This document shows positions 1-64,000 of a stretch of DNA of 64,000 nucleotides, piece after piece. A program made the translations under genes and the position numbers. Source of the DNA: Halanaerobium hydrogeniformans (lineage in GTDB: Bacteria > Bacillota > Halanaerobiia > Halanaerobiales > Halanaerobiaceae); NCBI RefSeq assembly GCF_000166415.1, contig NC_014654.1:2046001-2110000 (forward strand). The letters run 5' to 3'. Position 1 is the first letter of the stretch. Each line of letters starts with the position of its first letter. Below the pieces are notes generated by a model. That model was not told the DNA's origin, searched no databases, and saw only the letters and a list, made by a program, of their open reading frames with translations.

Positions 1-1888
1 TCTCAACTGAAGGTGGAATAGTTAAGAAAACAAGTCTTTTCGCTTTTTTTTGATACTCTCTATTTACTACTGGGTAAAGCGAAAACTCTTCTTTGCTTTC
101 TAAAAAATATGAGGTGTTTTCTAGTCCCGCCTTTAAATCTGCTGCTGACTTATTTTTATAATTGACTATTTTTATAAAACTTGAAGTTTTCTGAGAAGCT
201 TTATCTATATCTACTGGATCTTTTTGCTTATCTAATGGGCTTAGTGCTTTGATTTCTAACTCTAAACTCCTATTCCCCTGATAAATGTTCTCGCTTAATT
301 TAAAAGCCAATTTCTGTTTTTGATGGATTTTTATATCTTTTGCCCACCACCAAAGAGCAGTTATTTTATCTTTACCATCAGAAACAACCATTTTTTTATG
401 TCTACCATTGGAGAGCTCCCTACTATTTAATATCTCAACTTCTGTGTAAAAAACAGGTTCAGGATTTGCTTCCCCGAACGGAGCAAATAATCTTAATTTT
501 TGATAAAACTCATGGTTCAGCTCAGCTAATTCTACTTCCAGGTCTGTTGTAATAACTAGGTTTTGCTCTAAGCTTTTTAGTTCTTGATTAATTAATCTTT
601 TTAACCGCAATCTGAATTTTTCCAATCTATCTTTTTTTAATGAAAAACCTGCTGCTGCAGCATGACCACCATGTTTTTCGAGAAGAGAAGAACATTTAGA
701 AATCAAATTATTAATATTTATTCCTTCAATAGATCGAGCAGAAGCAGTTATTAGATCTTTATCCGGATTATAGGTCATCAACACAACCGGAATTTGATAA
801 TTTTCTGCAATTCTACCTGCTGCAATACCTATAACACCTTGATGCCAGCTCTTATTATAGAGAATAAGTGCTTTTCTTTGCTCACTATCAATAGCTTTTT
901 CAGCTTCCAGGAAAATTTCCTGGCTAATTTTTTTTCTCTGTTGATTTATATCTTTTAATTGAGCAGCAAGTGAAAAAGCCTGGGTTTTATCTTCTGCCAG
1001 AAGCAATTTTAAGGCTTTTTCAGCATTATCAATCCGTCCAGCAGAATTTAAAATTGGAGCAATTTGAAAACCAAGTACTTTTTCATTGATCTCATGAGCA
1101 TTAATATTTAATTCATTATAGAGAGCTTTTAAACCAGGTCTTTGGCTCTGCTGCAGTTTTGTTAAAGCAGTTTTAAATAAATATCTGTTTTCACCAATTA
1201 AAGGAACTACATCTGCTATAATAGCCAGCAAAAGTAAATCCAAAAAATCTTTTTCTTCCCCGGCCCGTTCAATTTTTTTATAGATAGCTTTGACCAGAAA
1301 AAATGCCATTCCAGCTCCAGGCAGCCAATATCCCTGGTGATTTTCAGCTAATAATCTGGGAGAAAGAATATAATCTGCAGGTGGTAATTTTTCTGGAAGA
1401 TCATGATGATCTGTCACAACAAAGGCCATCCCCATTTTTTTAGCAAATTTTACTTCTTCATAGTTACTAATCCCACAATCACAACTAATAACTAAATCAA
1501 TACTTTCTGAATATGATTTCAAAACATCTTTATTCAAACCATAACCTTCTTTAAAACGATCTGGAATATGATATACAATATTATCACTCAGCCTTTGCAA
1601 AGCTCCCATTAAAATCGCGGTAGAGCTTATACCATCAACATCATAGTCACCATAGATTAAAATATTTTTATTATTTTTAATATAAGATAAAATAAAGTCT
1701 ACTGCTTCCATAATTTGAGGGAAAGCCTCTAAATTAAGCTCTTCATAATTGTCTAACTCAAGAAACTTCTTTAGTTCATTTTTATTATTTAAACCTCGTG
1801 CAGCAGCTAAAGCAGCTAGTTTTTCATCCTGAAAATAATCAATTAATTCGGCTTTTAGATCAGCTTCCTTTGGTTTCTTTATCTGCAT
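1..1888 (-). CDS. recJ: Single-stranded-DNA-specific exonuclease RecJ (3' end cut by window)
   Basis: This is a 5'-3' single-strand DNA exonuclease acting in recombination and repair. The reading frame is open from an ATG to the window edge (about 629 codons), so the C-terminus lies outside. Near residue 80 it carries the DYDVDG metal-binding motif, followed by the SCDCG and TDHHD motifs of the DHH phosphoesterase family; a DHHA1-type segment with GGHAAAAGFS comes later. A GGGGTGGG ribosome-binding site precedes the start. It lies 53 bases after the PD-(D/E)XK nuclease gene on the same strand and probably belongs to the same DNA-repair operon. Confidence 0.93.
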   Translation of the reverse strand, partial: MQIKKPKEADLKAELIDYFQDEKLAALAAARGLNNKNELKKFLELDNYEELNLEAFPQIMEAVDFILSYIKNNKNILIYGDYDVDGISSTAILMGALQRLSDNIVYHIPDRFKEGYGLNKDVLKSYSESIDLVISCDCGISNYEEVKFAKKMGMAFVVTDHHDLPEKLPPADYILSPRLLAENHQGYWLPGAGMAFFLVKAIYKKIERAGEEKDFLDLLLLAIIADVVPLIGENRYLFKTALTKLQQSQRPGLKALYNELNINAHEINEKVLGFQIAPILNSAGRIDNAEKALKLLLAEDKTQAFSLAAQLKDINQQRKKISQEIFLEAEKAIDSEQRKALILYNKSWHQGVIGIAAGRIAENYQIPVVLMTYNPDKDLITASARSIEGININNLISKCSSLLEKHGGHAAAAGFSLKKDRLEKFRLRLKRLINQELKSLEQNLVITTDLEVELAELNHEFYQKLRLFAPFGEANPEPVFYTEVEILNSRELSNGRHKKMVVSDGKDKITALWWWAKDIKIHQKQKLAFKLSENIYQGNRSLELEIKALSPLDKQKDPVDIDKASQKTSSFIKIVNYKNKSAADLKAGLENTSYFLESKEEFSLYPVVNREYQKKAKRLVFLTIPPSVE

Positions 1889-1941
1889 TATCCCACCCCA
1901 GAATACTAATATTTCTGATCTTTTTTAGAGTTAAAAGCAAT

Positions 1942-2745
1942 TTACAAAAACTCCATTTCTTCAACCGCTTCCCAATCAAGATCAAGGTTTAAGTCTTCTT
2001 CAATTAATTCTTTCCCCTCTGCTTTTTTACCTCTGCAAATTGGCCTGTATTCACAAAAGCGGCAGAGATTTAAGTTATCAGTAAGATCAAAATTTTCTTG
2101 CCCTAAAATTTCTTCGATCAAGGCCTCGAAAAAATCGCGATCCTTTTTATGATCTTTTTTATTGTAATTAATTTTAATTTCTTCCTTAGGATAACGTGGA
2201 TTCCAATAAAGCAGTTTCGGCATTCCCTCTAACTGATAAGCATCAGCAAAATATTTGTAAGCTGCTTCAACCATCAGATATAAATAAAAGCGGCTCTGAA
2301 TTGAGTTTACTAAATCTTTTTGATATAAACTTTTATGATCTGTTTTCCAGTCATAAATAGTTATGCTCTTATCTTCAGAATTATATTCTAAAAGGTCATA
2401 CTTAGCAAGAAATTTAAGTTTATTATTTCGAAAACGTATTTCCTGTTCAGCAGCAATAATATTTTTAGTCAGAGGACAATAATTTTTAAGCCGGCTGAAC
2501 CATGCCTGGAGCTGATTATTTTCTTTTAAAACAGTACTGGCAATACTCTTATTATAATATCTTTCTGCAAGCAGATGAAATTTTCTACCGCGATCAATAT
2601 CTTCTTTAAATTCCTCTTTCATTCCCCATTCAGAGGGCCAGTAGAGACCATCAAGATAACGATATTTAAATTTTCTTCGGCATTTGTTAAAAATTTCCAG
2701 AGCAGATTGGGAAAAATATAGATCTGATAGACTATTATTTGCCAT
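1942..2745 (-). CDS. PD-(D/E)XK nuclease with AddB/Cas4-type Fe-S cysteines
   Basis: This 267-residue protein is a stand-alone RecB-family nuclease. Its N-terminus has the SxSALExxxxC pattern with Cys22, and the C-terminus has Cys228, Cys231 and Cys237. One distant N-terminal cysteine plus three clustered C-terminal ones is the arrangement that holds a 4Fe-4S cluster around the nuclease fold in AddB and Cas4. The catalytic core is seen as YDLLEYN followed by IYDWKTD (Asp and Lys of the PD-(D/E)XK site). Its start overlaps the end of the helicase gene by 11 bases, implying translational coupling. I infer that it supplies nuclease activity to the two neighbouring helicase-like proteins. Confidence 0.82.
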   Translation of the reverse strand: MANNSLSDLYFSQSALEIFNKCRRKFKYRYLDGLYWPSEWGMKEEFKEDIDRGRKFHLLAERYYNKSIASTVLKENNQLQAWFSRLKNYCPLTKNIIAAEQEIRFRNNKLKFLAKYDLLEYNSEDKSITIYDWKTDHKSLYQKDLVNSIQSRFYLYLMVEAAYKYFADAYQLEGMPKLLYWNPRYPKEEIKINYNKKDHKKDRDFFEALIEEILGQENFDLTDNLNLCRFCEYRPICRGKKAEGKELIEEDLNLDLDWEAVEEMEFL

Positions 2746-4945
2746 TTCGGTCTGACCCTCCTTTTTGTTTCTCGTTTATGAAATCTTTGAGATCACTAAA
2801 AACATAAGCAGGAGATTTATCCCAACTGCCCCTTTTCTTATGACTGCTCAAAAACAGATTTTCTTTTGCCCTGGTAATCGCCACATATAGCAGCCTGATT
2901 CTCTCTGCAATTAATTGTTGTCTGGCTTTTTTATCAGCATTTTTTTCTTTTTTGTCATTTATTAAATATTCTAATTCTGCTCTAGCAGCTGCCTTAGGAT
3001 TTTTTATTTCTTCACTTAAATAAAATTTTTCTCCCATGAAATAATCATCATCACTATGCTGAAATTGATCAGATGTTAAACCACCTATAAATACTGTATC
3101 CCATTCCATACCCTTTGCTTTATGCATAGTTGATAGGCTTACCTTATCGGGAGCTGTTTCAAAACCTTCCATTTCCGTTAAAGTTTCAGCAAACTGTTTT
3201 AATCTATCCCTTATTTCTGGAAGTTCTGCAGTGAGTTGATCAAGTCTCCAGGCTGGATTCTCTTTTAAAAGACGCCCAAATTCTAGAGAAAGATTTTGAG
3301 CTAAAGCAAGTTTTTTACCACTTAGTTCTATTCGTTCTGCTAAAAATAATACAAGTTCATCTGGTGGAATCTCCATTGAGGCCTCCAACCACCCCTGTAA
3401 TTTTGTTACTGCCTTAAAAATTTCATTAAACCCTTCTTTTTTCCTTAATGTAATATTAAAGATATCTCTGCTTAAACCTGCTGTGGGGAAAATAATTTCT
3501 GCTACTTCTTTTTCTTCTAACAGCTCTTCTAACAGCTGCCTGGCTTGTTGATCATCTTCTAAAAACACCTCATTCAAAAGCAATTTTAAATTATTGGCAG
3601 AATTAGGTGAAGTTAAAAATTTTAAAATAACTTCAATTTCCGTTAAAAAAACATTAGAAGCAGTACTGCCAGCAAGTTGATATTCTCCGCCTAACTTGTT
3701 TATTTCAGCTCCTATTTCTTCCAATTGTCTGCCAATTGGCATCAACACCGCAGTAGTTTTATTCGAATTTTCCTGTGATTTACGAAATGCCTGTCTGGCT
3801 AAAAACTTTTTTTCTTCCTTCCAATTTTTAAATGAACGAATACCAATTCGATATCCCTCCGGCTCAGGATTAGAAACAGGATCATCTTCTAATACAGGCT
3901 CTATATATTTTTTTTCTAAAGCATCTAAATTTCTATTTTCAAATTCACTTTGACTCCAATCCACCAAAAAATTTGCTAAATCAATAATATCCTGGCTGCT
4001 TCTACTGGAAACTGACATTGTTTGGACTTTAACTTCATCTGAACGGCAATAATTACGAAAAATTTCAGGGTCAGAAAGGGTAAAGCTTCCTGTAATTGCT
4101 TGATTACTATCTCCAACCCTTAACAAATTTTTATTTTCTCCGGCCAATAAATAAAGCATCTCTTCCTGAGCCTGATTTGAATCCTGAGCTTCATCTTCAA
4201 AAACATAAGAATATTGAGCTGAAATTCTTTCTGCAAAATCAGGATCTTTTTTAAGTAGTTTTAGACTGTGTTGAACTAAATCATCAAAATCTAACAGACC
4301 GGACTGGGCCAGTTTAAATTGATATTCAGCATATATATCAGCTGCCGGAGTTAAAATATTTCTCTTTCTTAAATTCGAATATCTAATCATTTCTCTTAAC
4401 TCATCAGCTTCTAGAAGTTTAAGTTTAAAATAAGATATCATCGAGGAAACATATGCAGGAAAATCTTCATCCTTCCACCTTTTGGAATATTTTTTAAAGT
4501 GATAGCTGTTTTTTTCAAGATTAAAATAATCCAGCAAAAGATCATTGTTTTCTGCAGCCCATTTGCTCGATAACTGTTTTATCCAGCGAAAACGCCTGCC
4601 TGACTCTATTAACTCAAAATCCTGGTTGATAAGCCTTGCTTCAGGTTTTTCCTTAATAATTTCTAAAGCAAGTGAATGCAATGTTTTAACACTATAACCC
4701 CTACTTCTGGGCAGACCTTTTGCTGCCAGACAATTACCAATCATTTTTCTAAAATTAGCTACTGCTGAATTCATATAGGTTACAATCAATATTTTTTGTC
4801 CACTGTTAAGTTCTTCAGTTATTAAATCAGCTGCTAAATGAGCCAAAACCGTTGTTTTACCTGCACCTGGTACTGCTGGTACTGCAAGCTGTCCCCCGCG
4901 GTATTCTAATACTTCTTTTTGACCTGGTCTTGCTTTGAAATCCAT
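2735..4945 (-). CDS. UvrD/AddA-like superfamily 1A DNA helicase
   Basis: This is a 736-residue ATP-dependent 3'-5' DNA helicase of the UvrD/Rep/AddA family. Walker A (PGAGKT) is at residues 26-31, followed by the Walker B-like VFEDEAQDSN, the motif III region RVGDSNQAITG, motif V LSTMHKAKGMEWD and motif VI YVAITRAKENL. Canonical AddA is roughly 1,200 residues and ends in a nuclease domain; this protein stops after the helicase. That fits a separate nuclease being encoded by the next, overlapping gene. Its start lies 2 bases after the end of the upstream AddB-like gene. Confidence 0.85.
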   Translation of the reverse strand: MDFKARPGQKEVLEYRGGQLAVPAVPGAGKTTVLAHLAADLITEELNSGQKILIVTYMNSAVANFRKMIGNCLAAKGLPRSRGYSVKTLHSLALEIIKEKPEARLINQDFELIESGRRFRWIKQLSSKWAAENNDLLLDYFNLEKNSYHFKKYSKRWKDEDFPAYVSSMISYFKLKLLEADELREMIRYSNLRKRNILTPAADIYAEYQFKLAQSGLLDFDDLVQHSLKLLKKDPDFAERISAQYSYVFEDEAQDSNQAQEEMLYLLAGENKNLLRVGDSNQAITGSFTLSDPEIFRNYCRSDEVKVQTMSVSSRSSQDIIDLANFLVDWSQSEFENRNLDALEKKYIEPVLEDDPVSNPEPEGYRIGIRSFKNWKEEKKFLARQAFRKSQENSNKTTAVLMPIGRQLEEIGAEINKLGGEYQLAGSTASNVFLTEIEVILKFLTSPNSANNLKLLLNEVFLEDDQQARQLLEELLEEKEVAEIIFPTAGLSRDIFNITLRKKEGFNEIFKAVTKLQGWLEASMEIPPDELVLFLAERIELSGKKLALAQNLSLEFGRLLKENPAWRLDQLTAELPEIRDRLKQFAETLTEMEGFETAPDKVSLSTMHKAKGMEWDTVFIGGLTSDQFQHSDDDYFMGEKFYLSEEIKNPKAAARAELEYLINDKKEKNADKKARQQLIAERIRLLYVAITRAKENLFLSSHKKRGSWDKSPAYVFSDLKDFINEKQKGGSDRNGK

Positions 4946-4947
4946 CT

Positions 4948-6927
4948 TTAATCTCCTCTCACATCAAGCCAGCGGTATAATGGTCCATCCTGTTCTTTAC
5001 CACTGCTGTTAAAAAAACTATCTGCTATATATATACCATCATTTACTTTATAAACAAGACTAACAAGAAAATCACTTAATTGTTTTAATCTAATATTCTG
5101 ATCTATCTTATCGTTCCATTCATTCTGATGCTGCCAGCTTTCTGAATATATATAGGGATTTACCAATTCTTTAGCAATACTCCTTAACCAGTGGCTGCTG
5201 GAAATATCAACTAAAAACAAATGATTGACTCCCTCAAGCTCTGGAGAAAACAAAAATTTGTAAGGAGAAGCTAAGATAACACCTTTTTCCTGTGATTGTC
5301 CTTTAAAAAGTGTTTCAGCGGCTAAAGTACCTTCATAAATCATATCAATATATCTGCTGCTTAAATCTTCTTTGTTTTTATGAAAATTTTCAACAGCAGA
5401 ACGAAAACGTGCTACTGATTCAATCATCTGCCTGCAGGCAAAAATATCTTCCTGAGAAGGACTTAAAGGAGCCAGAAGCTCACTGAATACAAGCTGGAAA
5501 AAGGCATCTATTGTTAACTCCTCATTTTTTTTATCTGCCAGCCAATCTTTTAAATAATCATATTTTTCTGCAGCAGCAAAGTTTATCTTTAAGCGTAGAT
5601 TATTATCTTTTAGTTCAATAAAACTCATTCCGGCTGCTGCGATTTCTTCTGCTAGAATATAAGATCTTAGAGGGTCTAATTCTAATAATAAGCTTAAACT
5701 CTGCTGTAAAGAAGAAATTCCGATCATTTCTGTTTTATCTGAATAAAACAAATATAGGACCAATAAAGCTCTGGCAAATGGTATATCAACTAATCTTTTA
5801 GAGCGATTAAAATTACTTAAATTATAACCATTTTTCTCTAAAATTCTTTCTAGACTAAAACTTAAAACTTTGTCAATTTGAGGTGAAATAATAGCAATTG
5901 AGTTTTCTGCTGCCCCTTTTTTTAAAAGTGATATAATTTTTTGTCCTACCTCTAACAGCATTTCACCCCTTAATTCACTATCAATTTCCTCCTTAAGTAA
6001 TGGTGATTGTAGTAATTTACCCTCTCTTTTTTTTACTACTGATTTTATTTTTTTTGCTAATTCACTGCTTTCTTCTGCAGATGTATAGCTTTTTTCAAGT
6101 TTAATAATCTCCTGAGCATCAGAAAAGAATAATTCTTTTGCTGCTGCAGGATTACCACCAAAAAATCTATTAAAACCTCCACTTTCATTAAAAGAAAAAT
6201 ATCCTTCTATATTTTCGGTGCTTAATTTTTTAATTAAACTTTGACCAGCTGGTATAAGCTTTTCTAAGTCATCAACCATAAGATAGTCAAATCTTAAATT
6301 TAAATTATCAATATATTTAGGATCAGTTAAAAGATATTGATTAAAAATTGTGATAGCTGTGGAATAATCAAAAAGTCTATAGCGAAGGCAAAAATTACGG
6401 AACTTTTCCATAATCTCTACTGACTGTTCTGCATATTTTTCACGCTGAAGATCATTATTTGTCCAACGATAAAGCCTGTTTTTTAGTTCATTAAATTCAA
6501 GTATATTAAAAGAAGCCAGATTAAGATTATCAATCAACTGCACCGCAATCTGAACTGGCTTGGCTTTAATTTCGCGAAAATATGACTTTTCTTTTCTATA
6601 TTTTGCTACATAATTGCTCATTAAAAAATGGGAAGTTTCTATATTCATAAAAGTTGGTTCAATTACTTTGTTTTCTCCACTATATTTTCTTTCTACAGCA
6701 GGCCAATTTTTGTTCAATTCTTGATTAACAAAGCCAAAGTAAGTATAAATATTTAAATTACCAACTAAATTTAAGTCCAGCTCTTCTCGGTAGGAATTTA
6801 CTGCTTTAGCACTTTTCAAAAAGAATAATATTTTTTCACTCAAATTATTCTGGGCTAATTTTTGGTATTTTTCTTTTAAAATTGTACTTTTCCCGGTGCC
6901 AGTATCTCCCCGATAAATTTTATACAT
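4948..6927 (-). CDS. AddB-like helicase-fold protein without nuclease domain
   Basis: This 659-residue protein starts with a P-loop (GDTGTGKST, about residues 7-15). It has an acidic Walker B-like LMVDDLEK near residue 225 and a C-terminal segment resembling the motif V/VI region of AddB and other UvrD-like proteins (ILASPYKFLFSPELEGV). There is no 4-Cys cluster or PD-(D/E)XK motif, whereas canonical AddB has both. I read it as the helicase-like half of an AddB whose nuclease is now the 267-residue protein two genes downstream. Similarity beyond the P-loop is weak to the eye, so the AddB assignment leans on context. Confidence 0.6.
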   Translation of the reverse strand: MYKIYRGDTGTGKSTILKEKYQKLAQNNLSEKILFFLKSAKAVNSYREELDLNLVGNLNIYTYFGFVNQELNKNWPAVERKYSGENKVIEPTFMNIETSHFLMSNYVAKYRKEKSYFREIKAKPVQIAVQLIDNLNLASFNILEFNELKNRLYRWTNNDLQREKYAEQSVEIMEKFRNFCLRYRLFDYSTAITIFNQYLLTDPKYIDNLNLRFDYLMVDDLEKLIPAGQSLIKKLSTENIEGYFSFNESGGFNRFFGGNPAAAKELFFSDAQEIIKLEKSYTSAEESSELAKKIKSVVKKREGKLLQSPLLKEEIDSELRGEMLLEVGQKIISLLKKGAAENSIAIISPQIDKVLSFSLERILEKNGYNLSNFNRSKRLVDIPFARALLVLYLFYSDKTEMIGISSLQQSLSLLLELDPLRSYILAEEIAAAGMSFIELKDNNLRLKINFAAAEKYDYLKDWLADKKNEELTIDAFFQLVFSELLAPLSPSQEDIFACRQMIESVARFRSAVENFHKNKEDLSSRYIDMIYEGTLAAETLFKGQSQEKGVILASPYKFLFSPELEGVNHLFLVDISSSHWLRSIAKELVNPYIYSESWQHQNEWNDKIDQNIRLKQLSDFLVSLVYKVNDGIYIADSFFNSSGKEQDGPLYRWLDVRGD

Positions 6928-6938
6928 AAATTGTCCCC

Positions 6939-7418
6939 CTAAATAATTTCTATAAAAAACCAGATTATTAAAAATAGCTGCATAAAGAATCTGGCAAAAG
7001 CACTGGCAAAAAATGCAGAAAGGCTGCTTAAGGCTAGGCGAAGAGCATTATCTCTGTTTTTACTCTGCCAATACTCTACAACAAAGATCAAGAGAAATGG
7101 TCCAATTATAAAACCAAGTGGGCCCATAATTAAAGTTCCCAGGAAAATTCCAAGCACCGCTGCTATAACAGTTTTATTACTTCCACCCTGTCTTTTTACA
7201 AAATATGCATTTGATAAATAATTTGCTAAAAAAACCAGGACAGTTATAATTACAGCAGCTATCCAAAAATAAATAGAATACTCAAAGTCTGGAATAATTA
7301 CTCTGTATAAAATAACAGCTGCCCAGAAAAATACTGAATCAGGCAGTAGTGGTATAAATATGGCTGCTAATTCTACAATAAATAATAATATAATAATAAT
7401 ATAAAGCAATACTTCCAT
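6939..7418 (-). CDS. DUF456 family membrane protein
   Basis: This 159-residue integral membrane protein has about four hydrophobic segments. Its first segment and PLLPDSVFFW stretch, and a central glycine-rich GIFLGTLIMGPLGFIIGPF, are typical of DUF456 proteins, whose function is unknown. It is the first gene of the minus-strand run leading into the AddB-like, helicase, nuclease and recJ genes, with 11 bases to the next start. Its link to DNA repair, if any, is not evident and may only be shared transcription. Confidence 0.75.
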   Translation of the reverse strand: MEVLLYIIIILLFIVELAAIFIPLLPDSVFFWAAVILYRVIIPDFEYSIYFWIAAVIITVLVFLANYLSNAYFVKRQGGSNKTVIAAVLGIFLGTLIMGPLGFIIGPFLLIFVVEYWQSKNRDNALRLALSSLSAFFASAFARFFMQLFLIIWFFIEII

Positions 7419-7478
7419 TTATTAGCCCCCAGTGTGTGAAATCAAAGTATTAAATTAACTATCTTCATTCTAAGATAA

Positions 7479-7508
7479 ATTATACCACAAAAAACAAAGA
7501 GCAAGCAA
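7479..7508 (-). promoter_or_regulatory. Candidate sigma-A promoter for the DUF456-helicase-nuclease operon
   Basis: Read on the minus strand there is TTGCTT, an 18-base spacer and an extended -10 of TGTGGTATAAT. It lies about 60 bases before the DUF456 gene and overlaps the peroxiredoxin terminator. Confidence 0.5.
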
Positions 7509-7541
7509 AAAGGCTTTTAATATTAGCCGCCTTTTACTTGC
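7501..7541 (-). terminator. Rho-independent terminator of the peroxiredoxin gene
   Basis: A GC-containing inverted repeat (GCAAG...GGC / GCC...CTTGC) with flanking A and T runs lies just after the peroxiredoxin stop. The runs on both sides would let it work in either direction. Confidence 0.7.
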
Positions 7542-7574
7542 TTTTTAATTTAAAGTATCTTTACATTTATAAAA

Positions 7575-8036
7575 TTAGCTGTTTGCTTTAACCTCTTTTA
7601 AGACCTCATCGATATCTGGAAGATCATGTATATCATAAACTTTAGACCACAGGATTTCTCCCTGATCATTGACTAAAATATTTACTCTACCTGAAATACC
7701 TTTTTTCTCTATAAAAATACCAAGCTCTGAAGCAAAAGTTCCATGAGGCCAAAAATCTGACAGCAATTTAAGATTTTCAAAACCAAGTTCTTCTGCCCAG
7801 GCTTTTTTGGCAGGAACAGGGTCAACACTTACACCCAGTGGGACAGTATTATTTTCTTTAAAAACCTGATAATTATCTTCTAATGATTCCATCTGCATTC
7901 TGCAAACTCTAGTCCAGGCCAGGGGATGAAATGATAACAAAATATTTTTACCAGCAAATTTTTCTAAGCTAAGAGTTTCACCAGTATGATCACTAAGATT
8001 AAAATCAGGAATCTTTTCTCCTACTTTATATTTCAT
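7575..8036 (-). CDS. 1-Cys peroxiredoxin (AhpC/TSA family)
   Basis: This 153-residue thiol peroxidase would reduce hydroperoxides in an anaerobe's oxidative-stress defence. The active-site pattern PxxxTxxC is seen as P38, T42 and C45 in HPLAWTRVC, and the fold-typical WPHGTFASELGIF segment follows. C45 is the only cysteine, so resolution must use an external thiol. Arg43 stands where many relatives have Pro. The gene is single, with a terminator behind it and a divergent region before the flavoprotein at 8279. An AGGAGATAT-type ribosome-binding site precedes the ATG. Confidence 0.85.
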   Translation of the reverse strand: MKYKVGEKIPDFNLSDHTGETLSLEKFAGKNILLSFHPLAWTRVCRMQMESLEDNYQVFKENNTVPLGVSVDPVPAKKAWAEELGFENLKLLSDFWPHGTFASELGIFIEKKGISGRVNILVNDQGEILWSKVYDIHDLPDIDEVLKEVKANS

Positions 8037-8227
8037 CTATATCTCCTCCAAATAAATTATTGTAAACTTGAGTCACTAACTACAGTTTAAGTTATTTTAT
8101 TTTTAATATCAAGTTATGATTTTACATTAAAGTAAATATCTCGAGTTTTTATTGAAGATATTTTAAATTAATGGTGATTTATTGCTAAAAAAGAAGGATT
8201 TTTGCCCCCTGTCAAGAATAGTATTAA

Positions 8228-8255
8228 TTGGTTTGTCTAATAATTTAGACATAAT
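8228..8255 (+). promoter_or_regulatory. Promoter with embedded palindromic operator for the flavoprotein gene
   Basis: TTGGTT and CATAAT are separated by 16 bases. The spacer and the start of the -10 contain the inverted repeat TGTCTAA-TAAT-TTAGACA at 8234-8251, perfectly placed for a repressor to block polymerase. The regulator is unknown. Confidence 0.5.
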
Positions 8256-8278
8256 TAAAACCTGGAGGTTTAAAAGTA

Positions 8279-9679
8279 ATGACAAAAAAAGATTATGATG
8301 TAATAATTATCGGTGCTGGTCCTACTGGTATCTTTACTGCAATGGAATTAATTAAAAAAGATGCAGGCTTGAATATACTAATTTTAGAAAAAGGTACTGA
8401 CCTAAAAAAAAGAATTTGTCCAATGAAAGAAAACCCTGGAAAAGGTTGTGTAAATTGTAAAAGTTGTGCAATTGTTTCCGGATGGGGAGGTGCTGGGGCT
8501 TATAGTGACGGCAAATTATCTCTATCGCCTGATATAGGAGGTAACTTAGAAAAATATATTGGTAGACAGGCTTTAACAGATAATATCGCTTATGCGGATG
8601 ATATTTATATGGAATTCGGAGCTCCAGATAGAGTTTTTGGAGTACCAAAAGATCAACAAAATGAAATTCGCAAAAAAGCAGTTAAAGCAAAATTAAAATT
8701 TATTCCTGCTAGATTGAGACATTTAGGAACTGGCTACAGCCAGGTGGTCTTACAAAATATGCAGGATTATCTTGAAGAACATGGGGTTGAAATACGTTTC
8801 AATACCAATGTTAAAGAGTTTATAGTTGAAAAAGAAAAAATAAAAGCTGTTAAAACTGCTGACGGTAAAATCATTAAAGCTAAATTTGTTATGGCTGCTG
8901 CAGGAAGAGAAAATGCAGAATGGCTAACAGATCAGGCTAAAACCCTTGGAATTGAAACAGCCATTAATCCTGTTGATATTGGAGTCAGAGTTGAATGTCC
9001 AGCTGCAATAACTGAATATTTAACAGACAATTTATATGAGACCAAACTAATATATCATACACCTACTTTTGATGATAAAGTTAGAACATTTTGTATGTCT
9101 CCGTATGGAGAAGTTGTTAGTGAAAATAATCAGGGCTTGATAACAGTAAATGGTCACAGTCATTCTGATATCAAAACACATAATACTAATTTTGCCCTTC
9201 TTGTTAGTAAAACATTTACTGAGCCGTTTCATCAACCAATTACCTATGGTAAGGATATAGCAAAATTGGCAAATCTACTGGCTGGTGGGGTATTAGTCCA
9301 AAGACTTGGAGATTTATTAGATGGTAGGCGCACAACTGACGAAAGACTGGAAAGATCAATCACTGAACCTACACTTAAAGATGCTACTCCAGGTGATTTA
9401 TCATTAGTTCTTCCTCACAGACATCTAACAGGAATAATTGAAATGTTAAAGGCTTTAGATGAGCTAGCTCCAGGTTTATACAGCCGTGACACTCTTTTAT
9501 ATGGTGTCGAAGTTAAATTTTATTCCTCACGCCTTTCGGTAAAAAATAATCTAGAAAGCAAAGTAGATAATCTCTATTTTGGTGGTGATGGAGCAGGTAT
9601 AACAAGGGGACTAATGCAGGCTTCAGTTTCTGGAATAGTAATTGCCCGTTCAATTATGAAAAAAGAAAACATCAAATAA
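8279..9679 (+). CDS. FAD-dependent dehydrogenase, COG2509 family
   Basis: This 466-residue cytosolic flavoprotein belongs to the uncharacterised NAD(P)/FAD-dependent oxidoreductase group. The N-terminus has the Rossmann GAGPTG dinucleotide motif followed by a Glu at the end of the second strand (LILEKG). A cysteine-rich stretch (CPMKENPGKGCVNCKSC) and the hallmark SGWGGAGAYSDGKL follow. The C-terminus has a second FAD-binding segment, YFGGDGAGITRGLMQA. Its substrate is unknown. It is one of only two plus-strand genes here, with its own promoter and a strong terminator. TGGAGGTTT precedes the ATG. Confidence 0.88.
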   Translation: MTKKDYDVIIIGAGPTGIFTAMELIKKDAGLNILILEKGTDLKKRICPMKENPGKGCVNCKSCAIVSGWGGAGAYSDGKLSLSPDIGGNLEKYIGRQALTDNIAYADDIYMEFGAPDRVFGVPKDQQNEIRKKAVKAKLKFIPARLRHLGTGYSQVVLQNMQDYLEEHGVEIRFNTNVKEFIVEKEKIKAVKTADGKIIKAKFVMAAAGRENAEWLTDQAKTLGIETAINPVDIGVRVECPAAITEYLTDNLYETKLIYHTPTFDDKVRTFCMSPYGEVVSENNQGLITVNGHSHSDIKTHNTNFALLVSKTFTEPFHQPITYGKDIAKLANLLAGGVLVQRLGDLLDGRRTTDERLERSITEPTLKDATPGDLSLVLPHRHLTGIIEMLKALDELAPGLYSRDTLLYGVEVKFYSSRLSVKNNLESKVDNLYFGGDGAGITRGLMQASVSGIVIARSIMKKENIK

Positions 9680-9696
9680 ATTTGATTTAATATTTG

Positions 9697-9727
9697 AAAC
9701 CGGCTGTTGTTACAACAGCCGGTTTTT
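9697..9727 (+). terminator. Strong bidirectional terminator
   Basis: A perfect 13-bp stem (AAACCGGCTGTTG) with a 3-base loop is followed by T residues on the plus strand and flanked by A residues on the other side. It ends the flavoprotein gene and, in the opposite sense, the guaA-yerC operon. Confidence 0.9.
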
Positions 9728-9740
9728 ATATTGCTTTTAT

Positions 9741-10040
9741 TTAATTTTCATTATTTTTATTCAATCTTGCTAAAATTAAATTATAACCATCTTCCCCATA
9801 TTCTAAAGAACGCTTGACTCTGCTAATTGTAGCAGTACTAACACCTGTTTCCTCCACAATCTGATCATAAGTATAGCCTTCTTTAAGCATTCTTGCTACT
9901 TCTAATCTTTGCCCAAGAGCTTTAATCTCACCAACTGTAGCAATATCTCTAAAAAAGTCATAACACTCTTTTTCATCTTTTAAAAGCAAAATTGCCTTAA
10001 ACAACTGATCAGTAAATTTATCATCTACTTTTCTTGACAA
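9741..10040 (-). CDS. YerC/TrpR-family DNA-binding protein
   Basis: This 99-residue protein has the TrpR-like helix-turn-helix seen in the YerC/YecD family: the segment GEIKALGQRLEVARML is followed by YDQIVEETGVSTATISRVKR. The family includes trp-repressor relatives of unknown ligand. It starts 23 bases after the guaA stop, so it is probably the second gene of a guaA operon. Its target is not apparent. Confidence 0.85.
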   Translation of the reverse strand: MSRKVDDKFTDQLFKAILLLKDEKECYDFFRDIATVGEIKALGQRLEVARMLKEGYTYDQIVEETGVSTATISRVKRSLEYGEDGYNLILARLNKNNEN

Positions 10041-10063
10041 AGTTTACACCCCTTTTCTCTTAT

Positions 10064-11602
10064 TTACTCCCATTCAATAGTTCCAGGGGGTTTAGAAGTA
10101 ATATCATATACAACTCTGTTAACTTCAGATACCTGATTTACAATTCTATTAGAAATAGATTGCATTAACTCATAAGGCAATCTTGCCCAATCAGCAGTCA
10201 TAGCATCATCACTGTTTACCGCTCTTAAAATAATTGGATAACCATAAGTCCTTTCATCCCCCATAACTCCAACGCTGCGAAGATCTGGTAACACAGCAAA
10301 AGATTGCCATATTTCTTTATAAAGACCTGCATCTCTTATTTCTTCCTGTACAATTGCATCTGCATTTCTTAAGATATTTAATTTAGACTCATCAACATCA
10401 CCAATTATTCTAATCGCCAAGCCTGGTCCAGGAAAAGGTTGCCTCCAGACGATTTCTTCAGGTAGACCTAAAACCTCACCAATTTTTCTTACCTCATCTT
10501 TAAACAAAAAGTGAAGTGGTTCTACCAATTCTAAATTCATCTCATCAGGAAGTCCTCCTACATTATGATGACTTTTAATTGTGGCTGATTTTTCGGTACC
10601 TCCACTTTCAATAACATCAGAATAAATCGTACCCTGAACTAAATAACGTACATTTTCAAGTTTTTCCGCTTCTTCATCAAAAACCTTTATGAATTCTTCT
10701 CCAATTATTTTACGTTTTGCTTCAGGTTCACTAACACCACTCAATTTATCTAAAAATCGCTCTTTTGCATCTACATAAATTAATGGGATATTGAATTCTT
10801 CCCCAAAGGTTCTTCTAACCTGTTTTGCTTCTCCTTTGCGCAGTAAACCGTGATCAACAAAAATACAGGTTAACTGATCACCAATTGCTTTATGTACAAT
10901 TGCAGAAGCTACGGCAGAATCTACACCTCCGGAGAGACCACAGATAACTTTACCTTTACCAACCTGTTTTCTTATCGCTTCTATTTCTTCATTGATATAA
11001 TCTGCCATATTCCAACTTGCTTTAGCTTTTACTATTTTAAAAAGGAAATTATGAAGCATTGTTTTTCCTTCTAAAGTGTGATTTACTTCAGGATGAAATT
11101 GCACTCCATAAAAATCTCTTTCAAAATCTGCCATAGCAGCTGTATCTGTTAATTCAGTCTTAGCAATTCTTTCAAAACCATCTGGAAGCTTTTTGACATG
11201 ATCACCATGACTCATCCAGACCTGGGTTTTACTTTCGATATCTTTGAAAATATCCTTACCCGAAAAAATTTCTAAATTTGCCTTACCATATTCACCATGT
11301 TCAGCTTTTTCTACTACTCCACCTTCTAAAAGCTGAGCCATTAACTGCATTCCATAGCAGATTCCCATAATTGGTATCTGCAGTTCAAAAATTCCCTGAT
11401 TAACACCTGGAGCTCCAGCTAAGGTTACACTATCAGGACCTCCTGACAAAATAATAGCTAATGGATCAATTTCTTTAATTTCAGCTAAAGAAATATTATG
11501 TGGTTTTATTACCGAATACACATTAAATTCTCTTATTCTTCTTGCAATTAACTGACTGTACTGTCCCCCAAAATCAAGGATCAGTATTTTATCGTATTCC
11601 AT
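10064..11602 (-). CDS. guaA: GMP synthase (glutamine-hydrolysing)
   Basis: This enzyme converts XMP to GMP using glutamine and ATP, the last step of guanine nucleotide synthesis. The 512-residue protein has an N-terminal class I amidotransferase domain with nucleophile motif GICYGMQ and catalytic His/Glu in FHPEVNH. An ATP pyrophosphatase domain with the P-loop LSGGVDSAV follows, then the C-terminal dimerisation domain ending in the conserved KPPGTIEWE. Length is normal for the family. It has its own promoter. I see no purine riboswitch in the short leader. Confidence 0.97.
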
Positions 11603-11631
11603 CTAATTCCCCTTCCGCTTTTATTTACTAA

Positions 11632-11661
11632 AGTATACAGTGGAAAATACACTTTTGTCAA
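11632..11661 (-). promoter_or_regulatory. Sigma-A-type promoter of guaA
   Basis: TTGACA, an 18-base spacer and TATACT are seen on the minus strand, ending about 30 bases before the guaA start. Confidence 0.7.
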
Positions 11662-11688
11662 GGTAGAAAATAAAGATATTAATCTAAA

Positions 11689-11727
11689 AGCTCCCCTGCT
11701 TGAAAACAAATTTTCCAGAGGGGAGCT
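11689..11727 (-). terminator. Terminator of the ppdK operon
   Basis: A perfect 9-bp stem AGCTCCCCT/AGGGGAGCT is followed on the minus strand by TTTT. It lies about 43 bases after the ppdK stop. Confidence 0.88.
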
Positions 11728-11769
11728 GTTAATTCTTGATTTAATATTTAATTTTAATTGTCTTGATAA

Positions 11770-14394
11770 TTAATCATTATTTATTGCTGACTGAGCAGCT
11801 GCAAGTCTGGCAATAGGAACCCTATATGGTGAGCAGGAAACATAATCTAAACCTACTCTATGACAGAAATCTATTGAAGAAGGTTCTCCACCATGTTCAC
11901 CACAAATTCCTATTTTTAAGTCTTTTTTCGTTTGTCTTCCGAGCTTAACAGCCATATCTACTAATTTCCCAACACCCTCTTGATCAAGGGTCGCAAATGG
12001 ATCTTTTCGGAATATTTCTTTATCCATGTACTGATTAATGAATTTACCGGCATCATCACGAGAGAATCCATAGGTCATCTGGGTTAAATCATTGGTTCCA
12101 AAGGAGAAGAAGTCAGCATGTTTAGCAATATCATCTGCTAATAAGGCTGCTCTTGGAATCTCGATCATGGTACCAATAGTATAACTGAGATCAACACTAG
12201 ATTGATCTATCAATTCTTCTGCGACCTCTAAGGCCTGCTCCCTTAAAATAGCCAGTTCTTTTTCAGTGCCAATTAAAGGAATCATGATATCAGCCTGAAC
12301 ATCATATCCCATTTCTTCATTAACCTCTAATGCTGCGGAAATGATAGCTTTAACCTGCATTTTATAAATTTCAGGATAGCTGATACCCAGACGGCAGCCT
12401 CTATGGCCCAGCATAGGATTCATTTCTTCCAGCTCTTCAATCGTTCTTTTTAAGCTTTCAACTGGAATAGAAAGTTCATCTGCTAAAGATTTAATATCTT
12501 TTTCATTTTGTGGTAAAAATTCATGTAACGGTGGATCCAATAGTCTAATTGTTACAGCCTTATCTTCCATAACTTTAAATATTTCTTTGAAATCATCTTT
12601 TTGATAGGGGAAAAGCTTATCTAAAGCTTTTTGCCGTTTTTTCTTGGTATTCGCAACTATCATTTCCCGAACCGAAATGATCCTGCCGCTTTCAAAGAAC
12701 ATATGCTCTGTTCTACATAAACCAATTCCTTCTGCACCAAAATCAAGTGCTACTCCCGCATCCTTAGGTGTATCTGCATTTGTATAGATACCAAGCTGTC
12801 TGTATTCATCAGACCATTCCATTAGCATCATGAAATTATCACTTAAATGTGCTTCTGTGGTTTCTATTACACCTGCATATACTTCACCTAAGCTACCATT
12901 TAGGGATATATAATCACCTTCATTAAAGACTCTATCATCAACATAGAACTTTTTAGCATCTTCATCTACTCTGATATCTCCAACACCTGCAACACAGCAT
13001 TTACCCATACCTCTTGCTACAACAGCTGCATGAGAAGTCATACCACCTCTTGAAGTTAAAATACCTTCAGCTTTGACCATTCCTTCAATATCTTCAGGTG
13101 ATGTTTCTTTACGAACCAGAATCACATCTTCACCGGCTTCTGCAGCATCTACAGCATCTTCAGAAGTAAAATAAACTTTACCTGTTGCTGCCCCTGGTGA
13201 AGCAGCAAGGCCTTGAGCTAACTTATCAGCTTTTTCTAATTCATCTTTTTTGAAATTAGGATGAAGCAGCTGACTTATATCTTCAGGATCTACTCTTAAA
13301 ATTGCTGTCTCTTTATCGATCAAACCTTCTTCTTCCATATCTACTGCAATATTAACCGCAGCATCTGCAGTTCTTTTACCTGTCCTGGTCTGGAGTACAT
13401 ATAAGTCTCCTTCTTGAATGGTAAATTCTATATCCTGCATATCTTTGTAATGCTCTTCTAATGTTTCAGTTAATTCTACGAATTCTTCATAAACTTCAGG
13501 CATTAATCTTTTGAGTTCACTAATATCTTTAGGAGTTCTTATTCCTGCTACAACATCTTCACCCTGAGCATTGAGTAAAAATTCTCCAAAGACTTTATTT
13601 TCTCCAGTTGCTGGGTTTCTGGTAAAAGCAACTCCAGTACCAGAATTTTCTCCTATGTTACCAAAAACCATTGTTTGCACATTAACTGCAGTACCTAAAT
13701 CATGAGGAATATCATTAATATTCCTATATGATCTGGCTCGAGAGTTATTCCAGGAACTAAAAACAGCTTTAACAGCCATTAAAAGCTGCTCTTCTGGTTT
13801 TTGTGGAAACTCTATGTTTTTGCGCTTCTTAATTAAATTTTTAAATTTTTCAATTATATCTTTTAAATCTTGAACTTCAAGATCAGTGTCATTGTCATAA
13901 CCATTTTTTTCTTTTCTTTTTTCTAGAAAATTATCAAACTCATAAGCAGGAATACCTAAGACAACATTACCAAACATCTGAATGAGCCTTCTGTAGCTGT
14001 CATAAGCAAATCTAGGATTTGATGTTTTTTTAGCAAGACCCTCAACACTTTTATCATTTAAGCCCAAGTTTAAAATAGTATCCATCATACCAGGCATAGA
14101 AATCACTGCACCTGAGCGAACAGAAACTAACAAGGGGTCTTCTAAATCACCAAACTTTTTACCCTGCTTTTTTTCTAACTCTTTCATGTAATCAAAAATA
14201 CCCTCTTTAATTTGGTCTTCAAGCTTTTCACCCATTTCAAGATATCTAATACAGGCTTCGGTTGTGATTGTAAATCCTGGAGGTACTGGCAATCCAATAT
14301 TGCTCATTTCAGCAAGATTAGCTCCTTTACCACCTAACAACGACTTCATTTCTTTTTTACCTTCGTCAAATGAGTAGATATACTTTTTCAACAA
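11770..14394 (-). CDS. ppdK: Pyruvate, phosphate dikinase
   Basis: This 874-residue enzyme interconverts pyruvate, ATP and phosphate with PEP, AMP and PPi, serving glycolysis or PEP synthesis in anaerobes. The N-terminal ATP-grasp domain begins at LLGGKGANLAEM. The phosphohistidine swivelling domain has GGMTSHAAVVARGMGK, with the catalytic His and the upstream Thr/Ser phosphorylation site. The C-terminal PEP-binding TIM barrel has FFSFGTNDLTQM and the catalytic Cys in YVSCSPYRVPIARL. It follows its dedicated regulator by 14 bases, so the two are co-transcribed. Confidence 0.97.
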   Translation of the reverse strand: MLKKYIYSFDEGKKEMKSLLGGKGANLAEMSNIGLPVPPGFTITTEACIRYLEMGEKLEDQIKEGIFDYMKELEKKQGKKFGDLEDPLLVSVRSGAVISMPGMMDTILNLGLNDKSVEGLAKKTSNPRFAYDSYRRLIQMFGNVVLGIPAYEFDNFLEKRKEKNGYDNDTDLEVQDLKDIIEKFKNLIKKRKNIEFPQKPEEQLLMAVKAVFSSWNNSRARSYRNINDIPHDLGTAVNVQTMVFGNIGENSGTGVAFTRNPATGENKVFGEFLLNAQGEDVVAGIRTPKDISELKRLMPEVYEEFVELTETLEEHYKDMQDIEFTIQEGDLYVLQTRTGKRTADAAVNIAVDMEEEGLIDKETAILRVDPEDISQLLHPNFKKDELEKADKLAQGLAASPGAATGKVYFTSEDAVDAAEAGEDVILVRKETSPEDIEGMVKAEGILTSRGGMTSHAAVVARGMGKCCVAGVGDIRVDEDAKKFYVDDRVFNEGDYISLNGSLGEVYAGVIETTEAHLSDNFMMLMEWSDEYRQLGIYTNADTPKDAGVALDFGAEGIGLCRTEHMFFESGRIISVREMIVANTKKKRQKALDKLFPYQKDDFKEIFKVMEDKAVTIRLLDPPLHEFLPQNEKDIKSLADELSIPVESLKRTIEELEEMNPMLGHRGCRLGISYPEIYKMQVKAIISAALEVNEEMGYDVQADIMIPLIGTEKELAILREQALEVAEELIDQSSVDLSYTIGTMIEIPRAALLADDIAKHADFFSFGTNDLTQMTYGFSRDDAGKFINQYMDKEIFRKDPFATLDQEGVGKLVDMAVKLGRQTKKDLKIGICGEHGGEPSSIDFCHRVGLDYVSCSPYRVPIARLAAAQSAINND

Positions 14395-14408
14395 AACCCC
14401 TCCTTAAA

Positions 14409-15218
14409 TTAATTTAAATCATTGATAATATCAATAATTAAATTTGCTGCTTCTTCAACAGCTTTTTTTGTCATATCTATTACTGGGCAACCCACTCGCC
14501 GCATAATTTTTTCAGCATAATCTAATTCTTCAATGATTTTATCTATCGAAACATAATCAACTCCACTATCAAGCCCAAGCACTCTAATCCTCTCTCTTCT
14601 TATTTCAATTAGATCTGAAGGATCAATTGTTAAACCAATCACTTTTTTTCTTGGAGCTTCATAAACCTGATCAGGTACCTTAGCACCTTTTACAAGGGGA
14701 ATATTAACCACTTTATAATTTTTATGTGCCAGGTACATACTTAAAGGAGTTTTTGAAGAACGAGATACTCCTATGAGGACTATATCTGCTTTTAAAATTC
14801 CTCTTGGGTCTTTGCCATCATCATATTTTACGGCAAATTCTACTGCCTCTACTCGCTTAAAATAATCTTCATCTAATTTTCTTATCACCCCCGATTCTCG
14901 TGCTGGTTCTTGGCCAATAAAATCAGTAAAAGTTGAAAGACAGGGGCCCATTATATCAATAAAGGGAAACCCTTTTTTTTGACATTTATCTTCTAAATAT
15001 TGAGCTGTTTCTTGATTAACTATTGTATATACAACAATAGAGTTTCTATTATCTATTGGGTCTAAAATATCATCTATTTTAGTTCTACTTTCCACATATG
15101 GATGTTTTTTAATTTCATAATCTGCATTTTTATACTGTTCTGCTGCCGCCCGAGCCACCTGCTCAGCTGTATCACCAACTGAATCAGATATAACATAAAT
15201 ATCAAATTCTTTTATCAT
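14409..15218 (-). CDS. PPDK regulatory protein (bifunctional kinase/pyrophosphorylase)
   Basis: This 269-residue DUF299-family protein inactivates PPDK by ADP-dependent phosphorylation of its active-site Thr/Ser and reactivates it with phosphate. The nucleotide-binding motif is IGVSRSSKTPLSMYLA, and the N-terminus YVISDSVGDTAEQVA is typical. It is immediately upstream of ppdK in the same transcript, which fits this role over the related PEP synthase regulator. A near-consensus promoter precedes it. Confidence 0.93.
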   Translation of the reverse strand: MIKEFDIYVISDSVGDTAEQVARAAAEQYKNADYEIKKHPYVESRTKIDDILDPIDNRNSIVVYTIVNQETAQYLEDKCQKKGFPFIDIMGPCLSTFTDFIGQEPARESGVIRKLDEDYFKRVEAVEFAVKYDDGKDPRGILKADIVLIGVSRSSKTPLSMYLAHKNYKVVNIPLVKGAKVPDQVYEAPRKKVIGLTIDPSDLIEIRRERIRVLGLDSGVDYVSIDKIIEELDYAEKIMRRVGCPVIDMTKKAVEEAANLIIDIINDLN

Positions 15219-15273
15219 ATAACCACCCTATCCCACAGCATTTTATTGTTAAATTTTAATTTAATCCATCTAT

Positions 15274-15302
15274 ATTATAACACTACAAAGAAAAAAATTC
15301 AA
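15274..15302 (-). promoter_or_regulatory. Sigma-A-type promoter of the ppdK operon
   Basis: TTGAAT, a 17-base spacer and TATAAT are seen on the minus strand about 55 bases before the PPDK regulator start. Confidence 0.75.
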
Positions 15303-15464
15303 TATTTAGAAAATTAATGTTATTTGTAAATATATAGAAATTTTTAAGGATAAATAACTTAATAGTTGAATTTAAGTTTTATTTATTTAAAATTATTTCC
15401 TTAAAAATCTATAATCAATTTCTCTAATTATTTTATTCTCTAAAAGAATTAAAAAACCTTTTAT
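15303..15464. other. Intergenic AT-rich stretch, nothing recognised
   Basis: This is the middle of a 316-base gap between the ppdK operon promoter and the groEL terminator. It is very AT-rich with many stops in all frames, and I see no gene or clear structure. Confidence 0.5.
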
Positions 15465-15473
15465 AAATTTAAA

Positions 15474-15500
15474 AAAGTGCACCCCTGAGGGATGCACTTT
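15474..15500 (-). terminator. Terminator of groESL
   Basis: The inverted repeat AAAGTGCA/TGCACTTT, extended by CCC/GGG, is followed on the minus strand by a T run. It lies about 35 bases after the groEL stop. Confidence 0.9.
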
Positions 15501-15534
15501 ATAATAAGTCAATTATTTATGAATGGAATCAGGC

Positions 15535-17202
<1,668 letters not shown>

Positions 17203-17396
17203 TTAAACCTCCTATGATAAAACTGAGTTATATTTTAATATTATTACTAAACTTCTTTCTTTATCAGAAATTCAACAACATTTAACAGTCTTTATTGAGA
17301 ATAGAAATTATGTTTTTGATTACTCAAAAAAGAAAATACAATCTCCTAAACATTAAAAAAACTTTAAAAGTATTAAAGAATTTTTAGACTGAATAT

Positions 17397-17690
17397 CTAG
17401 TTAATTACTGCTAAAACATCTTTGATTTCAAGAATAATATATTCTTCTTCGTCAATTTCTACTTTTGTTCCAGCATATTTATCAAATACTACTAGATCTC
17501 CAACCGCTACTGGATCATCCTGTCCTTCTTCAGCGATGTTATCTCCCACAGCAACTATTTTACCCTGTTGTGGTTTTTCATCTTTTTGAGCTGAATCAGG
17601 AATTACAATTCCACCTTCTGTGGTTTTTTCTTCTTTTTCATCTTTTAAATATTGTACTGCAACTTTGTTATTCAATGGTTTAATACTCAT
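17397..17690 (-). CDS. groES: Co-chaperonin GroES (Hsp10)
   Basis: This 97-residue lid of the GroEL chamber has the mobile loop region EEKTTEGGIVIPDSAQKDEKP and the family C-terminus YIILEIKDVLAVI. Its length is normal. It is the first gene of the heat-shock pair, directly preceded by a ribosome-binding site, a perfect CIRCE operator and a good promoter. Confidence 0.97.
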   Translation of the reverse strand: MSIKPLNNKVAVQYLKDEKEEKTTEGGIVIPDSAQKDEKPQQGKIVAVGDNIAEEGQDDPVAVGDLVVFDKYAGTKVEIDEEEYIILEIKDVLAVIN

Positions 17691-17727
17691 TAAAAAATAA
17701 CCCCCTTCATTTTATTTTCATTTATGA

Positions 17728-17754
17728 TTAGCACTCAATTGAGGTGAGTGCTAA
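17728..17754 (-). promoter_or_regulatory. CIRCE operator (HrcA binding site)
   Basis: TTAGCACTC, nine bases, then GAGTGCTAA match the CIRCE consensus exactly. It sits between the promoter and groES, so HrcA would repress groESL and heat would release it. hrcA itself is not in the window. Confidence 0.97.
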
Positions 17755-17768
17755 CAAGCACTGTAAAT

Positions 17769-17797
17769 ATAATATCTAAGAAGGAAATTAAAATCAA
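17769..17797 (-). promoter_or_regulatory. Sigma-A-type promoter of groESL
   Basis: TTGATT, a 17-base spacer and TATTAT are seen on the minus strand, 15 bases upstream of the CIRCE element. Confidence 0.78.
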
Positions 17798-17913
17798 GCT
17801 CAATAAAAGACCAATAAGAAGGTTTATAGTTTAATAAATGCTCTTAAAGTTAATTATCTCTTTCATTCTTTTAATATCTTTAAAATTATTAATTATATAG
17901 TGCTATTTGCTAA

Positions 17914-19263
17914 TTATAATAAAATAACCTCACAATCATATCTATCTTCAAGTTCTGTATATGCATTTCCAGCTAAATCATTTCCATAATAATCATAAAT
18001 TATCTCTGGTAAAATCAATCTTTTGAAGTTAAAGTTAGACTTTTCAATAATTTTTATAAGATCACTATTTAATAACAAACCGGCAGCAAAAATATTACCT
18101 CCAAAAAATTCATTTTCCGCTTTTAATAAAGCAAAATTATATTTTCCCTTTAAAAATTTTTTTGTGATATTTTTTAGTAGTGGAAAGGCAATTTTTGAAC
18201 AAAGAACTGCAGTTGAAATGTTTTCTTTAGCTTTTAGACTCTGTTCAAGATAAGCTAATAGTTTTTCTTTTTTTCTGGAAGATATATCATAGGCCATAAT
18301 AATACCTGATTTTTCTTTTCCCTTTTTTATTAAACTAATGGTTATTGTTTGTTTTTTTCTTTTAAGCAATAATTCTGGATCTGCGGATTTTTTGATTTTA
18401 TAAAAAGCATCAACCCTACTTTGGGTTTTTTCTCCATTTACTTTTATAATTATATCACTTTTTTTTAATCCTGCTAAATCTGCTGCAGAATTTTTAATAA
18501 TCCCCTCAATATTAGCATTTAAATTATCAATGATCTGCGGCTCAATTATAATTGGATAAGAATATTTTTCCGCTTTACTGTCAAGAAATTGTTTTAATTG
18601 AAAATAATATTCTGCTCCAGCAACATTATCTCCTCTTGCAAAATCGCTAAAACCAGCCAAAAATATTCTTAAAGTTTGAGGTGGATTATGTTTTTCTAAA
18701 AAATCAAGAGTTTGTTCTAAACTTGAAAAGCCTCGCATATGGTGCATTGAAACTATACTTGCCTGAAAATTTATTGGATAATTTTTTAGTTCTTTAATTA
18801 TTTTAAAGACATTATCTGGCTGTGGATCATTCATTAAAAAAACCCGTTCTTCTGGACCGGGGGCATTTAAAGAAATATTTAACTCCAATGGTGCTAATTT
18901 TGCTAATTGCTTTAGTTCTTTTTCTTCAATAAAAGAAGCACTTGTGGTTATTTTAATTTCTACTCCAGGTCTTTTTTTTCTTAAAAGTTTTAGTATTTTC
19001 ATTATTTTAGGATGAGCAAATGGCTCTCCCTCAATAATTTTACTGGCTGATTCTCCTATAATAACGGGCTTTTTATGATCAAGAAATTCCAACATGATTT
19101 TAATAAGCTCAAAATCTAAATGCCCAAAGCTGTATGTTTCAATTTCAGGAGGATTATTTTTATGGCTGCAAAAAATACAATTCAATTTGCAAATAGAAGT
19201 CAAAGGCAAAATATTATTTTCTTTTACAGTTTTAAATAAAATTTCTTTTTTATCTTTTAGCAT
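17914..19263 (-). CDS. Radical SAM protein with PDZ and DUF512-like domains
   Basis: This 449-residue protein has the radical SAM cluster motif CxxxCxxC at Cys25, Cys29 and Cys32. A PDZ-like segment follows near residues 250-310 (GIIKNSAADLAGLKKSD then IIIKVNGEK). The C-terminal part (ENEFFGGNIFAAGLLLNSDL, then LILPE) resembles DUF512. Known DUF512 radical SAM proteins, as I recall them, have the PDZ part first, so this order is unusual. The substrate is unknown. It follows tsaD by 8 bases and ends the proBAC-tsa run, with no convincing terminator seen. Confidence 0.75.
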   Translation of the reverse strand: MLKDKKEILFKTVKENNILPLTSICKLNCIFCSHKNNPPEIETYSFGHLDFELIKIMLEFLDHKKPVIIGESASKIIEGEPFAHPKIMKILKLLRKKRPGVEIKITTSASFIEEKELKQLAKLAPLELNISLNAPGPEERVFLMNDPQPDNVFKIIKELKNYPINFQASIVSMHHMRGFSSLEQTLDFLEKHNPPQTLRIFLAGFSDFARGDNVAGAEYYFQLKQFLDSKAEKYSYPIIIEPQIIDNLNANIEGIIKNSAADLAGLKKSDIIIKVNGEKTQSRVDAFYKIKKSADPELLLKRKKQTITISLIKKGKEKSGIIMAYDISSRKKEKLLAYLEQSLKAKENISTAVLCSKIAFPLLKNITKKFLKGKYNFALLKAENEFFGGNIFAAGLLLNSDLIKIIEKSNFNFKRLILPEIIYDYYGNDLAGNAYTELEDRYDCEVILL

Positions 19264-19271
19264 CTTTTCAC

Positions 19272-20312
19272 CTACAGCTTTAAAGACGGATCAGCACTTA
19301 TGGCAAGTGAGGCAAAATCCCTGTCAAGATATTGGTAATAAGCTACTGCACCTATCATTGCAGCATTATCAGTACAAAGCTCCAGAGAAGGATAATAAAA
19401 ATCTATCTCAAGCTCCTTCATTTTAGATGCAACTATTTCTCTCAGCCGTTGATTTGCTGCAACTCCACCTGAAAGTACAACACTTTTAATATTATATTTT
19501 TCAACTGCCTCCAGTAATTTTGAGCTTAAACTATCAATTACAGCTTCCTGAAAGCTTGCAGCAAGATCTGCCTTATTTATTTTTATATTTTTCTGCTTTT
19601 GATTATTTATATAATTCATTACAGCTGTTTTAAGACCACTAAAACTAAAATCAAAACTATTATCATTCATCACAGCTCTTGGGAAATCTACAGCTTCTGG
19701 ATTACCATTTTGAGCAGCTTTTTCGATTGCAGGACCACCTGGATAACCTAAACCCATATATCTTGCAATTTTATCAAAAGCTTCTCCAGCCGCATCATCC
19801 CTAGTTCTACCAAGAATTTCATAACCTTTAAGATCTTCAAAATAAAGTAAATCTGTATGACCACCAGAAATCGTCAAACAGATTAAAGGTTTTTTTATCT
19901 CAGGATTATCAATGAAGTTGGCATAAATATGTCCTGCAATATGATTTACTGCAATTAATGGTATCTCTAAGCTCAAAGAAATAGCCTTAGCAGCTGTTAA
20001 ACCGACTAATAGGCCTCCAACAAGGCCAGGGCCATAAGTGGCCGCAACAGCATCTAAATCTGCAAATTCGAGCCCTGCTTTCTCAAGAGCTTCATCAATT
20101 ACCGGCAGTAAAAGTTCTAAATGTTTGCGAGAAGCTATTTCAGGAACCACACCACCAAATTTTTTATGCAGCTCTACCTGAGAAGATACAACATTAGATA
20201 AAACTTCCAATCCATTTTTAGTAACTGAAGCTGCAGTCTCATCACAGGAACTTTCTAAAGCCAATATAAAAATGTCATCTTCTTTATTCTTATAATTTAT
20301 CTTAGAATTCAA
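19272..20312 (-). CDS. tsaD: tRNA threonylcarbamoyladenosine synthase subunit TsaD
   Basis: TsaD (YgjD/Kae1/Gcp) transfers the threonylcarbamoyl group onto A37 of ANN-decoding tRNAs. The N-terminus has ALESSCDETAASV and the metal-binding HIAGH motif, and a further conserved stretch is ISGGHTDLLY. I chose a TTG start at 20312 because GGAGG lies 8 bases before it. A longer TTG start at 20342 is in frame but overlaps the end of tsaB and lacks such a site. The chosen start gives 346 residues, normal for the family. Confidence 0.95.
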   Translation of the reverse strand: MNSKINYKNKEDDIFILALESSCDETAASVTKNGLEVLSNVVSSQVELHKKFGGVVPEIASRKHLELLLPVIDEALEKAGLEFADLDAVAATYGPGLVGGLLVGLTAAKAISLSLEIPLIAVNHIAGHIYANFIDNPEIKKPLICLTISGGHTDLLYFEDLKGYEILGRTRDDAAGEAFDKIARYMGLGYPGGPAIEKAAQNGNPEAVDFPRAVMNDNSFDFSFSGLKTAVMNYINNQKQKNIKINKADLAASFQEAVIDSLSSKLLEAVEKYNIKSVVLSGGVAANQRLREIVASKMKELEIDFYYPSLELCTDNAAMIGAVAYYQYLDRDFASLAISADPSLKL

Positions 20313-20317
20313 ATTAA

Positions 20318-21052
20318 TTAACCTCCATATTTCTGCTGCCAATTTAATTCTGCCTGTGGTTTTTTTAAATAGGTTGGTTTGAGCTGATAAATGTCATCTC
20401 TTTGACCAGCACTGATATAATCTCTGCCCAATCTAGCTAATACTGCCGCTCTAGGATAATTATTTTCTGCTTCTGCTTTTAATATATTAAAATTTGAATT
20501 TCTTAATATTTCTGCAGTTTTATCAGTTTTATCACCAATCAGCAATATTTCTTCAGCTTTGTAATCAGATAATAATTCAGCTAAATTATTTATTTCAATA
20601 CTTGAAGCCTTATAAATCTCTTTTAATTTAAATTTCTTATCTAATTCAGTTTGAAAATCATCTGTTTTTCTACTATAAAAAGAATAATATACCCTGTTTC
20701 TTTTTGCATCAAGCATTGCTAGTATATAATTTGCTCTCTGACCAGCAGCCATTATCTCCAAAGTGGAAATACCTTTAACTGGAATCGAAAAAATTCTTCC
20801 AAGCATTTTTGCTGTAGTTATCGCTATTCTAAGACCTGTAAATGAACCTGGTCCTGTAGCAACTGCAATAGCATCTAAATCTTTGGCTTTCAATTCAAAT
20901 GTTTTAAAAAGTTCATCTATTAATGGCAGTAATTTTTCACTATGTTGTCTCTTTAAACTTAAATTATATTCTGCTTTAATTTTATCATCTTCCATAAGAG
21001 ATAAAGCTAAAAAATCTGTTGAAGTATCAATCCCAAGAATTAACATTTTCAA
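20318..21052 (-). CDS. tsaB: tRNA threonylcarbamoyladenosine synthase subunit TsaB
   Basis: TsaB (YeaZ) is the inactive ASKHA-fold partner that dimerises with TsaD in t6A synthesis. The 244-residue protein has the LGIDTSTDFLALSL N-terminus and the conserved AVATGPGSFTGLRI motif. It overlaps tsaE by 26 bases and ends just before the preferred tsaD start, so the three subunit genes form a coupled unit. A start two codons later (second Met) is also possible. Confidence 0.94.
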   Translation of the reverse strand: MKMLILGIDTSTDFLALSLMEDDKIKAEYNLSLKRQHSEKLLPLIDELFKTFELKAKDLDAIAVATGPGSFTGLRIAITTAKMLGRIFSIPVKGISTLEIMAAGQRANYILAMLDAKRNRVYYSFYSRKTDDFQTELDKKFKLKEIYKASSIEINNLAELLSDYKAEEILLIGDKTDKTAEILRNSNFNILKAEAENNYPRAAVLARLGRDYISAGQRDDIYQLKPTYLKKPQAELNWQQKYGG

Positions 21053-21512
21053 ACAACCTTTCTACAAATCGTTCTGTCTTTTTGCCCTCACCACTAATAA
21101 TTATTTCTCTTTTATTAGAAGTTATTTTATTAATTTCTATAAAAATAAAATCAGCCGGAATTAAAGATAAAGCAATTTCCGGCCATTCTATTAATATAAC
21201 AGCATCTCTGTTTAAATAATCTTCAAAACCGATTTCTATTAATTCTTCGCTTTTATTGAGCCTGTATAAATCCATATGAATTATCTCCAGAGCACCCTGA
21301 TATTCCTGAACAAGATTAAAGGTTGGACTGGTAACCTCTTTTTCATAACCCAAAGCAGAGGCTATACCCTGGGCAATTAAAGTTTTGCCAGAACCCAATT
21401 CTCCTTTAAGTAAAATTAAGACTGGCGGCTCTATATAAGCAGCTATTTTTTGGGCAAAATCACTACTCTCTTCAGCAGAGTTACTGATAAATTTAAACTC
21501 TTTATTGCCCAT
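21027..21512 (-). CDS. tsaE: tRNA threonylcarbamoyladenosine synthase ATPase TsaE
   Basis: TsaE (YjeE) is the ATPase that drives turnover of the TsaBD complex. The 161-residue protein has a Walker A of GELGSGKT and the conserved TSPTFNLVQEY and HMDLYRL segments, with IEWPE later. Its ATG directly follows the proC stop with no gap, so t6A synthesis and proline synthesis genes share a transcript. Confidence 0.94.
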   Translation of the reverse strand: MGNKEFKFISNSAEESSDFAQKIAAYIEPPVLILLKGELGSGKTLIAQGIASALGYEKEVTSPTFNLVQEYQGALEIIHMDLYRLNKSEELIEIGFEDYLNRDAVILIEWPEIALSLIPADFIFIEINKITSNKREIIISGEGKKTERFVERLFENVNSWD

Positions 21513-22319
21513 TTATTTGCCCAGCTCCTCTGATCTTTTCGCTGCAGCAGAAACAGCTTTGATTACCGCTGATCTAAAAGCGGATTCTTCTAAAGAAGCT
21601 AGTCCTGCAATAGTCGTCCCCCCAGGAGATGTTACCATATCTTTTAATTCAGCTGGATGCTTTTTACTCTGCAAAATCATTTCTGCTCCACCTTTTACAG
21701 TTTGAGCAGCAAGTTTAAGAGCCTTTTCTCTGTCCAAACCATTTAAAACTCCTGCATCAGATAATGCTTCTATAAAAAGATAAACGAAAGCAGGCCCACT
21801 ACCACTTAAGGCAGTAACTGCATCCATTTGTTCTTCTTCTATCTCTATAATCTTGCCAAAAGATTTAAAAATACTTTTAACAAATGTTTTCTCTTTTTCA
21901 GCAAGCTTTTTTGAAAAGGATAGAGCACTCATCCCCTCTCCAACAAGAGCAGGAGTATTTGGCATTACCCTTACAACACCAGTATTATTAGGTACTTGTT
22001 CTTCAATAAAAGCTCTTTTAATACCAGCAGCAATAGAGATAATTGTCTTATCATCACATATAGTTTTTATTTCACTAAGTACTTTAGAAAAAATCTGGGG
22101 TTTAACAGCCAAAATAACATAATCAGCTTTCAAAACTGCCTCTTTGTTCTCTGCTGTAAAATACAGACCTGGATATTTATTTTTTAAACTAAAATCATCT
22201 GCCGCAAACTTTTTGTCAGCTGCTGCAATTTCTTCGGCCACTAAAATATTATTTTTTAAAATACCATCTAAAATAGTCTGACCCATATTCCCAAGTCCAA
22301 TAATAGCTAGTTTCATCAT
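21513..22319 (-). CDS. proC: Pyrroline-5-carboxylate reductase
   Basis: ProC makes proline from pyrroline-5-carboxylate with NAD(P)H. The 268-residue protein has the Rossmann IGLGNMG start and VRVMPNTPALVGEG. The signature region SGSGPAFVYLFIEAL and TSPGGTTIAGL are also present. Two ATGs are adjacent; the second (22316) has better spacing from AGGAGG. It is the third gene of proBAC; proline may also matter as a compatible solute if this is a halophile. Confidence 0.96.
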   Translation of the reverse strand: MMKLAIIGLGNMGQTILDGILKNNILVAEEIAAADKKFAADDFSLKNKYPGLYFTAENKEAVLKADYVILAVKPQIFSKVLSEIKTICDDKTIISIAAGIKRAFIEEQVPNNTGVVRVMPNTPALVGEGMSALSFSKKLAEKEKTFVKSIFKSFGKIIEIEEEQMDAVTALSGSGPAFVYLFIEALSDAGVLNGLDREKALKLAAQTVKGGAEMILQSKKHPAELKDMVTSPGGTTIAGLASLEESAFRSAVIKAVSAAAKRSEELGK

Positions 22320-22335
22320 AACCTCCTAAATAAAA

Positions 22336-23592
22336 CTATTCTCTAATCTGTCCATCACCCATAATTATATATTTAGTAGTGGTCAACTCTTTTAATCCCA
22401 TAGGACCACGAGCATGTAATTTCTGGGTGCTAATTCCTGTTTCTGCTCCCAGGCCGAATTGACCTCCATCAGTAAATCTGGTTGAAGCATTGACATATAC
22501 AGCCGCAGCATCTATTTCATCTAAAAATTTTCTTGCTGTAGTATAATTTTCTGTAACTATAGCTTCAGAATGTTTTGTTCCATATTTATAGATATGCTCA
22601 ACTGCCTCAGAATAGTTTTCTACAACTTTAACAGCCATAATATAATCTTTGTATTCGGTATAATAATCCTCATCAACAGCATCTTTTATACCTGGAAGAA
22701 TGGCTTTTGTTTTTTCACAGCCTCTTAACTCAACATTGCTCTCTGAGAATATACGTCCCATTTCAGGCAAAAATTCCTCTGCTATTTCACTATCTACAAG
22801 CAGGCTTTCTGCAGCATTACAGACTGCAGGACGAGAATATTTTGCATTAAATACTATTTTTTTGGCCTTTGTTATATCTGCATCTTTATTAACATAAACA
22901 TGGCAGTTACCAACTCCGGTTTCTATTACAGGAATCTTGGATTCATTGACAACTTTTTGAATTAAGCCAGCTCCACCTCTAGGGATTAAAACATCTAAAT
23001 AATCAGTTAAAGTAAACAATACATCAACAGCCTTACGATCAGTTGTTGAAATAAGCTGAACACTATCTTTATCTAAACCTGCTTCTTTTAAACCATCCTG
23101 AATAATATTGCTCAAAATCTGATTTGAATTAAAGGCATTAGAGCCTCCCCTTAAAATTACAGCATTACCTGATTTTAGACAGAGACCTGCCACATCGACT
23201 GTTACATTAGGACGAGCCTCATATATAATTGCTATTACTCCAAGTGGAACTCTAATCTGACCAATCTGAAGACCATTTGGACGCTTCCACATTTTTGGGA
23301 CTTCTCCAATAGGATCTTCTTGAGCAGCAACATCTCTTAAACCCTGGGCCATAGATTCAATTCTTTCTTCTGTTAATTTTAAGCGATCAAGCAGAGCCCT
23401 GCTTAAGCCGTTCTCTCTACCATTGTGCATATCCTCTTCATTAATTTTTAGTATCTCAGCCTGTCTTTCGATTAACTTGTCTGCAATCAAATTTAATGCC
23501 TTATTTTTATCACCTGTAGCAGTATTAGCCAATTTTCTTGAAGCCTGTTTAGCTGCATCTGCTTGAGAAATCAACTCTTCTCTAATACTCAT
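22336..23592 (-). CDS. proA: Glutamate-5-semialdehyde dehydrogenase
   Basis: ProA reduces glutamyl-5-phosphate to the semialdehyde in proline synthesis. The 418-residue aldehyde dehydrogenase-fold protein has IYEARPNVTVD and the catalytic Cys in SRPAVCNAAESLL. The family ending FGLGAETGISTQKLHARGPMG is split here by my 20-residue limit but is continuous in the protein. The start overlaps the end of proB by 11 bases, implying coupling with the kinase whose labile product it uses. Confidence 0.96.
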   Translation of the reverse strand: MSIREELISQADAAKQASRKLANTATGDKNKALNLIADKLIERQAEILKINEEDMHNGRENGLSRALLDRLKLTEERIESMAQGLRDVAAQEDPIGEVPKMWKRPNGLQIGQIRVPLGVIAIIYEARPNVTVDVAGLCLKSGNAVILRGGSNAFNSNQILSNIIQDGLKEAGLDKDSVQLISTTDRKAVDVLFTLTDYLDVLIPRGGAGLIQKVVNESKIPVIETGVGNCHVYVNKDADITKAKKIVFNAKYSRPAVCNAAESLLVDSEIAEEFLPEMGRIFSESNVELRGCEKTKAILPGIKDAVDEDYYTEYKDYIMAVKVVENYSEAVEHIYKYGTKHSEAIVTENYTTARKFLDEIDAAAVYVNASTRFTDGGQFGLGAETGISTQKLHARGPMGLKELTTTKYIIMGDGQIRE

Positions 23593-24718
23593 AATGATCT
23601 CCTCCTATTACCATATTATCCCTATGGATCACTTCACTTTTATTAAAATAACCAAGAATATCTTTAATTTCTTCTGAATGAGCTCCTTTAATTTTTTTAA
23701 TCTCATCAGAACTATAATTTACAATACCCCTACCAATAATTTTCTTTCCATTACTGATTAAAACAAGTTCTCCACTATTAAAATTTGCTTCTACTCCAGT
23801 AATACCGCCTGGAAGTAAACTTTTACCTCTTTTAATTAAAGCTTCTGCAGCACCTTTATCAACAAAGATTTTGCCAGAAGGCGGTAAATTAAAATTGAGC
23901 CACTGTTTTCTTTTTGATAAACTTTCTTTTTCAGCTAAAAATGTAGTCCCCATGTTATATTCTTTTTTTTCAGCCATTTCCACTAAATTTAAAAGAGAAT
24001 TTTTATCTTCTGCAGAACCAATAATCATAATAACACCTGAATTAACTGCAATTTTTGCCGCTTCAATCTTAGTCTGCATTCCACCGGTACCAAAGGAACT
24101 GCCTTTACCACCAGCCATATCCTCTATCTCTTTATTGATCTTTTCAACTAAAGAAATTAATTTTAAATCCTTGTTGTTTTGATTTGGTGAAATATTGTAT
24201 AGACCATCTACATCAGAAAGATTAATTAATAAATCAGCTTCAACAAGCCCGGCAACTCTCGCTGAGAGTGTATCATTATCTCCGACCTTGATTTCATTTG
24301 TAACGACAGTATCATTTTCATTAATAACCGGTACTACACCATGTTCTAAAAGTTCTTTTAGAGTATTAAATGCATTTAAATATCTGTTTCTATTTTCTAA
24401 ATCACTTGAAGTTAATAAAATTTGAGCACATTTTTCTCCATATTCGCGGAAAAACTTATTATATATACCAATTAATAGACCCTGCCCAACTGCAGCACAT
24501 GCCTGTTGTTCAGGAATAGATTTAGGCCTTTTTACAAAACCTAATTCTCCCATACCGGCAGCAATAGCACCAGAACTAACAAGTATTACATCTCTGCCCT
24601 GGTTTTTTAAATCAACCAGCTGTCTTGTCAGATCATCGATTTTTGTAAAATTAAGTTTAGCATTTTTGCTGCTTAGAGAACTGCTCCCTATCTTTACTAC
24701 AATTCTTTTAAAATCCAT
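23582..24718 (-). CDS. proB: Glutamate 5-kinase
   Basis: ProB phosphorylates glutamate, the first and usually proline-inhibited step of proline synthesis. The 378-residue protein has the amino-acid kinase domain (VVKIGSSSL, LVSSGAIAAGMGEL, VINENDTV, GDNDTLSARVA, GTGGMQTKIEAA). The C-terminal PUA domain starts after about residue 275. It is the first gene of the proBAC-tsaEBD-radical SAM series. No T-box-like leader was seen. Confidence 0.96.
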   Translation of the reverse strand: MDFKRIVVKIGSSSLSSKNAKLNFTKIDDLTRQLVDLKNQGRDVILVSSGAIAAGMGELGFVKRPKSIPEQQACAAVGQGLLIGIYNKFFREYGEKCAQILLTSSDLENRNRYLNAFNTLKELLEHGVVPVINENDTVVTNEIKVGDNDTLSARVAGLVEADLLINLSDVDGLYNISPNQNNKDLKLISLVEKINKEIEDMAGGKGSSFGTGGMQTKIEAAKIAVNSGVIMIIGSAEDKNSLLNLVEMAEKKEYNMGTTFLAEKESLSKRKQWLNFNLPPSGKIFVDKGAAEALIKRGKSLLPGGITGVEANFNSGELVLISNGKKIIGRGIVNYSSDEIKKIKGAHSEEIKDILGYFNKSEVIHRDNMVIGGDHYEY

Positions 24719-24799
24719 AAAATATCATCCTGTCTTTTATACTTTAAAATTTATTATATCAAATTTAAAAAGAATAAAAAAGGCAAAAGCCATTATAGA

Positions 24800-25279
24800 T
24801 TAATAAAGTTCCACCTCGATTATCTTTTCCCCTGCTTCTACATTCTCATTTTTTAGTATTTTAATATTTTTAACCTTATCCATATTTGTAATCACAAGCG
24901 GTGTAGATATCGCATCTGCATTTTCTTTAATATATTCTAAGTCAATTTCAATCAAAGGTGTACCAACTTCAACCCGATCCCCGTTTTTTATTTTCTTTGT
25001 AAAACCTTTACCATTAAGTTTAATCGTATTGATGCCAATATGGACTAAAACTTCTAAACCTAAATCTGTTTGAATTCCAAGGGCATGGCCGGTTGTAAAT
25101 ACCTGCACAACTTCTCCAGCACAAGGAGATTTTACTATGTTCTCTTCAGGATCAACTGCAATACCATCACCTAAAATCTTTTTTGCAAATGCTTCATCAT
25201 TTAAATCCTGTAATTTAACTATTTTGCCTGCAAATGGTGCAAATAGATATTCTGTCTTTTTCTTAAACATATCCAACAT
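24800..25279 (-). CDS. PTS glucose-type EIIA protein
   Basis: This 159-residue stand-alone EIIA accepts phosphate from HPr and passes it to a sugar-specific EIIB. The active-site His80 is in LVHIGINT and the assisting His65 in TTGHALG. The fold-typical FAPFAGKI and GDRVEVGTPLIEID segments are also seen. No EIIBC gene is nearby, so it may serve several permeases, as Crr does in other bacteria. It is monocistronic between the hydrogenase terminator and proB. Confidence 0.92.
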   Translation of the reverse strand: MLDMFKKKTEYLFAPFAGKIVKLQDLNDEAFAKKILGDGIAVDPEENIVKSPCAGEVVQVFTTGHALGIQTDLGLEVLVHIGINTIKLNGKGFTKKIKNGDRVEVGTPLIEIDLEYIKENADAISTPLVITNMDKVKNIKILKNENVEAGEKIIEVELY

Positions 25280-25367
25280 TTCTCTCTTCTCCCCCTCTCT
25301 TTTATTTATTATAATACAAATAAAATAATTTTAACAGAAATAATTATTTATAATTCCAGATAGAAAA

Positions 25368-25405
25368 AAAGCTGTACCATTTAATTGCTTAAACAGTACA
25401 GCTTT
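25368..25405 (-). terminator. Terminator of the hydrogenase operon
   Basis: A perfect 10-bp stem AAAGCTGTAC/GTACAGCTTT is followed on the minus strand by a run of T residues. It lies about 57 bases after the HydA stop. Confidence 0.9.
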
Positions 25406-25461
25406 GTAAAAAAATCAAATTAAATATTCAACAGCAAAGTGCTGAATGTAGATCTCTATCT

Positions 25462-27186
25462 TTAGTTTTTAGGCCTGCTTTTATAAGTTGTGTGTAATAG
25501 GTGATGTGATTCTCCACTTAATGGCTTACCTAAGAACTCTTTATATAATTTTATAACCTGTGGGTTTTTGTGAGATTTACGTACTGCACTTTTATCATCA
25601 ATCCCACTTAAACCTACACCCCGCTTAACTTTCTTTTCATATGTTGCAGGTCTTGGCTGACCTCCTCCACCAACACAACCGTGGGGACAGGCCATAACTT
25701 CTATGAAGTCACAATCACAATTCCCATCTTTACATGCATTTAGAAGTTTTTCGGCATTACCAAGGCCATTTGCAATTGCAATTTTTACGGTTCTATCTCC
25801 AATTTCAACCTCTGCAAAATTAACTCCTCTAAAACCAAGATTTAATTGCTCCAGTGGTTCTCCTGTTAACTTTTCTTTAACAGTTCTTACTGCAGCTTCT
25901 GCAACTCCACCTGTAGTACCAAAGATAGTTCCTGCTCCAGTTGAAGTACCCATTAATTCATCAAAATCTTCATCATCTAGTTTAGAGAAATTTATTCCCA
26001 TTTCTTTAATCATGCGGGCTAACTCTCTGGTTGTCAATACTGCATCTGTATCTTTAAAACGGGTTGCATTAATTTCTTCTCTATCTTTTTCAAACTTTTT
26101 AGCTGTACAGGGCATGATAGCAACAGTATAAACATCCTTTGCCTTAACTCCTGACTGCTGAGGATAGTAAGTTTTACCAAGGGCAGAAAACATCTGCATC
26201 GGTGATTTAGCAGTTGATAAATGGTTTAAAAGGTCAGAATAATTATGCTCAGCATATTTAACCCAGCCTGGACAACAGGATGTAATATGAGGCAATGTTC
26301 CTTCTCCTTCTAATTTCTTTAAGAATTCACTTCCCTCTTCTAATATTGTTAGATCAGCAGCAAAGTCTGTTGAAAATACTTTATCAAAACCAAGTCTTCT
26401 TAAAGCTGCAACCATTTTTCCAGTTACTACTGTACCGTTTGTAATATCAAATTCTTCACCCAAGGTAGCCTGAATAGAAGGAGCAGTTTGAACAATTACA
26501 TGTTTTTCATCATCTTCTAATGCAGCCCATACGTTTTCGATTTCACTTTTTTCATTAATAGCACCAACAGGACAAACAGAAGCACATTGTCCACAATTTG
26601 CACAGTTAACATCTCTTTGTGGCATGTCAAAAGCTGTTGTGACTACAGAATCAAAACCTCTTTGGGTAAATTGTAAAGCAGAAACTCCCTGTACCTCTTC
26701 ACAGACTCTAACACAACGTCCACAGAGTATACATTTATTTAAATCTCTTCTTAAAGCAGGTCCCACATCATCAATTTCGTGTTCTCTTACTGCTCCAGAA
26801 ACTCTTTCTATATCTTCTTGGGTAATACCTAAGTCATAGGTAATATCCTGAAGTTCACAGCTGCCATTACGATTACAACCTAAACAATCATTAGGATGAT
26901 TGGCTAAAAGAAGTTCTACATTTCTTCTTCTTGCTTTTCTGGCCCTAATACTACGGGTATTAATTTTCATTCCTGGATTAACCGGAGCAGCACAGGAGGC
27001 AAGAAGTTCTCCACTCTCTTCTTCCTCTACAACACAAACTCTGCAGGCTCCATGTGTGCTTAAATCAGGGTGATAACATAATACTGGCACATCAATACCT
27101 ACTGACTTAGCAGCATCCAAAATAGTACTACCTTCACTAACTTCTACTGTCTGATTATCTATTTCAATTTTAACTTTATTCTCCAT
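25462..27186 (-). CDS. [FeFe] hydrogenase catalytic subunit of NADH-linked (bifurcating) hydrogenase
   Basis: This 574-residue subunit makes H2 from electrons of NADH and ferredoxin. In order it has an N-terminal [2Fe-2S] domain (CRVCVVEEE), a His-Cys3 cluster (H97, C101, C104, C110), two [4Fe-4S] clusters (CILCGRCVRVC, CANCGQCASVC) and the H-cluster domain. Its motifs are intact: TSCCPGW with C304/C305, MPCTAKKFE, and CPHGCVGGGGQP. The C-terminal small domain ends near LLHTTYKSR. It follows the NuoF-like subunit, giving the HydABC/HndABCD arrangement. Confidence 0.95.
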   Translation of the reverse strand: MENKVKIEIDNQTVEVSEGSTILDAAKSVGIDVPVLCYHPDLSTHGACRVCVVEEEESGELLASCAAPVNPGMKINTRSIRARKARRRNVELLLANHPNDCLGCNRNGSCELQDITYDLGITQEDIERVSGAVREHEIDDVGPALRRDLNKCILCGRCVRVCEEVQGVSALQFTQRGFDSVVTTAFDMPQRDVNCANCGQCASVCPVGAINEKSEIENVWAALEDDEKHVIVQTAPSIQATLGEEFDITNGTVVTGKMVAALRRLGFDKVFSTDFAADLTILEEGSEFLKKLEGEGTLPHITSCCPGWVKYAEHNYSDLLNHLSTAKSPMQMFSALGKTYYPQQSGVKAKDVYTVAIMPCTAKKFEKDREEINATRFKDTDAVLTTRELARMIKEMGINFSKLDDEDFDELMGTSTGAGTIFGTTGGVAEAAVRTVKEKLTGEPLEQLNLGFRGVNFAEVEIGDRTVKIAIANGLGNAEKLLNACKDGNCDCDFIEVMACPHGCVGGGGQPRPATYEKKVKRGVGLSGIDDKSAVRKSHKNPQVIKLYKEFLGKPLSGESHHLLHTTYKSRPKN

Positions 27187-27213
27187 TAATTTAATTCCCT
27201 CCTATTATCAGGA

Positions 27214-29016
27214 TTAACCCTGTGAAATTGCATCGACTGGACAAACGGGTTCACAGGCTCCACAAGCTATACAAATATCTTCATCTATTTCAAAAATACC
27301 TTTTATTTCTCCACTAATTGCATCAACAGGACAAACTTTTGCACATTTTCCGCAACCTATACAATCTTCTGTAGTAATTACATAAGTGCTCAGCAGATCC
27401 TGACAGGCTCCAGCAGGACAATTTTGTTTGTGTATATGGGCTTCATATTCTTTGCGAAAATGGGTTATGGTAGATAAAACTGGATTAGGAGCTGATTTTC
27501 CGAGTCCACATAAAGAAGTACTTTTGATATGATCTCCCAGTTCTTCAAGTAATTCTATATCACCTTCTCTACCTTCACCTGTAGTTATCCTGTTTAATAT
27601 TTCCAGCATCCTTTTTGTACCCTCTCTACAGGGAGTACATTTACCACATGATTCACTTTGGGTAAAGTTCAAGAAGAAACGAGCTACATCAACCATACAG
27701 GAATCTTCATCCATTACAACCATACCACCAGAACCCATCATAGTTCCAGCATCTAGAAGTGAATCATAGTCAATCGGAAGATTTAAATATTCTTCAGGTA
27801 AACATCCTCCAGATGGTCCACCGGTCTGGACAGCCTTAAATTTCTTGTTTTTATCCAGTCCACCACCTATTTCAAAAATCACTTCTCTTAGAGTTGTTCC
27901 CATGGGTACTTCTACTAAACCAGTATTATTAATTTTACCGGTTAAAGCAAAAACCTTAGTTCCTGCACTACTTTCAGTTCCTATAGATGAAAATGCTTCT
28001 GATCCCTCATTAATAATAAATGGAACATTAGCAAAAGTTTCCACATTGTTTATATTGGTAGGTTTACCCCAGAGACCGCTTACTGATGGATAAGGTGGTC
28101 TTGGTTTGGGCATTCCTCTTTTTCCTTCAATAGAATTCATCAATGCAGTTTCTTCTCCACAAACAAATGCACCAGCACCTTTTTTAATGTGGAGTTTAAA
28201 ATCAAAACCGCTATTAAAAATATTTTCCCCTAGTAGTCCATATTCTTCCGCGTCTTTGATCGCCTTTTCCAATCTTGTTATTGCCAGAGGATATTCAGCC
28301 CTTACATACACATAACCTTCATCTGCTCCAATAGCATAAGCTGCAATCATCATACCCTCTATAATAACATGGGGATCTCCTTCGAGAAGACTTCTATCCA
28401 TAAAAGCTCCAGGATCTCCCTCATCTGCATTACAAATAACATATTTTTTATCGGATTCTGTATTTCTGGCAAACTGCCACTTTAAACCAGTTGGGAATCC
28501 ACCACCACCTCGTCCGCGTAATCCTGATTCTTTAAGTTCATCAATTACTCCCTGAGGCTCCATTAAAGTTAAAGCTTTACCTGCTGCTTCATAGCCACCT
28601 AATGCAATATATTCATCGATATCTTCTGGATCAATGTGTCCACAATTTTTCAATGAAATACGCTTTTGTTTTTTATAAAAATCTATATCCTGATAAGAAG
28701 GAATCTGCTCTTCTGTCATCGGCTCCTTAAAAAGCAGTCTTTCTACGGTTCTTCCTTTTAATAAATGCTCATCTACAATTTCTTTGACATCTTTTTCATT
28801 TACCTCACAGTAAAATACACCTTCTGGATAAACGATCATTATTGGCCCTTTTTCACAAAAACCGTGACATCCTGTTTCTACTATTTTAATCTCACCACTC
28901 ATATCTTTAGCAGCAAGTTCTTCGTCTAAGATAGTTTTTAAATCTTTTGCACCAGAAGAAACACAACCTGTTCCAGTACAGACTAAAACATGGGAACGAT
29001 AAATAGTCTCATTCAT
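27214..29016 (-). CDS. NuoF-like NADH-oxidising hydrogenase subunit
   Basis: This 600-residue diaphorase subunit oxidises NADH through FMN. Its N-terminus is a thioredoxin-like [2Fe-2S] domain (VCTGTGCVSSGA...CHGFC). The NuoF core follows with the NADH/FMN-binding GLRGRGGGGFPTGLKW and the N3-type cluster SCGKCTPCREG. A C-terminal double [4Fe-4S] ferredoxin domain (CIGCGKCAKVC, CIACGACEPVC) completes it. This layout is that of HydB/HndC in electron-bifurcating hydrogenases. It sits between the small ferredoxin-like subunit and the catalytic subunit. Confidence 0.95.
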   Translation of the reverse strand: MNETIYRSHVLVCTGTGCVSSGAKDLKTILDEELAAKDMSGEIKIVETGCHGFCEKGPIMIVYPEGVFYCEVNEKDVKEIVDEHLLKGRTVERLLFKEPMTEEQIPSYQDIDFYKKQKRISLKNCGHIDPEDIDEYIALGGYEAAGKALTLMEPQGVIDELKESGLRGRGGGGFPTGLKWQFARNTESDKKYVICNADEGDPGAFMDRSLLEGDPHVIIEGMMIAAYAIGADEGYVYVRAEYPLAITRLEKAIKDAEEYGLLGENIFNSGFDFKLHIKKGAGAFVCGEETALMNSIEGKRGMPKPRPPYPSVSGLWGKPTNINNVETFANVPFIINEGSEAFSSIGTESSAGTKVFALTGKINNTGLVEVPMGTTLREVIFEIGGGLDKNKKFKAVQTGGPSGGCLPEEYLNLPIDYDSLLDAGTMMGSGGMVVMDEDSCMVDVARFFLNFTQSESCGKCTPCREGTKRMLEILNRITTGEGREGDIELLEELGDHIKSTSLCGLGKSAPNPVLSTITHFRKEYEAHIHKQNCPAGACQDLLSTYVITTEDCIGCGKCAKVCPVDAISGEIKGIFEIDEDICIACGACEPVCPVDAISQG

Positions 29017-29038
29017 TTAGAAAATGCCTCCTTTAAAA

Positions 29039-29404
29039 TTATTCACTATGTCTAGCGATTACTAATTCTTGTACTACATTGCCATTGATTACATGTTTGC
29101 TGATAATTTCTTTTACATCAGTTTTGCTTAAATTTCCATAAGTTATTCTTTCTTTGCCAGGCATCCTTACATCAATTAAAGGTTCTTTTTCGCACATACC
29201 TATACAGCCTGTCTGGGTAACCCTTACATCAATATCTCTGGTTTCTACTTCTTCTAAAATTGCTTTTAATATTTCTCTCGCTCCTGCAGCAATACCACAG
29301 GTTCCCATCCCAACAATTATTTCTGGTCTTGTTCCCTGATCACGCTTTTTCATATCTTTTTGAACTTTATCTCTCAGTTCTTTTAATTCAGCTAAAGATT
29401 TCAT
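29039..29404 (-). CDS. Thioredoxin-like [2Fe-2S] ferredoxin subunit (HndB-like)
   Basis: This 121-residue protein has the thioredoxin-like ferredoxin fold with cysteines in GMGTCGIAAGA and QTGCIGMCEKEP. It corresponds to HndB of NADP-reducing hydrogenases and repeats the N-terminal domain of the next gene's product. It overlaps the preceding ATPase gene by a single base, typical of tight coupling in these hydrogenase operons. Confidence 0.9.
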   Translation of the reverse strand: MKSLAELKELRDKVQKDMKKRDQGTRPEIIVGMGTCGIAAGAREILKAILEEVETRDIDVRVTQTGCIGMCEKEPLIDVRMPGKERITYGNLSKTDVKEIISKHVINGNVVQELVIARHSE

Positions 29405-29961
29405 TAAAAAGCTTCACCTCCGCGGATTTCTTTGATATTTTCTTCCAAATATTCTCTGATCCATCTCACAATAGCTGGAGATTGTATAGAAAGATCTTCT
29501 AATTCTTTTTTTACTTCCCTGCTGTCAAATTCGAATTTTTCTTGCTCAAAACAATGTTCATAAATTATTTCTAGCTGCTCACCATTTGCAGCAATAAAAT
29601 TGCTGATAGTTGTTGCAATATCTCCAAGTGGAGCTCGGTCAATATTATCATACTCAAATTCTGCCTTTACCACTGTACCCTGTCCTTCCTCAGATTTAAT
29701 CTTAAAATCACCATTTGTTCTTTCGGCAGCATTTTTAAATAGAGAAAGACCTAGTCCAACCTCCCTTGTTGTTCTTGAAGTAACGAAGGGATCTGTAATA
29801 TTTTCCAAAAGTTCTTTTTTGATACCCTTACCATTGTCAACGATAATAATAACAAAGGAATTATCCCCAGGATCCTCTGATATTTTAAGCTCAATCTTAT
29901 CTGCTCCTGCTTTTCTTGAGTTTTCTAAAATATCAAGAATATGTAATGACAGTTCCCTCAT
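29404..29961 (-). CDS. GHKL ATPase-domain protein of the hydrogenase operon
   Basis: This 185-residue protein is a histidine-kinase-like ATPase domain without sensor or phosphoacceptor domains. The N-box is seen in LDILENSRKAGA, G1 as IVDNGKGI and G2 as GLGLSLFK. It lies between the NuoE-like and HndB-like genes. Such ATPases recur in clostridial hydrogenase loci; I infer a regulatory role, but the target is unknown. The C-terminal 60 residues after the ATPase core are not recognised. Confidence 0.82.
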   Translation of the reverse strand: MRELSLHILDILENSRKAGADKIELKISEDPGDNSFVIIIVDNGKGIKKELLENITDPFVTSRTTREVGLGLSLFKNAAERTNGDFKIKSEEGQGTVVKAEFEYDNIDRAPLGDIATTISNFIAANGEQLEIIYEHCFEQEKFEFDSREVKKELEDLSIQSPAIVRWIREYLEENIKEIRGGEAF

Positions 29962-29962
29962 T

Positions 29963-30445
29963 TTATTTGTATTTCGCCAGAATTGAAGGGATTTCTTCCG
30001 GGATTAAGCGGCCATGGGTATCATCATTGACCATGATTACCGGAGCTAAACCACAGGCACCAATACAGGCGACTGATTCTAAAGTGAAGTTTAAATCGTC
30101 AGTTGTTTCACCACTATCAATTTCAAGTTCTTCTTTAAGCGCACTTAAGATTTGGCCTCCACCTCTAACATGACAGGCAGTTCCCATACATACTCTGATA
30201 ATATTATTCCCTCTTGGCTCCTGGTGAAATTGACTGTAAAAAGTTACCACTCCATAAACCTGGCTTAAAGAAAGGTTTAAACGAAGAGCAATCTCTGTCA
30301 ATACCTCTTCAGGTAAATAACCATATTCTTCCTGAGCTTCCTGTAAAACTGGGATCAAATATCTTTCTTTTTTTTCATATCTCCCTAAGATCTCATTTAC
30401 AGGTTTTAAATATTTTGCTAATTTTTCTCCTTTAAGATGTGCCAT
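29963..30445 (-). CDS. NuoE-like hydrogenase subunit ([2Fe-2S])
   Basis: This roughly 160-residue subunit (HydC/HndA) relays electrons from the NuoF-like subunit. It has the NuoE N-terminal helical domain (LIPVLQEAQEEYGYLPEEV, SQVYGVVTFYSQF) and the four cluster cysteines in CMGTAC and CIGAC. I chose the ATG rather than the TTG one codon earlier; AAGGAGG precedes both. It is the first of the core enzyme genes, just after the PHP gene. Confidence 0.93.
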   Translation of the reverse strand: MAHLKGEKLAKYLKPVNEILGRYEKKERYLIPVLQEAQEEYGYLPEEVLTEIALRLNLSLSQVYGVVTFYSQFHQEPRGNNIIRVCMGTACHVRGGGQILSALKEELEIDSGETTDDLNFTLESVACIGACGLAPVIMVNDDTHGRLIPEEIPSILAKYK

Positions 30446-30466
30446 CAATAATTGCCTCCTTGATAA

Positions 30467-31207
30467 TTAGTTTTCATTTAAAATAATCTTTCTGCCTTCT
30501 TCTTTTTTAATAGCTTTAACAAATTCAGCAAAGCTTGCTTCTTCCATTACTAAACTATGATAGGATTTGATGTCCTGTAGATAATGGCTGTCAGAGTTTT
30601 GAATAAACTGATAGGAAAGAAGCTCTTGATTATTTTTCAAAAAATCTTCTTTATTAGTGTTTTTAGAAATCTCTATCGTCTCAATTTCAAGTCCTGGTGG
30701 AATAAAACCAAGTTGACTGATAATACTATTTCTCCTGTCCATATGAGATGGAATAACTACTCCACCAAGCGAAGAAATTATCTTTAAACACTTTTCTAAA
30801 CTCAACTCACATGATCCAGCTAAAAAACGTAAAACTTTACTTTGAAATTCATCTGAAAAAGAGCATTTTATTTGGGGACCAAAAAATTCTTCGTCATTTT
30901 CTATTTGAGGTAGATTAGCATAAACCATCTCCTGCCACTTAAATAGTGAGGTTAAGTTCGGAAAATAACATAGTATGTGAATTTCTTCTTTAGTCTGTGT
31001 TTCCATAGCTGGAATGAAAAATATATTGTTTTGTTCACAAAAATATTTAAAAACTTCTGCATTTGCTGCAGAATTGTGATCTGTTAAAGCTAAAACTTCT
31101 ATCCCCTCTTTTTTAGCTTTATTCACAATTTCTGCTGGTGACATTAATAAATCAGCACAGGGGGAAAGTACAGAATGAATATGAAGATCTGATTTAAATT
31201 TCATCAT
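30467..31207 (-). CDS. PHP-domain phosphoesterase-like protein
   Basis: This roughly 246-residue protein has PHP motifs: DLHIHSVLSPCAD near the N-terminus, LALTDHNSAAN, then IPSHMDR and NSDSHYL. These residues bind metal in polymerase-associated and histidinol phosphatase-like PHP enzymes. The substrate is unknown. I place the start at an ATG overlapping the DRTGG gene's stop; a GTG 18 bases earlier is possible. PHP proteins accompany DRTGG proteins in hydrogenase operons of related anaerobes, so a regulatory role is inferred. Confidence 0.85.
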   Translation of the reverse strand: MMKFKSDLHIHSVLSPCADLLMSPAEIVNKAKKEGIEVLALTDHNSAANAEVFKYFCEQNNIFFIPAMETQTKEEIHILCYFPNLTSLFKWQEMVYANLPQIENDEEFFGPQIKCSFSDEFQSKVLRFLAGSCELSLEKCLKIISSLGGVVIPSHMDRRNSIISQLGFIPPGLEIETIEISKNTNKEDFLKNNQELLSYQFIQNSDSHYLQDIKSYHSLVMEEASFAEFVKAIKKEEGRKIILNEN

Positions 31208-31208
31208 T

Positions 31209-31538
31209 TTAAATATTGCTTTCACATAAACTGCATACTAATTTATAAGCTTTTCTTTTAGCTTTTAATAGATTTACCCCTTTTTGACAGGCTTTTTTTA
31301 CTGCAGCTTCATCATAATCAAAATCTTCAACTAAAATTACTGCAGAAAGATCTACCAATAAAGCTACTGCTACAACATTCTGATGGCCCTGTACAGTTAA
31401 CCAGAGGTTATCCTGTTTGGCACTTGCCATAACATTACTCAATAAATCACCAATATATACACCATCAATTTCTTTGTCCAAACTTGGACCTGCAACTACC
31501 TCGAGATTAAACTTATCTACAAGCTCTTTAACATTCAT
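31209..31538 (-). CDS. DRTGG-domain protein (first of two)
   Basis: This roughly 109-residue protein is a lone DRTGG-type domain, seen in KELVDKFNLEVVAG followed by VYIGDLLSNVM and a final VNLLKAKRKAYKL. DRTGG domains occur next to CBS domains and in phosphotransacetylases, and their ligand is uncertain. The ATG follows AAGGAGG and overlaps the end of the hydrogenase-like gene by 11 bases. A second DRTGG gene is at 33348. Confidence 0.82.
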   Translation of the reverse strand: MNVKELVDKFNLEVVAGPSLDKEIDGVYIGDLLSNVMASAKQDNLWLTVQGHQNVVAVALLVDLSAVILVEDFDYDEAAVKKACQKGVNLLKAKRKAYKLVCSLCESNI

Positions 31539-32865
31539 AATCTTCCTCCTTTTCACCTTTAATAAGTGGTGGTAATGAATTTGCTAGCTCACAAAGATCA
31601 CCTGCAAGATCACTAATCCTTTTTCTCAACATAAAAGTACAATCTGTTCTTACTGCAAGATCATTTACTATATCTTCTGCAAATGTTTTGCAGTCTGGTG
31701 CCCCACAGGCAGCACAATCAAGCCCTGGAAGCAGTTCAATTTCTTTTTGCATCTGTTCTAACTTTTGCATTGCTATTTTAAAATCTTTATCAAGCTTCAC
31801 TATATTATCTGCTTTTATTTCTTTAGAAAGTGCAAAATTATAAATTTGATCTTCTTTATTGATCTTATCTAATTTGTTTTTATTAAGCTTATTTTTTAAG
31901 TTTTTAATTCTACTTTCTAAATTAAAAGCTGCCTGATAAGGATTAATAACATTTAATATTCCACCTAAACACCCATTTGCACATGATGTTAGTTCAAAAT
32001 AAGAAATTTCTTCAGATATATTATTTCTTTCGATCTCATCTAAAAGCTTTTTGACAGATTTAATACCGGAAACACTAATTGTATTAATTTCCTGCCATGA
32101 TTTAAGGATTCCTTCTTCTCCTCCATGTTTTCCCCAGGCTATTGATAATGGAAGCTTATTTGCTTTTTTTATATCCTCTTCATTTATTTCACCTAACAGA
32201 GAATGGATTTCCTGATAAATCTTATCAACGGCAATTGCTCCATCTAAAAAGCTTTTTTCCTGACCAATAGCTCTGTTAACCGTTGTCAGTTTAGCAGGAC
32301 AGGGAGTTAAAAAAAACACCTTAGCTTTAATATCTTTCTCATTTATGAGTTCTTTTTTGACCTTTTCTGCAATCAGCTCTACAGGAGATTTCATTGGTAA
32401 AATCATTTCAATCAAATCTGGATACTGTAATTTAATCAACCTGACAATTGCAGGACAGGAAGAAGATACATAATTATTAGAATTTTGATTAATAAATTCT
32501 AAACTTCGGCGGGAAAGAGCTGCTGCAGCATCTGCTACATCATAAACCTTTTTAAATCCTAGCTTATAAAGAGCAGCTTTTATTTTATCAGAAGAAATAT
32601 CAGCTGAAAACTGGCTGTAAAAACTTGGTGGTATTAATAAAACTGGATAATCATGGTTAATAATTTCATCCAGCTGATCTGACTTGCTATATTTAGCATG
32701 ATATTCACAAACCCTTATGCATTCTGCACAGTCAACACAAAGGTCTTCTTTAATCCTGGCTTTACCCTGATGTACCCTTATTGCTTTTGTAGGGCAGCCT
32801 TTAACACAATTTGTACAGCCCTCACATTTTTCTTCTTTTAGAAGCACAGAATGCTTTTTTGTCAT
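31528..32865 (-). CDS. Sensor-type [FeFe] hydrogenase-like iron-sulfur protein
   Basis: This 445-residue paralogue has two N-terminal [4Fe-4S] motifs (CEGCTNCVKGC, CVDCAECIRVC), an H-cluster domain, and a C-terminal four-Cys Fe-S domain (CAACGAPDC plus a later Cys). Three of its H-cluster motifs are altered: SSSCP keeps the ligand Cys137 but has Ser136 where the catalytic enzyme has the proton-relay Cys; TPCPAK keeps C189; CANGCLGG keeps C295/C299 but lacks the GGGQP end. This matches the HydS-like putative sensor groups rather than a turnover enzyme. It lies amid regulatory genes. Confidence 0.85.
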   Translation of the reverse strand: MTKKHSVLLKEEKCEGCTNCVKGCPTKAIRVHQGKARIKEDLCVDCAECIRVCEYHAKYSKSDQLDEIINHDYPVLLIPPSFYSQFSADISSDKIKAALYKLGFKKVYDVADAAAALSRRSLEFINQNSNNYVSSSCPAIVRLIKLQYPDLIEMILPMKSPVELIAEKVKKELINEKDIKAKVFFLTPCPAKLTTVNRAIGQEKSFLDGAIAVDKIYQEIHSLLGEINEEDIKKANKLPLSIAWGKHGGEEGILKSWQEINTISVSGIKSVKKLLDEIERNNISEEISYFELTSCANGCLGGILNVINPYQAAFNLESRIKNLKNKLNKNKLDKINKEDQIYNFALSKEIKADNIVKLDKDFKIAMQKLEQMQKEIELLPGLDCAACGAPDCKTFAEDIVNDLAVRTDCTFMLRKRISDLAGDLCELANSLPPLIKGEKEEDYEC

Positions 32866-32884
32866 TATAACCCTCCTGCTAAAA

Positions 32885-33310
32885 TTAATTAGCTAATATT
32901 ATCTTTATTTTAACAGTTGTTCCTTCTTTTTCATTTGATTCTATAGAAAAATCATCTGCATATCTTCTAGCATTGACAAGGCCCATTCCTGCACCAAATC
33001 CCATTTCCCTAATTTTATCACTTGCAGTAGAAAAACCGGGTGTTAATGCTTTATCAATATCCGGAATACCGGGACCTTGATCAGAAACCTTTATTTCAAG
33101 TTCCTCTTCGGAAATCCTGGCTTTTATTTTGCCCCCTAAAGAATGGATAATTACATTCATCTCTAATTCATAGGTCACAATGGCAGTTTTTCTAATAATA
33201 TTTGAGTCTACTCCTAATTTGCGGAGAATATTTTTTAATTCACTTGAAGCTTCTCCACCACTTTGAAAATTAAAGCTTTCAATCTCTTTTTCCAATATCT
33301 CTTTTTTCAT
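32885..33310 (-). CDS. RsbW-like GHKL ATPase/anti-sigma-type protein
   Basis: This 141-residue protein has the compact RsbW/SpoIIAB-like kinase fold: the N-box in ELEMNVIIHS, G1 VSDQGPGIPD and G2 GFGAGMGLVNARR. Members of this family are serine kinases or anti-sigma factors, but no sigma or anti-anti-sigma partner is in the window. It is the second gene of the hydrogenase operon. I infer signalling with the sensor-type hydrogenase encoded next. Confidence 0.83.
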   Translation of the reverse strand: MKKEILEKEIESFNFQSGGEASSELKNILRKLGVDSNIIRKTAIVTYELEMNVIIHSLGGKIKARISEEELEIKVSDQGPGIPDIDKALTPGFSTASDKIREMGFGAGMGLVNARRYADDFSIESNEKEGTTVKIKIILAN

Positions 33311-33347
33311 AAAAAAATCAGCTCCTGACTAACTATAGATTTGGAGT

Positions 33348-33710
33348 TTATAGATAGTTAATCTCTTCTGCTCCAACCCCATTGTTATATAAAATTCCAC
33401 AAGCCTCAAAAAGTGGTTTGGCTGTGGAATATAGAAAAATATCTAATTGATTTGCAAGAGCAACCGTTTCAATCTGTGGTTCTTTAGCTCTAACAAATAC
33501 TATGATTTTAATCCCAACCATTTCAGCAGTTCTAACCACCTGAGGATTTGTTAAACCAGTTAAAAGTAAGGTCTTGTCATTAGAAAAAGCCAGAACATCA
33601 CTCATTAAATCAGCTCCACAGGCTGTTACTATTTCTAAATCATCAGCTGTATTAACTTCCTCAAATATGGTATTTGTTTGCAAAAGAGATTTAAGTTTTT
33701 TTAGTTTCAT
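33348..33710 (-). CDS. DRTGG-domain protein (second of two)
   Basis: This 120-residue protein shares the DRTGG-like fold of the gene at 31209; it is seen in the segment ACGADLMSDVLAFSND and the later VGIKIIVFVRAKEP. It opens the hydrogenase operon about 105 bases downstream of a strong promoter. Its ligand is unknown. The two DRTGG proteins are quite different in sequence and probably not recent duplicates. Confidence 0.8.
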   Translation of the reverse strand: MKLKKLKSLLQTNTIFEEVNTADDLEIVTACGADLMSDVLAFSNDKTLLLTGLTNPQVVRTAEMVGIKIIVFVRAKEPQIETVALANQLDIFLYSTAKPLFEACGILYNNGVGAEEINYL

Positions 33711-33822
33711 TTTAATCCTCCATAATAAAATAATAACTTATTTTGAGTAAATATGCAATTAAAAGAAATTGGAAAAAGATAGTGAATAAACTCACTTGTA
33801 TATACAAAAAATATACATTTAG

Positions 33823-33851
33823 AGTATACGATATTTTTTTCACAATGTCAA
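33823..33851 (-). promoter_or_regulatory. Sigma-A-type promoter of the hydrogenase operon
   Basis: TTGACA, a 17-base spacer and TATACT are seen on the minus strand. The spacer begins with TTGTGAA, equal to one half of a Rex site. The leader holds the palindrome TGTATATACA (33797-33806) and AGTGA-N6-TCACT (33781-33796). Any of these could be operators. Confidence 0.8.
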
Positions 33852-33867
33852 GTACTTATTTAAATTT

Positions 33868-34218
33868 TTATAGGTCTATTAAACCTAAACTGATTTCTAA
33901 AGAAGTATTTACATCTTCAATAACATCATCACCTAAATGCGCAATATGTCTCTGCAGACGCTTTTTATCAAGTGTTCTAATCTGTTCAAGCAAAATTACT
34001 GAATCTTTATCAAGGTTTGTATAATCAGCAGGGATTTCAACATGGGTTGGCAGTTTAGCTTTATTAATTCTAGAAGTAATTGCTGCAACAATAACAGTTG
34101 GACTATATTTATTACCAATATCATTTTGAATTATCAAAACCGGTCTAGTACCTCCCTGCTCAGATCCTACAACCGGATTTAAATTTGCGTAAAAAACATC
34201 ACCCCTTTTTACTTTCAT
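33868..34218 (-). CDS. mazF: MazF/EndoA-type endoribonuclease toxin
   Basis: This 116-residue toxin cleaves mRNA at short sequences in the cytosol. It has the family motifs [20 protein letters not shown], then [19 protein letters not shown], and [19 protein letters not shown]. It closely resembles Bacillus EndoA, whose UACAU specificity is therefore likely but unproved here. I start at the ATG preceded by GGTGGAG; an upstream in-frame ATG would add 23 unrelated residues. It overlaps the antitoxin gene by 20 bases. Confidence 0.93.
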
Positions 34219-34495
34219 TTTTTTCACACTCCACCAGTCGTTGTTCATAACATAAATATGAGTAGCAGTCACTTGATAATCCCTCATCTGCTAATTTTTG
34301 ATTTAGACCGGCCATTTTTTGGTAACCTGCTTTAAGAAGTGATCTAACCTCTTCTTTTTTAAGTTCTCTTAAATATAATTCCACTGCCTTTAACAAAAAA
34401 TTATTGCGCGGTTCATTATTCTGTTTACAATAACTCTCGATTTCTTCGACAAGCCTATGCGGTAATTCTATTTTTAATTTTTTTAATTCAACCAA
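34199..34495 (-). CDS. MazE/EndoAI-type ribbon-helix-helix antitoxin
   Basis: This roughly 98-residue antitoxin has an N-terminal ribbon-helix-helix DNA-binding domain ([17 protein letters not shown]...). A C-terminal MazF-binding region ([20 protein letters not shown]) follows, comparable to the EndoAI tail. I prefer a TTG start at 34495, which sits about 5 bases after GGGGGTGG; an in-frame TTG at 34510 is too close to any site. The gene overlaps mazF, and the protein would autoregulate the operon. Confidence 0.88.
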
Positions 34496-34535
34496 AACTT
34501 CCACCCCCAAAGATTAGTTAAACGAAAAGATGAGA

Positions 34536-34682
34536 CTATTTAGCCCCATCTTCGAGTAGAGAAACCTTTTTAATGAAATCTTCATTCACTTCTGCCATCT
34601 TTTTGTAACCACTAATCATAGCTTTGATAATTTTTTCTTTTTCAGTTTTACTAAGATTTTTTTCACGATGCAGCCTCTCCAC
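34536..34682 (-). CDS. Mini-antitoxin-like protein (MazF-binding region only)
   Basis: This 48-residue small protein starts at GTG, 5 bases after a GAGGTGGGG ribosome-binding site, and ends just before the antitoxin gene. Its middle, KAMISGYKKMAEVNE, aligns with [12 protein letters not shown] in the neighbouring antitoxin and with GYMEMAKINL-type tails of Bacillus EndoAI. That is the part that occupies the MazF groove. It has no ribbon-helix-helix domain. It is the first gene after a consensus promoter. It may be an extra MazF inhibitor or a remnant of a duplicated antitoxin. Confidence 0.65.
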   Translation of the reverse strand: MERLHREKNLSKTEKEKIIKAMISGYKKMAEVNEDFIKKVSLLEDGAK

Positions 34683-34740
34683 TGTTACCCCACCTCATTG
34701 TAAAAAAGATTAATAAAATCTTAAAAATTATTCTGTTTTA

Positions 34741-34769
34741 ATTATACATTAGTTTTGAAAAGCTGTCAA
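34741..34769 (-). promoter_or_regulatory. Perfect consensus sigma-A promoter of the toxin-antitoxin operon
   Basis: TTGACA, exactly 17 bases and TATAAT are seen on the minus strand, about 60 bases before the mini-antitoxin start. Both hexamers are at full consensus. Confidence 0.88.
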
Positions 34770-34782
34770 TGAAAATCACCTT

Positions 34783-37035
34783 TTAAAGCCTATAATATAA
34801 ACCAACTCTTTTAATATAAGTTAATAAATTTTTGTAACTTTGATGCTGACAAATTGTACTGCTATCACCAATGAATATAATTTTTCTTTTTGCTCTCGTT
34901 AAAGCTACATTTAACCTTCTGAGATCTCTTAAAAAACCAATATTAGCATCATCATTACTTCTAACAGCAGAAAAAACTACCATTTCTTTTTCTCTACCTT
35001 GAAAAGCATCAACTGTATCAATTTCTATCTCAGTTAAATTATTATGCTGATTTAAAAGATCAACTTGATCCTTATATGGAGTAATCACAGCAATGTTATT
35101 TTCATCCATTGAAAGCATGGCTGCTCTATCTAATATATCCAGTACTATTTCTGATTCTACTGGATTATCATAAGAATTTGAAGCCTTAAGTGATCTTTCT
35201 GAAGCCTCCATCTCCTTTGTATCTAAAAACACCATTGGATACTCTGGTTTTAAAGCTTTTTCGGTAAAACACTTTTCTGATTGAGGGTAAACTCCTAAAT
35301 CACCTAAATTATGTTGAGCAACCGAAGGGGCTGCTCTTAAACTTCCATCATAAAAATTAAGGCTTGAAAAACCCATTATCTTTCTATTCATCCTATACTG
35401 TATCTTCAATGTAGAAAGCGCATCAGTTGGATGAGTCTCAGATAATCTTTCAAATAAAGATTTAGCAAGACCTCCTTTGGCAGCCTGTTGGTTAATAACT
35501 GTTGGTGGAAGTTGTTTATGGTCCCCAATCAAAACACTTTTATCTGCCATAAAATAAGGAATCAGTGTTGCAGGCTGGGTTGACTGGGTAGCCTCATCTA
35601 TAACACTTAAATTAAAATGAAAGTCTTTTAATATTTCTGAACCTGCAGTTATATTTGTCGAACAAATTACATCAGCTTTATTTAAGATATCTTCTACAGC
35701 CTCATTTTCTAATTTCTCTATTTGTTTGAAATATTTATCTATTTTAGATTGAAGTTCAAGCCAGCTTGCCATTTCATTAATTACCTTAGGACTAATCCCT
35801 CGAACATGATGTTCTATATCTCTTTCTGCATATTCTTTAATTTCCTGATCCGAAAGTCCTCTCCGGTATTTACCTCCTGGATAAATATAAGAATCCTGTT
35901 TGTTAATCAAATCAGATACTTCATCTCTTAATTTCTCAGCTTCTATATAAGAGTGATGTTTTAAAACTCTGTCATCTAAAGTATTCTTTCTTAATTTTTT
36001 ATTAACTCGAATTGGATGGCCAACTCTTACAACATTAAGATCTTTTTCAATTAATAATTCTAAAAGATTATCTACAGCAGTATTAGAACCAGCGGTTGTT
36101 AGAACTTTATTACCCTTTTTTACCGCTTCAAGAACAAGTTCAACTGCAGTAACAGTTTTTCCAGTCCCAGGTGGTCCCTGGATCAAATAAAAATCTTCTG
36201 CTGCAAGAGAGTTCTCTATAGCTTTTATCTGACTTTGATTAAGAAAATCAGAATTATAACTGATTTTTGCTGTATTTGTAAATTCTTTTTTTGCTAATAA
36301 AATATCTCGTTTTCTAGTTTCAATTTCATTTTGAGGTTTTTTTACAATTTCTAAAGCAGAAAACATTCTATCAAAAGTTGTTTCGTTAACAAATAAATCC
36401 AATCTTACCCCTTTACTATATATAAATTCTGGTGGATGTTTATCAAAAGCAACTGTTATAGAATAGCTTGTTTTTTCGGCTACTGTTCCAGTTGGATTAT
36501 CAGGATGTAATGGTTTATTTAAACTAATCATTACTAAATCACCTGTCGTTATTTCAGTTTCAGGTAACTTTTTACCAGAATATTTTGAACTAAATTTTAC
36601 AAGTGGTTTATGGCCAAAACCTGAGCCGGCATCTTTACCTCTTAAATCAAGCATAGCTCTTCCCTTAGCCTGTCTTTCACTTGGGGTTAAGTATTTAATT
36701 TCTAATTTATGTCTATCTATTTCTTCTTCTCTTTCTAAATCGAGTAGCTCCGAAAATTTATTATAATAATCCATAATTTCTTTATCTACTAAATCATCAG
36801 GATTTTTTGCCTTTATATTAACCTTAACTCCACCAATTTGATTGCCATCCATAACTTCAATAATTTTTGGCGCAGAAACCAGTTCAACTTCTACCTCTGC
36901 TTTTTTTGAATTTTTATCTATTCTGATTTTGCCAATATTATTACTATCAGTACCTACTTCATTTATAAAAGCTCCTACAATATCACCTGGTCCAATACTG
37001 TTATCTATTTGCGAAATAACTAAAGTAACCATCAT
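34783..37035 (-). CDS. DbpA-domain/IGHMBP2-like superfamily 1B helicase fusion
   Basis: This 750-residue protein has a C-terminal Upf1/IGHMBP2-type helicase: Walker A GPPGTGKT at 287-294, Walker B SVIDEATQST, IGDHKQLPPT, IQYRMN, DAFQGREKEMVV and RLNVALTRAKRKI. The first 77 residues (SIGPGDIVGAFINEVG then IGKIRIDK and QIGGVKVNIKAK) look like the DbpA-type RNA-binding domain of DEAD-box helicases. I infer an RNA or RNA-DNA substrate. It lies between dcd and the toxin-antitoxin operon; GGAGGTATA precedes the double ATG. Confidence 0.8.
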   Translation of the reverse strand: MMVTLVISQIDNSIGPGDIVGAFINEVGTDSNNIGKIRIDKNSKKAEVEVELVSAPKIIEVMDGNQIGGVKVNIKAKNPDDLVDKEIMDYYNKFSELLDLEREEEIDRHKLEIKYLTPSERQAKGRAMLDLRGKDAGSGFGHKPLVKFSSKYSGKKLPETEITTGDLVMISLNKPLHPDNPTGTVAEKTSYSITVAFDKHPPEFIYSKGVRLDLFVNETTFDRMFSALEIVKKPQNEIETRKRDILLAKKEFTNTAKISYNSDFLNQSQIKAIENSLAAEDFYLIQGPPGTGKTVTAVELVLEAVKKGNKVLTTAGSNTAVDNLLELLIEKDLNVVRVGHPIRVNKKLRKNTLDDRVLKHHSYIEAEKLRDEVSDLINKQDSYIYPGGKYRRGLSDQEIKEYAERDIEHHVRGISPKVINEMASWLELQSKIDKYFKQIEKLENEAVEDILNKADVICSTNITAGSEILKDFHFNLSVIDEATQSTQPATLIPYFMADKSVLIGDHKQLPPTVINQQAAKGGLAKSLFERLSETHPTDALSTLKIQYRMNRKIMGFSSLNFYDGSLRAAPSVAQHNLGDLGVYPQSEKCFTEKALKPEYPMVFLDTKEMEASERSLKASNSYDNPVESEIVLDILDRAAMLSMDENNIAVITPYKDQVDLLNQHNNLTEIEIDTVDAFQGREKEMVVFSAVRSNDDANIGFLRDLRRLNVALTRAKRKIIFIGDSSTICQHQSYKNLLTYIKRVGLYYRL

Positions 37036-37047
37036 TATACCTCCAAC

Positions 37048-37590
37048 TTAACTGTTTGTGTTCTCTATATCTTCAAAAACTTTTGTTCCGACAGTATTTC
37101 TCTGCCCCTGATATTTACCTCGATAAGGGTTTTGAGCAGAATTATCCATTTGAGCAAAAACTAACTGACAGATTCTTCGCTCTGCTTCTAATTTAATAGG
37201 TAAACGGTTTGCATTAAATAATTCAAGTGTTATTTGGCCTTCAAAACCGGGGTCGACCCAACCAGCATTCTGAATAAAAAGTCCCATTCTACCAATAGAA
37301 CTTCTACCTTCAACAAAAGCTGTTAGATTATCAGGCAGTTTAATATATTCTTTAGTTGTAGCTAATAAAAAAGAATGGGGAGGAATAATTATTTCTTTCC
37401 CCCTTACTTCTTCATAGCCAACTTCCTCAGTTAAGGTCATTAAAGGAAGACTATTTTCGTTGACTTTTAAAAAATCATTACCCAACCTCATATCTACAGA
37501 AGCCGGTTGGATCTGTATACTATCTACTGGATCAATTACTAAAGTTTTTTCTTTTATCATCTTCTTAATTGTCTTATCTGATAAAATCAT
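37048..37590 (-). CDS. dcd: dCTP deaminase
   Basis: This enzyme deaminates dCTP towards dUTP/dUMP for thymidylate synthesis. The 180-residue protein has IQPASVDMRLGN, the catalytic-region VEGRSSIGRMGLFIQNAGWV and QITLELFN. I start at the ATG giving MILSDKTI; the in-frame ATG five codons earlier is part of the GAGGAG ribosome-binding region. Whether it is the monofunctional or the bifunctional dUMP-forming type cannot be told by eye. Confidence 0.94.
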   Translation of the reverse strand: MILSDKTIKKMIKEKTLVIDPVDSIQIQPASVDMRLGNDFLKVNENSLPLMTLTEEVGYEEVRGKEIIIPPHSFLLATTKEYIKLPDNLTAFVEGRSSIGRMGLFIQNAGWVDPGFEGQITLELFNANRLPIKLEAERRICQLVFAQMDNSAQNPYRGKYQGQRNTVGTKVFEDIENTNS

Positions 37591-37627
37591 CTTTTTTCTC
37601 CTCATATTTTATTTTAAAGCTAAAAAG

Positions 37628-39229
37628 TTAATTGTTATAAATTAAAAACTTCCATACCTCTGGCAAATAATTAATTAAATCACCTGATTTAAGTCCAAAA
37701 TCACTTTTGTCTAAAGAAGCTATCTCTCCAGCTTTGCCATGGACATAAGTTGCTAAAGCTGCTGCTTTAAAAATATTCATTTCCTGCCCGATCAATGCAG
37801 ATACGATCCCGGTCAAAATATCACCACTACCAGCAGTTGCCATTCCATTTGTTCCAGTATTATTAAGATAAACTCTTCCATCTGGAGCAGCTATCACGGT
37901 TAATGCTCCTTTTAGAATAAGATTAACTTTATATTTAAGAGCAAATTCTTTTGCTATATCAATTTTATTTTTATTTATTTCTGTTGCTGGAAGATCTATT
38001 AATCTTGCCATCTCTCCGGGGTGTGGTGTCAATAATATTTCTCCACTATAATTTTTTAACAACTTTAAATCAGAAATTGAATTAAGAGCATCTGCATCCA
38101 GAACCAGAGGTATATTTAAATTTTGCAGTATTTCTTTTAGCACCATTTGGGTTGCCTTATTTAAACCTAACCCCGGTCCAACTGCTAAAAGATCAACTTT
38201 TTTAGCAAATTCAATTATAGGTTTAACTGATTTTTCAGAAATAATTCCATTTTTAGAAGGTAGATCTTTGCTTAAAACCTCTCTTAGCTCTACACTCAAC
38301 TCCTTTTGTATTTCCTCTGGCAAAAGTAGATAAACAAGCCCTGAGCCACTTCTTAAAGCAGCATCAGCAGTTAATAGTGCTGCACCATCCATACCACATG
38401 AACCTGCTAAAATTGCAATTTTGCCGAATGTACCTTTATGTCCATCTCTTTTTCTATGCGGAAGAAATTCTTTAGCTTTTTTTTCAGTGATTAACTGCAA
38501 GCCATCAGCATTTTTAGCTAATATAGCCTGCTTTATACCAATATCAATAATTTTAACTTCTCCAGTATAATCAACCCCAGGGAAAATAAGCAATCCTCTT
38601 TTATAAGCAGCCATTACTGCTGTGTAATCTGCTTTAACTGCTTTACCTAAAACTGAACCTGTTAAACCATTGATACCTGATGGAATATCTACCGCTAATA
38701 CTTTTGTGTTTTTTTGCTTTAAATCATTAATTAAAGCGATAATTTCTCCGACATTGCCTCTGACCTCACCTTTGATTCCGGTTCCTAATAAGGCATCAAT
38801 AATAAGATCACTTTTTATTATTTTTTCTTCGATAGTTTTTTTATTTAAATTATTATATACATTACATTTAATATCATTATATAAAACTAATTCATGATTT
38901 TTTCTGTTAATGCCCTCAAGTTTATCTGCAGTTGTAGTTAAAATAATCTCCGGCTGATAGCCCCAATTTGCTAAAAATCTGGCTGCAGCCAGACCATCAC
39001 CACCATTATTACCTTTACCTACAAATATCAAAATTTTAATATTTTCTTTATCAAAATCTTCTATTCTCTTATAAAAATTGCCCTGGCAGAAAAAATATTC
39101 TTTAATAATTTGATCAGCCAATTCTGCTGTTCCACGAGCTGCTGCTTCCATTAATAAAATTTCTGGAAAACCAGCATCTATAGTTTCGTGATCTGATTTA
39201 GCCATTGCATTCGGGGTTAATATATGCAT
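37628..39229 (-). CDS. nnr: Bifunctional NAD(P)H-hydrate epimerase/dehydratase
   Basis: This 533-residue repair enzyme converts damaged NAD(P)H hydrates back to NAD(P)H. The N-terminal YjeF_N epimerase domain has FVGKGNNGGDGLAAARFL and IIDALLGTGIKGEV. The C-terminal ribokinase-like dehydratase domain has KIAILAGSCGMDGAALL, the LLTPHPGEMARL motif and the GMATAGSGDILTG site. It lies 2 bases after acpS, a common pairing in Firmicutes. No alr gene follows here, unlike in many relatives. Confidence 0.95.
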   Translation of the reverse strand: MHILTPNAMAKSDHETIDAGFPEILLMEAAARGTAELADQIIKEYFFCQGNFYKRIEDFDKENIKILIFVGKGNNGGDGLAAARFLANWGYQPEIILTTTADKLEGINRKNHELVLYNDIKCNVYNNLNKKTIEEKIIKSDLIIDALLGTGIKGEVRGNVGEIIALINDLKQKNTKVLAVDIPSGINGLTGSVLGKAVKADYTAVMAAYKRGLLIFPGVDYTGEVKIIDIGIKQAILAKNADGLQLITEKKAKEFLPHRKRDGHKGTFGKIAILAGSCGMDGAALLTADAALRSGSGLVYLLLPEEIQKELSVELREVLSKDLPSKNGIISEKSVKPIIEFAKKVDLLAVGPGLGLNKATQMVLKEILQNLNIPLVLDADALNSISDLKLLKNYSGEILLTPHPGEMARLIDLPATEINKNKIDIAKEFALKYKVNLILKGALTVIAAPDGRVYLNNTGTNGMATAGSGDILTGIVSALIGQEMNIFKAAALATYVHGKAGEIASLDKSDFGLKSGDLINYLPEVWKFLIYNN

Positions 39230-39231
39230 TT

Positions 39232-39612
39232 TTAAGCTCCTTCCAAGATTATTTGAGCAATACTGAACTCTTTTTCATGTGATATACTTAAAAAAATACT
39301 TTTCACATTCAAATTTTCAGCCTGTTCGGCTGTTTTATTATAAAGATTAACTTCAGGTTTACCCAAATCATTATTTATTATTTCTATATCCTGCCAGCTA
39401 TTATTACGCAGTCCAGTTCCCAAAGCCTTTAAAAAAGCTTCCTTAGCAGCAAAACGAGCAGCATAAGAGGCAGCATAATCAGAATGCTTACCGCAGTATT
39501 CGATCTCAGCAGCTAAATAAATTTTATTTAAGAATCGATCTCCATATTTATTTATTAGTTTCTCAATTCTTTGATTTTTTACAATATCAATTCCAGTTCC
39601 AATTATCATCAA
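39232..39612 (-). CDS. acpS: Holo-[acyl-carrier-protein] synthase
   Basis: AcpS transfers 4'-phosphopantetheine from CoA to acyl carrier protein. The 126-residue protein has the metal-binding GTGIDIV and the ARFAAKEAFLKALGTGLR motif, and a typical SISHEKEFSIA segment near the end. It is the first gene of the acpS-nnr-dcd-helicase run and is preceded by a promoter and a 24-bp perfect palindrome. Confidence 0.94.
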   Translation of the reverse strand: MMIIGTGIDIVKNQRIEKLINKYGDRFLNKIYLAAEIEYCGKHSDYAASYAARFAAKEAFLKALGTGLRNNSWQDIEIINNDLGKPEVNLYNKTAEQAENLNVKSIFLSISHEKEFSIAQIILEGA

Positions 39613-39639
39613 AAAACCTTCTTCCTTAACTAAACTATC

Positions 39640-39663
39640 TATTATTTAAGATCTTAAATAATA
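39640..39663. repeat. Perfect 24-bp palindrome in the acpS leader
   Basis: Positions 39640-39663 are identical to their reverse complement, with centre TTTAAGATCTTAAA. It lies between the acpS promoter and start codon and has no T run to make it a terminator. A dimeric repressor site or an mRNA hairpin is likely. Confidence 0.7.
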
Positions 39664-39676
39664 CTTTCTCTTTATA

Positions 39677-39705
39677 ATTATATTAAAATTAAGCTATAAA
39701 TGCAA
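39677..39705 (-). promoter_or_regulatory. Sigma-A-type promoter of the acpS operon
   Basis: TTGCAT, a 17-base spacer and TATAAT are seen on the minus strand, upstream of the palindrome. Confidence 0.7.
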
Positions 39706-39707
39706 AA

Positions 39708-39732
39708 TCCGGGCCATAGAAACTGACCCGGA
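39708..39732 (-). terminator. Terminator of the glmS operon
   Basis: A GC-rich inverted repeat TCCGGG...CCCGGA is followed on the minus strand by TTTT. It lies about 35 bases after the glmS stop. Confidence 0.85.
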
Positions 39733-39766
39733 GGCTTTTTTATTAGTAAATGATTTTAACTTTTAG

Positions 39767-41596
39767 TTATTCAACAGTAACACTTTTAGCAAGATTTCTC
39801 GGCTGATCTATATCCTTATCACATATTAAAGCAGTATAATAAGCCAATAACTGCAGCGGTATTATAGCTAACAACCCTGCAAAATATTGATTTAATTGTG
39901 GTAGTTCCAGAATATGATCTACACTTTCCTTTTCATAATTCTGTCCCTCCATTGTAATCAGAAATGTATCAGCACCTCTTGCTTTAACTTCTTTTAAATT
40001 GCTAAACAACTTATTGAAAATATCAGTTCTACTACCTAAAGCAACAACTGGAACTCCATCTTCAACCAAAGCTAGAGTACCGTGTTTTAGTTCACCGGCC
40101 GGATATGCTTCAGCATGAATATATGAAATTTCTTTTAATTTCAAAGCTCCTTCAAGTGCTAAAGTATAATCTGTGTTTCTGCCGATAAAAAAGATGTGTT
40201 TTTGCTCAGCATATGATTCAGCAATATTTTTTATTTTAGCTTCACTTTGATTGATCATCTGTCTGCTCAACTCTGGAAGCCTAATCAAATCATCAGTAAA
40301 TTTTTTTACAAGTTCTTCCTCAATATCAGCTCTCTGACTCATTCCATCTACAGCAAGCATATAAAAAGCTGCAACCATATTGGTATAAGCTTTTGTTGAA
40401 GCGACAGCTATTTCTGGACCAGCATTCAAATAAAGCACCATGTCTGCCTCTCTTGCAATACTACTATCTCTACAGTTTACAAAGGCTAAAACTTCTGCAC
40501 CTTTAGCTTTGGCCAGGCGTAAAGCTGCAAGAGTGTCTGCAGTTTCTCCTGACTGACTAACTACTATCATTAATGTATTCTCATTGACCAAAGGGTTACG
40601 ATAACGATATTCACTGGCAACCTCTACTTCAACCGGTAATTTTAGCATATCTTCCAGCAGATATTTAGCTAAATAACCAGAATGATAAGCAGTTCCACAT
40701 GCTACGACATGGATTTTATCATAATTGCTAAGCCAATTGGATTCTAAACCACTTTCACTTAAGTCCAATTTGCCATTTTGCAGGCGATCCTTTAATAACC
40801 ATTTTAAAGACTCTGGCTGTTCATTAATTTCTTTTAACATAAAATGGTCATAGCCCTGCTTTTCTGCCATTTCTGAACTCCAATTAATCTTGGTACTGTT
40901 TTTATCAGCAATTAAACTTCCACTAAAAGAATATATTTCAACTTTATCCTTTCTAATATCAGCCATCTCTTCATTTTCCAGAATATAAAAATCATCAGTG
41001 TAATCAAGATAAGCCGGGATATCAGAGGCTAAAAAGTTTTCATTTTTACCAAGTCCAACAATTAGTGGACTATCTTTACGAACTGCGATTATTCTATCAT
41101 TTTCAGTTTTGGACATAACAGCCATTGCAAATGAACCTTCAAGTTTAGTAATCGCTTTATTTACAGCAGTTCTAAGATCACCATTATAATACTTAGAAAT
41201 CAAATGAGCTGCAACTTCTGTATCAGTATCAGAAGTAAATTCCATACCATCAGCAACTAAGCTTTCTTTTAATTCACTAAAATTTTCAATAATTCCATTG
41301 TGGACAAGAACAATTTCGTCAACAGAATCTGTATGAGGATGAGAATTCCTGTCAGATGGTTTGCCATGGGTTGCCCATCTAGTATGTCCTATCCCTGTAA
41401 ATCCACTAAAAATCTCTTTTTCTGCAGCCATATTGAGCTCATTTAATTTACCCTGTTTTTTAACAAGCTTTATCCCTTCTTCTTCCTGTATCGCTATTCC
41501 AGCTGAGTCATAACCACGGTATTCCAATTTTTTTAAACCAGAAAGAAGTATAGGAGCAGCTTTCTTATCTCCAATATATCCAACAATTCCACACAT
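39767..41596 (-). CDS. glmS: Glutamine-fructose-6-phosphate aminotransferase
   Basis: GlmS makes glucosamine-6-phosphate for peptidoglycan precursors. The 609-residue protein begins MCGIVGYIG with nucleophile Cys2, has the RWATHGKPS glutaminase motif, and two SIS sugar-isomerase domains (CGTAYHSGYLAKY, VVSQSGETADTLAAL). It ends in the family-typical DQPRNLAKSVTVE. It is controlled by the self-cleaving ribozyme in its leader. Confidence 0.98.
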   Translation of the reverse strand: MCGIVGYIGDKKAAPILLSGLKKLEYRGYDSAGIAIQEEEGIKLVKKQGKLNELNMAAEKEIFSGFTGIGHTRWATHGKPSDRNSHPHTDSVDEIVLVHNGIIENFSELKESLVADGMEFTSDTDTEVAAHLISKYYNGDLRTAVNKAITKLEGSFAMAVMSKTENDRIIAVRKDSPLIVGLGKNENFLASDIPAYLDYTDDFYILENEEMADIRKDKVEIYSFSGSLIADKNSTKINWSSEMAEKQGYDHFMLKEINEQPESLKWLLKDRLQNGKLDLSESGLESNWLSNYDKIHVVACGTAYHSGYLAKYLLEDMLKLPVEVEVASEYRYRNPLVNENTLMIVVSQSGETADTLAALRLAKAKGAEVLAFVNCRDSSIAREADMVLYLNAGPEIAVASTKAYTNMVAAFYMLAVDGMSQRADIEEELVKKFTDDLIRLPELSRQMINQSEAKIKNIAESYAEQKHIFFIGRNTDYTLALEGALKLKEISYIHAEAYPAGELKHGTLALVEDGVPVVALGSRTDIFNKLFSNLKEVKARGADTFLITMEGQNYEKESVDHILELPQLNQYFAGLLAIIPLQLLAYYTALICDKDIDQPRNLAKSVTVE

Positions 41597-41663
41597 ATAT
41601 ATTGACCTCCATTTTATTTGCGCTTTATTTTATACTATTTACAAATTTAAATTTCAGCTGCTA

Positions 41664-41815
41664 ATTATCTTCTCTGTCTCGGCAGTTACCCACCAATTTT
41701 AAAAGATAATATTTAGGTAGAACAGCTACAACCTGAGAGCATCCGCCGAAAAATCGATAACTCTCTCCCTCGTCAACCTAATTTGATATCTTTATAATTA
41801 GGTTCTGGCGCTTTC
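41664..41815 (-). ncRNA. glmS ribozyme (glucosamine-6-phosphate riboswitch)
   Basis: The transcript reads AAAGCGCCAGAAC, then a P1 strand pair (CCTAATT/AATTAGG), GTTGACGAGG, GTTATCGATTTTTCGGCGGA, a P3 hairpin and a P4 stem (ATTATCTT/AAGATAAT) enclosing AACTGCCGAGACAGAG. These are the conserved core segments of the glmS ribozyme. Cleavage is expected just before GCGCC, between 41812 and 41811. Glucosamine-6-phosphate would trigger cleavage and mRNA decay. The rest of this 345-base gap holds the glmM terminator and a ribosome-binding site for glmS. Confidence 0.95.
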
Positions 41816-41890
41816 AACCGAATCTAATTATTCTCACCTCCCTCTTTAAATTAATTTCTGCGACTTAAAATAACAACAATTACCAAATAT

Positions 41891-41939
41891 AATAATAAGC
41901 TAAAAAGCCATAAAAAGCAAATTTTAGCTCTTATTATTA
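41891..41939 (-). terminator. Hairpin after glmM
   Basis: A long AT-rich inverted repeat (AATAATAAGCTAAAA / TTTTAGC..TTATTATT) begins directly after the glmM stop. Termination is plausible, so glmS may have its own promoter; only weak candidates were seen there. Confidence 0.55.
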
Positions 41940-41941
41940 TT

Positions 41942-43303
41942 TTAATTTAGCTCTTTAGAAATAATATCACTTAATATTTCTTCCCATTTTCTCAATAATA
42001 CTTCATCTTTTCCTTCCAGCATTACTCTAATAAGGGGTTCTGTACCAGAAGCTCTTACAAAAACCCTACCATTATTTGCTATTTCTGCTTTAGCCTCATT
42101 AATTTTTTTCTTAATTTCCTGATTCTCCTCCCAATTATCTTTATCTTTGACTTTTATATTGGCAAGAATTTGTGGCCAGTAGTTCATTATTGATTTTAGT
42201 TCACTTAAAGTTTTATTTTCTTTAAGCATGATCTCTGCGATTTTAACAGCTGTTAAAATACCATCACCTGTGGTGTTATAATCGCCAAAAATAATATGCC
42301 CAGATTTTTCTCCGCCAAGCTGATAATTGTTTTTAAGCATTTCAGCCAAGACATAGCGATCACCATTTTTTACTATTTTTACTTGACCTTCCAAATCTGC
42401 AAGACTTTCCTGTAAAGCTAAATTACTATACCTTGTGGTGACAATAGTATTTTCATTTAAATTATCCTGAGAAATCATATAACGGGCAGCTATTGCCATA
42501 ATATTATCTCCCTCAACAATTTCACCTTTTTCATCAACTAAAATAACCCTATCTGCATCCCCATCATGAGCAATTCCCAGGTCAGCAGCTTGATTTATAA
42601 CTTCTTGAGCAATTATTTCTGGCTTAGTTGAGCCACAATTAACATTTATAACCTCTCCATCAGGATGATTGTTCATCACAATCACTTCTGCACCTAAAGT
42701 TTTAAAAACTTCTGGTGAAGCTTGATAAGCTGCTCCATTAGCACAATCTATAACAATTTTTAGTGAAGAAAAATCCTCATCAGTTATATTAATAATAAAA
42801 TCTATATATTGATCGATCCAATCATATTTTTCTTCTATCAAGCCAATCTTATTATCAATGGGATAAGGTAATTCCTGAGAGTAATCATTAAAATATAATT
42901 TTTCTATTGCCAACTCATCTGCATCTGTTAATTTAATTCCATTTTCATCAAAAAACTTAATTCCATTATCAGCTGTAGGATTATGTGAAGCAGATATCAT
43001 AATTCCTCCATTTACTTCCATCTCTCTGCTCAAATAACAAACTCCAGGGGTAGGTATGATTCCTAACCTATAAACATTTATTCCAACTGATGTTAAACCT
43101 GCCATTAAAGCAGCTTCTAACATATCCCCCGATAATCTGGTATCTTTACCTATAATAATAGTTGGTTTTTCAATCCCACTATTTTTAGTAATATAATAAC
43201 CACCTATTCTAGCAATCTTATAAGCTAAATCACCTTTAAGTTCATGATTTGCTACTCCTCTTAATCCATCAGTACCGAATAACTTCTTATCCAAACTCTT
43301 CAC
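41942..43303 (-). CDS. glmM: Phosphoglucosamine mutase
   Basis: GlmM converts glucosamine-6-phosphate to glucosamine-1-phosphate for UDP-GlcNAc synthesis. The 453-residue protein has the N-terminal [12 protein letters not shown], the catalytic phosphoserine loop [16 protein letters not shown], the metal-binding DGDADR and the sugar loop GGEKSGHI. The phosphate-binding [12 protein letters not shown] is near the end. It follows cdaA and cdaR, the usual arrangement linking c-di-AMP to wall synthesis. Confidence 0.97.
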
Positions 43304-43337
43304 CCCAATATTTATAATATATTTATATTAAATCGAT

Positions 43338-43730
43338 TCAATCATTATTTCTTTCTCTAACCTTTACAATAATATAACCTGGATCAGTTCCCATTAGCCT
43401 GGTTCCAGATGGTAAGTTCACTTCAATTATCTTTAAATTGTCTCCAGGATCAACATCACTCAAATCCACAAATGCTCTGATATCATCCTTACTGACACTG
43501 GTAAAATAAGAGATATAATCAAGTCTGACCACTACACGATTACTGGATAATGATTCGATTTCATAATCTGGTGGTAGGTTTCTTGTTTCAATATTGATTA
43601 AAAATGAAGCTGCCTGTTCTTCTCCTAAATTAAAAATATTACTTGTTTGATCACTTGCATAAGTCCATAATAAAACTGCAATAAAAAAAGCCAGTATTAA
43701 TTTTTTGTGATTTTCGCTAAGAGAAAACAT
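43338..43730 (-). CDS. Short CdaR/YbbR-domain protein
   Basis: This 130-residue protein has one N-terminal membrane segment (LILAFFIAVLLWTYAS, residues about 11-26) and a single YbbR-like extracellular domain. CdaR regulators of the diadenylate cyclase usually carry three or four such repeats (about 400-480 residues in Bacillus), so this is a minimal form. It starts directly after cdaA and precedes glmM. It is not obviously frameshifted; no further YbbR repeats are seen before glmM. Confidence 0.8.
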   Translation of the reverse strand: MFSLSENHKKLILAFFIAVLLWTYASDQTSNIFNLGEEQAASFLINIETRNLPPDYEIESLSSNRVVVRLDYISYFTSVSKDDIRAFVDLSDVDPGDNLKIIEVNLPSGTRLMGTDPGYIIVKVRERNND

Positions 43731-44516
43731 TTAGATATGCCTCCTCATAAAAGATTTTTCTTTTGATTTTTCAAAACTAGCAGCTAAGTTTTCTCTGAGC
43801 TCACCTTCATCTAAATCACGTCTCAGTTTGCCATCTTCTGCCATCGAAATAACTCCACTTTCTTCTGAAACCACTAAAGCAATTGAATCTGATTCTTCAG
43901 TAATCCCAATTGCTGCTCTGTGTCTAGTCCCTAAGCGTGGATTAATATCAGACCGGGTAGACAAATTCAAAAAACAGCTAGCAGCCTGCATTCTTCCATT
44001 TTCAATTATAACTGCTCCATCATGTAATGGAGAAGCATGTTGAAAAATACTAATTATTAACTGTTTGCTAATTTTAGAATTTAGCTCAATTCCAGTTTCT
44101 ATGTAATTTTTCAAACCAACTCGCCTGGAAATAACTATTAAAGCACCGGTTTTATTTTTTGCAAGATCTGTAACTGCAGATATAATATCATTAATCTCCT
44201 TTGGCCCCCAGTTTTGCCAAAAATGTTCTTTTAAAAATCCACCCCTACCTATTTGTTCTAATGCCCTTCTTAATTCAGGCTGAAAAACAATTGGTAAAGC
44301 TACCAGCACAATTGTTAAAAAACTATCTAAAAACCAGTTAACTGTATTTAGTTCTAAAAGTTGAGAAAGCAAAGCCACAGCAAATATCAAAATTAAACCT
44401 TTTATCAGCTGTACTGCTCTTGTTCCAGATATAATATTTAATAAATAATATATAATAAATGCGATAATAAAAATATCGAGTAAACTTGTTAAAATTCTCC
44501 AGGTCAATTTTATCAC
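43731..44516 (-). CDS. cdaA: Diadenylate cyclase CdaA
   Basis: This 261-residue membrane enzyme makes the second messenger c-di-AMP from two ATP. It has three N-terminal membrane segments and a DAC domain with the catalytic DGAVII motif and the RHRAAIG motif. It leads the cdaA-cdaR-glmM operon, and c-di-AMP typically controls potassium and osmolyte transport. That would matter for a salt-adapted organism, but the window holds no direct target. Confidence 0.95.
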   Translation of the reverse strand: MIKLTWRILTSLLDIFIIAFIIYYLLNIISGTRAVQLIKGLILIFAVALLSQLLELNTVNWFLDSFLTIVLVALPIVFQPELRRALEQIGRGGFLKEHFWQNWGPKEINDIISAVTDLAKNKTGALIVISRRVGLKNYIETGIELNSKISKQLIISIFQHASPLHDGAVIIENGRMQAASCFLNLSTRSDINPRLGTRHRAAIGITEESDSIALVVSEESGVISMAEDGKLRRDLDEGELRENLAASFEKSKEKSFMRRHI

Positions 44517-44686
44517 CTCTAAATTAAATATTCGTCAAAAAGGGGTTATAAACCTGCTTTATCTTTTAGATTTATTTTTATTAATCAAAATTTAAAATAA
44601 ATCTATACTTTTTTAAATAATTATTACCTGGATTTTAAAGGATAATCATTTAAGAAATAGAAATAAAACTTATGAGGTGATCTATT

Positions 44687-45409
44687 TTGGCTAATAACTT
44701 ATTTAAAGATAAAAGAATCAATTATAAAGATTTCTTAATCATACTTAGCAGCTGGTATTTTATTGTTTTCAGCAATTATTTTTTAAAAGAAAAAGAATTC
44801 GCTTCTCTTTTATATATTAATGAATTTTTGGGCTTTATCTTAACTACCCTTGGTTATATGTTATTTTTCTTTTTAATTTATATTTATTTTCAAATGCTTT
44901 ATGATTTACCCTTAAAAGATTTAGGGTTTAAATTAGATTTTAAAAAGCTTAATTTAAAAACTCTGTTTCCTGCACTAATCCTGCTTATATTTGGAGTAAT
45001 TTTAATCAATGTTAGTGCAGCTAAAATTAACCCTTTAAATTTCAAACCCCTTTATATAATTAATGACTTTGCTGTTATTATTAGAGCTTTACCTGTTTTA
45101 GCCGCTATATTTTTAGCTGCATTTTTTCAGGCTGTTGCTTTACAATTTTTATTTAATAAAATTATTTTTTCAATATTTATTTTATATCTTCCCAGCTTTT
45201 TAGCTTCAATATTTACCGCATTATTTGCAGCAATAATACTTTTACAGTTTGAGCCAGGATTTATATTGATGATTTTTATATCAGTAATTATAAGTAATTA
45301 TCTTTATCTCAAAAGTGACTATAACCTTCTCGGAGCAACAATATTTTATGCCTCATTTTTAACACTATATATTAGCTTTATTTATGGTTTTAATTTTTTA
45401 GCTTTTTAA
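44687..45409 (+). CDS. Small polytopic membrane protein, possibly degenerate CPBP-like
   Basis: This 240-residue protein starts at TTG, about 9 bases after GAGGTG, and has roughly six to seven hydrophobic helices with many Phe, Leu and Ile. Its overall layout resembles CPBP (CAAX protease-like) membrane proteins. The EExxxR and FxxxH/HxxxN-type catalytic residues are absent, with only polar-poor sequence (AAFFQAVALQFLF) where a motif might be. Function is unknown. It is divergent from cdaA and has its own terminator. Confidence 0.65.
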   Translation: MANNLFKDKRINYKDFLIILSSWYFIVFSNYFLKEKEFASLLYINEFLGFILTTLGYMLFFFLIYIYFQMLYDLPLKDLGFKLDFKKLNLKTLFPALILLIFGVILINVSAAKINPLNFKPLYIINDFAVIIRALPVLAAIFLAAFFQAVALQFLFNKIIFSIFILYLPSFLASIFTALFAAIILLQFEPGFILMIFISVIISNYLYLKSDYNLLGATIFYASFLTLYISFIYGFNFLAF

Positions 45410-45414
45410 TTTAT

Positions 45415-45443
45415 AAAAGCCGACCAATTTTTGGTCGGCTTTT
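45415..45443 (+). terminator. Strong terminator after the 240-residue membrane protein
   Basis: A perfect 13-bp stem AAAAGCCGACCAA with a 3-base loop is followed by T residues. It begins just after the stop codon and could act in both directions, also serving the AmmeMemoRadiSam operon. Confidence 0.9.
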
Positions 45444-45621
45444 AGATCAAAAATTTACTTTCTTCCTGAATTTTAAAACCATCTTCAACTTTTTTAAATA
45501 CATAACCATGAGCTTATATTATATAACTTAACAACAGTAAAGCAACTTCTATTAAAGTTGTCAAAGATGGGTTTAAGCCTTATATTAAGATATTTTAAAG
45601 CTATTATTCTCGTAAATATTT

Positions 45622-46614
45622 TTATTCAAATTTTCCATATATTTTACTTCCACAATTTTTACAAAATCCCTGATCATAATTTTTAATTACCCCATAACCA
45701 CTCCGAGTAATTAATTTTTCTCCACATTGAAAACAATAGGTGTCTCTGGTATTTTTTATATTGGCATTTCCCAAATACACATTTTTTAAATCCTTTTTAG
45801 CAAGCTGATATGCTTCTTCCATCAAGCTTAAATCAGTTGCTGGATTATCTAATTTATATGATGGATAGTATCTACTTAAATGGAGAGGAATCTCTTGATT
45901 AAGTTCTGCTATAAATTTAAAGATTTTTTCCAGTTCAGTTAAATCATCATTTAAATCGCTTATAACAAGAGTTGTAATTTCCAGGTGTATTTGATCAGCT
46001 AGATGCTTTATTGTTCTTTTTACAGCATCTAAACCTCCCTGACAGTGCTTTTCATAAAATTCATTGTTAAAAGATTTTAAATCAATATTGGCAGCATCTA
46101 AAAATGGTGTTAACTCTTTTAAAGCTTCTTCCTCAATAAAGCCATTACTCACCAAAATATTTTTTATTCCTTTTTGAGAGGCAAGCTTTGCAGTATCCAA
46201 CATATACTCATAAAAAACTATTGGTTCTGAATAAGTGTATGCTATTAAGTCAAGTCCTTTTTTTCGAGTACTATTAACAATTTCTTGAGGAGAATAGTCA
46301 TTCAGAGCTGGTTTTTGCTGACTAATCTGCCAGTTTTGACAGTAAATACAGCTCATATTACAGCCATAACTGCCAATAGAAAATACATTTTTAGCCGGAT
46401 AAAAATGATATAAAGGCTTTTTTTCAATTGGATCTATACCTAAAGCAGAAACTTTTCCATAATTTAAACTTTTTAGTTTACCATTAATATTTTTTCTAAC
46501 CTGGCAAATTCCTATTTTGTTTTCTTTAATTATACAGTGGTGAGGACAGAGTTCACATTTAAGCTGCTTGTCCTTATAAACACTATAATATTTAGCTTCA
46601 TGATATTCAGTCAT
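45622..46614 (-). CDS. amrS: AmmeMemoRadiSam system radical SAM enzyme
   Basis: This 330-residue radical SAM protein has the CxxxCxxC cluster motif at Cys85, Cys89 and Cys92. An N-terminal cysteine set (Cys20, 23, 27, 37) and a C-terminal zinc-ribbon-like pair (CFQCG, CKNCG) are also present, all family features. The reaction of the system is unknown. It overlaps the AMMECR1-like gene by 8 bases and ends the operon. Confidence 0.9.
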   Translation of the reverse strand: MTEYHEAKYYSVYKDKQLKCELCPHHCIIKENKIGICQVRKNINGKLKSLNYGKVSALGIDPIEKKPLYHFYPAKNVFSIGSYGCNMSCIYCQNWQISQQKPALNDYSPQEIVNSTRKKGLDLIAYTYSEPIVFYEYMLDTAKLASQKGIKNILVSNGFIEEEALKELTPFLDAANIDLKSFNNEFYEKHCQGGLDAVKRTIKHLADQIHLEITTLVISDLNDDLTELEKIFKFIAELNQEIPLHLSRYYPSYKLDNPATDLSLMEEAYQLAKKDLKNVYLGNANIKNTRDTYCFQCGEKLITRSGYGVIKNYDQGFCKNCGSKIYGKFE

Positions 46615-47134
46615 TTTCTTTAAACCTTTTTACTTTAAAGCGATAAATATCGATTTGTGAATCTGATTTTAAACCAGCTTTTTTTCTGGCGATACTAAGC
46701 TGTTTATCCACTGTATCTATCCCCTCTAGATCAGGAAGCAGTAAACCTGTCTGATGACCTCCCTTAACTAAAATACCATATTTTTTAGGATCTAGTTCTG
46801 TTTTATCATTTACTCTTTCTGCTTCCGATAAAATATCGACAGAGATAGTTAATTCTTTTAATTCAGATTTATGAACTTCTGGAAAACGCGGATCACTTTC
46901 AGCAGCAGTCATCGCATTATTAATAATTTCACTAGCAGCATTATCTTGAACAGGTTGAAAAGTACCCATACAACCTCTTAAATTACCGTTTTTCTTTAAA
47001 GTAACAAAAACTCCGGCAGGTTTTTTTAAAATTTCAGGGAGCTCTTCATAATTTACTTCAACCTCATTACCATTAACTATATATTCTTCAACAGCTTTTC
47101 TAGCCAAATCAGTAATATATTTTTCAGCATCCAT
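46607..47134 (-). CDS. amrA: AmmeMemoRadiSam system protein A (AMMECR1 domain)
   Basis: This 175-residue protein has the AMMECR1 signature GVFVTLKKNGNLRGCMGTFQ and later SDPRFPEVHKSELKELTISV. The human homologue is linked to the AMME deletion syndrome, but the molecular function is not settled. I start at the ATG that follows GAGAGGTG by 8 bases rather than at an ATG 18 bases earlier. It sits between the Memo-like and radical SAM genes. Confidence 0.9.
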   Translation of the reverse strand: MDAEKYITDLARKAVEEYIVNGNEVEVNYEELPEILKKPAGVFVTLKKNGNLRGCMGTFQPVQDNAASEIINNAMTAAESDPRFPEVHKSELKELTISVDILSEAERVNDKTELDPKKYGILVKGGHQTGLLLPDLEGIDTVDKQLSIARKKAGLKSDSQIDIYRFKVKRFKEND

Positions 47135-47162
47135 AATTTTAACACCTCTCATTATTAAAATT

Positions 47163-47981
47163 TTATTCTATATAAACAGCAGCATACCCAACACCAAATG
47201 GTGCTTCATAAGAATTCACTTCAAGCTCCACTTCCTGCTCGGCAATACTTCCTAGCATAACTGCAATAGGTCGCAAACCACATTCACCAGCTTTATCAAT
47301 TAACTGAGAATCTATATCTAAAATCGATTTGAAATCCTTTTTTTCTAATAATTCTAGCAATTTTTCGTCAAATAGATGTGCTTCCGGATCATAACCGGCC
47401 GGTGCTCCCCTTTTTAAACGATGGGAAAGATCTCCACTTGCTATCACAGCAATATTATAATCAAGCTCATTAGCAGTTTGAGCAATCTTTTTACCGATCT
47501 CAAAAAGTTCTTGATAAGAAATAAAACCGATTGAAAGCGAAACAATAGGCAGGTCAATTCCTGCTTTTTTAAGATAGTTCAATGGTACTAATACACCATG
47601 GTCTAATTCTTCATTAATTCCATAATTAAGCAGATCATTTGCCTTTAATCCCTGTAAAGATAAGTTTTCATTCTCACAATTATCAATCAGTCTTTGGGCA
47701 AATTTAGGATCAGACTTTTCATTGAATTTGAGCTGAGGATAGGAAAAATCACTAAAACTACCAGTTAATTCTTCATTTACAATTACTGATGCTGTTGAGC
47801 GAAAAGCAGGTCCATGAGGAGTAATTATCAGCATAAGATCAAGGTCATCAAATTTTGCAATACTCTGAGCTGTTTTTTCCATACCTTTTACTGTCTTTTC
47901 AGCCTTTTTCAACTCTTTACCACCAATTTCCTCAACCACTATTGGGGGATGAGGTAATAGAGCAGCACATTTTACTGTCAT
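47163..47981 (-). CDS. amrB: AmmeMemoRadiSam system protein B (LigB/Memo-like dioxygenase fold)
   Basis: This 272-residue protein has the class III extradiol dioxygenase fold. Its potential metal ligands are His11 in LLPHPP and a His in TPHGPAF, and it has ELDHGVLVPL and SGDLSH. It is the first gene of the operon and starts near the rpsI terminator. Whether it is a dioxygenase or a Memo-type redox protein is unknown. Confidence 0.87.
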   Translation of the reverse strand: MTVKCAALLPHPPIVVEEIGGKELKKAEKTVKGMEKTAQSIAKFDDLDLMLIITPHGPAFRSTASVIVNEELTGSFSDFSYPQLKFNEKSDPKFAQRLIDNCENENLSLQGLKANDLLNYGINEELDHGVLVPLNYLKKAGIDLPIVSLSIGFISYQELFEIGKKIAQTANELDYNIAVIASGDLSHRLKRGAPAGYDPEAHLFDEKLLELLEKKDFKSILDIDSQLIDKAGECGLRPIAVMLGSIAEQEVELEVNSYEAPFGVGYAAVYIE

Positions 47982-48035
47982 TTTTCCACCTCCAAATAAT
48001 TACATAATATACATTTTTTTAAAAAACAAAAACAG

Positions 48036-48053
48036 AGAGATATATATCTCCCT
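48036..48053 (-). terminator. Terminator of rplM-rpsI
   Basis: A short inverted repeat around ATATAT (AGGGAGATA/TATCTCTCT, one G-U pair) is followed on the minus strand by TGTTTTTGTTTTTT. It lies about 16 bases after the rpsI stop. Confidence 0.75.
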
Positions 48054-48068
48054 GCTGCATAAAAAACT

Positions 48069-48464
48069 TTATCTTTTTGAGAATTGTGGTTTCTTTCTCG
48101 CTTTTTTGCGACCATACTTTTTTCTCTCTACCATACGAGAATCTCTGGTTAAATAACCGGCCTTTTTTAAAGGTGTGCGGTAATCCTGATCTACCTCCAG
48201 TAAAGCTCTTGCAATCCCATGACGAACTGCACCAGCCTGACCTGAAAGTCCACCTCCATTAACATTTACATAAATATCAAAAGTGTTATCTGTGTTTGTC
48301 AATTCTAAAGGTGACATTATATCTTTAATTAGAGATTTTCTATTAAAATAGTCGCTGATTTCAACATCATTAACTAGAAAATTTCCATCTCCAGGCAGCA
48401 GGCGAACTCTAGCAGTAGAAGTCTTTCTCCGTCCTGTACCTCTATATTGTACTTCAGAAGCCAT
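48069..48464 (-). CDS. rpsI: 30S ribosomal protein S9
   Basis: This 131-residue small-subunit protein has the S9 motifs [16 protein letters not shown] and [20 protein letters not shown]. Its C-terminal tail, [16 protein letters not shown], reaches the P-site tRNA. It is the second gene of the rplM-rpsI operon, 35 bases after rplM. Confidence 0.98.
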
Positions 48465-48499
48465 CTATAAAATCCTCCTTCCTGTTTTTTAAACTTGGA

Positions 48500-48928
48500 T
48501 TATAACTCTAATTTTACGGGCTTTTGAGCCTTGTGTGGATGCTTATCTCCACTGTATACTTTTAATTTTTTTATCATTTTTCTCCCAAGTTTATTACCTG
48601 GTAGCATACCTTTAACAGCTTTTTCAATTATAAATTCTGGATCTTTTGCTAATAATTCTTTGTAAGTCATTTCTTTGATTCCACCAATATAATTTGAATG
48701 ACGGTAATATTTTTTCTGATCCCATTTATTTCCTGATAATTTTATTTTTTCAGCATTAACAACAATTACAAAATCTCCCATATCTACATGAGGTGTAAAG
48801 GTTGGCTTATGTTTGCCACGTAAATACTGAGCAATTTTTGAGGAAATCCTACCTAATGTTTTATCTTCAGCATCAACTACATACCAGTTGCGCTCAACTT
48901 CTTCATTTTTAGCCATATATGTTGACAT
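48500..48928 (-). CDS. rplM: 50S ribosomal protein L13
   Basis: This 142-residue large-subunit assembly protein has the L13 segments [35 protein letters not shown] and [14 protein letters not shown]. It is the first gene of the rplM-rpsI pair. A leader hairpin between promoter and start resembles the autoregulatory L13 leaders of Firmicutes. Confidence 0.98.
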
Positions 48929-48971
48929 ACTATACCTCCTTAGTAAAAAATATTCTCTAATTACATGAATA

Positions 48972-49002
48972 TATTCTCAACGGGGCTGTGTTGGACAGAA
49001 TA
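48972..49002 (-). promoter_or_regulatory. Candidate ribosomal L13 leader hairpin
   Basis: The rplM leader can fold as UAUUCU/AGAAUA, a 3-base bulge, CAAC/GUUG and an ACAGCCCC loop. Position and shape fit an L13 autoregulatory leader, but I cannot confirm the family match. Confidence 0.45.
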
Positions 49003-49012
49003 ATTCATAGTA

Positions 49013-49041
49013 ATTTTAATACAATCTTCTTCTTTTGTCAA
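49013..49041 (-). promoter_or_regulatory. Sigma-A-type promoter of rplM-rpsI
   Basis: TTGACA, a 17-base spacer and TAAAAT are seen on the minus strand, just after the truA stop. Confidence 0.78.
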
Positions 49042-49067
49042 GTTAAAATATAATTATTGCTTTTAAT

Positions 49068-49823
49068 TTAATCATAAAAAACCTCTAGCAAAGTTAATCC
49101 TTTAGCTGGAGCAGTAAAACCAGCTCTTTCTCTTTGAGTACCAGCCAAAATTTCTTCTAAATCAGCCAGATTCCTTTTACCCTTGGCAAGTTCAATTAAA
49201 GTTCCAACTAATATTCTAACCATATTATATAAAAAACCACTTCCAGAAATATCTATCTGAATTTCTCCATTTGTTTTTGAATTAATATCAAAAGAATAAA
49301 TTTCTCTTATAGTTGAATCAACTGAAGATCCAGCTGAACAAAAGGCAGCAAAATCATGAGAACCTAAAAATATTTTTGCACCTTTTTGCATAATATCAAG
49401 GTCTAATCTCTGATGAACTTTATAAACATAATTACGGACAAAAACTGAATTAAAATTACTGTTCAAAATTCTATAACGATATTTTTTGCCCCGAGCATCA
49501 TAACGAGCATGAAAATCTTTAGCTACTTTTTCTGCTTTATAACATATTATGTCATCTGGCAAATGAGTATTAATAGCAATTGGTATTTTGTAAGTTGGTA
49601 TTTGAATGTCCAAAAAGAAATTAGCCGTCTGACCAGCCGCATGAACCCCGGCATCTGTTCTTCCTGAACCTATTACTTCAACTTTGTTTTTATTTATTTT
49701 GCTTAAAGCATTTTCAAGCTTTTCTTGAATGGTTTCTTTAGTATTTTTTTGTCTCTGCCAACCACTATAATTACTGCCATCATATTCTAAAGTTATTTTG
49801 TAATTATTAGCCACCACAATCAC
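49068..49823 (-). CDS. truA: tRNA pseudouridine synthase A
   Basis: TruA forms pseudouridine at positions 38-40 of the tRNA anticodon arm. The 251-residue protein has the catalytic Asp in GSGRTDAGVHA, an N-terminal YKITLEYDGSNYSGWQRQ and the C-terminal GSGFLYNMVRILVG motif. It follows ecfT directly, an arrangement common in Firmicutes. Confidence 0.97.
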   Translation of the reverse strand: MIVVANNYKITLEYDGSNYSGWQRQKNTKETIQEKLENALSKINKNKVEVIGSGRTDAGVHAAGQTANFFLDIQIPTYKIPIAINTHLPDDIICYKAEKVAKDFHARYDARGKKYRYRILNSNFNSVFVRNYVYKVHQRLDLDIMQKGAKIFLGSHDFAAFCSAGSSVDSTIREIYSFDINSKTNGEIQIDISGSGFLYNMVRILVGTLIELAKGKRNLADLEEILAGTQRERAGFTAPAKGLTLLEVFYD

Positions 49824-50615
49824 CTAAAAGAAATATACTGTAACTGCAAGTATTAATACTATTGATAGAGCAATAAAATCATAATAGCTGTATTCTAATT
49901 CATGCAGCCTCGTTCTACCTTCACCACCGCGATAACATCTTGATTCCATTGCCAAAGCCAGATCGTCTGCTCTTCTAAAAGCACTTATAAATAAAGGCAC
50001 TAATAAAGGGATTAAACTTTTGGCCCTATTTATAATATTTCCTGACTCAAAATCTGCACCTCTGGCCTGCTGTGCTTTCATAATTTTTTCAGCTTCTTCT
50101 AGCAGAGTTGGGATAAAGCGCAACGCTATGGTCATCATCATCGAAAGCTCTGCTGCAGGAACTCCAAACCTTTTTAAAGGACTTAAAACATATTCAATAC
50201 CGTCTGTCAGCTGGAGTGGAGAGGTTGTTAAAGTTAATAGTGAGGTAAATAAAATTAAAATAAAAATTCTACTAACCATAAAAAAACCAGTATAAACCCC
50301 TTCTGATTCTATCGAAAGAAATCTCCAGGACCATAATACATTTCCACCTTTTGTTAAAAAAACATGGATTAAAAGTGTTAAAAGTATTAAAAATAAAATA
50401 GGTTTTAAACCTTTAATGACCTTTATAAAAGGTATTTTAGACAGTAAGATAACGATTAAGATAAAAATCGAAAATACACCAAAACCATTAAAAGTATTTA
50501 TTGTAAATAAAGCAATTATTAATATTGTTGTGAGAATAATTTTCATTCTTGCATCAAGGGAATGAATTATAGATTCTCTAGCTATATATTGTCCAATTGT
50601 TATATCTTTTAACAT
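49824..50615 (-). CDS. ecfT: ECF transporter transmembrane subunit EcfT
   Basis: EcfT is the shared membrane coupling subunit of energy-coupling factor vitamin and metal transporters. The 263-residue protein has about five membrane helices and the two cytoplasmic ARG-type motifs, AQQARGADF and AMESRCYRGG, that contact the ATPases. Substrate-specific S subunits are not in the window. It starts one base after the ecfA2 stop. Confidence 0.95.
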   Translation of the reverse strand: MLKDITIGQYIARESIIHSLDARMKIILTTILIIALFTINTFNGFGVFSIFILIVILLSKIPFIKVIKGLKPILFLILLTLLIHVFLTKGGNVLWSWRFLSIESEGVYTGFFMVSRIFILILFTSLLTLTTSPLQLTDGIEYVLSPLKRFGVPAAELSMMMTIALRFIPTLLEEAEKIMKAQQARGADFESGNIINRAKSLIPLLVPLFISAFRRADDLALAMESRCYRGGEGRTRLHELEYSYYDFIALSIVLILAVTVYFF

Positions 50616-50616
50616 T

Positions 50617-51465
50617 TTAATGGCTCCTTATAGCTTTAATTATCGCGTCTGAAGCTTTAGTTATAGAAAATATCTCCGTTTCTAAATTTAAACCCTTTTC
50701 TTTTAATCTGTGCAGGATTTCTGTTATTTGAGGAAGATCCAGGGCTAATTTATGAAGTTTTTTTTCATTGGCGAAAACTTCTTTTGGACTACCATCTAGA
50801 ACAATTTTTCCCTGATGCATTACTATAACTCTATTGCAAAGTTCTGCAATCTCTTCCATACGATGAGATATCAAAATTATAGTCATATTTAATTCATCAT
50901 ATAAATATTTTAATAAATCTGCCAGACTTTTACGACCCTGTGGATCCAAACCTGCACTTGGCTCATCAAGAACTAAAACTTCTGGTTTTAAAGCTAATAC
51001 ACCTGCAATAGCAACTCTTCTCTGCTGTCCACCGCTTAAATTGAATGGAGATCTATCTTTAAATTGAGAGTATTCTAGCCCAACTAATTCCATTACCTCT
51101 TTAACTCTTGATTCAATTTCTTTTTCATCCAAACCAAGGTTTTTGGGGCCAAATGCAATATCCTTGTAAACACTTTCCTCAAAAAGTTGATGTTCAGGAT
51201 ATTGAAACACAAGCCCAACATGTCTACGGGTTTCTTTTAAATTACTTTTTTCATTTGTAATATTTTTTGAATTCACCCTAACAGTACCAGTTGAAGGAAT
51301 TATTAAACCATTAAAAAGTTGAACTAAGGTTGATTTTCCAGAACCTGTATGACCAACTATTCCAATGAATTCTCCTTTATCTATATTCAAATTGATATCT
51401 TTAAGAGCGGTGATATTATTTTCATCATTATAAATATGGGTTACATTATTCACTTCAATTAACAT
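50617..51465 (-). CDS. ecfA2: ECF transporter ATPase EcfA2
   Basis: This 282-residue ABC ATPase has Walker A GHTGSGKST, Q-loop VFQYPEHQLFEE, signature LSGGQQRRVAIAG, Walker B VLVLDEPSAGLD and the switch His in ISHRME. It overlaps ecfA1 by 7 bases and pairs with it to power shared EcfT modules. Confidence 0.96.
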   Translation of the reverse strand: MLIEVNNVTHIYNDENNITALKDINLNIDKGEFIGIVGHTGSGKSTLVQLFNGLIIPSTGTVRVNSKNITNEKSNLKETRRHVGLVFQYPEHQLFEESVYKDIAFGPKNLGLDEKEIESRVKEVMELVGLEYSQFKDRSPFNLSGGQQRRVAIAGVLALKPEVLVLDEPSAGLDPQGRKSLADLLKYLYDELNMTIILISHRMEEIAELCNRVIVMHQGKIVLDGSPKEVFANEKKLHKLALDLPQITEILHRLKEKGLNLETEIFSITKASDAIIKAIRSH

Positions 51466-52280
51466 ATAGAATTCACCAACTCATCTATAGTCAAAATATC
51501 GTCCACAGCGATATTATTTTTTCTTAAATACTCCGCTACTTCTACAGCAACAGGAATATCCAGATTTACTTCTTTTAGTTCATCAACAAGTCTAAAAATA
51601 GATCTTGGTTTCCCCTGCTGAATAATCTCCCCCTGATTCATAACGATAACTTTATCAGCAGAAACTGCTTCTTCCATAAAATGAGTTATATGGACAATTG
51701 TAATATCTTTTTCTTTGTTTAAATATTCTATTGTTTCCATAACTTCTTTTCTCCCTTGAGGATCGAGCATTGCAGTTGGTTCATCCAAAACTATACAGTC
51801 AGGCTCCATTGCAATAACACCAGCAATAGCAACTCTCTGTTTTTGCCCACCTGAAAGTTTGTGAGGAGCAAATTTTTGGAAACCAGCCATACCAACCATC
51901 TCAAGAGAATTATCAACTCTTTTACGAATTTCATTGCTTGGTATACCTAGATTTTCTGGACCAAATGCTACATCATCTTCAACTATAGAAGCAACTAATT
52001 GATTATCTGGATTTTGGAAAACCATACCAACTTTTTGCCTTATTTTCCAGGTGTTATCAGGATGTTTAGTATTCAAGCCATCAACAATAATATCACCATT
52101 TGTCGGCACCAAAAGTACATTTAATAATTTTGCAAGGGTAGACTTACCTGAACCATTTGAACCAATTATAACAGCAAAATCACCGGCTTCTATCTGCAGG
52201 TTTATATTCTGCAGGGCCGGTCTCTCACTGCTGTCCTTTTGATAACTAAAATCTACCCCATCAATTTTTATCAGGCTCAT
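51459..52280 (-). CDS. ecfA1: ECF transporter ATPase EcfA1
   Basis: This 273-residue ABC ATPase has Walker A GSNGSGKST, Q-loop VFQNPDNQLVAS, signature LSGGQKQRVAIAG and Walker B IVLDEPTAMLD. The switch region is ITHFMEE. It starts 20 bases after rplQ, so the transporter genes are the tail of the ribosomal transcript. Confidence 0.96.
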   Translation of the reverse strand: MSLIKIDGVDFSYQKDSSERPALQNINLQIEAGDFAVIIGSNGSGKSTLAKLLNVLLVPTNGDIIVDGLNTKHPDNTWKIRQKVGMVFQNPDNQLVASIVEDDVAFGPENLGIPSNEIRKRVDNSLEMVGMAGFQKFAPHKLSGGQKQRVAIAGVIAMEPDCIVLDEPTAMLDPQGRKEVMETIEYLNKEKDITIVHITHFMEEAVSADKVIVMNQGEIIQQGKPRSIFRLVDELKEVNLDIPVAVEVAEYLRKNNIAVDDILTIDELVNSIC

Positions 52281-52300
52281 AATAACACCTACATTTCGGA

Positions 52301-52642
52301 TTATTCAACCAGTTCAATTATTGCCTTTTTTGCTGCATCTCCTCTGCGGGGATACATCTTTAAAATCCTGGTATATCCACCTGGTCTATCAGAATACTTT
52401 GGTCCTATTTCATCAAACAATTTTGTCACAACTTCTTTATCTTTTATTTTATCCATTACCTTTCGCCTTGAACTTAAATCGTTATTCTTGGCAGTGGTAA
52501 TGATCTTCTCAGCATAAGATCTCAATTCCTTAGCTTTAGGCAGAGTTGTTTCTATCCGCCCATGTCGGAATAATGAGGTTGCCATGTTTTGAAACATAGC
52601 TTTACGATGTGAAGATGTTTTTTGAAGTTTACGCTTAGACAT
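52301..52642 (-). CDS. rplQ: 50S ribosomal protein L17
   Basis: This 113-residue large-subunit protein has the L17 motifs [20 protein letters not shown] and [20 protein letters not shown], and [13 protein letters not shown] near its end. It follows rpoA by 13 bases, as in most bacteria. Confidence 0.98.
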
Positions 52643-52655
52643 CTAAACTCCCTCC

Positions 52656-53600
52656 TTATATTTCAGTATCTTTTAATTCTAATTCAAGTTCATCAAGTTT
52701 ATCTTTTATCTCCTGTAAAGACTTTTTACCTAAATTACGAACTTTCATTAGATCATCTTCTGTTTTATCAACAAGTTCTTCAACAGTATTAATTCCAGCT
52801 CTTTTTAAGCAATTAGAAGAACGAACTGATAATTCTAACTCTTCTATTGTAGTATCAAGAATTTTATCTTTTTCCTCTTCTTCAACTTCAACCATGATTT
52901 CAACATCTTCAATTTCATCTGTTAAATTAATAAACAATTCTAAATGCTCTACCATGATTTTAGCTGCAAGACTAATTGCATCATCTGGATGAATACTACC
53001 ATTAGTTTTTACTTCTAAAATTAATCTATCATAATCAGTAACCTGGCCAACTCTAGTGTTTTCAATATTAAAATTAGCTCTTTCAATAGGGCTAAATGAA
53101 GAATCAATAGGGATTAAACCTATAACTTTATCAAAATGATCTTTATTTTCTTCTGCAGTATGATAACCTCTACCTTTTTCTACAGTAGCTTCCAAAAGTA
53201 GCCTGCCATCTTCTGCTAGAGTTGCAATATGATGATCTTTATTTATTACCTGGACATCACCTGAGGTAATAAAGTCACCAGCTGTCACTTCTCCTTCTCC
53301 CTCTGCTTCAATCCTGATAGTTGACTGCTCTTCACCGGAAAATTTAACAACTACCTCTTTCAGATTTAAGATTAAATCTGTCATGTCCTCTACAACACCA
53401 GAAATAGCTGAGAATTCATGTTTTACTCCTTCGACTTTAACCGATGTTAAAGCAGCTCCCGGTAAAGAAGACAATAAAATTCTGCGCAGAGAATTACCTA
53501 AAGTAGTACCATAACCTCTTTCCAGAGGAGAAATTTCATAACGTCCGTAATTATCATCACTTTCAAGTCTTTCCACACGTGGTTTTTCAATTTCTATCAT
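52656..53600 (-). CDS. rpoA: RNA polymerase alpha subunit
   Basis: This 314-residue subunit nucleates RNA polymerase assembly and contacts upstream DNA and regulators. The N-terminal domain has [20 protein letters not shown] and VKGVKHEF-like [14 protein letters not shown]. The C-terminal domain has [20 protein letters not shown] and [11 protein letters not shown]. Length and position between rpsD and rplQ are standard. Confidence 0.98.
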
Positions 53601-53652
53601 ATTATCAGTTTACCCTCCTTATATGGACAATTTTATGACTGAGGGTATTCAT

Positions 53653-54279
53653 TTACCGTGAATAATACTCGACAATCAGGTGTTCTTCAACCGGATAATC
53701 GATATCTTCCCTCTCTGGTAATGCTACAACTGTTCCTTCTGCTTTTTCTAAATCAGAATTTATCCATTCCTGAGTTGCAAAATCTGAATTATATTCAAAA
53801 ACCTCTTTAAAACGCTTAGATTTGCGACTTGAATCTTTAACACTAACAACGTCATCTACATCAACTTGATATGAAGGAATATCTACTTTGCGTCCATTTA
53901 CTTTGATATGTCCATGTAATACAAACTGTCTTGCTTCATTTCTGGAACTAGCAAAACCCATTCTGTAAACTACATTATCAAGTCTTCTCTCTAAGAGCTG
54001 TAAGAAGTTTTCACCTGTTACACCAGCAGTGTTTTCAGCTGATTTAAAATAATTACTGAACTGTTTTTCCATAATACCATAAATTCTTCTTACTTTTTGT
54101 TTTTCCCGTAATTGCAAACCATATTCTGATACTTTATGACGCCCCTGGCCATGTTCTCCAGGAACATATGGTCTACGATCAAAAGAACATTTTTTACTAT
54201 AACAACGGGCGCCCTTAAGGTATAATTTTTCACCTTCACGCCTGCATAATTTACAAACTGAACCTGTATATCTTGCCAT
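53653..54279 (-). CDS. rpsD: 30S ribosomal protein S4
   Basis: This 208-residue protein nucleates 16S rRNA folding. The zinc-binding N-terminal type is seen ([18 protein letters not shown] with a further Cys), followed by the S4 RNA-binding domain ([36 protein letters not shown]). It lies between rpsK and rpoA. Confidence 0.98.
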
Positions 54280-54306
54280 TTTTACACCTCAACTTTCCTT
54301 TTATAA

Positions 54307-54705
54307 TTATATACGTCTTCTTTTTGGTGGTCTACATCCATTGTGGGGAATAGGGGTTATATCTTTGATTAAAGTAACATTTAAACCAGCTGCCTGAAGA
54401 GTTCTAATTGCAGACTCTCTTCCTGAGCCGGGTCCTTTAACAAAAATCTCTATTTCCTTAAGTCCCATATCTTTAGCCTCATCAGCTACATTTTCTGCTG
54501 CAAGTTGAGCTGCAAAAGGAGTGCTTTTTCGTGATCCTTTGTAACCAACTTTCCCAGCGCTTGACCAGGCAACTACTTTACCTTCAGTATCAGTAATTGA
54601 AATTATTGTATTATTAAAAGTAGATTTTATATGGGCCTGACCTTTTTCTATATTTCGCTTAACTTTTTTTCTTCTTCTTGCTTTTTTCTTCTTAGATTTA
54701 GCCAT
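54307..54705 (-). CDS. rpsK: 30S ribosomal protein S11
   Basis: This 132-residue platform protein has the S11 motifs [35 protein letters not shown] and [18 protein letters not shown]. An unusually lysine/arginine-rich N-terminus ([13 protein letters not shown]) precedes them. It follows rpsM by 22 bases. Confidence 0.98.
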
Positions 54706-54727
54706 ATTAAATAAATCCCTCCTTACT

Positions 54728-55114
54728 CTATTCCGGTTTTTTTGCTGCTCTAGTTTTTATACCAACAGTCTTTTTAGGTCCTTTACGTGTCCGAGCATTA
54801 GTTTTAGTTCTCTGACCACGTACAGGTAATCCTCTACGATGACGAAGACCCCTATAACAACCTATATCTTTTAATCTCTTAATATCAGCTCTTTTTTCCC
54901 TTCTCAGTTCACCCTCAACAATATAATTATTGTCAATCTCTTTTCTCAAAGAAGAGATTTCGGCTTCAGTCAAATCTTTAACCCTGGTATCTGGATCAAT
55001 ACTAGTATTTTCAAGTATATTCTGAGAAGTTGTTTTTCCAATACCATAAATATATGTCAATCCAATCTCTACCCTTTTATTTCTTGGTAGATCAACACCT
55101 TCTATTCTAGCCAT
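54728..55114 (-). CDS. rpsM: 30S ribosomal protein S13
   Basis: This 128-residue head protein contacts P-site tRNA and L5. It has [20 protein letters not shown] and the C-terminal [21 protein letters not shown] start at the ATG after GGAGGTGAAATA; an in-frame upstream ATG would run back through rpmJ. It ends in the typical [12 protein letters not shown]-rich tail. Confidence 0.98.
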
Positions 55115-55133
55115 TATTTCACCTCCAGTATTT

Positions 55134-55253
<120 letters not shown>

Positions 55254-55270
55254 TCACCCCTTGCGGTAAT

Positions 55271-55495
55271 TTATTTCGCTTTATGTCGATAAGTAATCCG
55301 GCCCCGACTCAAGTCATAGGGAGAAAGTTCTACAGTAACCTTGTCACCAGGTAAGATTCTTATAAAATTCATTCTCATTTTTCCTGAAACATGTGCCAGA
55401 ACTTTATGTCCATTTTCTAATTCCACTCTAAACATTGCATTTGGTAGGGGTTCAACAACCGTACCCTGGACTTCAATAGGATCTTCTTTTCCCAT
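55271..55495 (-). CDS. infA: Translation initiation factor IF-1
   Basis: This 74-residue OB-fold protein binds the 30S A site during initiation. It has [39 protein letters not shown] and [16 protein letters not shown]. It is the first gene after an internal promoter in the ribosomal cluster. Confidence 0.98.
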
Positions 55496-55588
55496 AAACT
55501 ATTTAGCCTCCTCTTATTTAAATAATAATTTAATTTGACAACTTCAATTTATATTTTAATTTGATATCTCTTTGAACACGCACTGCAT

Positions 55589-55618
55589 ATTATACCATAT
55601 ATCTATTGATTTCTGCAA
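55589..55618 (-). promoter_or_regulatory. Candidate internal promoter before infA
   Basis: TTGCAG, an 18-base spacer ending in TGG, and TATAAT (extended -10) are seen on the minus strand in the 129-base gap after map. It could drive infA to ecfT independently of the upstream genes. Confidence 0.6.
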
Positions 55619-55624
55619 TAAAAC

Positions 55625-56374
55625 TTAATCCCGGCTTAAAATTTCAAAACCGTTCTCATTAATCACTATTGTGTGTTCAAAATGGGCAGATAAACTTCTG
55701 TCTTTTGTAACAACTGTCCAGTCATCTTCAAGAGTTTCAACCTCATAACTCCCCATATTAACCATAGGCTCAATTGCCAGAGTCATACCAACTTTTAATT
55801 TTGGACCTTTTCCTGGTGGCCCAAAATTAGGAACCTGAGGATCTTCATGCATATCTCTACCAATTCCATGACCTACATAATCACGAACTACAGAAAACCC
55901 ATTACTTTCAACATAGTTTTGAACTGCATGTGAAATATCAAATAATCTGTTGCCAATAACAGCTTTCTCTATACCTATATGAAGAGATTTTTCTGTTACA
56001 TCTAATAGTTTTCTGGCATCTTTAGAAATTTCACCAACTGCATAGGTTTTGGCAGCATCTCCATTAAAACCGTCATAAAAGGTCCCAATATCAATACTAA
56101 CAATATCACCGTCTTTTAGAAAACGATTATTACTTGGAATCCCATGTACTACTTCTTCATTAATCGAGATACAAACTGAGGCAGGAAACCCCTGATAACC
56201 TTTAAATGAGGGTAAAGCACCTCTACTGCGTATATATTGATCTGATAATTTGTCTATTTCTGCAGTAGAAATTCCAGGCTCAATTTTATCTGCCAGATAG
56301 GAATGAGTATCTGCAACAATTTTATTTGCTTTACGCATTATATCAATCTCACGTTTTGATTTCAAAATGATCAT
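55625..56374 (-). CDS. map: Methionine aminopeptidase, type I
   Basis: This 249-residue metalloenzyme removes the N-terminal Met from nascent proteins. It has [12 protein letters not shown], the ligand Asp pair in [19 protein letters not shown], His in [16 protein letters not shown] and the Glu ligands in IEPMVN and later. It starts on the last base of adk. Confidence 0.97.
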
Positions 56375-57024
56375 TATCTATACGCCTCAATTACCTTAAT
56401 TAATTTGTTTTGTACATTTTCTATTCCACCTGTACTTTGAACCTCTTCTAAAATTCCCTGATTCCTATAATAGTCTGCAAGTTTAACAGTTTTTTCTTTG
56501 TTAACTTCTATTCTGTTTTTTACAGTTTCTTCTTCATCATCACTTCGCTGAACAACATTGCCACCACACTCATCACAGATATTATCTTTTTTAGGTGGCA
56601 TATTTTCTATATGATAGGTTGCTCCACAGTCTACACAAACTCTTCGGCCTGACAATCTTTTAATCAGAACCTCTTTCTCAGCCTGTAGAAAAATTGATAT
56701 ATCAAGCCCTCTATTTTGTTCAGCTAAAATGTTATCAAGAGCTTCAGCCTGTTTAATTGTTCTTGGAAACCCGTCAAGAATCATGCCTTCCTCACAATCT
56801 GGCTCAGATAACCTTTCTTTTACGATTCCAATAGTAATTTCATCTGGTACAAGTTCACCAGCTTCTATAAATGACTCAGCTTTTTTACCAAGTGCTGTTT
56901 TCTTTTTAATTGCTTTTCTGAAGATATCTCCAGTAGCAATATGAGGAATACCAAGTGTTTTTTCTAACATTTTTGCTTGAGTTCCTTTGCCAACACCGGG
57001 TAGTCCAAGTAAAACAATATCCAT
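56374..57024 (-). CDS. adk: Adenylate kinase, zinc-lid type
   Basis: This enzyme balances ATP, ADP and AMP. The 216-residue protein has the P-loop [21 protein letters not shown] and [12 protein letters not shown]. The long lid contains CVDCG and CDECG, a four-Cys zinc site common in Firmicutes. It lies between secY and map. Confidence 0.97.
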
Positions 57025-57039
57025 TGTCCATCCTCCTTT

Positions 57040-58308
57040 TTAATCCATAAAACCTTCATAATGTCTCATCAGGAGTTGAGATTCAATTTGCTGCATTGTC
57101 TGTAAAGCAACACCTGTCATAATTAGTAGTGATGTACCACCAAAACTAATTGCTACTCCAGTTAATGGTCTCATAACAAATGGAAGTAGTGCAACTATCG
57201 TTAAGAAGATTGCTCCTGCTAATGTAACGCGCATTAAGACTTTATCAAGATATCTTACAGTAGAACGTCCTGGTCTTATTCCAGGAATAAACCCACCATA
57301 TTTTTTCATATTATCTGCAACTTCTTCTGGGTTAAAGGTTATAGCAGTATAAAAATAAGTAAAGAATAAGATCATCAGTCCATATAATACTAAATAAAGT
57401 GTAGAACCTGGACTAAGCATATTTGAAATTGAAGCTGCCCAATCATAAGGTAGTACTTCAGCGATTATACCCGGGAAAAGTAGCACAGATGAAGCAAAGA
57501 TAACTGGAATAACACCAGCCTGATTTACCTTCATAGGTATATGAGTACTTCTACCACCATATACTTTTCTTCCTACAATTCTTTTAGAATATTGAACCGG
57601 TATTCTTCTTTCACCCTGCTGAACAAAAATAATACCAGCAACTATAATAACTGCTAAAACACCGAAAATCATTACATTTAAGATAGAAATAGTTCCAGCC
57701 TGTAATAGTTCATATGTGTTATACATATCAGAAGGGAAACGTGAGATAATAGATGTGAAAATGATAATAGAAATACCATTTCCAATTCCTTTATCAGTAA
57801 TCTGTTCTCCCAACCACATTAAGAAAGCAGTACCTGCTGTTAAACTAGTTATAATCAAAACTATATCAAAAATACTTGGATCTGGAATTGCTCCAAAACG
57901 CTGTATATAAAGTGTAATACCAAAAGCCTGAATAACAGCTAAAACAATTGTTCCATACCTAGTATATTGGGCGATCTTTTTACGTCCTTCATTACCCTGT
58001 TTAGACAATTCTTCTAATTTAGGAATTACTACAGTCAATAACTGCAAAATAATTGAAGCGGTAATGTAGGGTGTAATACTCATAGCAAAAATCGTAAAAT
58101 TACTTAGAGCACCACCAGCAAAAAGGTCGAGAAAATCTAGAGCTCCACCAAATTGGCCTGCAAAAAGGCGCTCTTGGAGTAATGCAACATCTACACCTGG
58201 AACAGGTATATGTGCTCCCAGACGATAAACTGCCATCATAGCAAGCACAAATAAAACTTTATTTCTAAGTTCTTCTATTTTAAATACATTACTGAGAGCT
58301 TTTAGCAA
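57040..58308 (-). CDS. secY: Protein translocase subunit SecY
   Basis: This 422-residue channel protein has ten membrane helices. It begins with a RNKVLFVLAMMAVYRLGAHI segment and a plug region near GALDFLDLFAGGALSNFTIF. Cytosolic loops with RRIPVQYSKRIVGRKVYGG and PGIRPGRSTVRYL contact SecA and ribosomes. It follows rplO directly. Confidence 0.98.
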   Translation of the reverse strand: MLKALSNVFKIEELRNKVLFVLAMMAVYRLGAHIPVPGVDVALLQERLFAGQFGGALDFLDLFAGGALSNFTIFAMSITPYITASIILQLLTVVIPKLEELSKQGNEGRKKIAQYTRYGTIVLAVIQAFGITLYIQRFGAIPDPSIFDIVLIITSLTAGTAFLMWLGEQITDKGIGNGISIIIFTSIISRFPSDMYNTYELLQAGTISILNVMIFGVLAVIIVAGIIFVQQGERRIPVQYSKRIVGRKVYGGRSTHIPMKVNQAGVIPVIFASSVLLFPGIIAEVLPYDWAASISNMLSPGSTLYLVLYGLMILFFTYFYTAITFNPEEVADNMKKYGGFIPGIRPGRSTVRYLDKVLMRVTLAGAIFLTIVALLPFVMRPLTGVAISFGGTSLLIMTGVALQTMQQIESQLLMRHYEGFMD

Positions 58309-58309
58309 T

Positions 58310-58753
58310 TTAAATCACCTCTGGCTTTCCGCCAGCAGCTTCAATTTTATCTTTTGCAGAAGCTGAAAATGCGTGTGCTTTAACATTAAGTGCAACGGTT
58401 ACTTCACCTTTGCCTAATATTTTAACACCATTTTTTGCAACTTTATCGATTAAACCAGCTTCTATTAATACTTCTGGACTTATTGTATCATCAGCTGAAA
58501 ATCTATTTAATTGATAAACATTAACTATATTAAATTCTTTTTTAAATTTATTATTAAAACCTCGTTTAGGAAAACGTCTAAAAAGAGGAGTCTGTCCTCC
58601 CTCAAAAGTCAGACGAACACTACCACCGGAACGTGAATTCTGTCCATTGGCACCTCTACCAGATGTATAACCACGACCAGAACCGGTACCTCTACCAACT
58701 CTTTTGCGATCTTTTTTATATCCAGCTGCAGGTTTTAAATTGTTAAGTTTCAT
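58310..58753 (-). CDS. rplO: 50S ribosomal protein L15
   Basis: This 147-residue assembly protein has the N-terminal [20 protein letters not shown] and the glycine-rich [19 protein letters not shown], and later [18 protein letters not shown] use the ATG after a GGAGGTGTAAGG-type site. It follows rpsE by only 19 bases; the usual rpmD (L30) between them is missing. Confidence 0.98.
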
Positions 58754-58772
58754 CCTTACACCTCCTTCTATA

Positions 58773-59273
58773 TTATCCAATTAATTCTTCAACAGATTTG
58801 CCTCTTAATTTGGCAACTTCTTCTGCACTTTTTAATTCTTTAAGACCAGTCATTGTAGCATTGATCATATTAATCGGATTTGATGTACCAAGAGATTTTG
58901 TTAAAATATCACTAATACCAGCAAGTTCAATTACCGCTCTTACAGGACCTCCTGCAATTACACCAGTACCAGGTGCAGCTGGTTTTAAAAGAACTCTTCC
59001 AGCTCCAAATACTCCAGTTATTTCATGTGGAATAGTAGTATCTACAATAGGTACTTTAATAATCTCTTTTTTCGCTGCATCAATACCTTTTCTGATGGCT
59101 TCAGGTACTTCATTAGCTTTACCGATACCTGCACCAACATGGCCGTCTTCATCACCTACAACAACTAAAGCACTGAAGCTAAATCTACGGCCACCTTTTA
59201 CAACCTTGGAAACACGATTAATATTTACTACTCGTTCATCAAGGTTGAGTTTGCTTGCATCTATTTTTTTCAT
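58773..59273 (-). CDS. rpsE: 30S ribosomal protein S5
   Basis: This 166-residue decoding-accuracy protein has [40 protein letters not shown] and [20 protein letters not shown]. It sits between rplR and rplO. Confidence 0.98.
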
Positions 59274-59289
59274 TAATTTACCTCCTTAT

Positions 59290-59646
59290 TTAAAACTTTA
59301 GCCCTTCTTCTCGGGCAGAATCAGCCAGAGCTTTAACTCGACCGTGATATTTATAACCACTTCTATCAAATACAACTGTATCAATTTCTTTTTCCAGAGC
59401 TCTTTGTGCAACAAGTTTACCAACTTTTGCAGCAGCTTCTTTATTACTTGCTACATCAACTTCATCGCGCAAAACTGGATCAAGAGTAGATGCAGAAGCA
59501 ATGGTTTCTCCAGAAAGGTCATCTATAATTTGTACATATATATGCTTTAAACTGCGGGTTACATTCATTCTTGGACGATCAGGTGTTCCCACAACTTTAT
59601 TTCTAATTCTTTGATGGCGTTTTATTCTTGCTTCTCTTTTACCCAT
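59290..59646 (-). CDS. rplR: 50S ribosomal protein L18
   Basis: This 118-residue 5S rRNA-binding protein has [29 protein letters not shown] and the C-terminal [21 protein letters not shown] use the ATG at 59646 because the in-frame GTG nine bases earlier overlaps the AAAGGAG ribosome-binding site. Confidence 0.97.
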
Positions 59647-59664
59647 CAGACTCACTCCTTTCTA

Positions 59665-60198
59665 TTAACCAGTTTTACCTACCTTACGTCTAATATGTTC
59701 TCCAACATATTTAATACCTTTCCCTTTATAAGGCTCTGGTTTCCTTACTTCACGAATTTTAGCCGCTGTATCACCAACAAGCTGTTTATCAATACCTTTT
59801 ACGGTAATATTAGTATTTTTTTCAACTTCAAACTCAATTTCTCCTTCAGCTTCAATAATTACTGGATGAGAGTAACCAACCTCAAGTTTTAATTTATTAC
59901 CCTGCACCTGAGCACTGTATCCAACACCTACCATCTCAAGTTTTTTCTCAAAGCCTTTAGTAACACCGTTAACCATGCTTTCAATTAAACTTCTAACAAG
60001 TCCGTGCATAGAACGAGATTCGATGTCATCGCCATTACGCTCAACAATTATTTCATTATCTTCAACTTTAATATCAATACCAGCTTTAAATTCTCTTTCT
60101 AATTCGCCTTTTGGTCCTTTTACTGTGACCTTCTGGCCGTCAACGCTAACATCAACTTTTTCCGGTATTTCTATAGGTAGTTTACCAATACGTGACAT
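59665..60198 (-). CDS. rplF: 50S ribosomal protein L6
   Basis: This 177-residue protein near the factor-binding site has [27 protein letters not shown] and the C-terminal [20 protein letters not shown]. The ATG follows GGAGGTGAAATTT; an in-frame GTG inside that site is not used in this call. Confidence 0.98.
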
Positions 60199-60237
60199 AA
60201 ATTTCACCTCCGTAGATTTTATCTTAAAAGTTCTCCC

Positions 60238-60636
60238 TTACCATACATAGCAGAGAACTTCTCCACCGATTCCTTTTTCTCTGGCTTCTTTATCACTCAT
60301 AACACCCTGAGAAGTAGAAATTACGGCTATACCAAGACCACCGAGTACTCTAGGAACTTCATCTTTATTTACATATACTCTTAAGCCTGGTTTTGAAATT
60401 CTTTTTAATCCAGTAATTACTTTTTCATCATTTTCTCCATATTTTAAATATACACGAATCATATTTTGAGGCTTTCTTTCTACTAATTTTACATCAGAAA
60501 TAAAACCTTCTCTTTTAAGCAGTTCACCAATATTATTTTTAATATTTGAAGCAGGTATATCTACTCTGCCTTTACCCACACTATTTGCGTTACGAATCCG
60601 GGTCAGCATGTCTGCTATTGGATCTGTTATATTCAT
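60238..60636 (-). CDS. rpsH: 30S ribosomal protein S8
   Basis: This 132-residue 16S rRNA-binding protein, a translational repressor of the spc operon in some bacteria, has [20 protein letters not shown] and [20 protein letters not shown]. The C-terminus is the conserved [20 protein letters not shown] region. Confidence 0.98.
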
Positions 60637-60656
60637 TTACAAACCTCCTTCCAGTT

Positions 60657-60842
60657 TTACCAGCTTGCTTTTTTAACTCCAGGAATTTCGCCTTTATGGG
60701 CTAATTCACGGAAACAAATTCTACAAAGATCAAACTTTCTCATATACCCACGTGAACGACCACATCTATTACAGCGATTCACTTTACGTGTTTCATGCTT
60801 AGGCTCTTTGTTGGCCTTTTCAATTAAAGCTTTACGTGCCAA
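60657..60842 (-). CDS. rpsN: 30S ribosomal protein S14, zinc-binding type
   Basis: This 61-residue short S14 (type Z) has two CxxC pairs, CNRCGR and CRICFRE, for zinc. It ends in [15 protein letters not shown]. Its place between rplE and rpsH is standard. Confidence 0.98.
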
Positions 60843-60871
60843 AACTAAAACCTCCTTCAGTTTATAGGTCT

Positions 60872-61411
60872 TTATTTCTTAAAAGGCATTCCCATTATTG
60901 ATAATAATTCGAATGCTTCTTCATCTGTTTCAGCAGAAGTAACTATAGTAATTTCCATTCCATGGACATTATCTACATCATCAATATTAATTTCTGGAAA
61001 AACAGTGTGTTCACTTATTCCAAGACTGTAATTACCTCTTCCATCAAATGACTTAGGAGATACTCCTCTAAAGTCACGAATACGAGGCATAGTAATATTT
61101 ATAAGTTTGTACAAAAACTCATACATATACTCACCACGCAGGGTAACCTTAACTCCTACAGGCATTCCCTCTCTAATTTTAAAATTAGCAATGGATTTTT
61201 TTGCCCTTGTAACTGTAGGATTCTGCCCGGTTATTCTGGCAACCTCATCTACAACAGTATCCAGAAGTTTAGTATCTTCTTTAGCATCACCTAACCCAAC
61301 ATTGACAACAACTTTTTCTAATTTTGGAGCTTCCATAACATTATTGTATGAAAACTTCTCAACTAGTTGGGGTAGAATTTCTTCTCTATATTCTGTAGCT
61401 AATACTGACAT
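60872..61411 (-). CDS. rplE: 50S ribosomal protein L5
   Basis: This 179-residue 5S rRNA-binding protein has the motifs [37 protein letters not shown] and [11 protein letters not shown]. The chosen ATG follows AAGGAGGTCCAGAA; an in-frame start 18 bases earlier lies at the ribosome-binding site. Confidence 0.98.
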
Positions 61412-61432
61412 TTCTGGACCTCCTTCCAATTA

Positions 61433-61747
61433 TTATTTATCAATTATTTCATCACATTGTTTGCATTTTCTAACTTTTGTTCCATCATCTAAATATTCAG
61501 CTCCAACCCTGGTTTTCTCATCACAACGGGGGCAGACGAGTTGAACATTTGAAGCATGTATTGGTGCTTCATTTTCAATAATTCCACCCTGTGGCATATC
61601 CTGGGTAGGACTCATATGACGATGTACAATATTAACTTCTTCCACAATGACACGGTCTTTTTTTGGTATAACACTCAAAATTTCACCGCGTTTTCCTCTA
61701 TCCTTACCTGTGATAACTTCCACAGTATCACCTTTTTTTATTCTCAA
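61433..61747 (-). CDS. rplX: 50S ribosomal protein L24
   Basis: This 104-residue assembly-initiating protein has the KOW motif KKGDTVEVITGKDRGKRGEI. A C-terminal CPRCDEKTRVG...CKQCDEI pair of CxxC motifs suggests zinc binding, as in several Firmicutes. Confidence 0.98.
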   Translation of the reverse strand: MRIKKGDTVEVITGKDRGKRGEILSVIPKKDRVIVEEVNIVHRHMSPTQDMPQGGIIENEAPIHASNVQLVCPRCDEKTRVGAEYLDDGTKVRKCKQCDEIIDK

Positions 61748-61761
61748 TCTAATCCCCTCCT

Positions 61762-62130
61762 TTATAATACCTCCGGTGCAAGGGAGATAATCTTCATAAA
61801 ATTCTTTTCCCTCAATTCACGGGTCACAGGACCAAAAATACGTGTACCCTTAGGATTATTATTATCATCTATAATAACTGCTGCATTTTCATCAAATTTA
61901 ATGTAGGTGCCGTCTCTGCGTTTTAAAGGTTTTTTGGTTCTAACAATAACTGCTCTTGCTACCTCACCTTTTTTTACCATTCCATCTGGAATAGCTTCTT
62001 TCACACTGACAATAATTTCATCTCCAATTTTAGCATATTTCTTTTTGGAGCCGCCAAGTACTTTAACACATAATAGTTCACGGGCACCTGAATTATCCGC
62101 GACTTTCAAACGGCTTTCAGATTGTATCAT
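61762..62130 (-). CDS. rplN: 50S ribosomal protein L14
   Basis: This 122-residue subunit-interface protein has [35 protein letters not shown] and [20 protein letters not shown]. It is of normal length and lies between rpsQ and rplX. Confidence 0.98.
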
Positions 62131-62159
62131 TTTCAGGCCCTCCTTTCTACTAACAGGAC

Positions 62160-62414
62160 TTATTTTGCTTTTTCAAGAATTTCAATTAAACGCCATCTTT
62201 TTGTTTTACTTAAGGGGCGAGTTTCCATGATTTTAACTTTGTCACCTTCATTACAAACATTTTCTTCATCATGTGCTGTATATTTTTTTGTTTTCTTAAT
62301 TACCCTTTTATATTCAGGATGCTGAGTTCTTCTTTCAACAGCAACAGTTATTGTTTTGTCTCTTTTGTCACTGACAACGATCCCTACTCTTTCTTTACGA
62401 TTATTTCTTTCCAT
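62160..62414 (-). CDS. rpsQ: 30S ribosomal protein S17
   Basis: This 84-residue OB-fold 16S rRNA-binding protein has [40 protein letters not shown] and [16 protein letters not shown]. Confidence 0.98.
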
Positions 62415-62438
62415 GAGAAACCTCCTTTCAAAAAAGAA

Positions 62439-62654
62439 TTATGCCCTTTCTAAATTAAGTTCTCTTTCCCGCAAAATTGTTTTAATTCGGGCAATAATCC
62501 TCTTAACCTCTTTGATCCGCATTGGATTATCCAGCTGTGCTGTTGCATGCTGAAAGCGGAGGTTAAATAATTCTTCTTTAAATTCGCGGGCTTTTTGTTC
62601 TAACTCTGCTTCAGTTAAATTTCTTAATTCATCAGCTCTCATCGGCCTCACCAT
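62439..62654 (-). CDS. rpmC: 50S ribosomal protein L29
   Basis: This roughly 70-residue protein near the exit tunnel has [20 protein letters not shown] and [20 protein letters not shown]. An ATG at 62642 aligns better with other L29 starts, but the ATG at 62654 is better spaced from AGAGGG, so the start is uncertain. It overlaps rplP. Confidence 0.96.
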
Positions 62655-63066
62655 CCATTCCCTCTCTTGCTACAAATTTTGTTTTAATTGGCAGTTTGTG
62701 AGATGCAAGCCGCATTGCTTCTCTGGCAACCTCTTCTGGAACACCAGCTAGCTCAAACATAATTCTCCCAGGCTTAACTACTGCTACCCATTTTTCCGGA
62801 GCACCTTTACCACTACCCATTCTAGTTTCGGCTGGCTTAGCTGTTACCGGTTTATCTGGAAAAATCTTTATCCATACCTTACCTCCACGTTTAATGCTTC
62901 TAGTAAGGGCAACACGAGCAGCTTCTATCTGTCTATTGGTTATCCACACGGGTTCTAAAGCCTGTAGGCCATATTCACCAAAGGTGATTTCTGTACCCCG
63001 TACAGCTTTACCTTTCATTCTTCCTCTCATTTGCTTACGATGTTTAACTCTTTTTGGTACTAACAT
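62632..63066 (-). CDS. rplP: 50S ribosomal protein L16
   Basis: This 144-residue protein near the peptidyl transferase centre has [40 protein letters not shown] and [20 protein letters not shown]. The ATG follows GGAAAGGAGG. Confidence 0.98.
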
Positions 63067-63095
63067 CAAAGAGCCTCCTTTCCTGCATAATCTAT

Positions 63096-63737
63096 CTATT
63101 CGTCTATCTCGGGAAGTATTTCTCCCTTATTAATCCATACTTTAACTCCAATTGTACCATATGTTGTATCAGCTTCTGCAAAACCATAATCGATATCTGC
63201 TCTTAAAGTATGCAGTGGAACACTACCTTGACTGTAACCTTCACGTCTTGCCATTTCGGCTCCACCTAAACGGCCACTGCTCTGCACCTTAAAACCTTCA
63301 GCACCCATGCGCATTGCACGGTTTAATGCCTGTTTCATAGCTCTACGAAAGGAAATCCTTCTTACAAGCTGTGCAGCTATATTTTCAGCTACTAATTGAG
63401 CATTCATTTCTGGATCTTCTACTTCTACAACATTTATCTGAACAGTTCTACCTGTTAAAGTTTCTACTTCATTTCTTAAAGCCTCTACTTCAGAACCACC
63501 GCGACCGATAACCATACCAGGTCTAGCAGTATGGACATCAAGTTTAAGTCTGTTAGCAGCTCTTTCTATAACAATTCTAGAAATTCCAGCTTCATACATC
63601 TTCTCCTTAACATGATTGCGGATCTCCTGGTCTTCTTTTAAAAGTTTGGAATAATCTTGTTTATCTGCATACCATTTTGCATCCCAATCTTTAATAACTC
63701 CGACTCGGAGACCATGTGGATTTACTTTTTGACCCAA
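63096..63737 (-). CDS. rpsC: 30S ribosomal protein S3
   Basis: This 213-residue mRNA-entry protein has [20 protein letters not shown], the KH-domain [20 protein letters not shown] and the C-terminal [20 protein letters not shown]. It starts 3 bases after the rplV stop. Confidence 0.98.
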
Positions 63738-63740
63738 GTT

Positions 63741-64000
63741 CTATCCCTCCTTTTGATCGCTTAAAACGACTGTGATATGACTAGTTCTTTTTTTGATAGG
63801 GCTAGCCTGACCCTGTGCACGTGGTTTCCATCTTTTCATAGTAGGACCTTCATTAACAAAAGCTTCTTTAACAATCAGGTCATCTACGAACATATCATGA
63901 TTATTTTCAGCATTTGCTACAGCTGAATTTAATACTTTTTCTACCATTTTAGCAGCTTTTTTTGGTGTATTCTTTAAAATTGCAACTGCTGTATTAACAT
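63741..64000 (-). CDS. rplV: 50S ribosomal protein L22 (5' end outside window)
   Basis: The frame is open to the window edge and reads through [20 protein letters not shown] and [20 protein letters not shown] to [15 protein letters not shown]. The start codon and first residues lie beyond the window. L22 lines the exit tunnel. Further S10-operon genes are expected upstream. Confidence 0.96.

What the first reader, a model, noticed from the sequence alone, without database searches (positions are those of the whole stretch)
34536..34682. A 48-residue MazF-binding mini-antitoxin upstream of mazEF
A well-formed small gene (GTG start, strong ribosome-binding site, consensus promoter) encodes a protein that matches only the C-terminal MazF-binding part of the antitoxin encoded next. 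It lacks the DNA-binding domain. It could titrate MazF without affecting operon autoregulation, giving a two-antitoxin control scheme.
Basis: partly seen in the sequence, partly recalled or inferred. Interest (0 to 1): 0.65.

Follow-up and report, generated by a model that had tools for sequence, protein, structure and literature searches.

The report
Conserved DNA-binding-free second MazF antitoxin
Just before a common bacterial toxin-antitoxin pair (mazEF) lies a 48-residue gene, kept across a whole class of mostly salt-loving anaerobes, that encodes only the toxin-gripping helix of the antitoxin and so is probably a second, separately expressed brake on the toxin, built like one that a Bacillus phage is known to use.

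Summary
The 48-codon GTG ORF (34682..34536, minus strand) has a perfect TTGACA-N17-TATAAT promoter, a strong ribosome-binding site and a hairpin over its stop codon. It is not decay. An intact relative, 47 to 58 aa, lies upstream of mazEF in 45 of the 59 held genomes of the class (8 families). It is under purifying selection (dN/dS below 1 in all 55 within-genus pairs) and keeps the same promoter in 41 of 44 aligned loci.

By profile it matches the C-terminal helix of MazE (hhalign 98%), the RHH-less Staphylococcus MazE model, and phage phi3T AimX (8anv_C), a 51-residue protein shown to bind and inactivate B. subtilis MazF. AimX's hydrophobic contact residues (M14, Y18, M21) are kept in 42/42 distinct sequences. 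One genome has lost mazE but keeps the small gene and an intact mazF; others have lost the small gene but keep mazE.

Best reading: a second, DNA-binding-free antitoxin, usually its own transcription unit. In this species mazEF has no promoter of its own and probably depends on read-through from the small gene. 'Without affecting autoregulation' is unproven. No binding was tested. Verdict: new variant of a known kind.

The parts
34536..34682 (-). mini-antitoxin CDS (GTG start, TAG stop, 48 aa)
   Evidence: intact orthologues; dN/dS
34741..34769 (-). sigma-A type promoter of the mini gene, TTGACA-17-TATAAT (12/12)
   Evidence: the same near-consensus promoter in 41 of 44 aligned loci
34690..34696 (-). 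ribosome-binding site GAGGTGG of the mini gene
   Evidence: sequence; conserved in relatives
34526..34553 (-). 12-bp hairpin over the mini stop codon, terminator-like with a weak T tract in this species
   Evidence: -14.4 kcal/mol, z -4.1; equivalent hairpin with T-run in 38 of 44 loci; called as terminator-like in L003 and L019, not called in the window
34199..34495 (-). mazE, EndoAI-type antitoxin with RHH domain, 98 aa (TTG start after GGGGGTGG; the longer ORF starts at 34510)
   Evidence: profile hit to 4me7_E, E 1e-15
33868..34227 (-). mazF toxin, PF02452 (GTG at 34227 or ATG at 34218)
   Evidence: E 1.9e-37

Best explanation
The gene encodes a second, dedicated antitoxin of MazF: the MazF-binding helix of an EndoAI-type MazE without its ribbon-helix-helix domain. 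It most likely inserts this helix into the groove of the MazF dimer, as MazE does in B. subtilis and as has been proposed for phage AimX, so that MazF cannot cut mRNA. In most of the class it is a small transcription unit of its own (near-consensus promoter, short ORF, terminator-like hairpin) upstream of mazEF, which often has its own promoter. It would therefore supply a steady pool of antitoxin that does not depend on MazE repression and sets a threshold for free MazF. In this species and in H. polyolivorans the space for a mazEF promoter is gone, so mazEF is probably transcribed by read-through of the mini gene's hairpin, giving more mini transcripts than mazEF transcripts. Shown here by sequence: the ORF, its conservation, selection, promoter, hairpin, homology and the mazE-less genome. 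Inferred: binding, inhibition, expression levels and the threshold role.
For: Intact orthologues upstream of mazEF in 45 of 59 class genomes and none found outside the class, where the listed hits are full-length MazE. dN/dS below 1 in 55/55 genus pairs, for example 0.009/0.362. Profile match to the MazE C-terminal helix. Among solved structures the best hit is AimX, 8anv_C, E 1.3e-4, then EndoAI of the MazE-MazF complex 4me7. AimX binds and inactivates MazF, displaces MazE and uses M14, Y18, E20, M21 (PMC10769878). The hydrophobic positions among these are M/L, Y and M/I/L/F in 42/42 distinct minis, with Y invariant. Relatives match NCBIfam NF041459, the 54-residue Staphylococcus MazE model, E 5e-7 to 1e-6. 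Genome G014 has an intact mazF and an intact mini but no mazE: only a remnant lies between them, and the mini is the only MazE-profile hit in that genome. Conversely f6 genomes and G020 have mazEF without a mini, so MazF is always accompanied by at least one of the two. Promoter and terminator-like architecture.
Against: No binding or inhibition was measured. The AlphaFold job on a read-through mini-MazF chain gave a confident MazF and a moderately confident helix but no information on docking. All minis lack the conserved MazE tail (YExxLAExE), which may be needed for full occlusion of the RNA groove, although AimX lacks it too. The position of AimX E20 is K in 30/42 minis. In the genus of the window the second half of the helix has drifted (EVNEDFIKK instead of ELNLELAEE), and in part of family f4 it is largely lost.
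Confidence: 0.77

Rival explanations
1. The mini protein binds MazF but does not block it well. It competes with full-length MazE and acts as a modulator that loosens the MazE-MazF complex or disturbs co-repression, so its net effect is regulatory or even activating.
For: It lacks the C-terminal YExxLAExE tail present in every MazE here, and the helix has drifted in the window genus and in f4. AimX displaces MazE from MazF (PMC10769878).
Against: AimX also lacks the tail and still inactivates MazF. G014 keeps mini and an intact mazF without mazE, so a purely activating or modulating role would leave that MazF unchecked.
Confidence: 0.09
2. The mini protein mainly binds something other than MazF, for instance a phage protein of the phi3T_93 kind that would otherwise sequester MazE: a decoy that protects the MazE-MazF complex.
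For: AimX and MazE both bind phi3T_93 through the same helix (PMC10769878). The tight linkage to mazEF fits protection of MazE as well.
Against: No phi3T_93 homologue was looked for or is known to me in these hosts. Conservation without mazE in G014 argues against a role that works only through MazE.
Confidence: 0.06
3. The unit is a regulatory RNA or leader whose ORF is incidental.
For: A compact unit of about 200 nt with strong promoter and conserved terminator-like hairpin.
Against: Codon-level purifying selection and excess third-position change (878 against 447 and 358), start codon and RBS present throughout, protein-level homology to MazE and AimX, no Rfam match.
Confidence: 0.03
4. A decaying partial duplicate of mazE without function.
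For: Partial drift in f4 and clean loss in f6 and f4 g10.
Against: No frameshift or internal stop in any of 44 loci, dN/dS below 1 throughout, promoter kept.
Confidence: 0.05

Closest known systems
AimX of Bacillus phage phi3T (arbitrium; PDB 8anv, PMC10769878)
   Same: About 50 aa, only the MazE C-terminal helix, no DNA-binding domain, same M-x3-Y-x2-M contact pattern; AimX binds and inactivates MazF.
   Different: AimX is phage-encoded, controlled by the arbitrium system and unlinked to mazEF; the present gene is chromosomal, next to mazEF, and vertically kept in a bacterial class. Homology against convergence is not decided.
Staphylococcus MazE (NCBIfam NF041459)
   Same: Antitoxin model of 54 residues consisting essentially of the MazF-binding part; class members match it at E 5e-7 to 1e-6.
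   Different: There it is the only antitoxin of its mazEF locus; here it is an extra gene beside a full RHH-MazE. All minis are far below the equivalog cutoff.
EndoAI/EndoA (MazE/MazF) of B. subtilis (4me7)
   Same: The downstream mazEF pair is of this type; the mini matches its C-terminal helix.
   Different: No third gene; the locus follows alr instead of the helicase gene.
SpoIISABC of B. subtilis (PMC6562991)
   Same: One toxin with two small antitoxins (56 and 45 aa), the second by gene duplication.
   Different: Unrelated membrane toxin; antitoxins not derived from an RHH protein.
HipBST (PMC10627512)
   Same: Three-gene type II system in which neutralisation and DNA binding sit on different proteins.
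   Different: HipS derives from the toxin, not from the antitoxin, and has taken over as the antitoxin; here MazE is still complete.
SamF synthetic peptide (PMC12557383)
   Same: A short MazF inhibitor shows that a small peptide can suffice.
   Different: Synthetic, directed at E. coli MazF; known here from the abstract only.

Membership tests
Type II antitoxin of the MazE/EndoAI family (MazF-binding part) | Homology to the MazF-binding C-terminal helix | tested here: met
   hhalign prob 98.0, E 1.8e-13; 4me7_E E 0.0063; NF041459 up to E 5e-7, below its cutoff
Type II antitoxin of the MazE/EndoAI family (MazF-binding part) | Residues contacting MazF conserved | tested here: met
   AimX/MazE M14, Y18, M21 equivalents hydrophobic or identical in 42/42; the E20 equivalent is usually K (contacts from PMC10769878)
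Type II antitoxin of the MazE/EndoAI family (MazF-binding part) | Genetic linkage to a mazF gene | tested here: met
   Upstream of mazE or mazF in all loci where the contig reaches that far; G033 ends first
Type II antitoxin of the MazE/EndoAI family (MazF-binding part) | Binds and inhibits cognate MazF | not testable with these tools
   Structure job gave no docking information
Canonical EndoAI-type MazE | N-terminal ribbon-helix-helix DNA-binding domain | tested here: not met
   47-58 aa, no RHH match, start codon just before the helix
Canonical EndoAI-type MazE | C-terminal YExxLAExE tail (conserved in the MazE of this class) | tested here: not met
   Absent from all minis, present in the MazE of the same loci
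AimX family | Sequence match to AimX | tested here: met
   Best solved-structure hit, E 1.3e-4, over 29 residues shared with MazE
AimX family | Phage arbitrium context (aimR, aimP) | tested here: not met
   Chromosomal locus upstream of mazEF in all loci read, with the helicase gene on the other side wherever the stretch reaches it
Staphylococcus MazE equivalog (NF041459) | Score above the curated cutoff of 108 bits | tested here: not met
   19-30 bits in three relatives, none in the window protein

The most novel reading that the evidence does not exclude
A bacterial class carries a three-gene mazEF module in which a separately and probably constitutively transcribed, non-repressor antitoxin sets a threshold for MazF and can replace MazE altogether (as in G014): a host-encoded counterpart of the phage inhibitor AimX.
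Probability: 0.45. Interest if true: 0.75.

Novelty: new variant of a known kind. Interest (0 to 1): 0.6.

Why it matters
In mazEF, as usually described, neutralising the toxin and repressing the operon are done by one protein. Here a class of bacteria has kept, for a long time, a second gene that can only do the first job, under its own near-consensus promoter. That makes a long-debated point testable in nature: how much of mazEF behaviour depends on coupling neutralisation to autoregulation. It also gives a bacterial counterpart to the phage protein AimX, and a natural genome without mazE in which the small protein seems to be the only brake. The window protein has no match in Pfam or NCBIfam, and no paper in the searched library mentions MazF together with Halanaerobium.

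Tried and rejected
Decay or pseudogene: rejected by intact frames in 44 loci and dN/dS. RNA gene: no Rfam match, codon signal present. A phage source: no match in phage records; two IMG/VR hits proved to be unrelated phage proteins matching KKGYFKMG by chance. Spread outside the class: in 398 genomes of the phylum the listed hits outside the class are full-length MazE frames of 84 aa or more (the list was cut at E about 1.5e-8, so short frames among weaker hits are not excluded). Complex modelling: a natural read-through mini-MazF chain from H. polyolivorans was folded; MazF pLDDT about 90, mini helix 58-73, linker below 50, no coordinates or contact measure returned, so it decides nothing. 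MazF target sites: TACAT sites are rare in mini transcripts (2 in 10 kb) but not clearly below the upstream gene (13 in 39 kb); not used. The paper on the 4me7 structure is not held.

Full report
What is there. On the minus strand, between a DNA helicase gene (37035..34783) and the mazEF pair, lies a 48-codon ORF (34682..34536) with a GTG start and GAGGTGG seven bases upstream. A perfect TTGACA-17-TATAAT promoter lies at 34769..34741. A 12-bp hairpin straddles its stop codon (34553..34526; -14.4 kcal/mol, z -4.1 against shuffles). mazE follows at once (TTG at 34495, 98 aa, RHH type; profile hit to B. subtilis EndoAI 4me7_E, E 1e-15), then mazF (PF02452, E 1.9e-37). The ORF itself has no Pfam or NCBIfam match.

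Is it a gene? Yes. A search of 61 related genomes found it in the whole genus, and every fetched locus has it intact, on the same strand and upstream of mazEF where the contig reaches that far. A profile search showed it in 30 of 38 genomes of the order, and lower-scoring but intact homologues upstream of mazE in the neighbouring order and in family f9. In all it is in 45 of the 59 held genomes of the class (8 families). It is missing from f10 (6 genomes, where mazEF lies next to alr in those read), from f6 (5), from f4 g10 (2), and cannot be judged in G015 (contig edge). In 398 genomes sampled from the phylum, the listed hits outside the class are ordinary MazE proteins with frames of 84 aa or more. 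Within the genus dN/dS is below 1 in all 55 pairs (for the nearest pair 0.009/0.362), and third codon positions carry 878 of 1683 differences. One relative is named: H. polyolivorans.

What is the protein? Pairwise similarity to the MazE next door is modest (9/25 identities), but profile against profile it aligns with the MazE C-terminal helix at 97-98% probability (E 4e-11 with order members; 2e-13 with the class). Against all solved structures the class profile has two hits at E up to 1: AimX of phage phi3T (8anv_C, E 1.3e-4) and EndoAI in complex with MazF (4me7_E, E 0.006). Relatives also match the 54-residue Staphylococcus MazE model at E 5e-7 to 1e-6, below its cutoff. AimX is a small phage protein shown to bind and inactivate B. 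subtilis MazF, with five times the affinity of MazE, displacing MazE; M14, Y18, E20 and M21 are its contact residues, shared with MazE (PMC10769878). The positions equivalent to M14, Y18 and M21 are M/L, Y and M/I/L/F in all 42 distinct minis; the E20 position is mostly K. In the window protein these are M22, Y26, K28 and M29 (my mapping from the alignment). In the neighbouring order the match extends a little further (EGLPADREAYQYF against ESFLAENKAFFNYE of MazE), which suggests, but does not prove, that the gene arose as a truncated mazE copy.

How is it expressed? The promoter is the most constant part of the locus: TTGAC[A/T]-N17/18-TATA[A/C]T in 41 of 44 aligned loci, mostly 70-110 bases before the start codon. 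A hairpin with a following T-run at or just after the stop codon is present in 38 of 44 (independently called in L003 and L019), with a paired change visible between lineages (GATGAGAC/GTCTCATC against GATGAGGC/GCCTCATC in L017). In 19 of 44 loci a separate promoter lies between this hairpin and mazE, in most non-Halanaerobium cases an exact TTGACA-N18-TATAAT. So in most of the class the mini gene looks like its own transcription unit. The window species and H. polyolivorans are an exception: mazE begins about 40 bases after the mini stop codon, no mazE promoter is left, and the hairpin's T tract is weak (TTTTCG; not called by the consensus scan). Here mazEF is probably made by read-through, which would still give more mini than mazEF messages. 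In part of f4 the hairpin is lost and the genes abut. These are sequence features; no transcript was measured.

A natural experiment. In G014 the mini gene and mazF are intact but mazE is gone: about 130 bases with a MazE-tail-like remnant lie between them, and a MazE profile search of the whole genome finds only the mini gene. Conversely f6 and G020 keep mazEF and have lost the mini cleanly, the space between helicase and mazE being too short. Genomes in which no MazF was found (G026, G027) have neither; in G033 the contig ends beside the mini gene. MazF is thus never seen without at least one of the two, as expected if both can neutralise it. G014 is a draft genome of about 240 contigs at 95% completeness, so the loss should be confirmed.

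Mechanism. I think the mini protein is a second MazF antitoxin that inserts its single helix into the MazF dimer groove (B. subtilis EndoAI blocks the RNA groove with its C-terminal helix, PMC6562991). Lacking the RHH domain it cannot repress DNA. A steady pool made from its own promoter would act as a buffer: MazF becomes free only when it exceeds mini plus MazE. In type II systems the amount of free toxin often changes how well the antitoxin represses (established knowledge of conditional cooperativity; not tested here), and in this species mini and mazEF appear to share a promoter.

What it is in relation to known systems. Each piece has a precedent: AimX (phage, unlinked), the short Staphylococcus MazE (sole antitoxin of a locus reported not to be self-regulated, PMC4963858), SpoIISB/SpoIISC (two antitoxins to one toxin, PMC6562991) and HipBST (neutralising and DNA-binding functions on separate proteins, PMC10627512). 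The combination, a class-wide, chromosomal, separately transcribed RHH-less antitoxin beside a complete mazEF, was not found in the searched literature, which is an incomplete library. It is not a canonical MazE (no RHH, no tail) and not a member of the arbitrium system.

Limits. Binding, inhibition and expression are untested. The structure job on a read-through mini-MazF chain folded MazF well and the mini as a moderately confident helix, and returned nothing about docking. In the window genus the second half of the helix has drifted, so inhibition there may be weaker than in other families.

Noticed in passing
L015 / L072 (G014:C19): mazE has been lost between an intact mini gene and an intact mazF; only a remnant resembling the MazE tail remains.
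   Followed up: yes
L023, L025, L026, L029, L030 (family f4): The mini gene has lost its terminator-like hairpin and, in g6, the second half of the helix (GYKKIIEKESEAE), and abuts or nearly abuts mazE.
   Followed up: partly
L016, L019-L022, L024, L027, L028 between mini and mazE: Consensus promoter of mazEF with a recurring spacer ending in TTCTA before TATAAT, possibly part of a MazE operator; not seen in the mini promoters by eye.
   Followed up: no
mazEF region of 44 loci: TACAT (the B. subtilis MazF target) is more frequent in the 900 bases after the mini gene (35 in 38.7 kb) than in the upstream helicase gene (13 in 39.1 kb); shared ancestry not corrected for.
   Followed up: no
window 34199-34227: MazE of this genus carries an extra tail (EKxESKKG) that overlaps the mazF start, unlike most other families.
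   Followed up: no
PHROGs phrog_21769 and phrog_35990: Phage families of unknown function (115 and 135 positions) match the mini helix weakly (E 3e-4 and 2e-3); they may be YosL-like MazF inhibitors.
   Followed up: no
L062, L063, L066, L067 (family f6): MazE with a divergent N-terminal domain and no mini gene.
   Followed up: no
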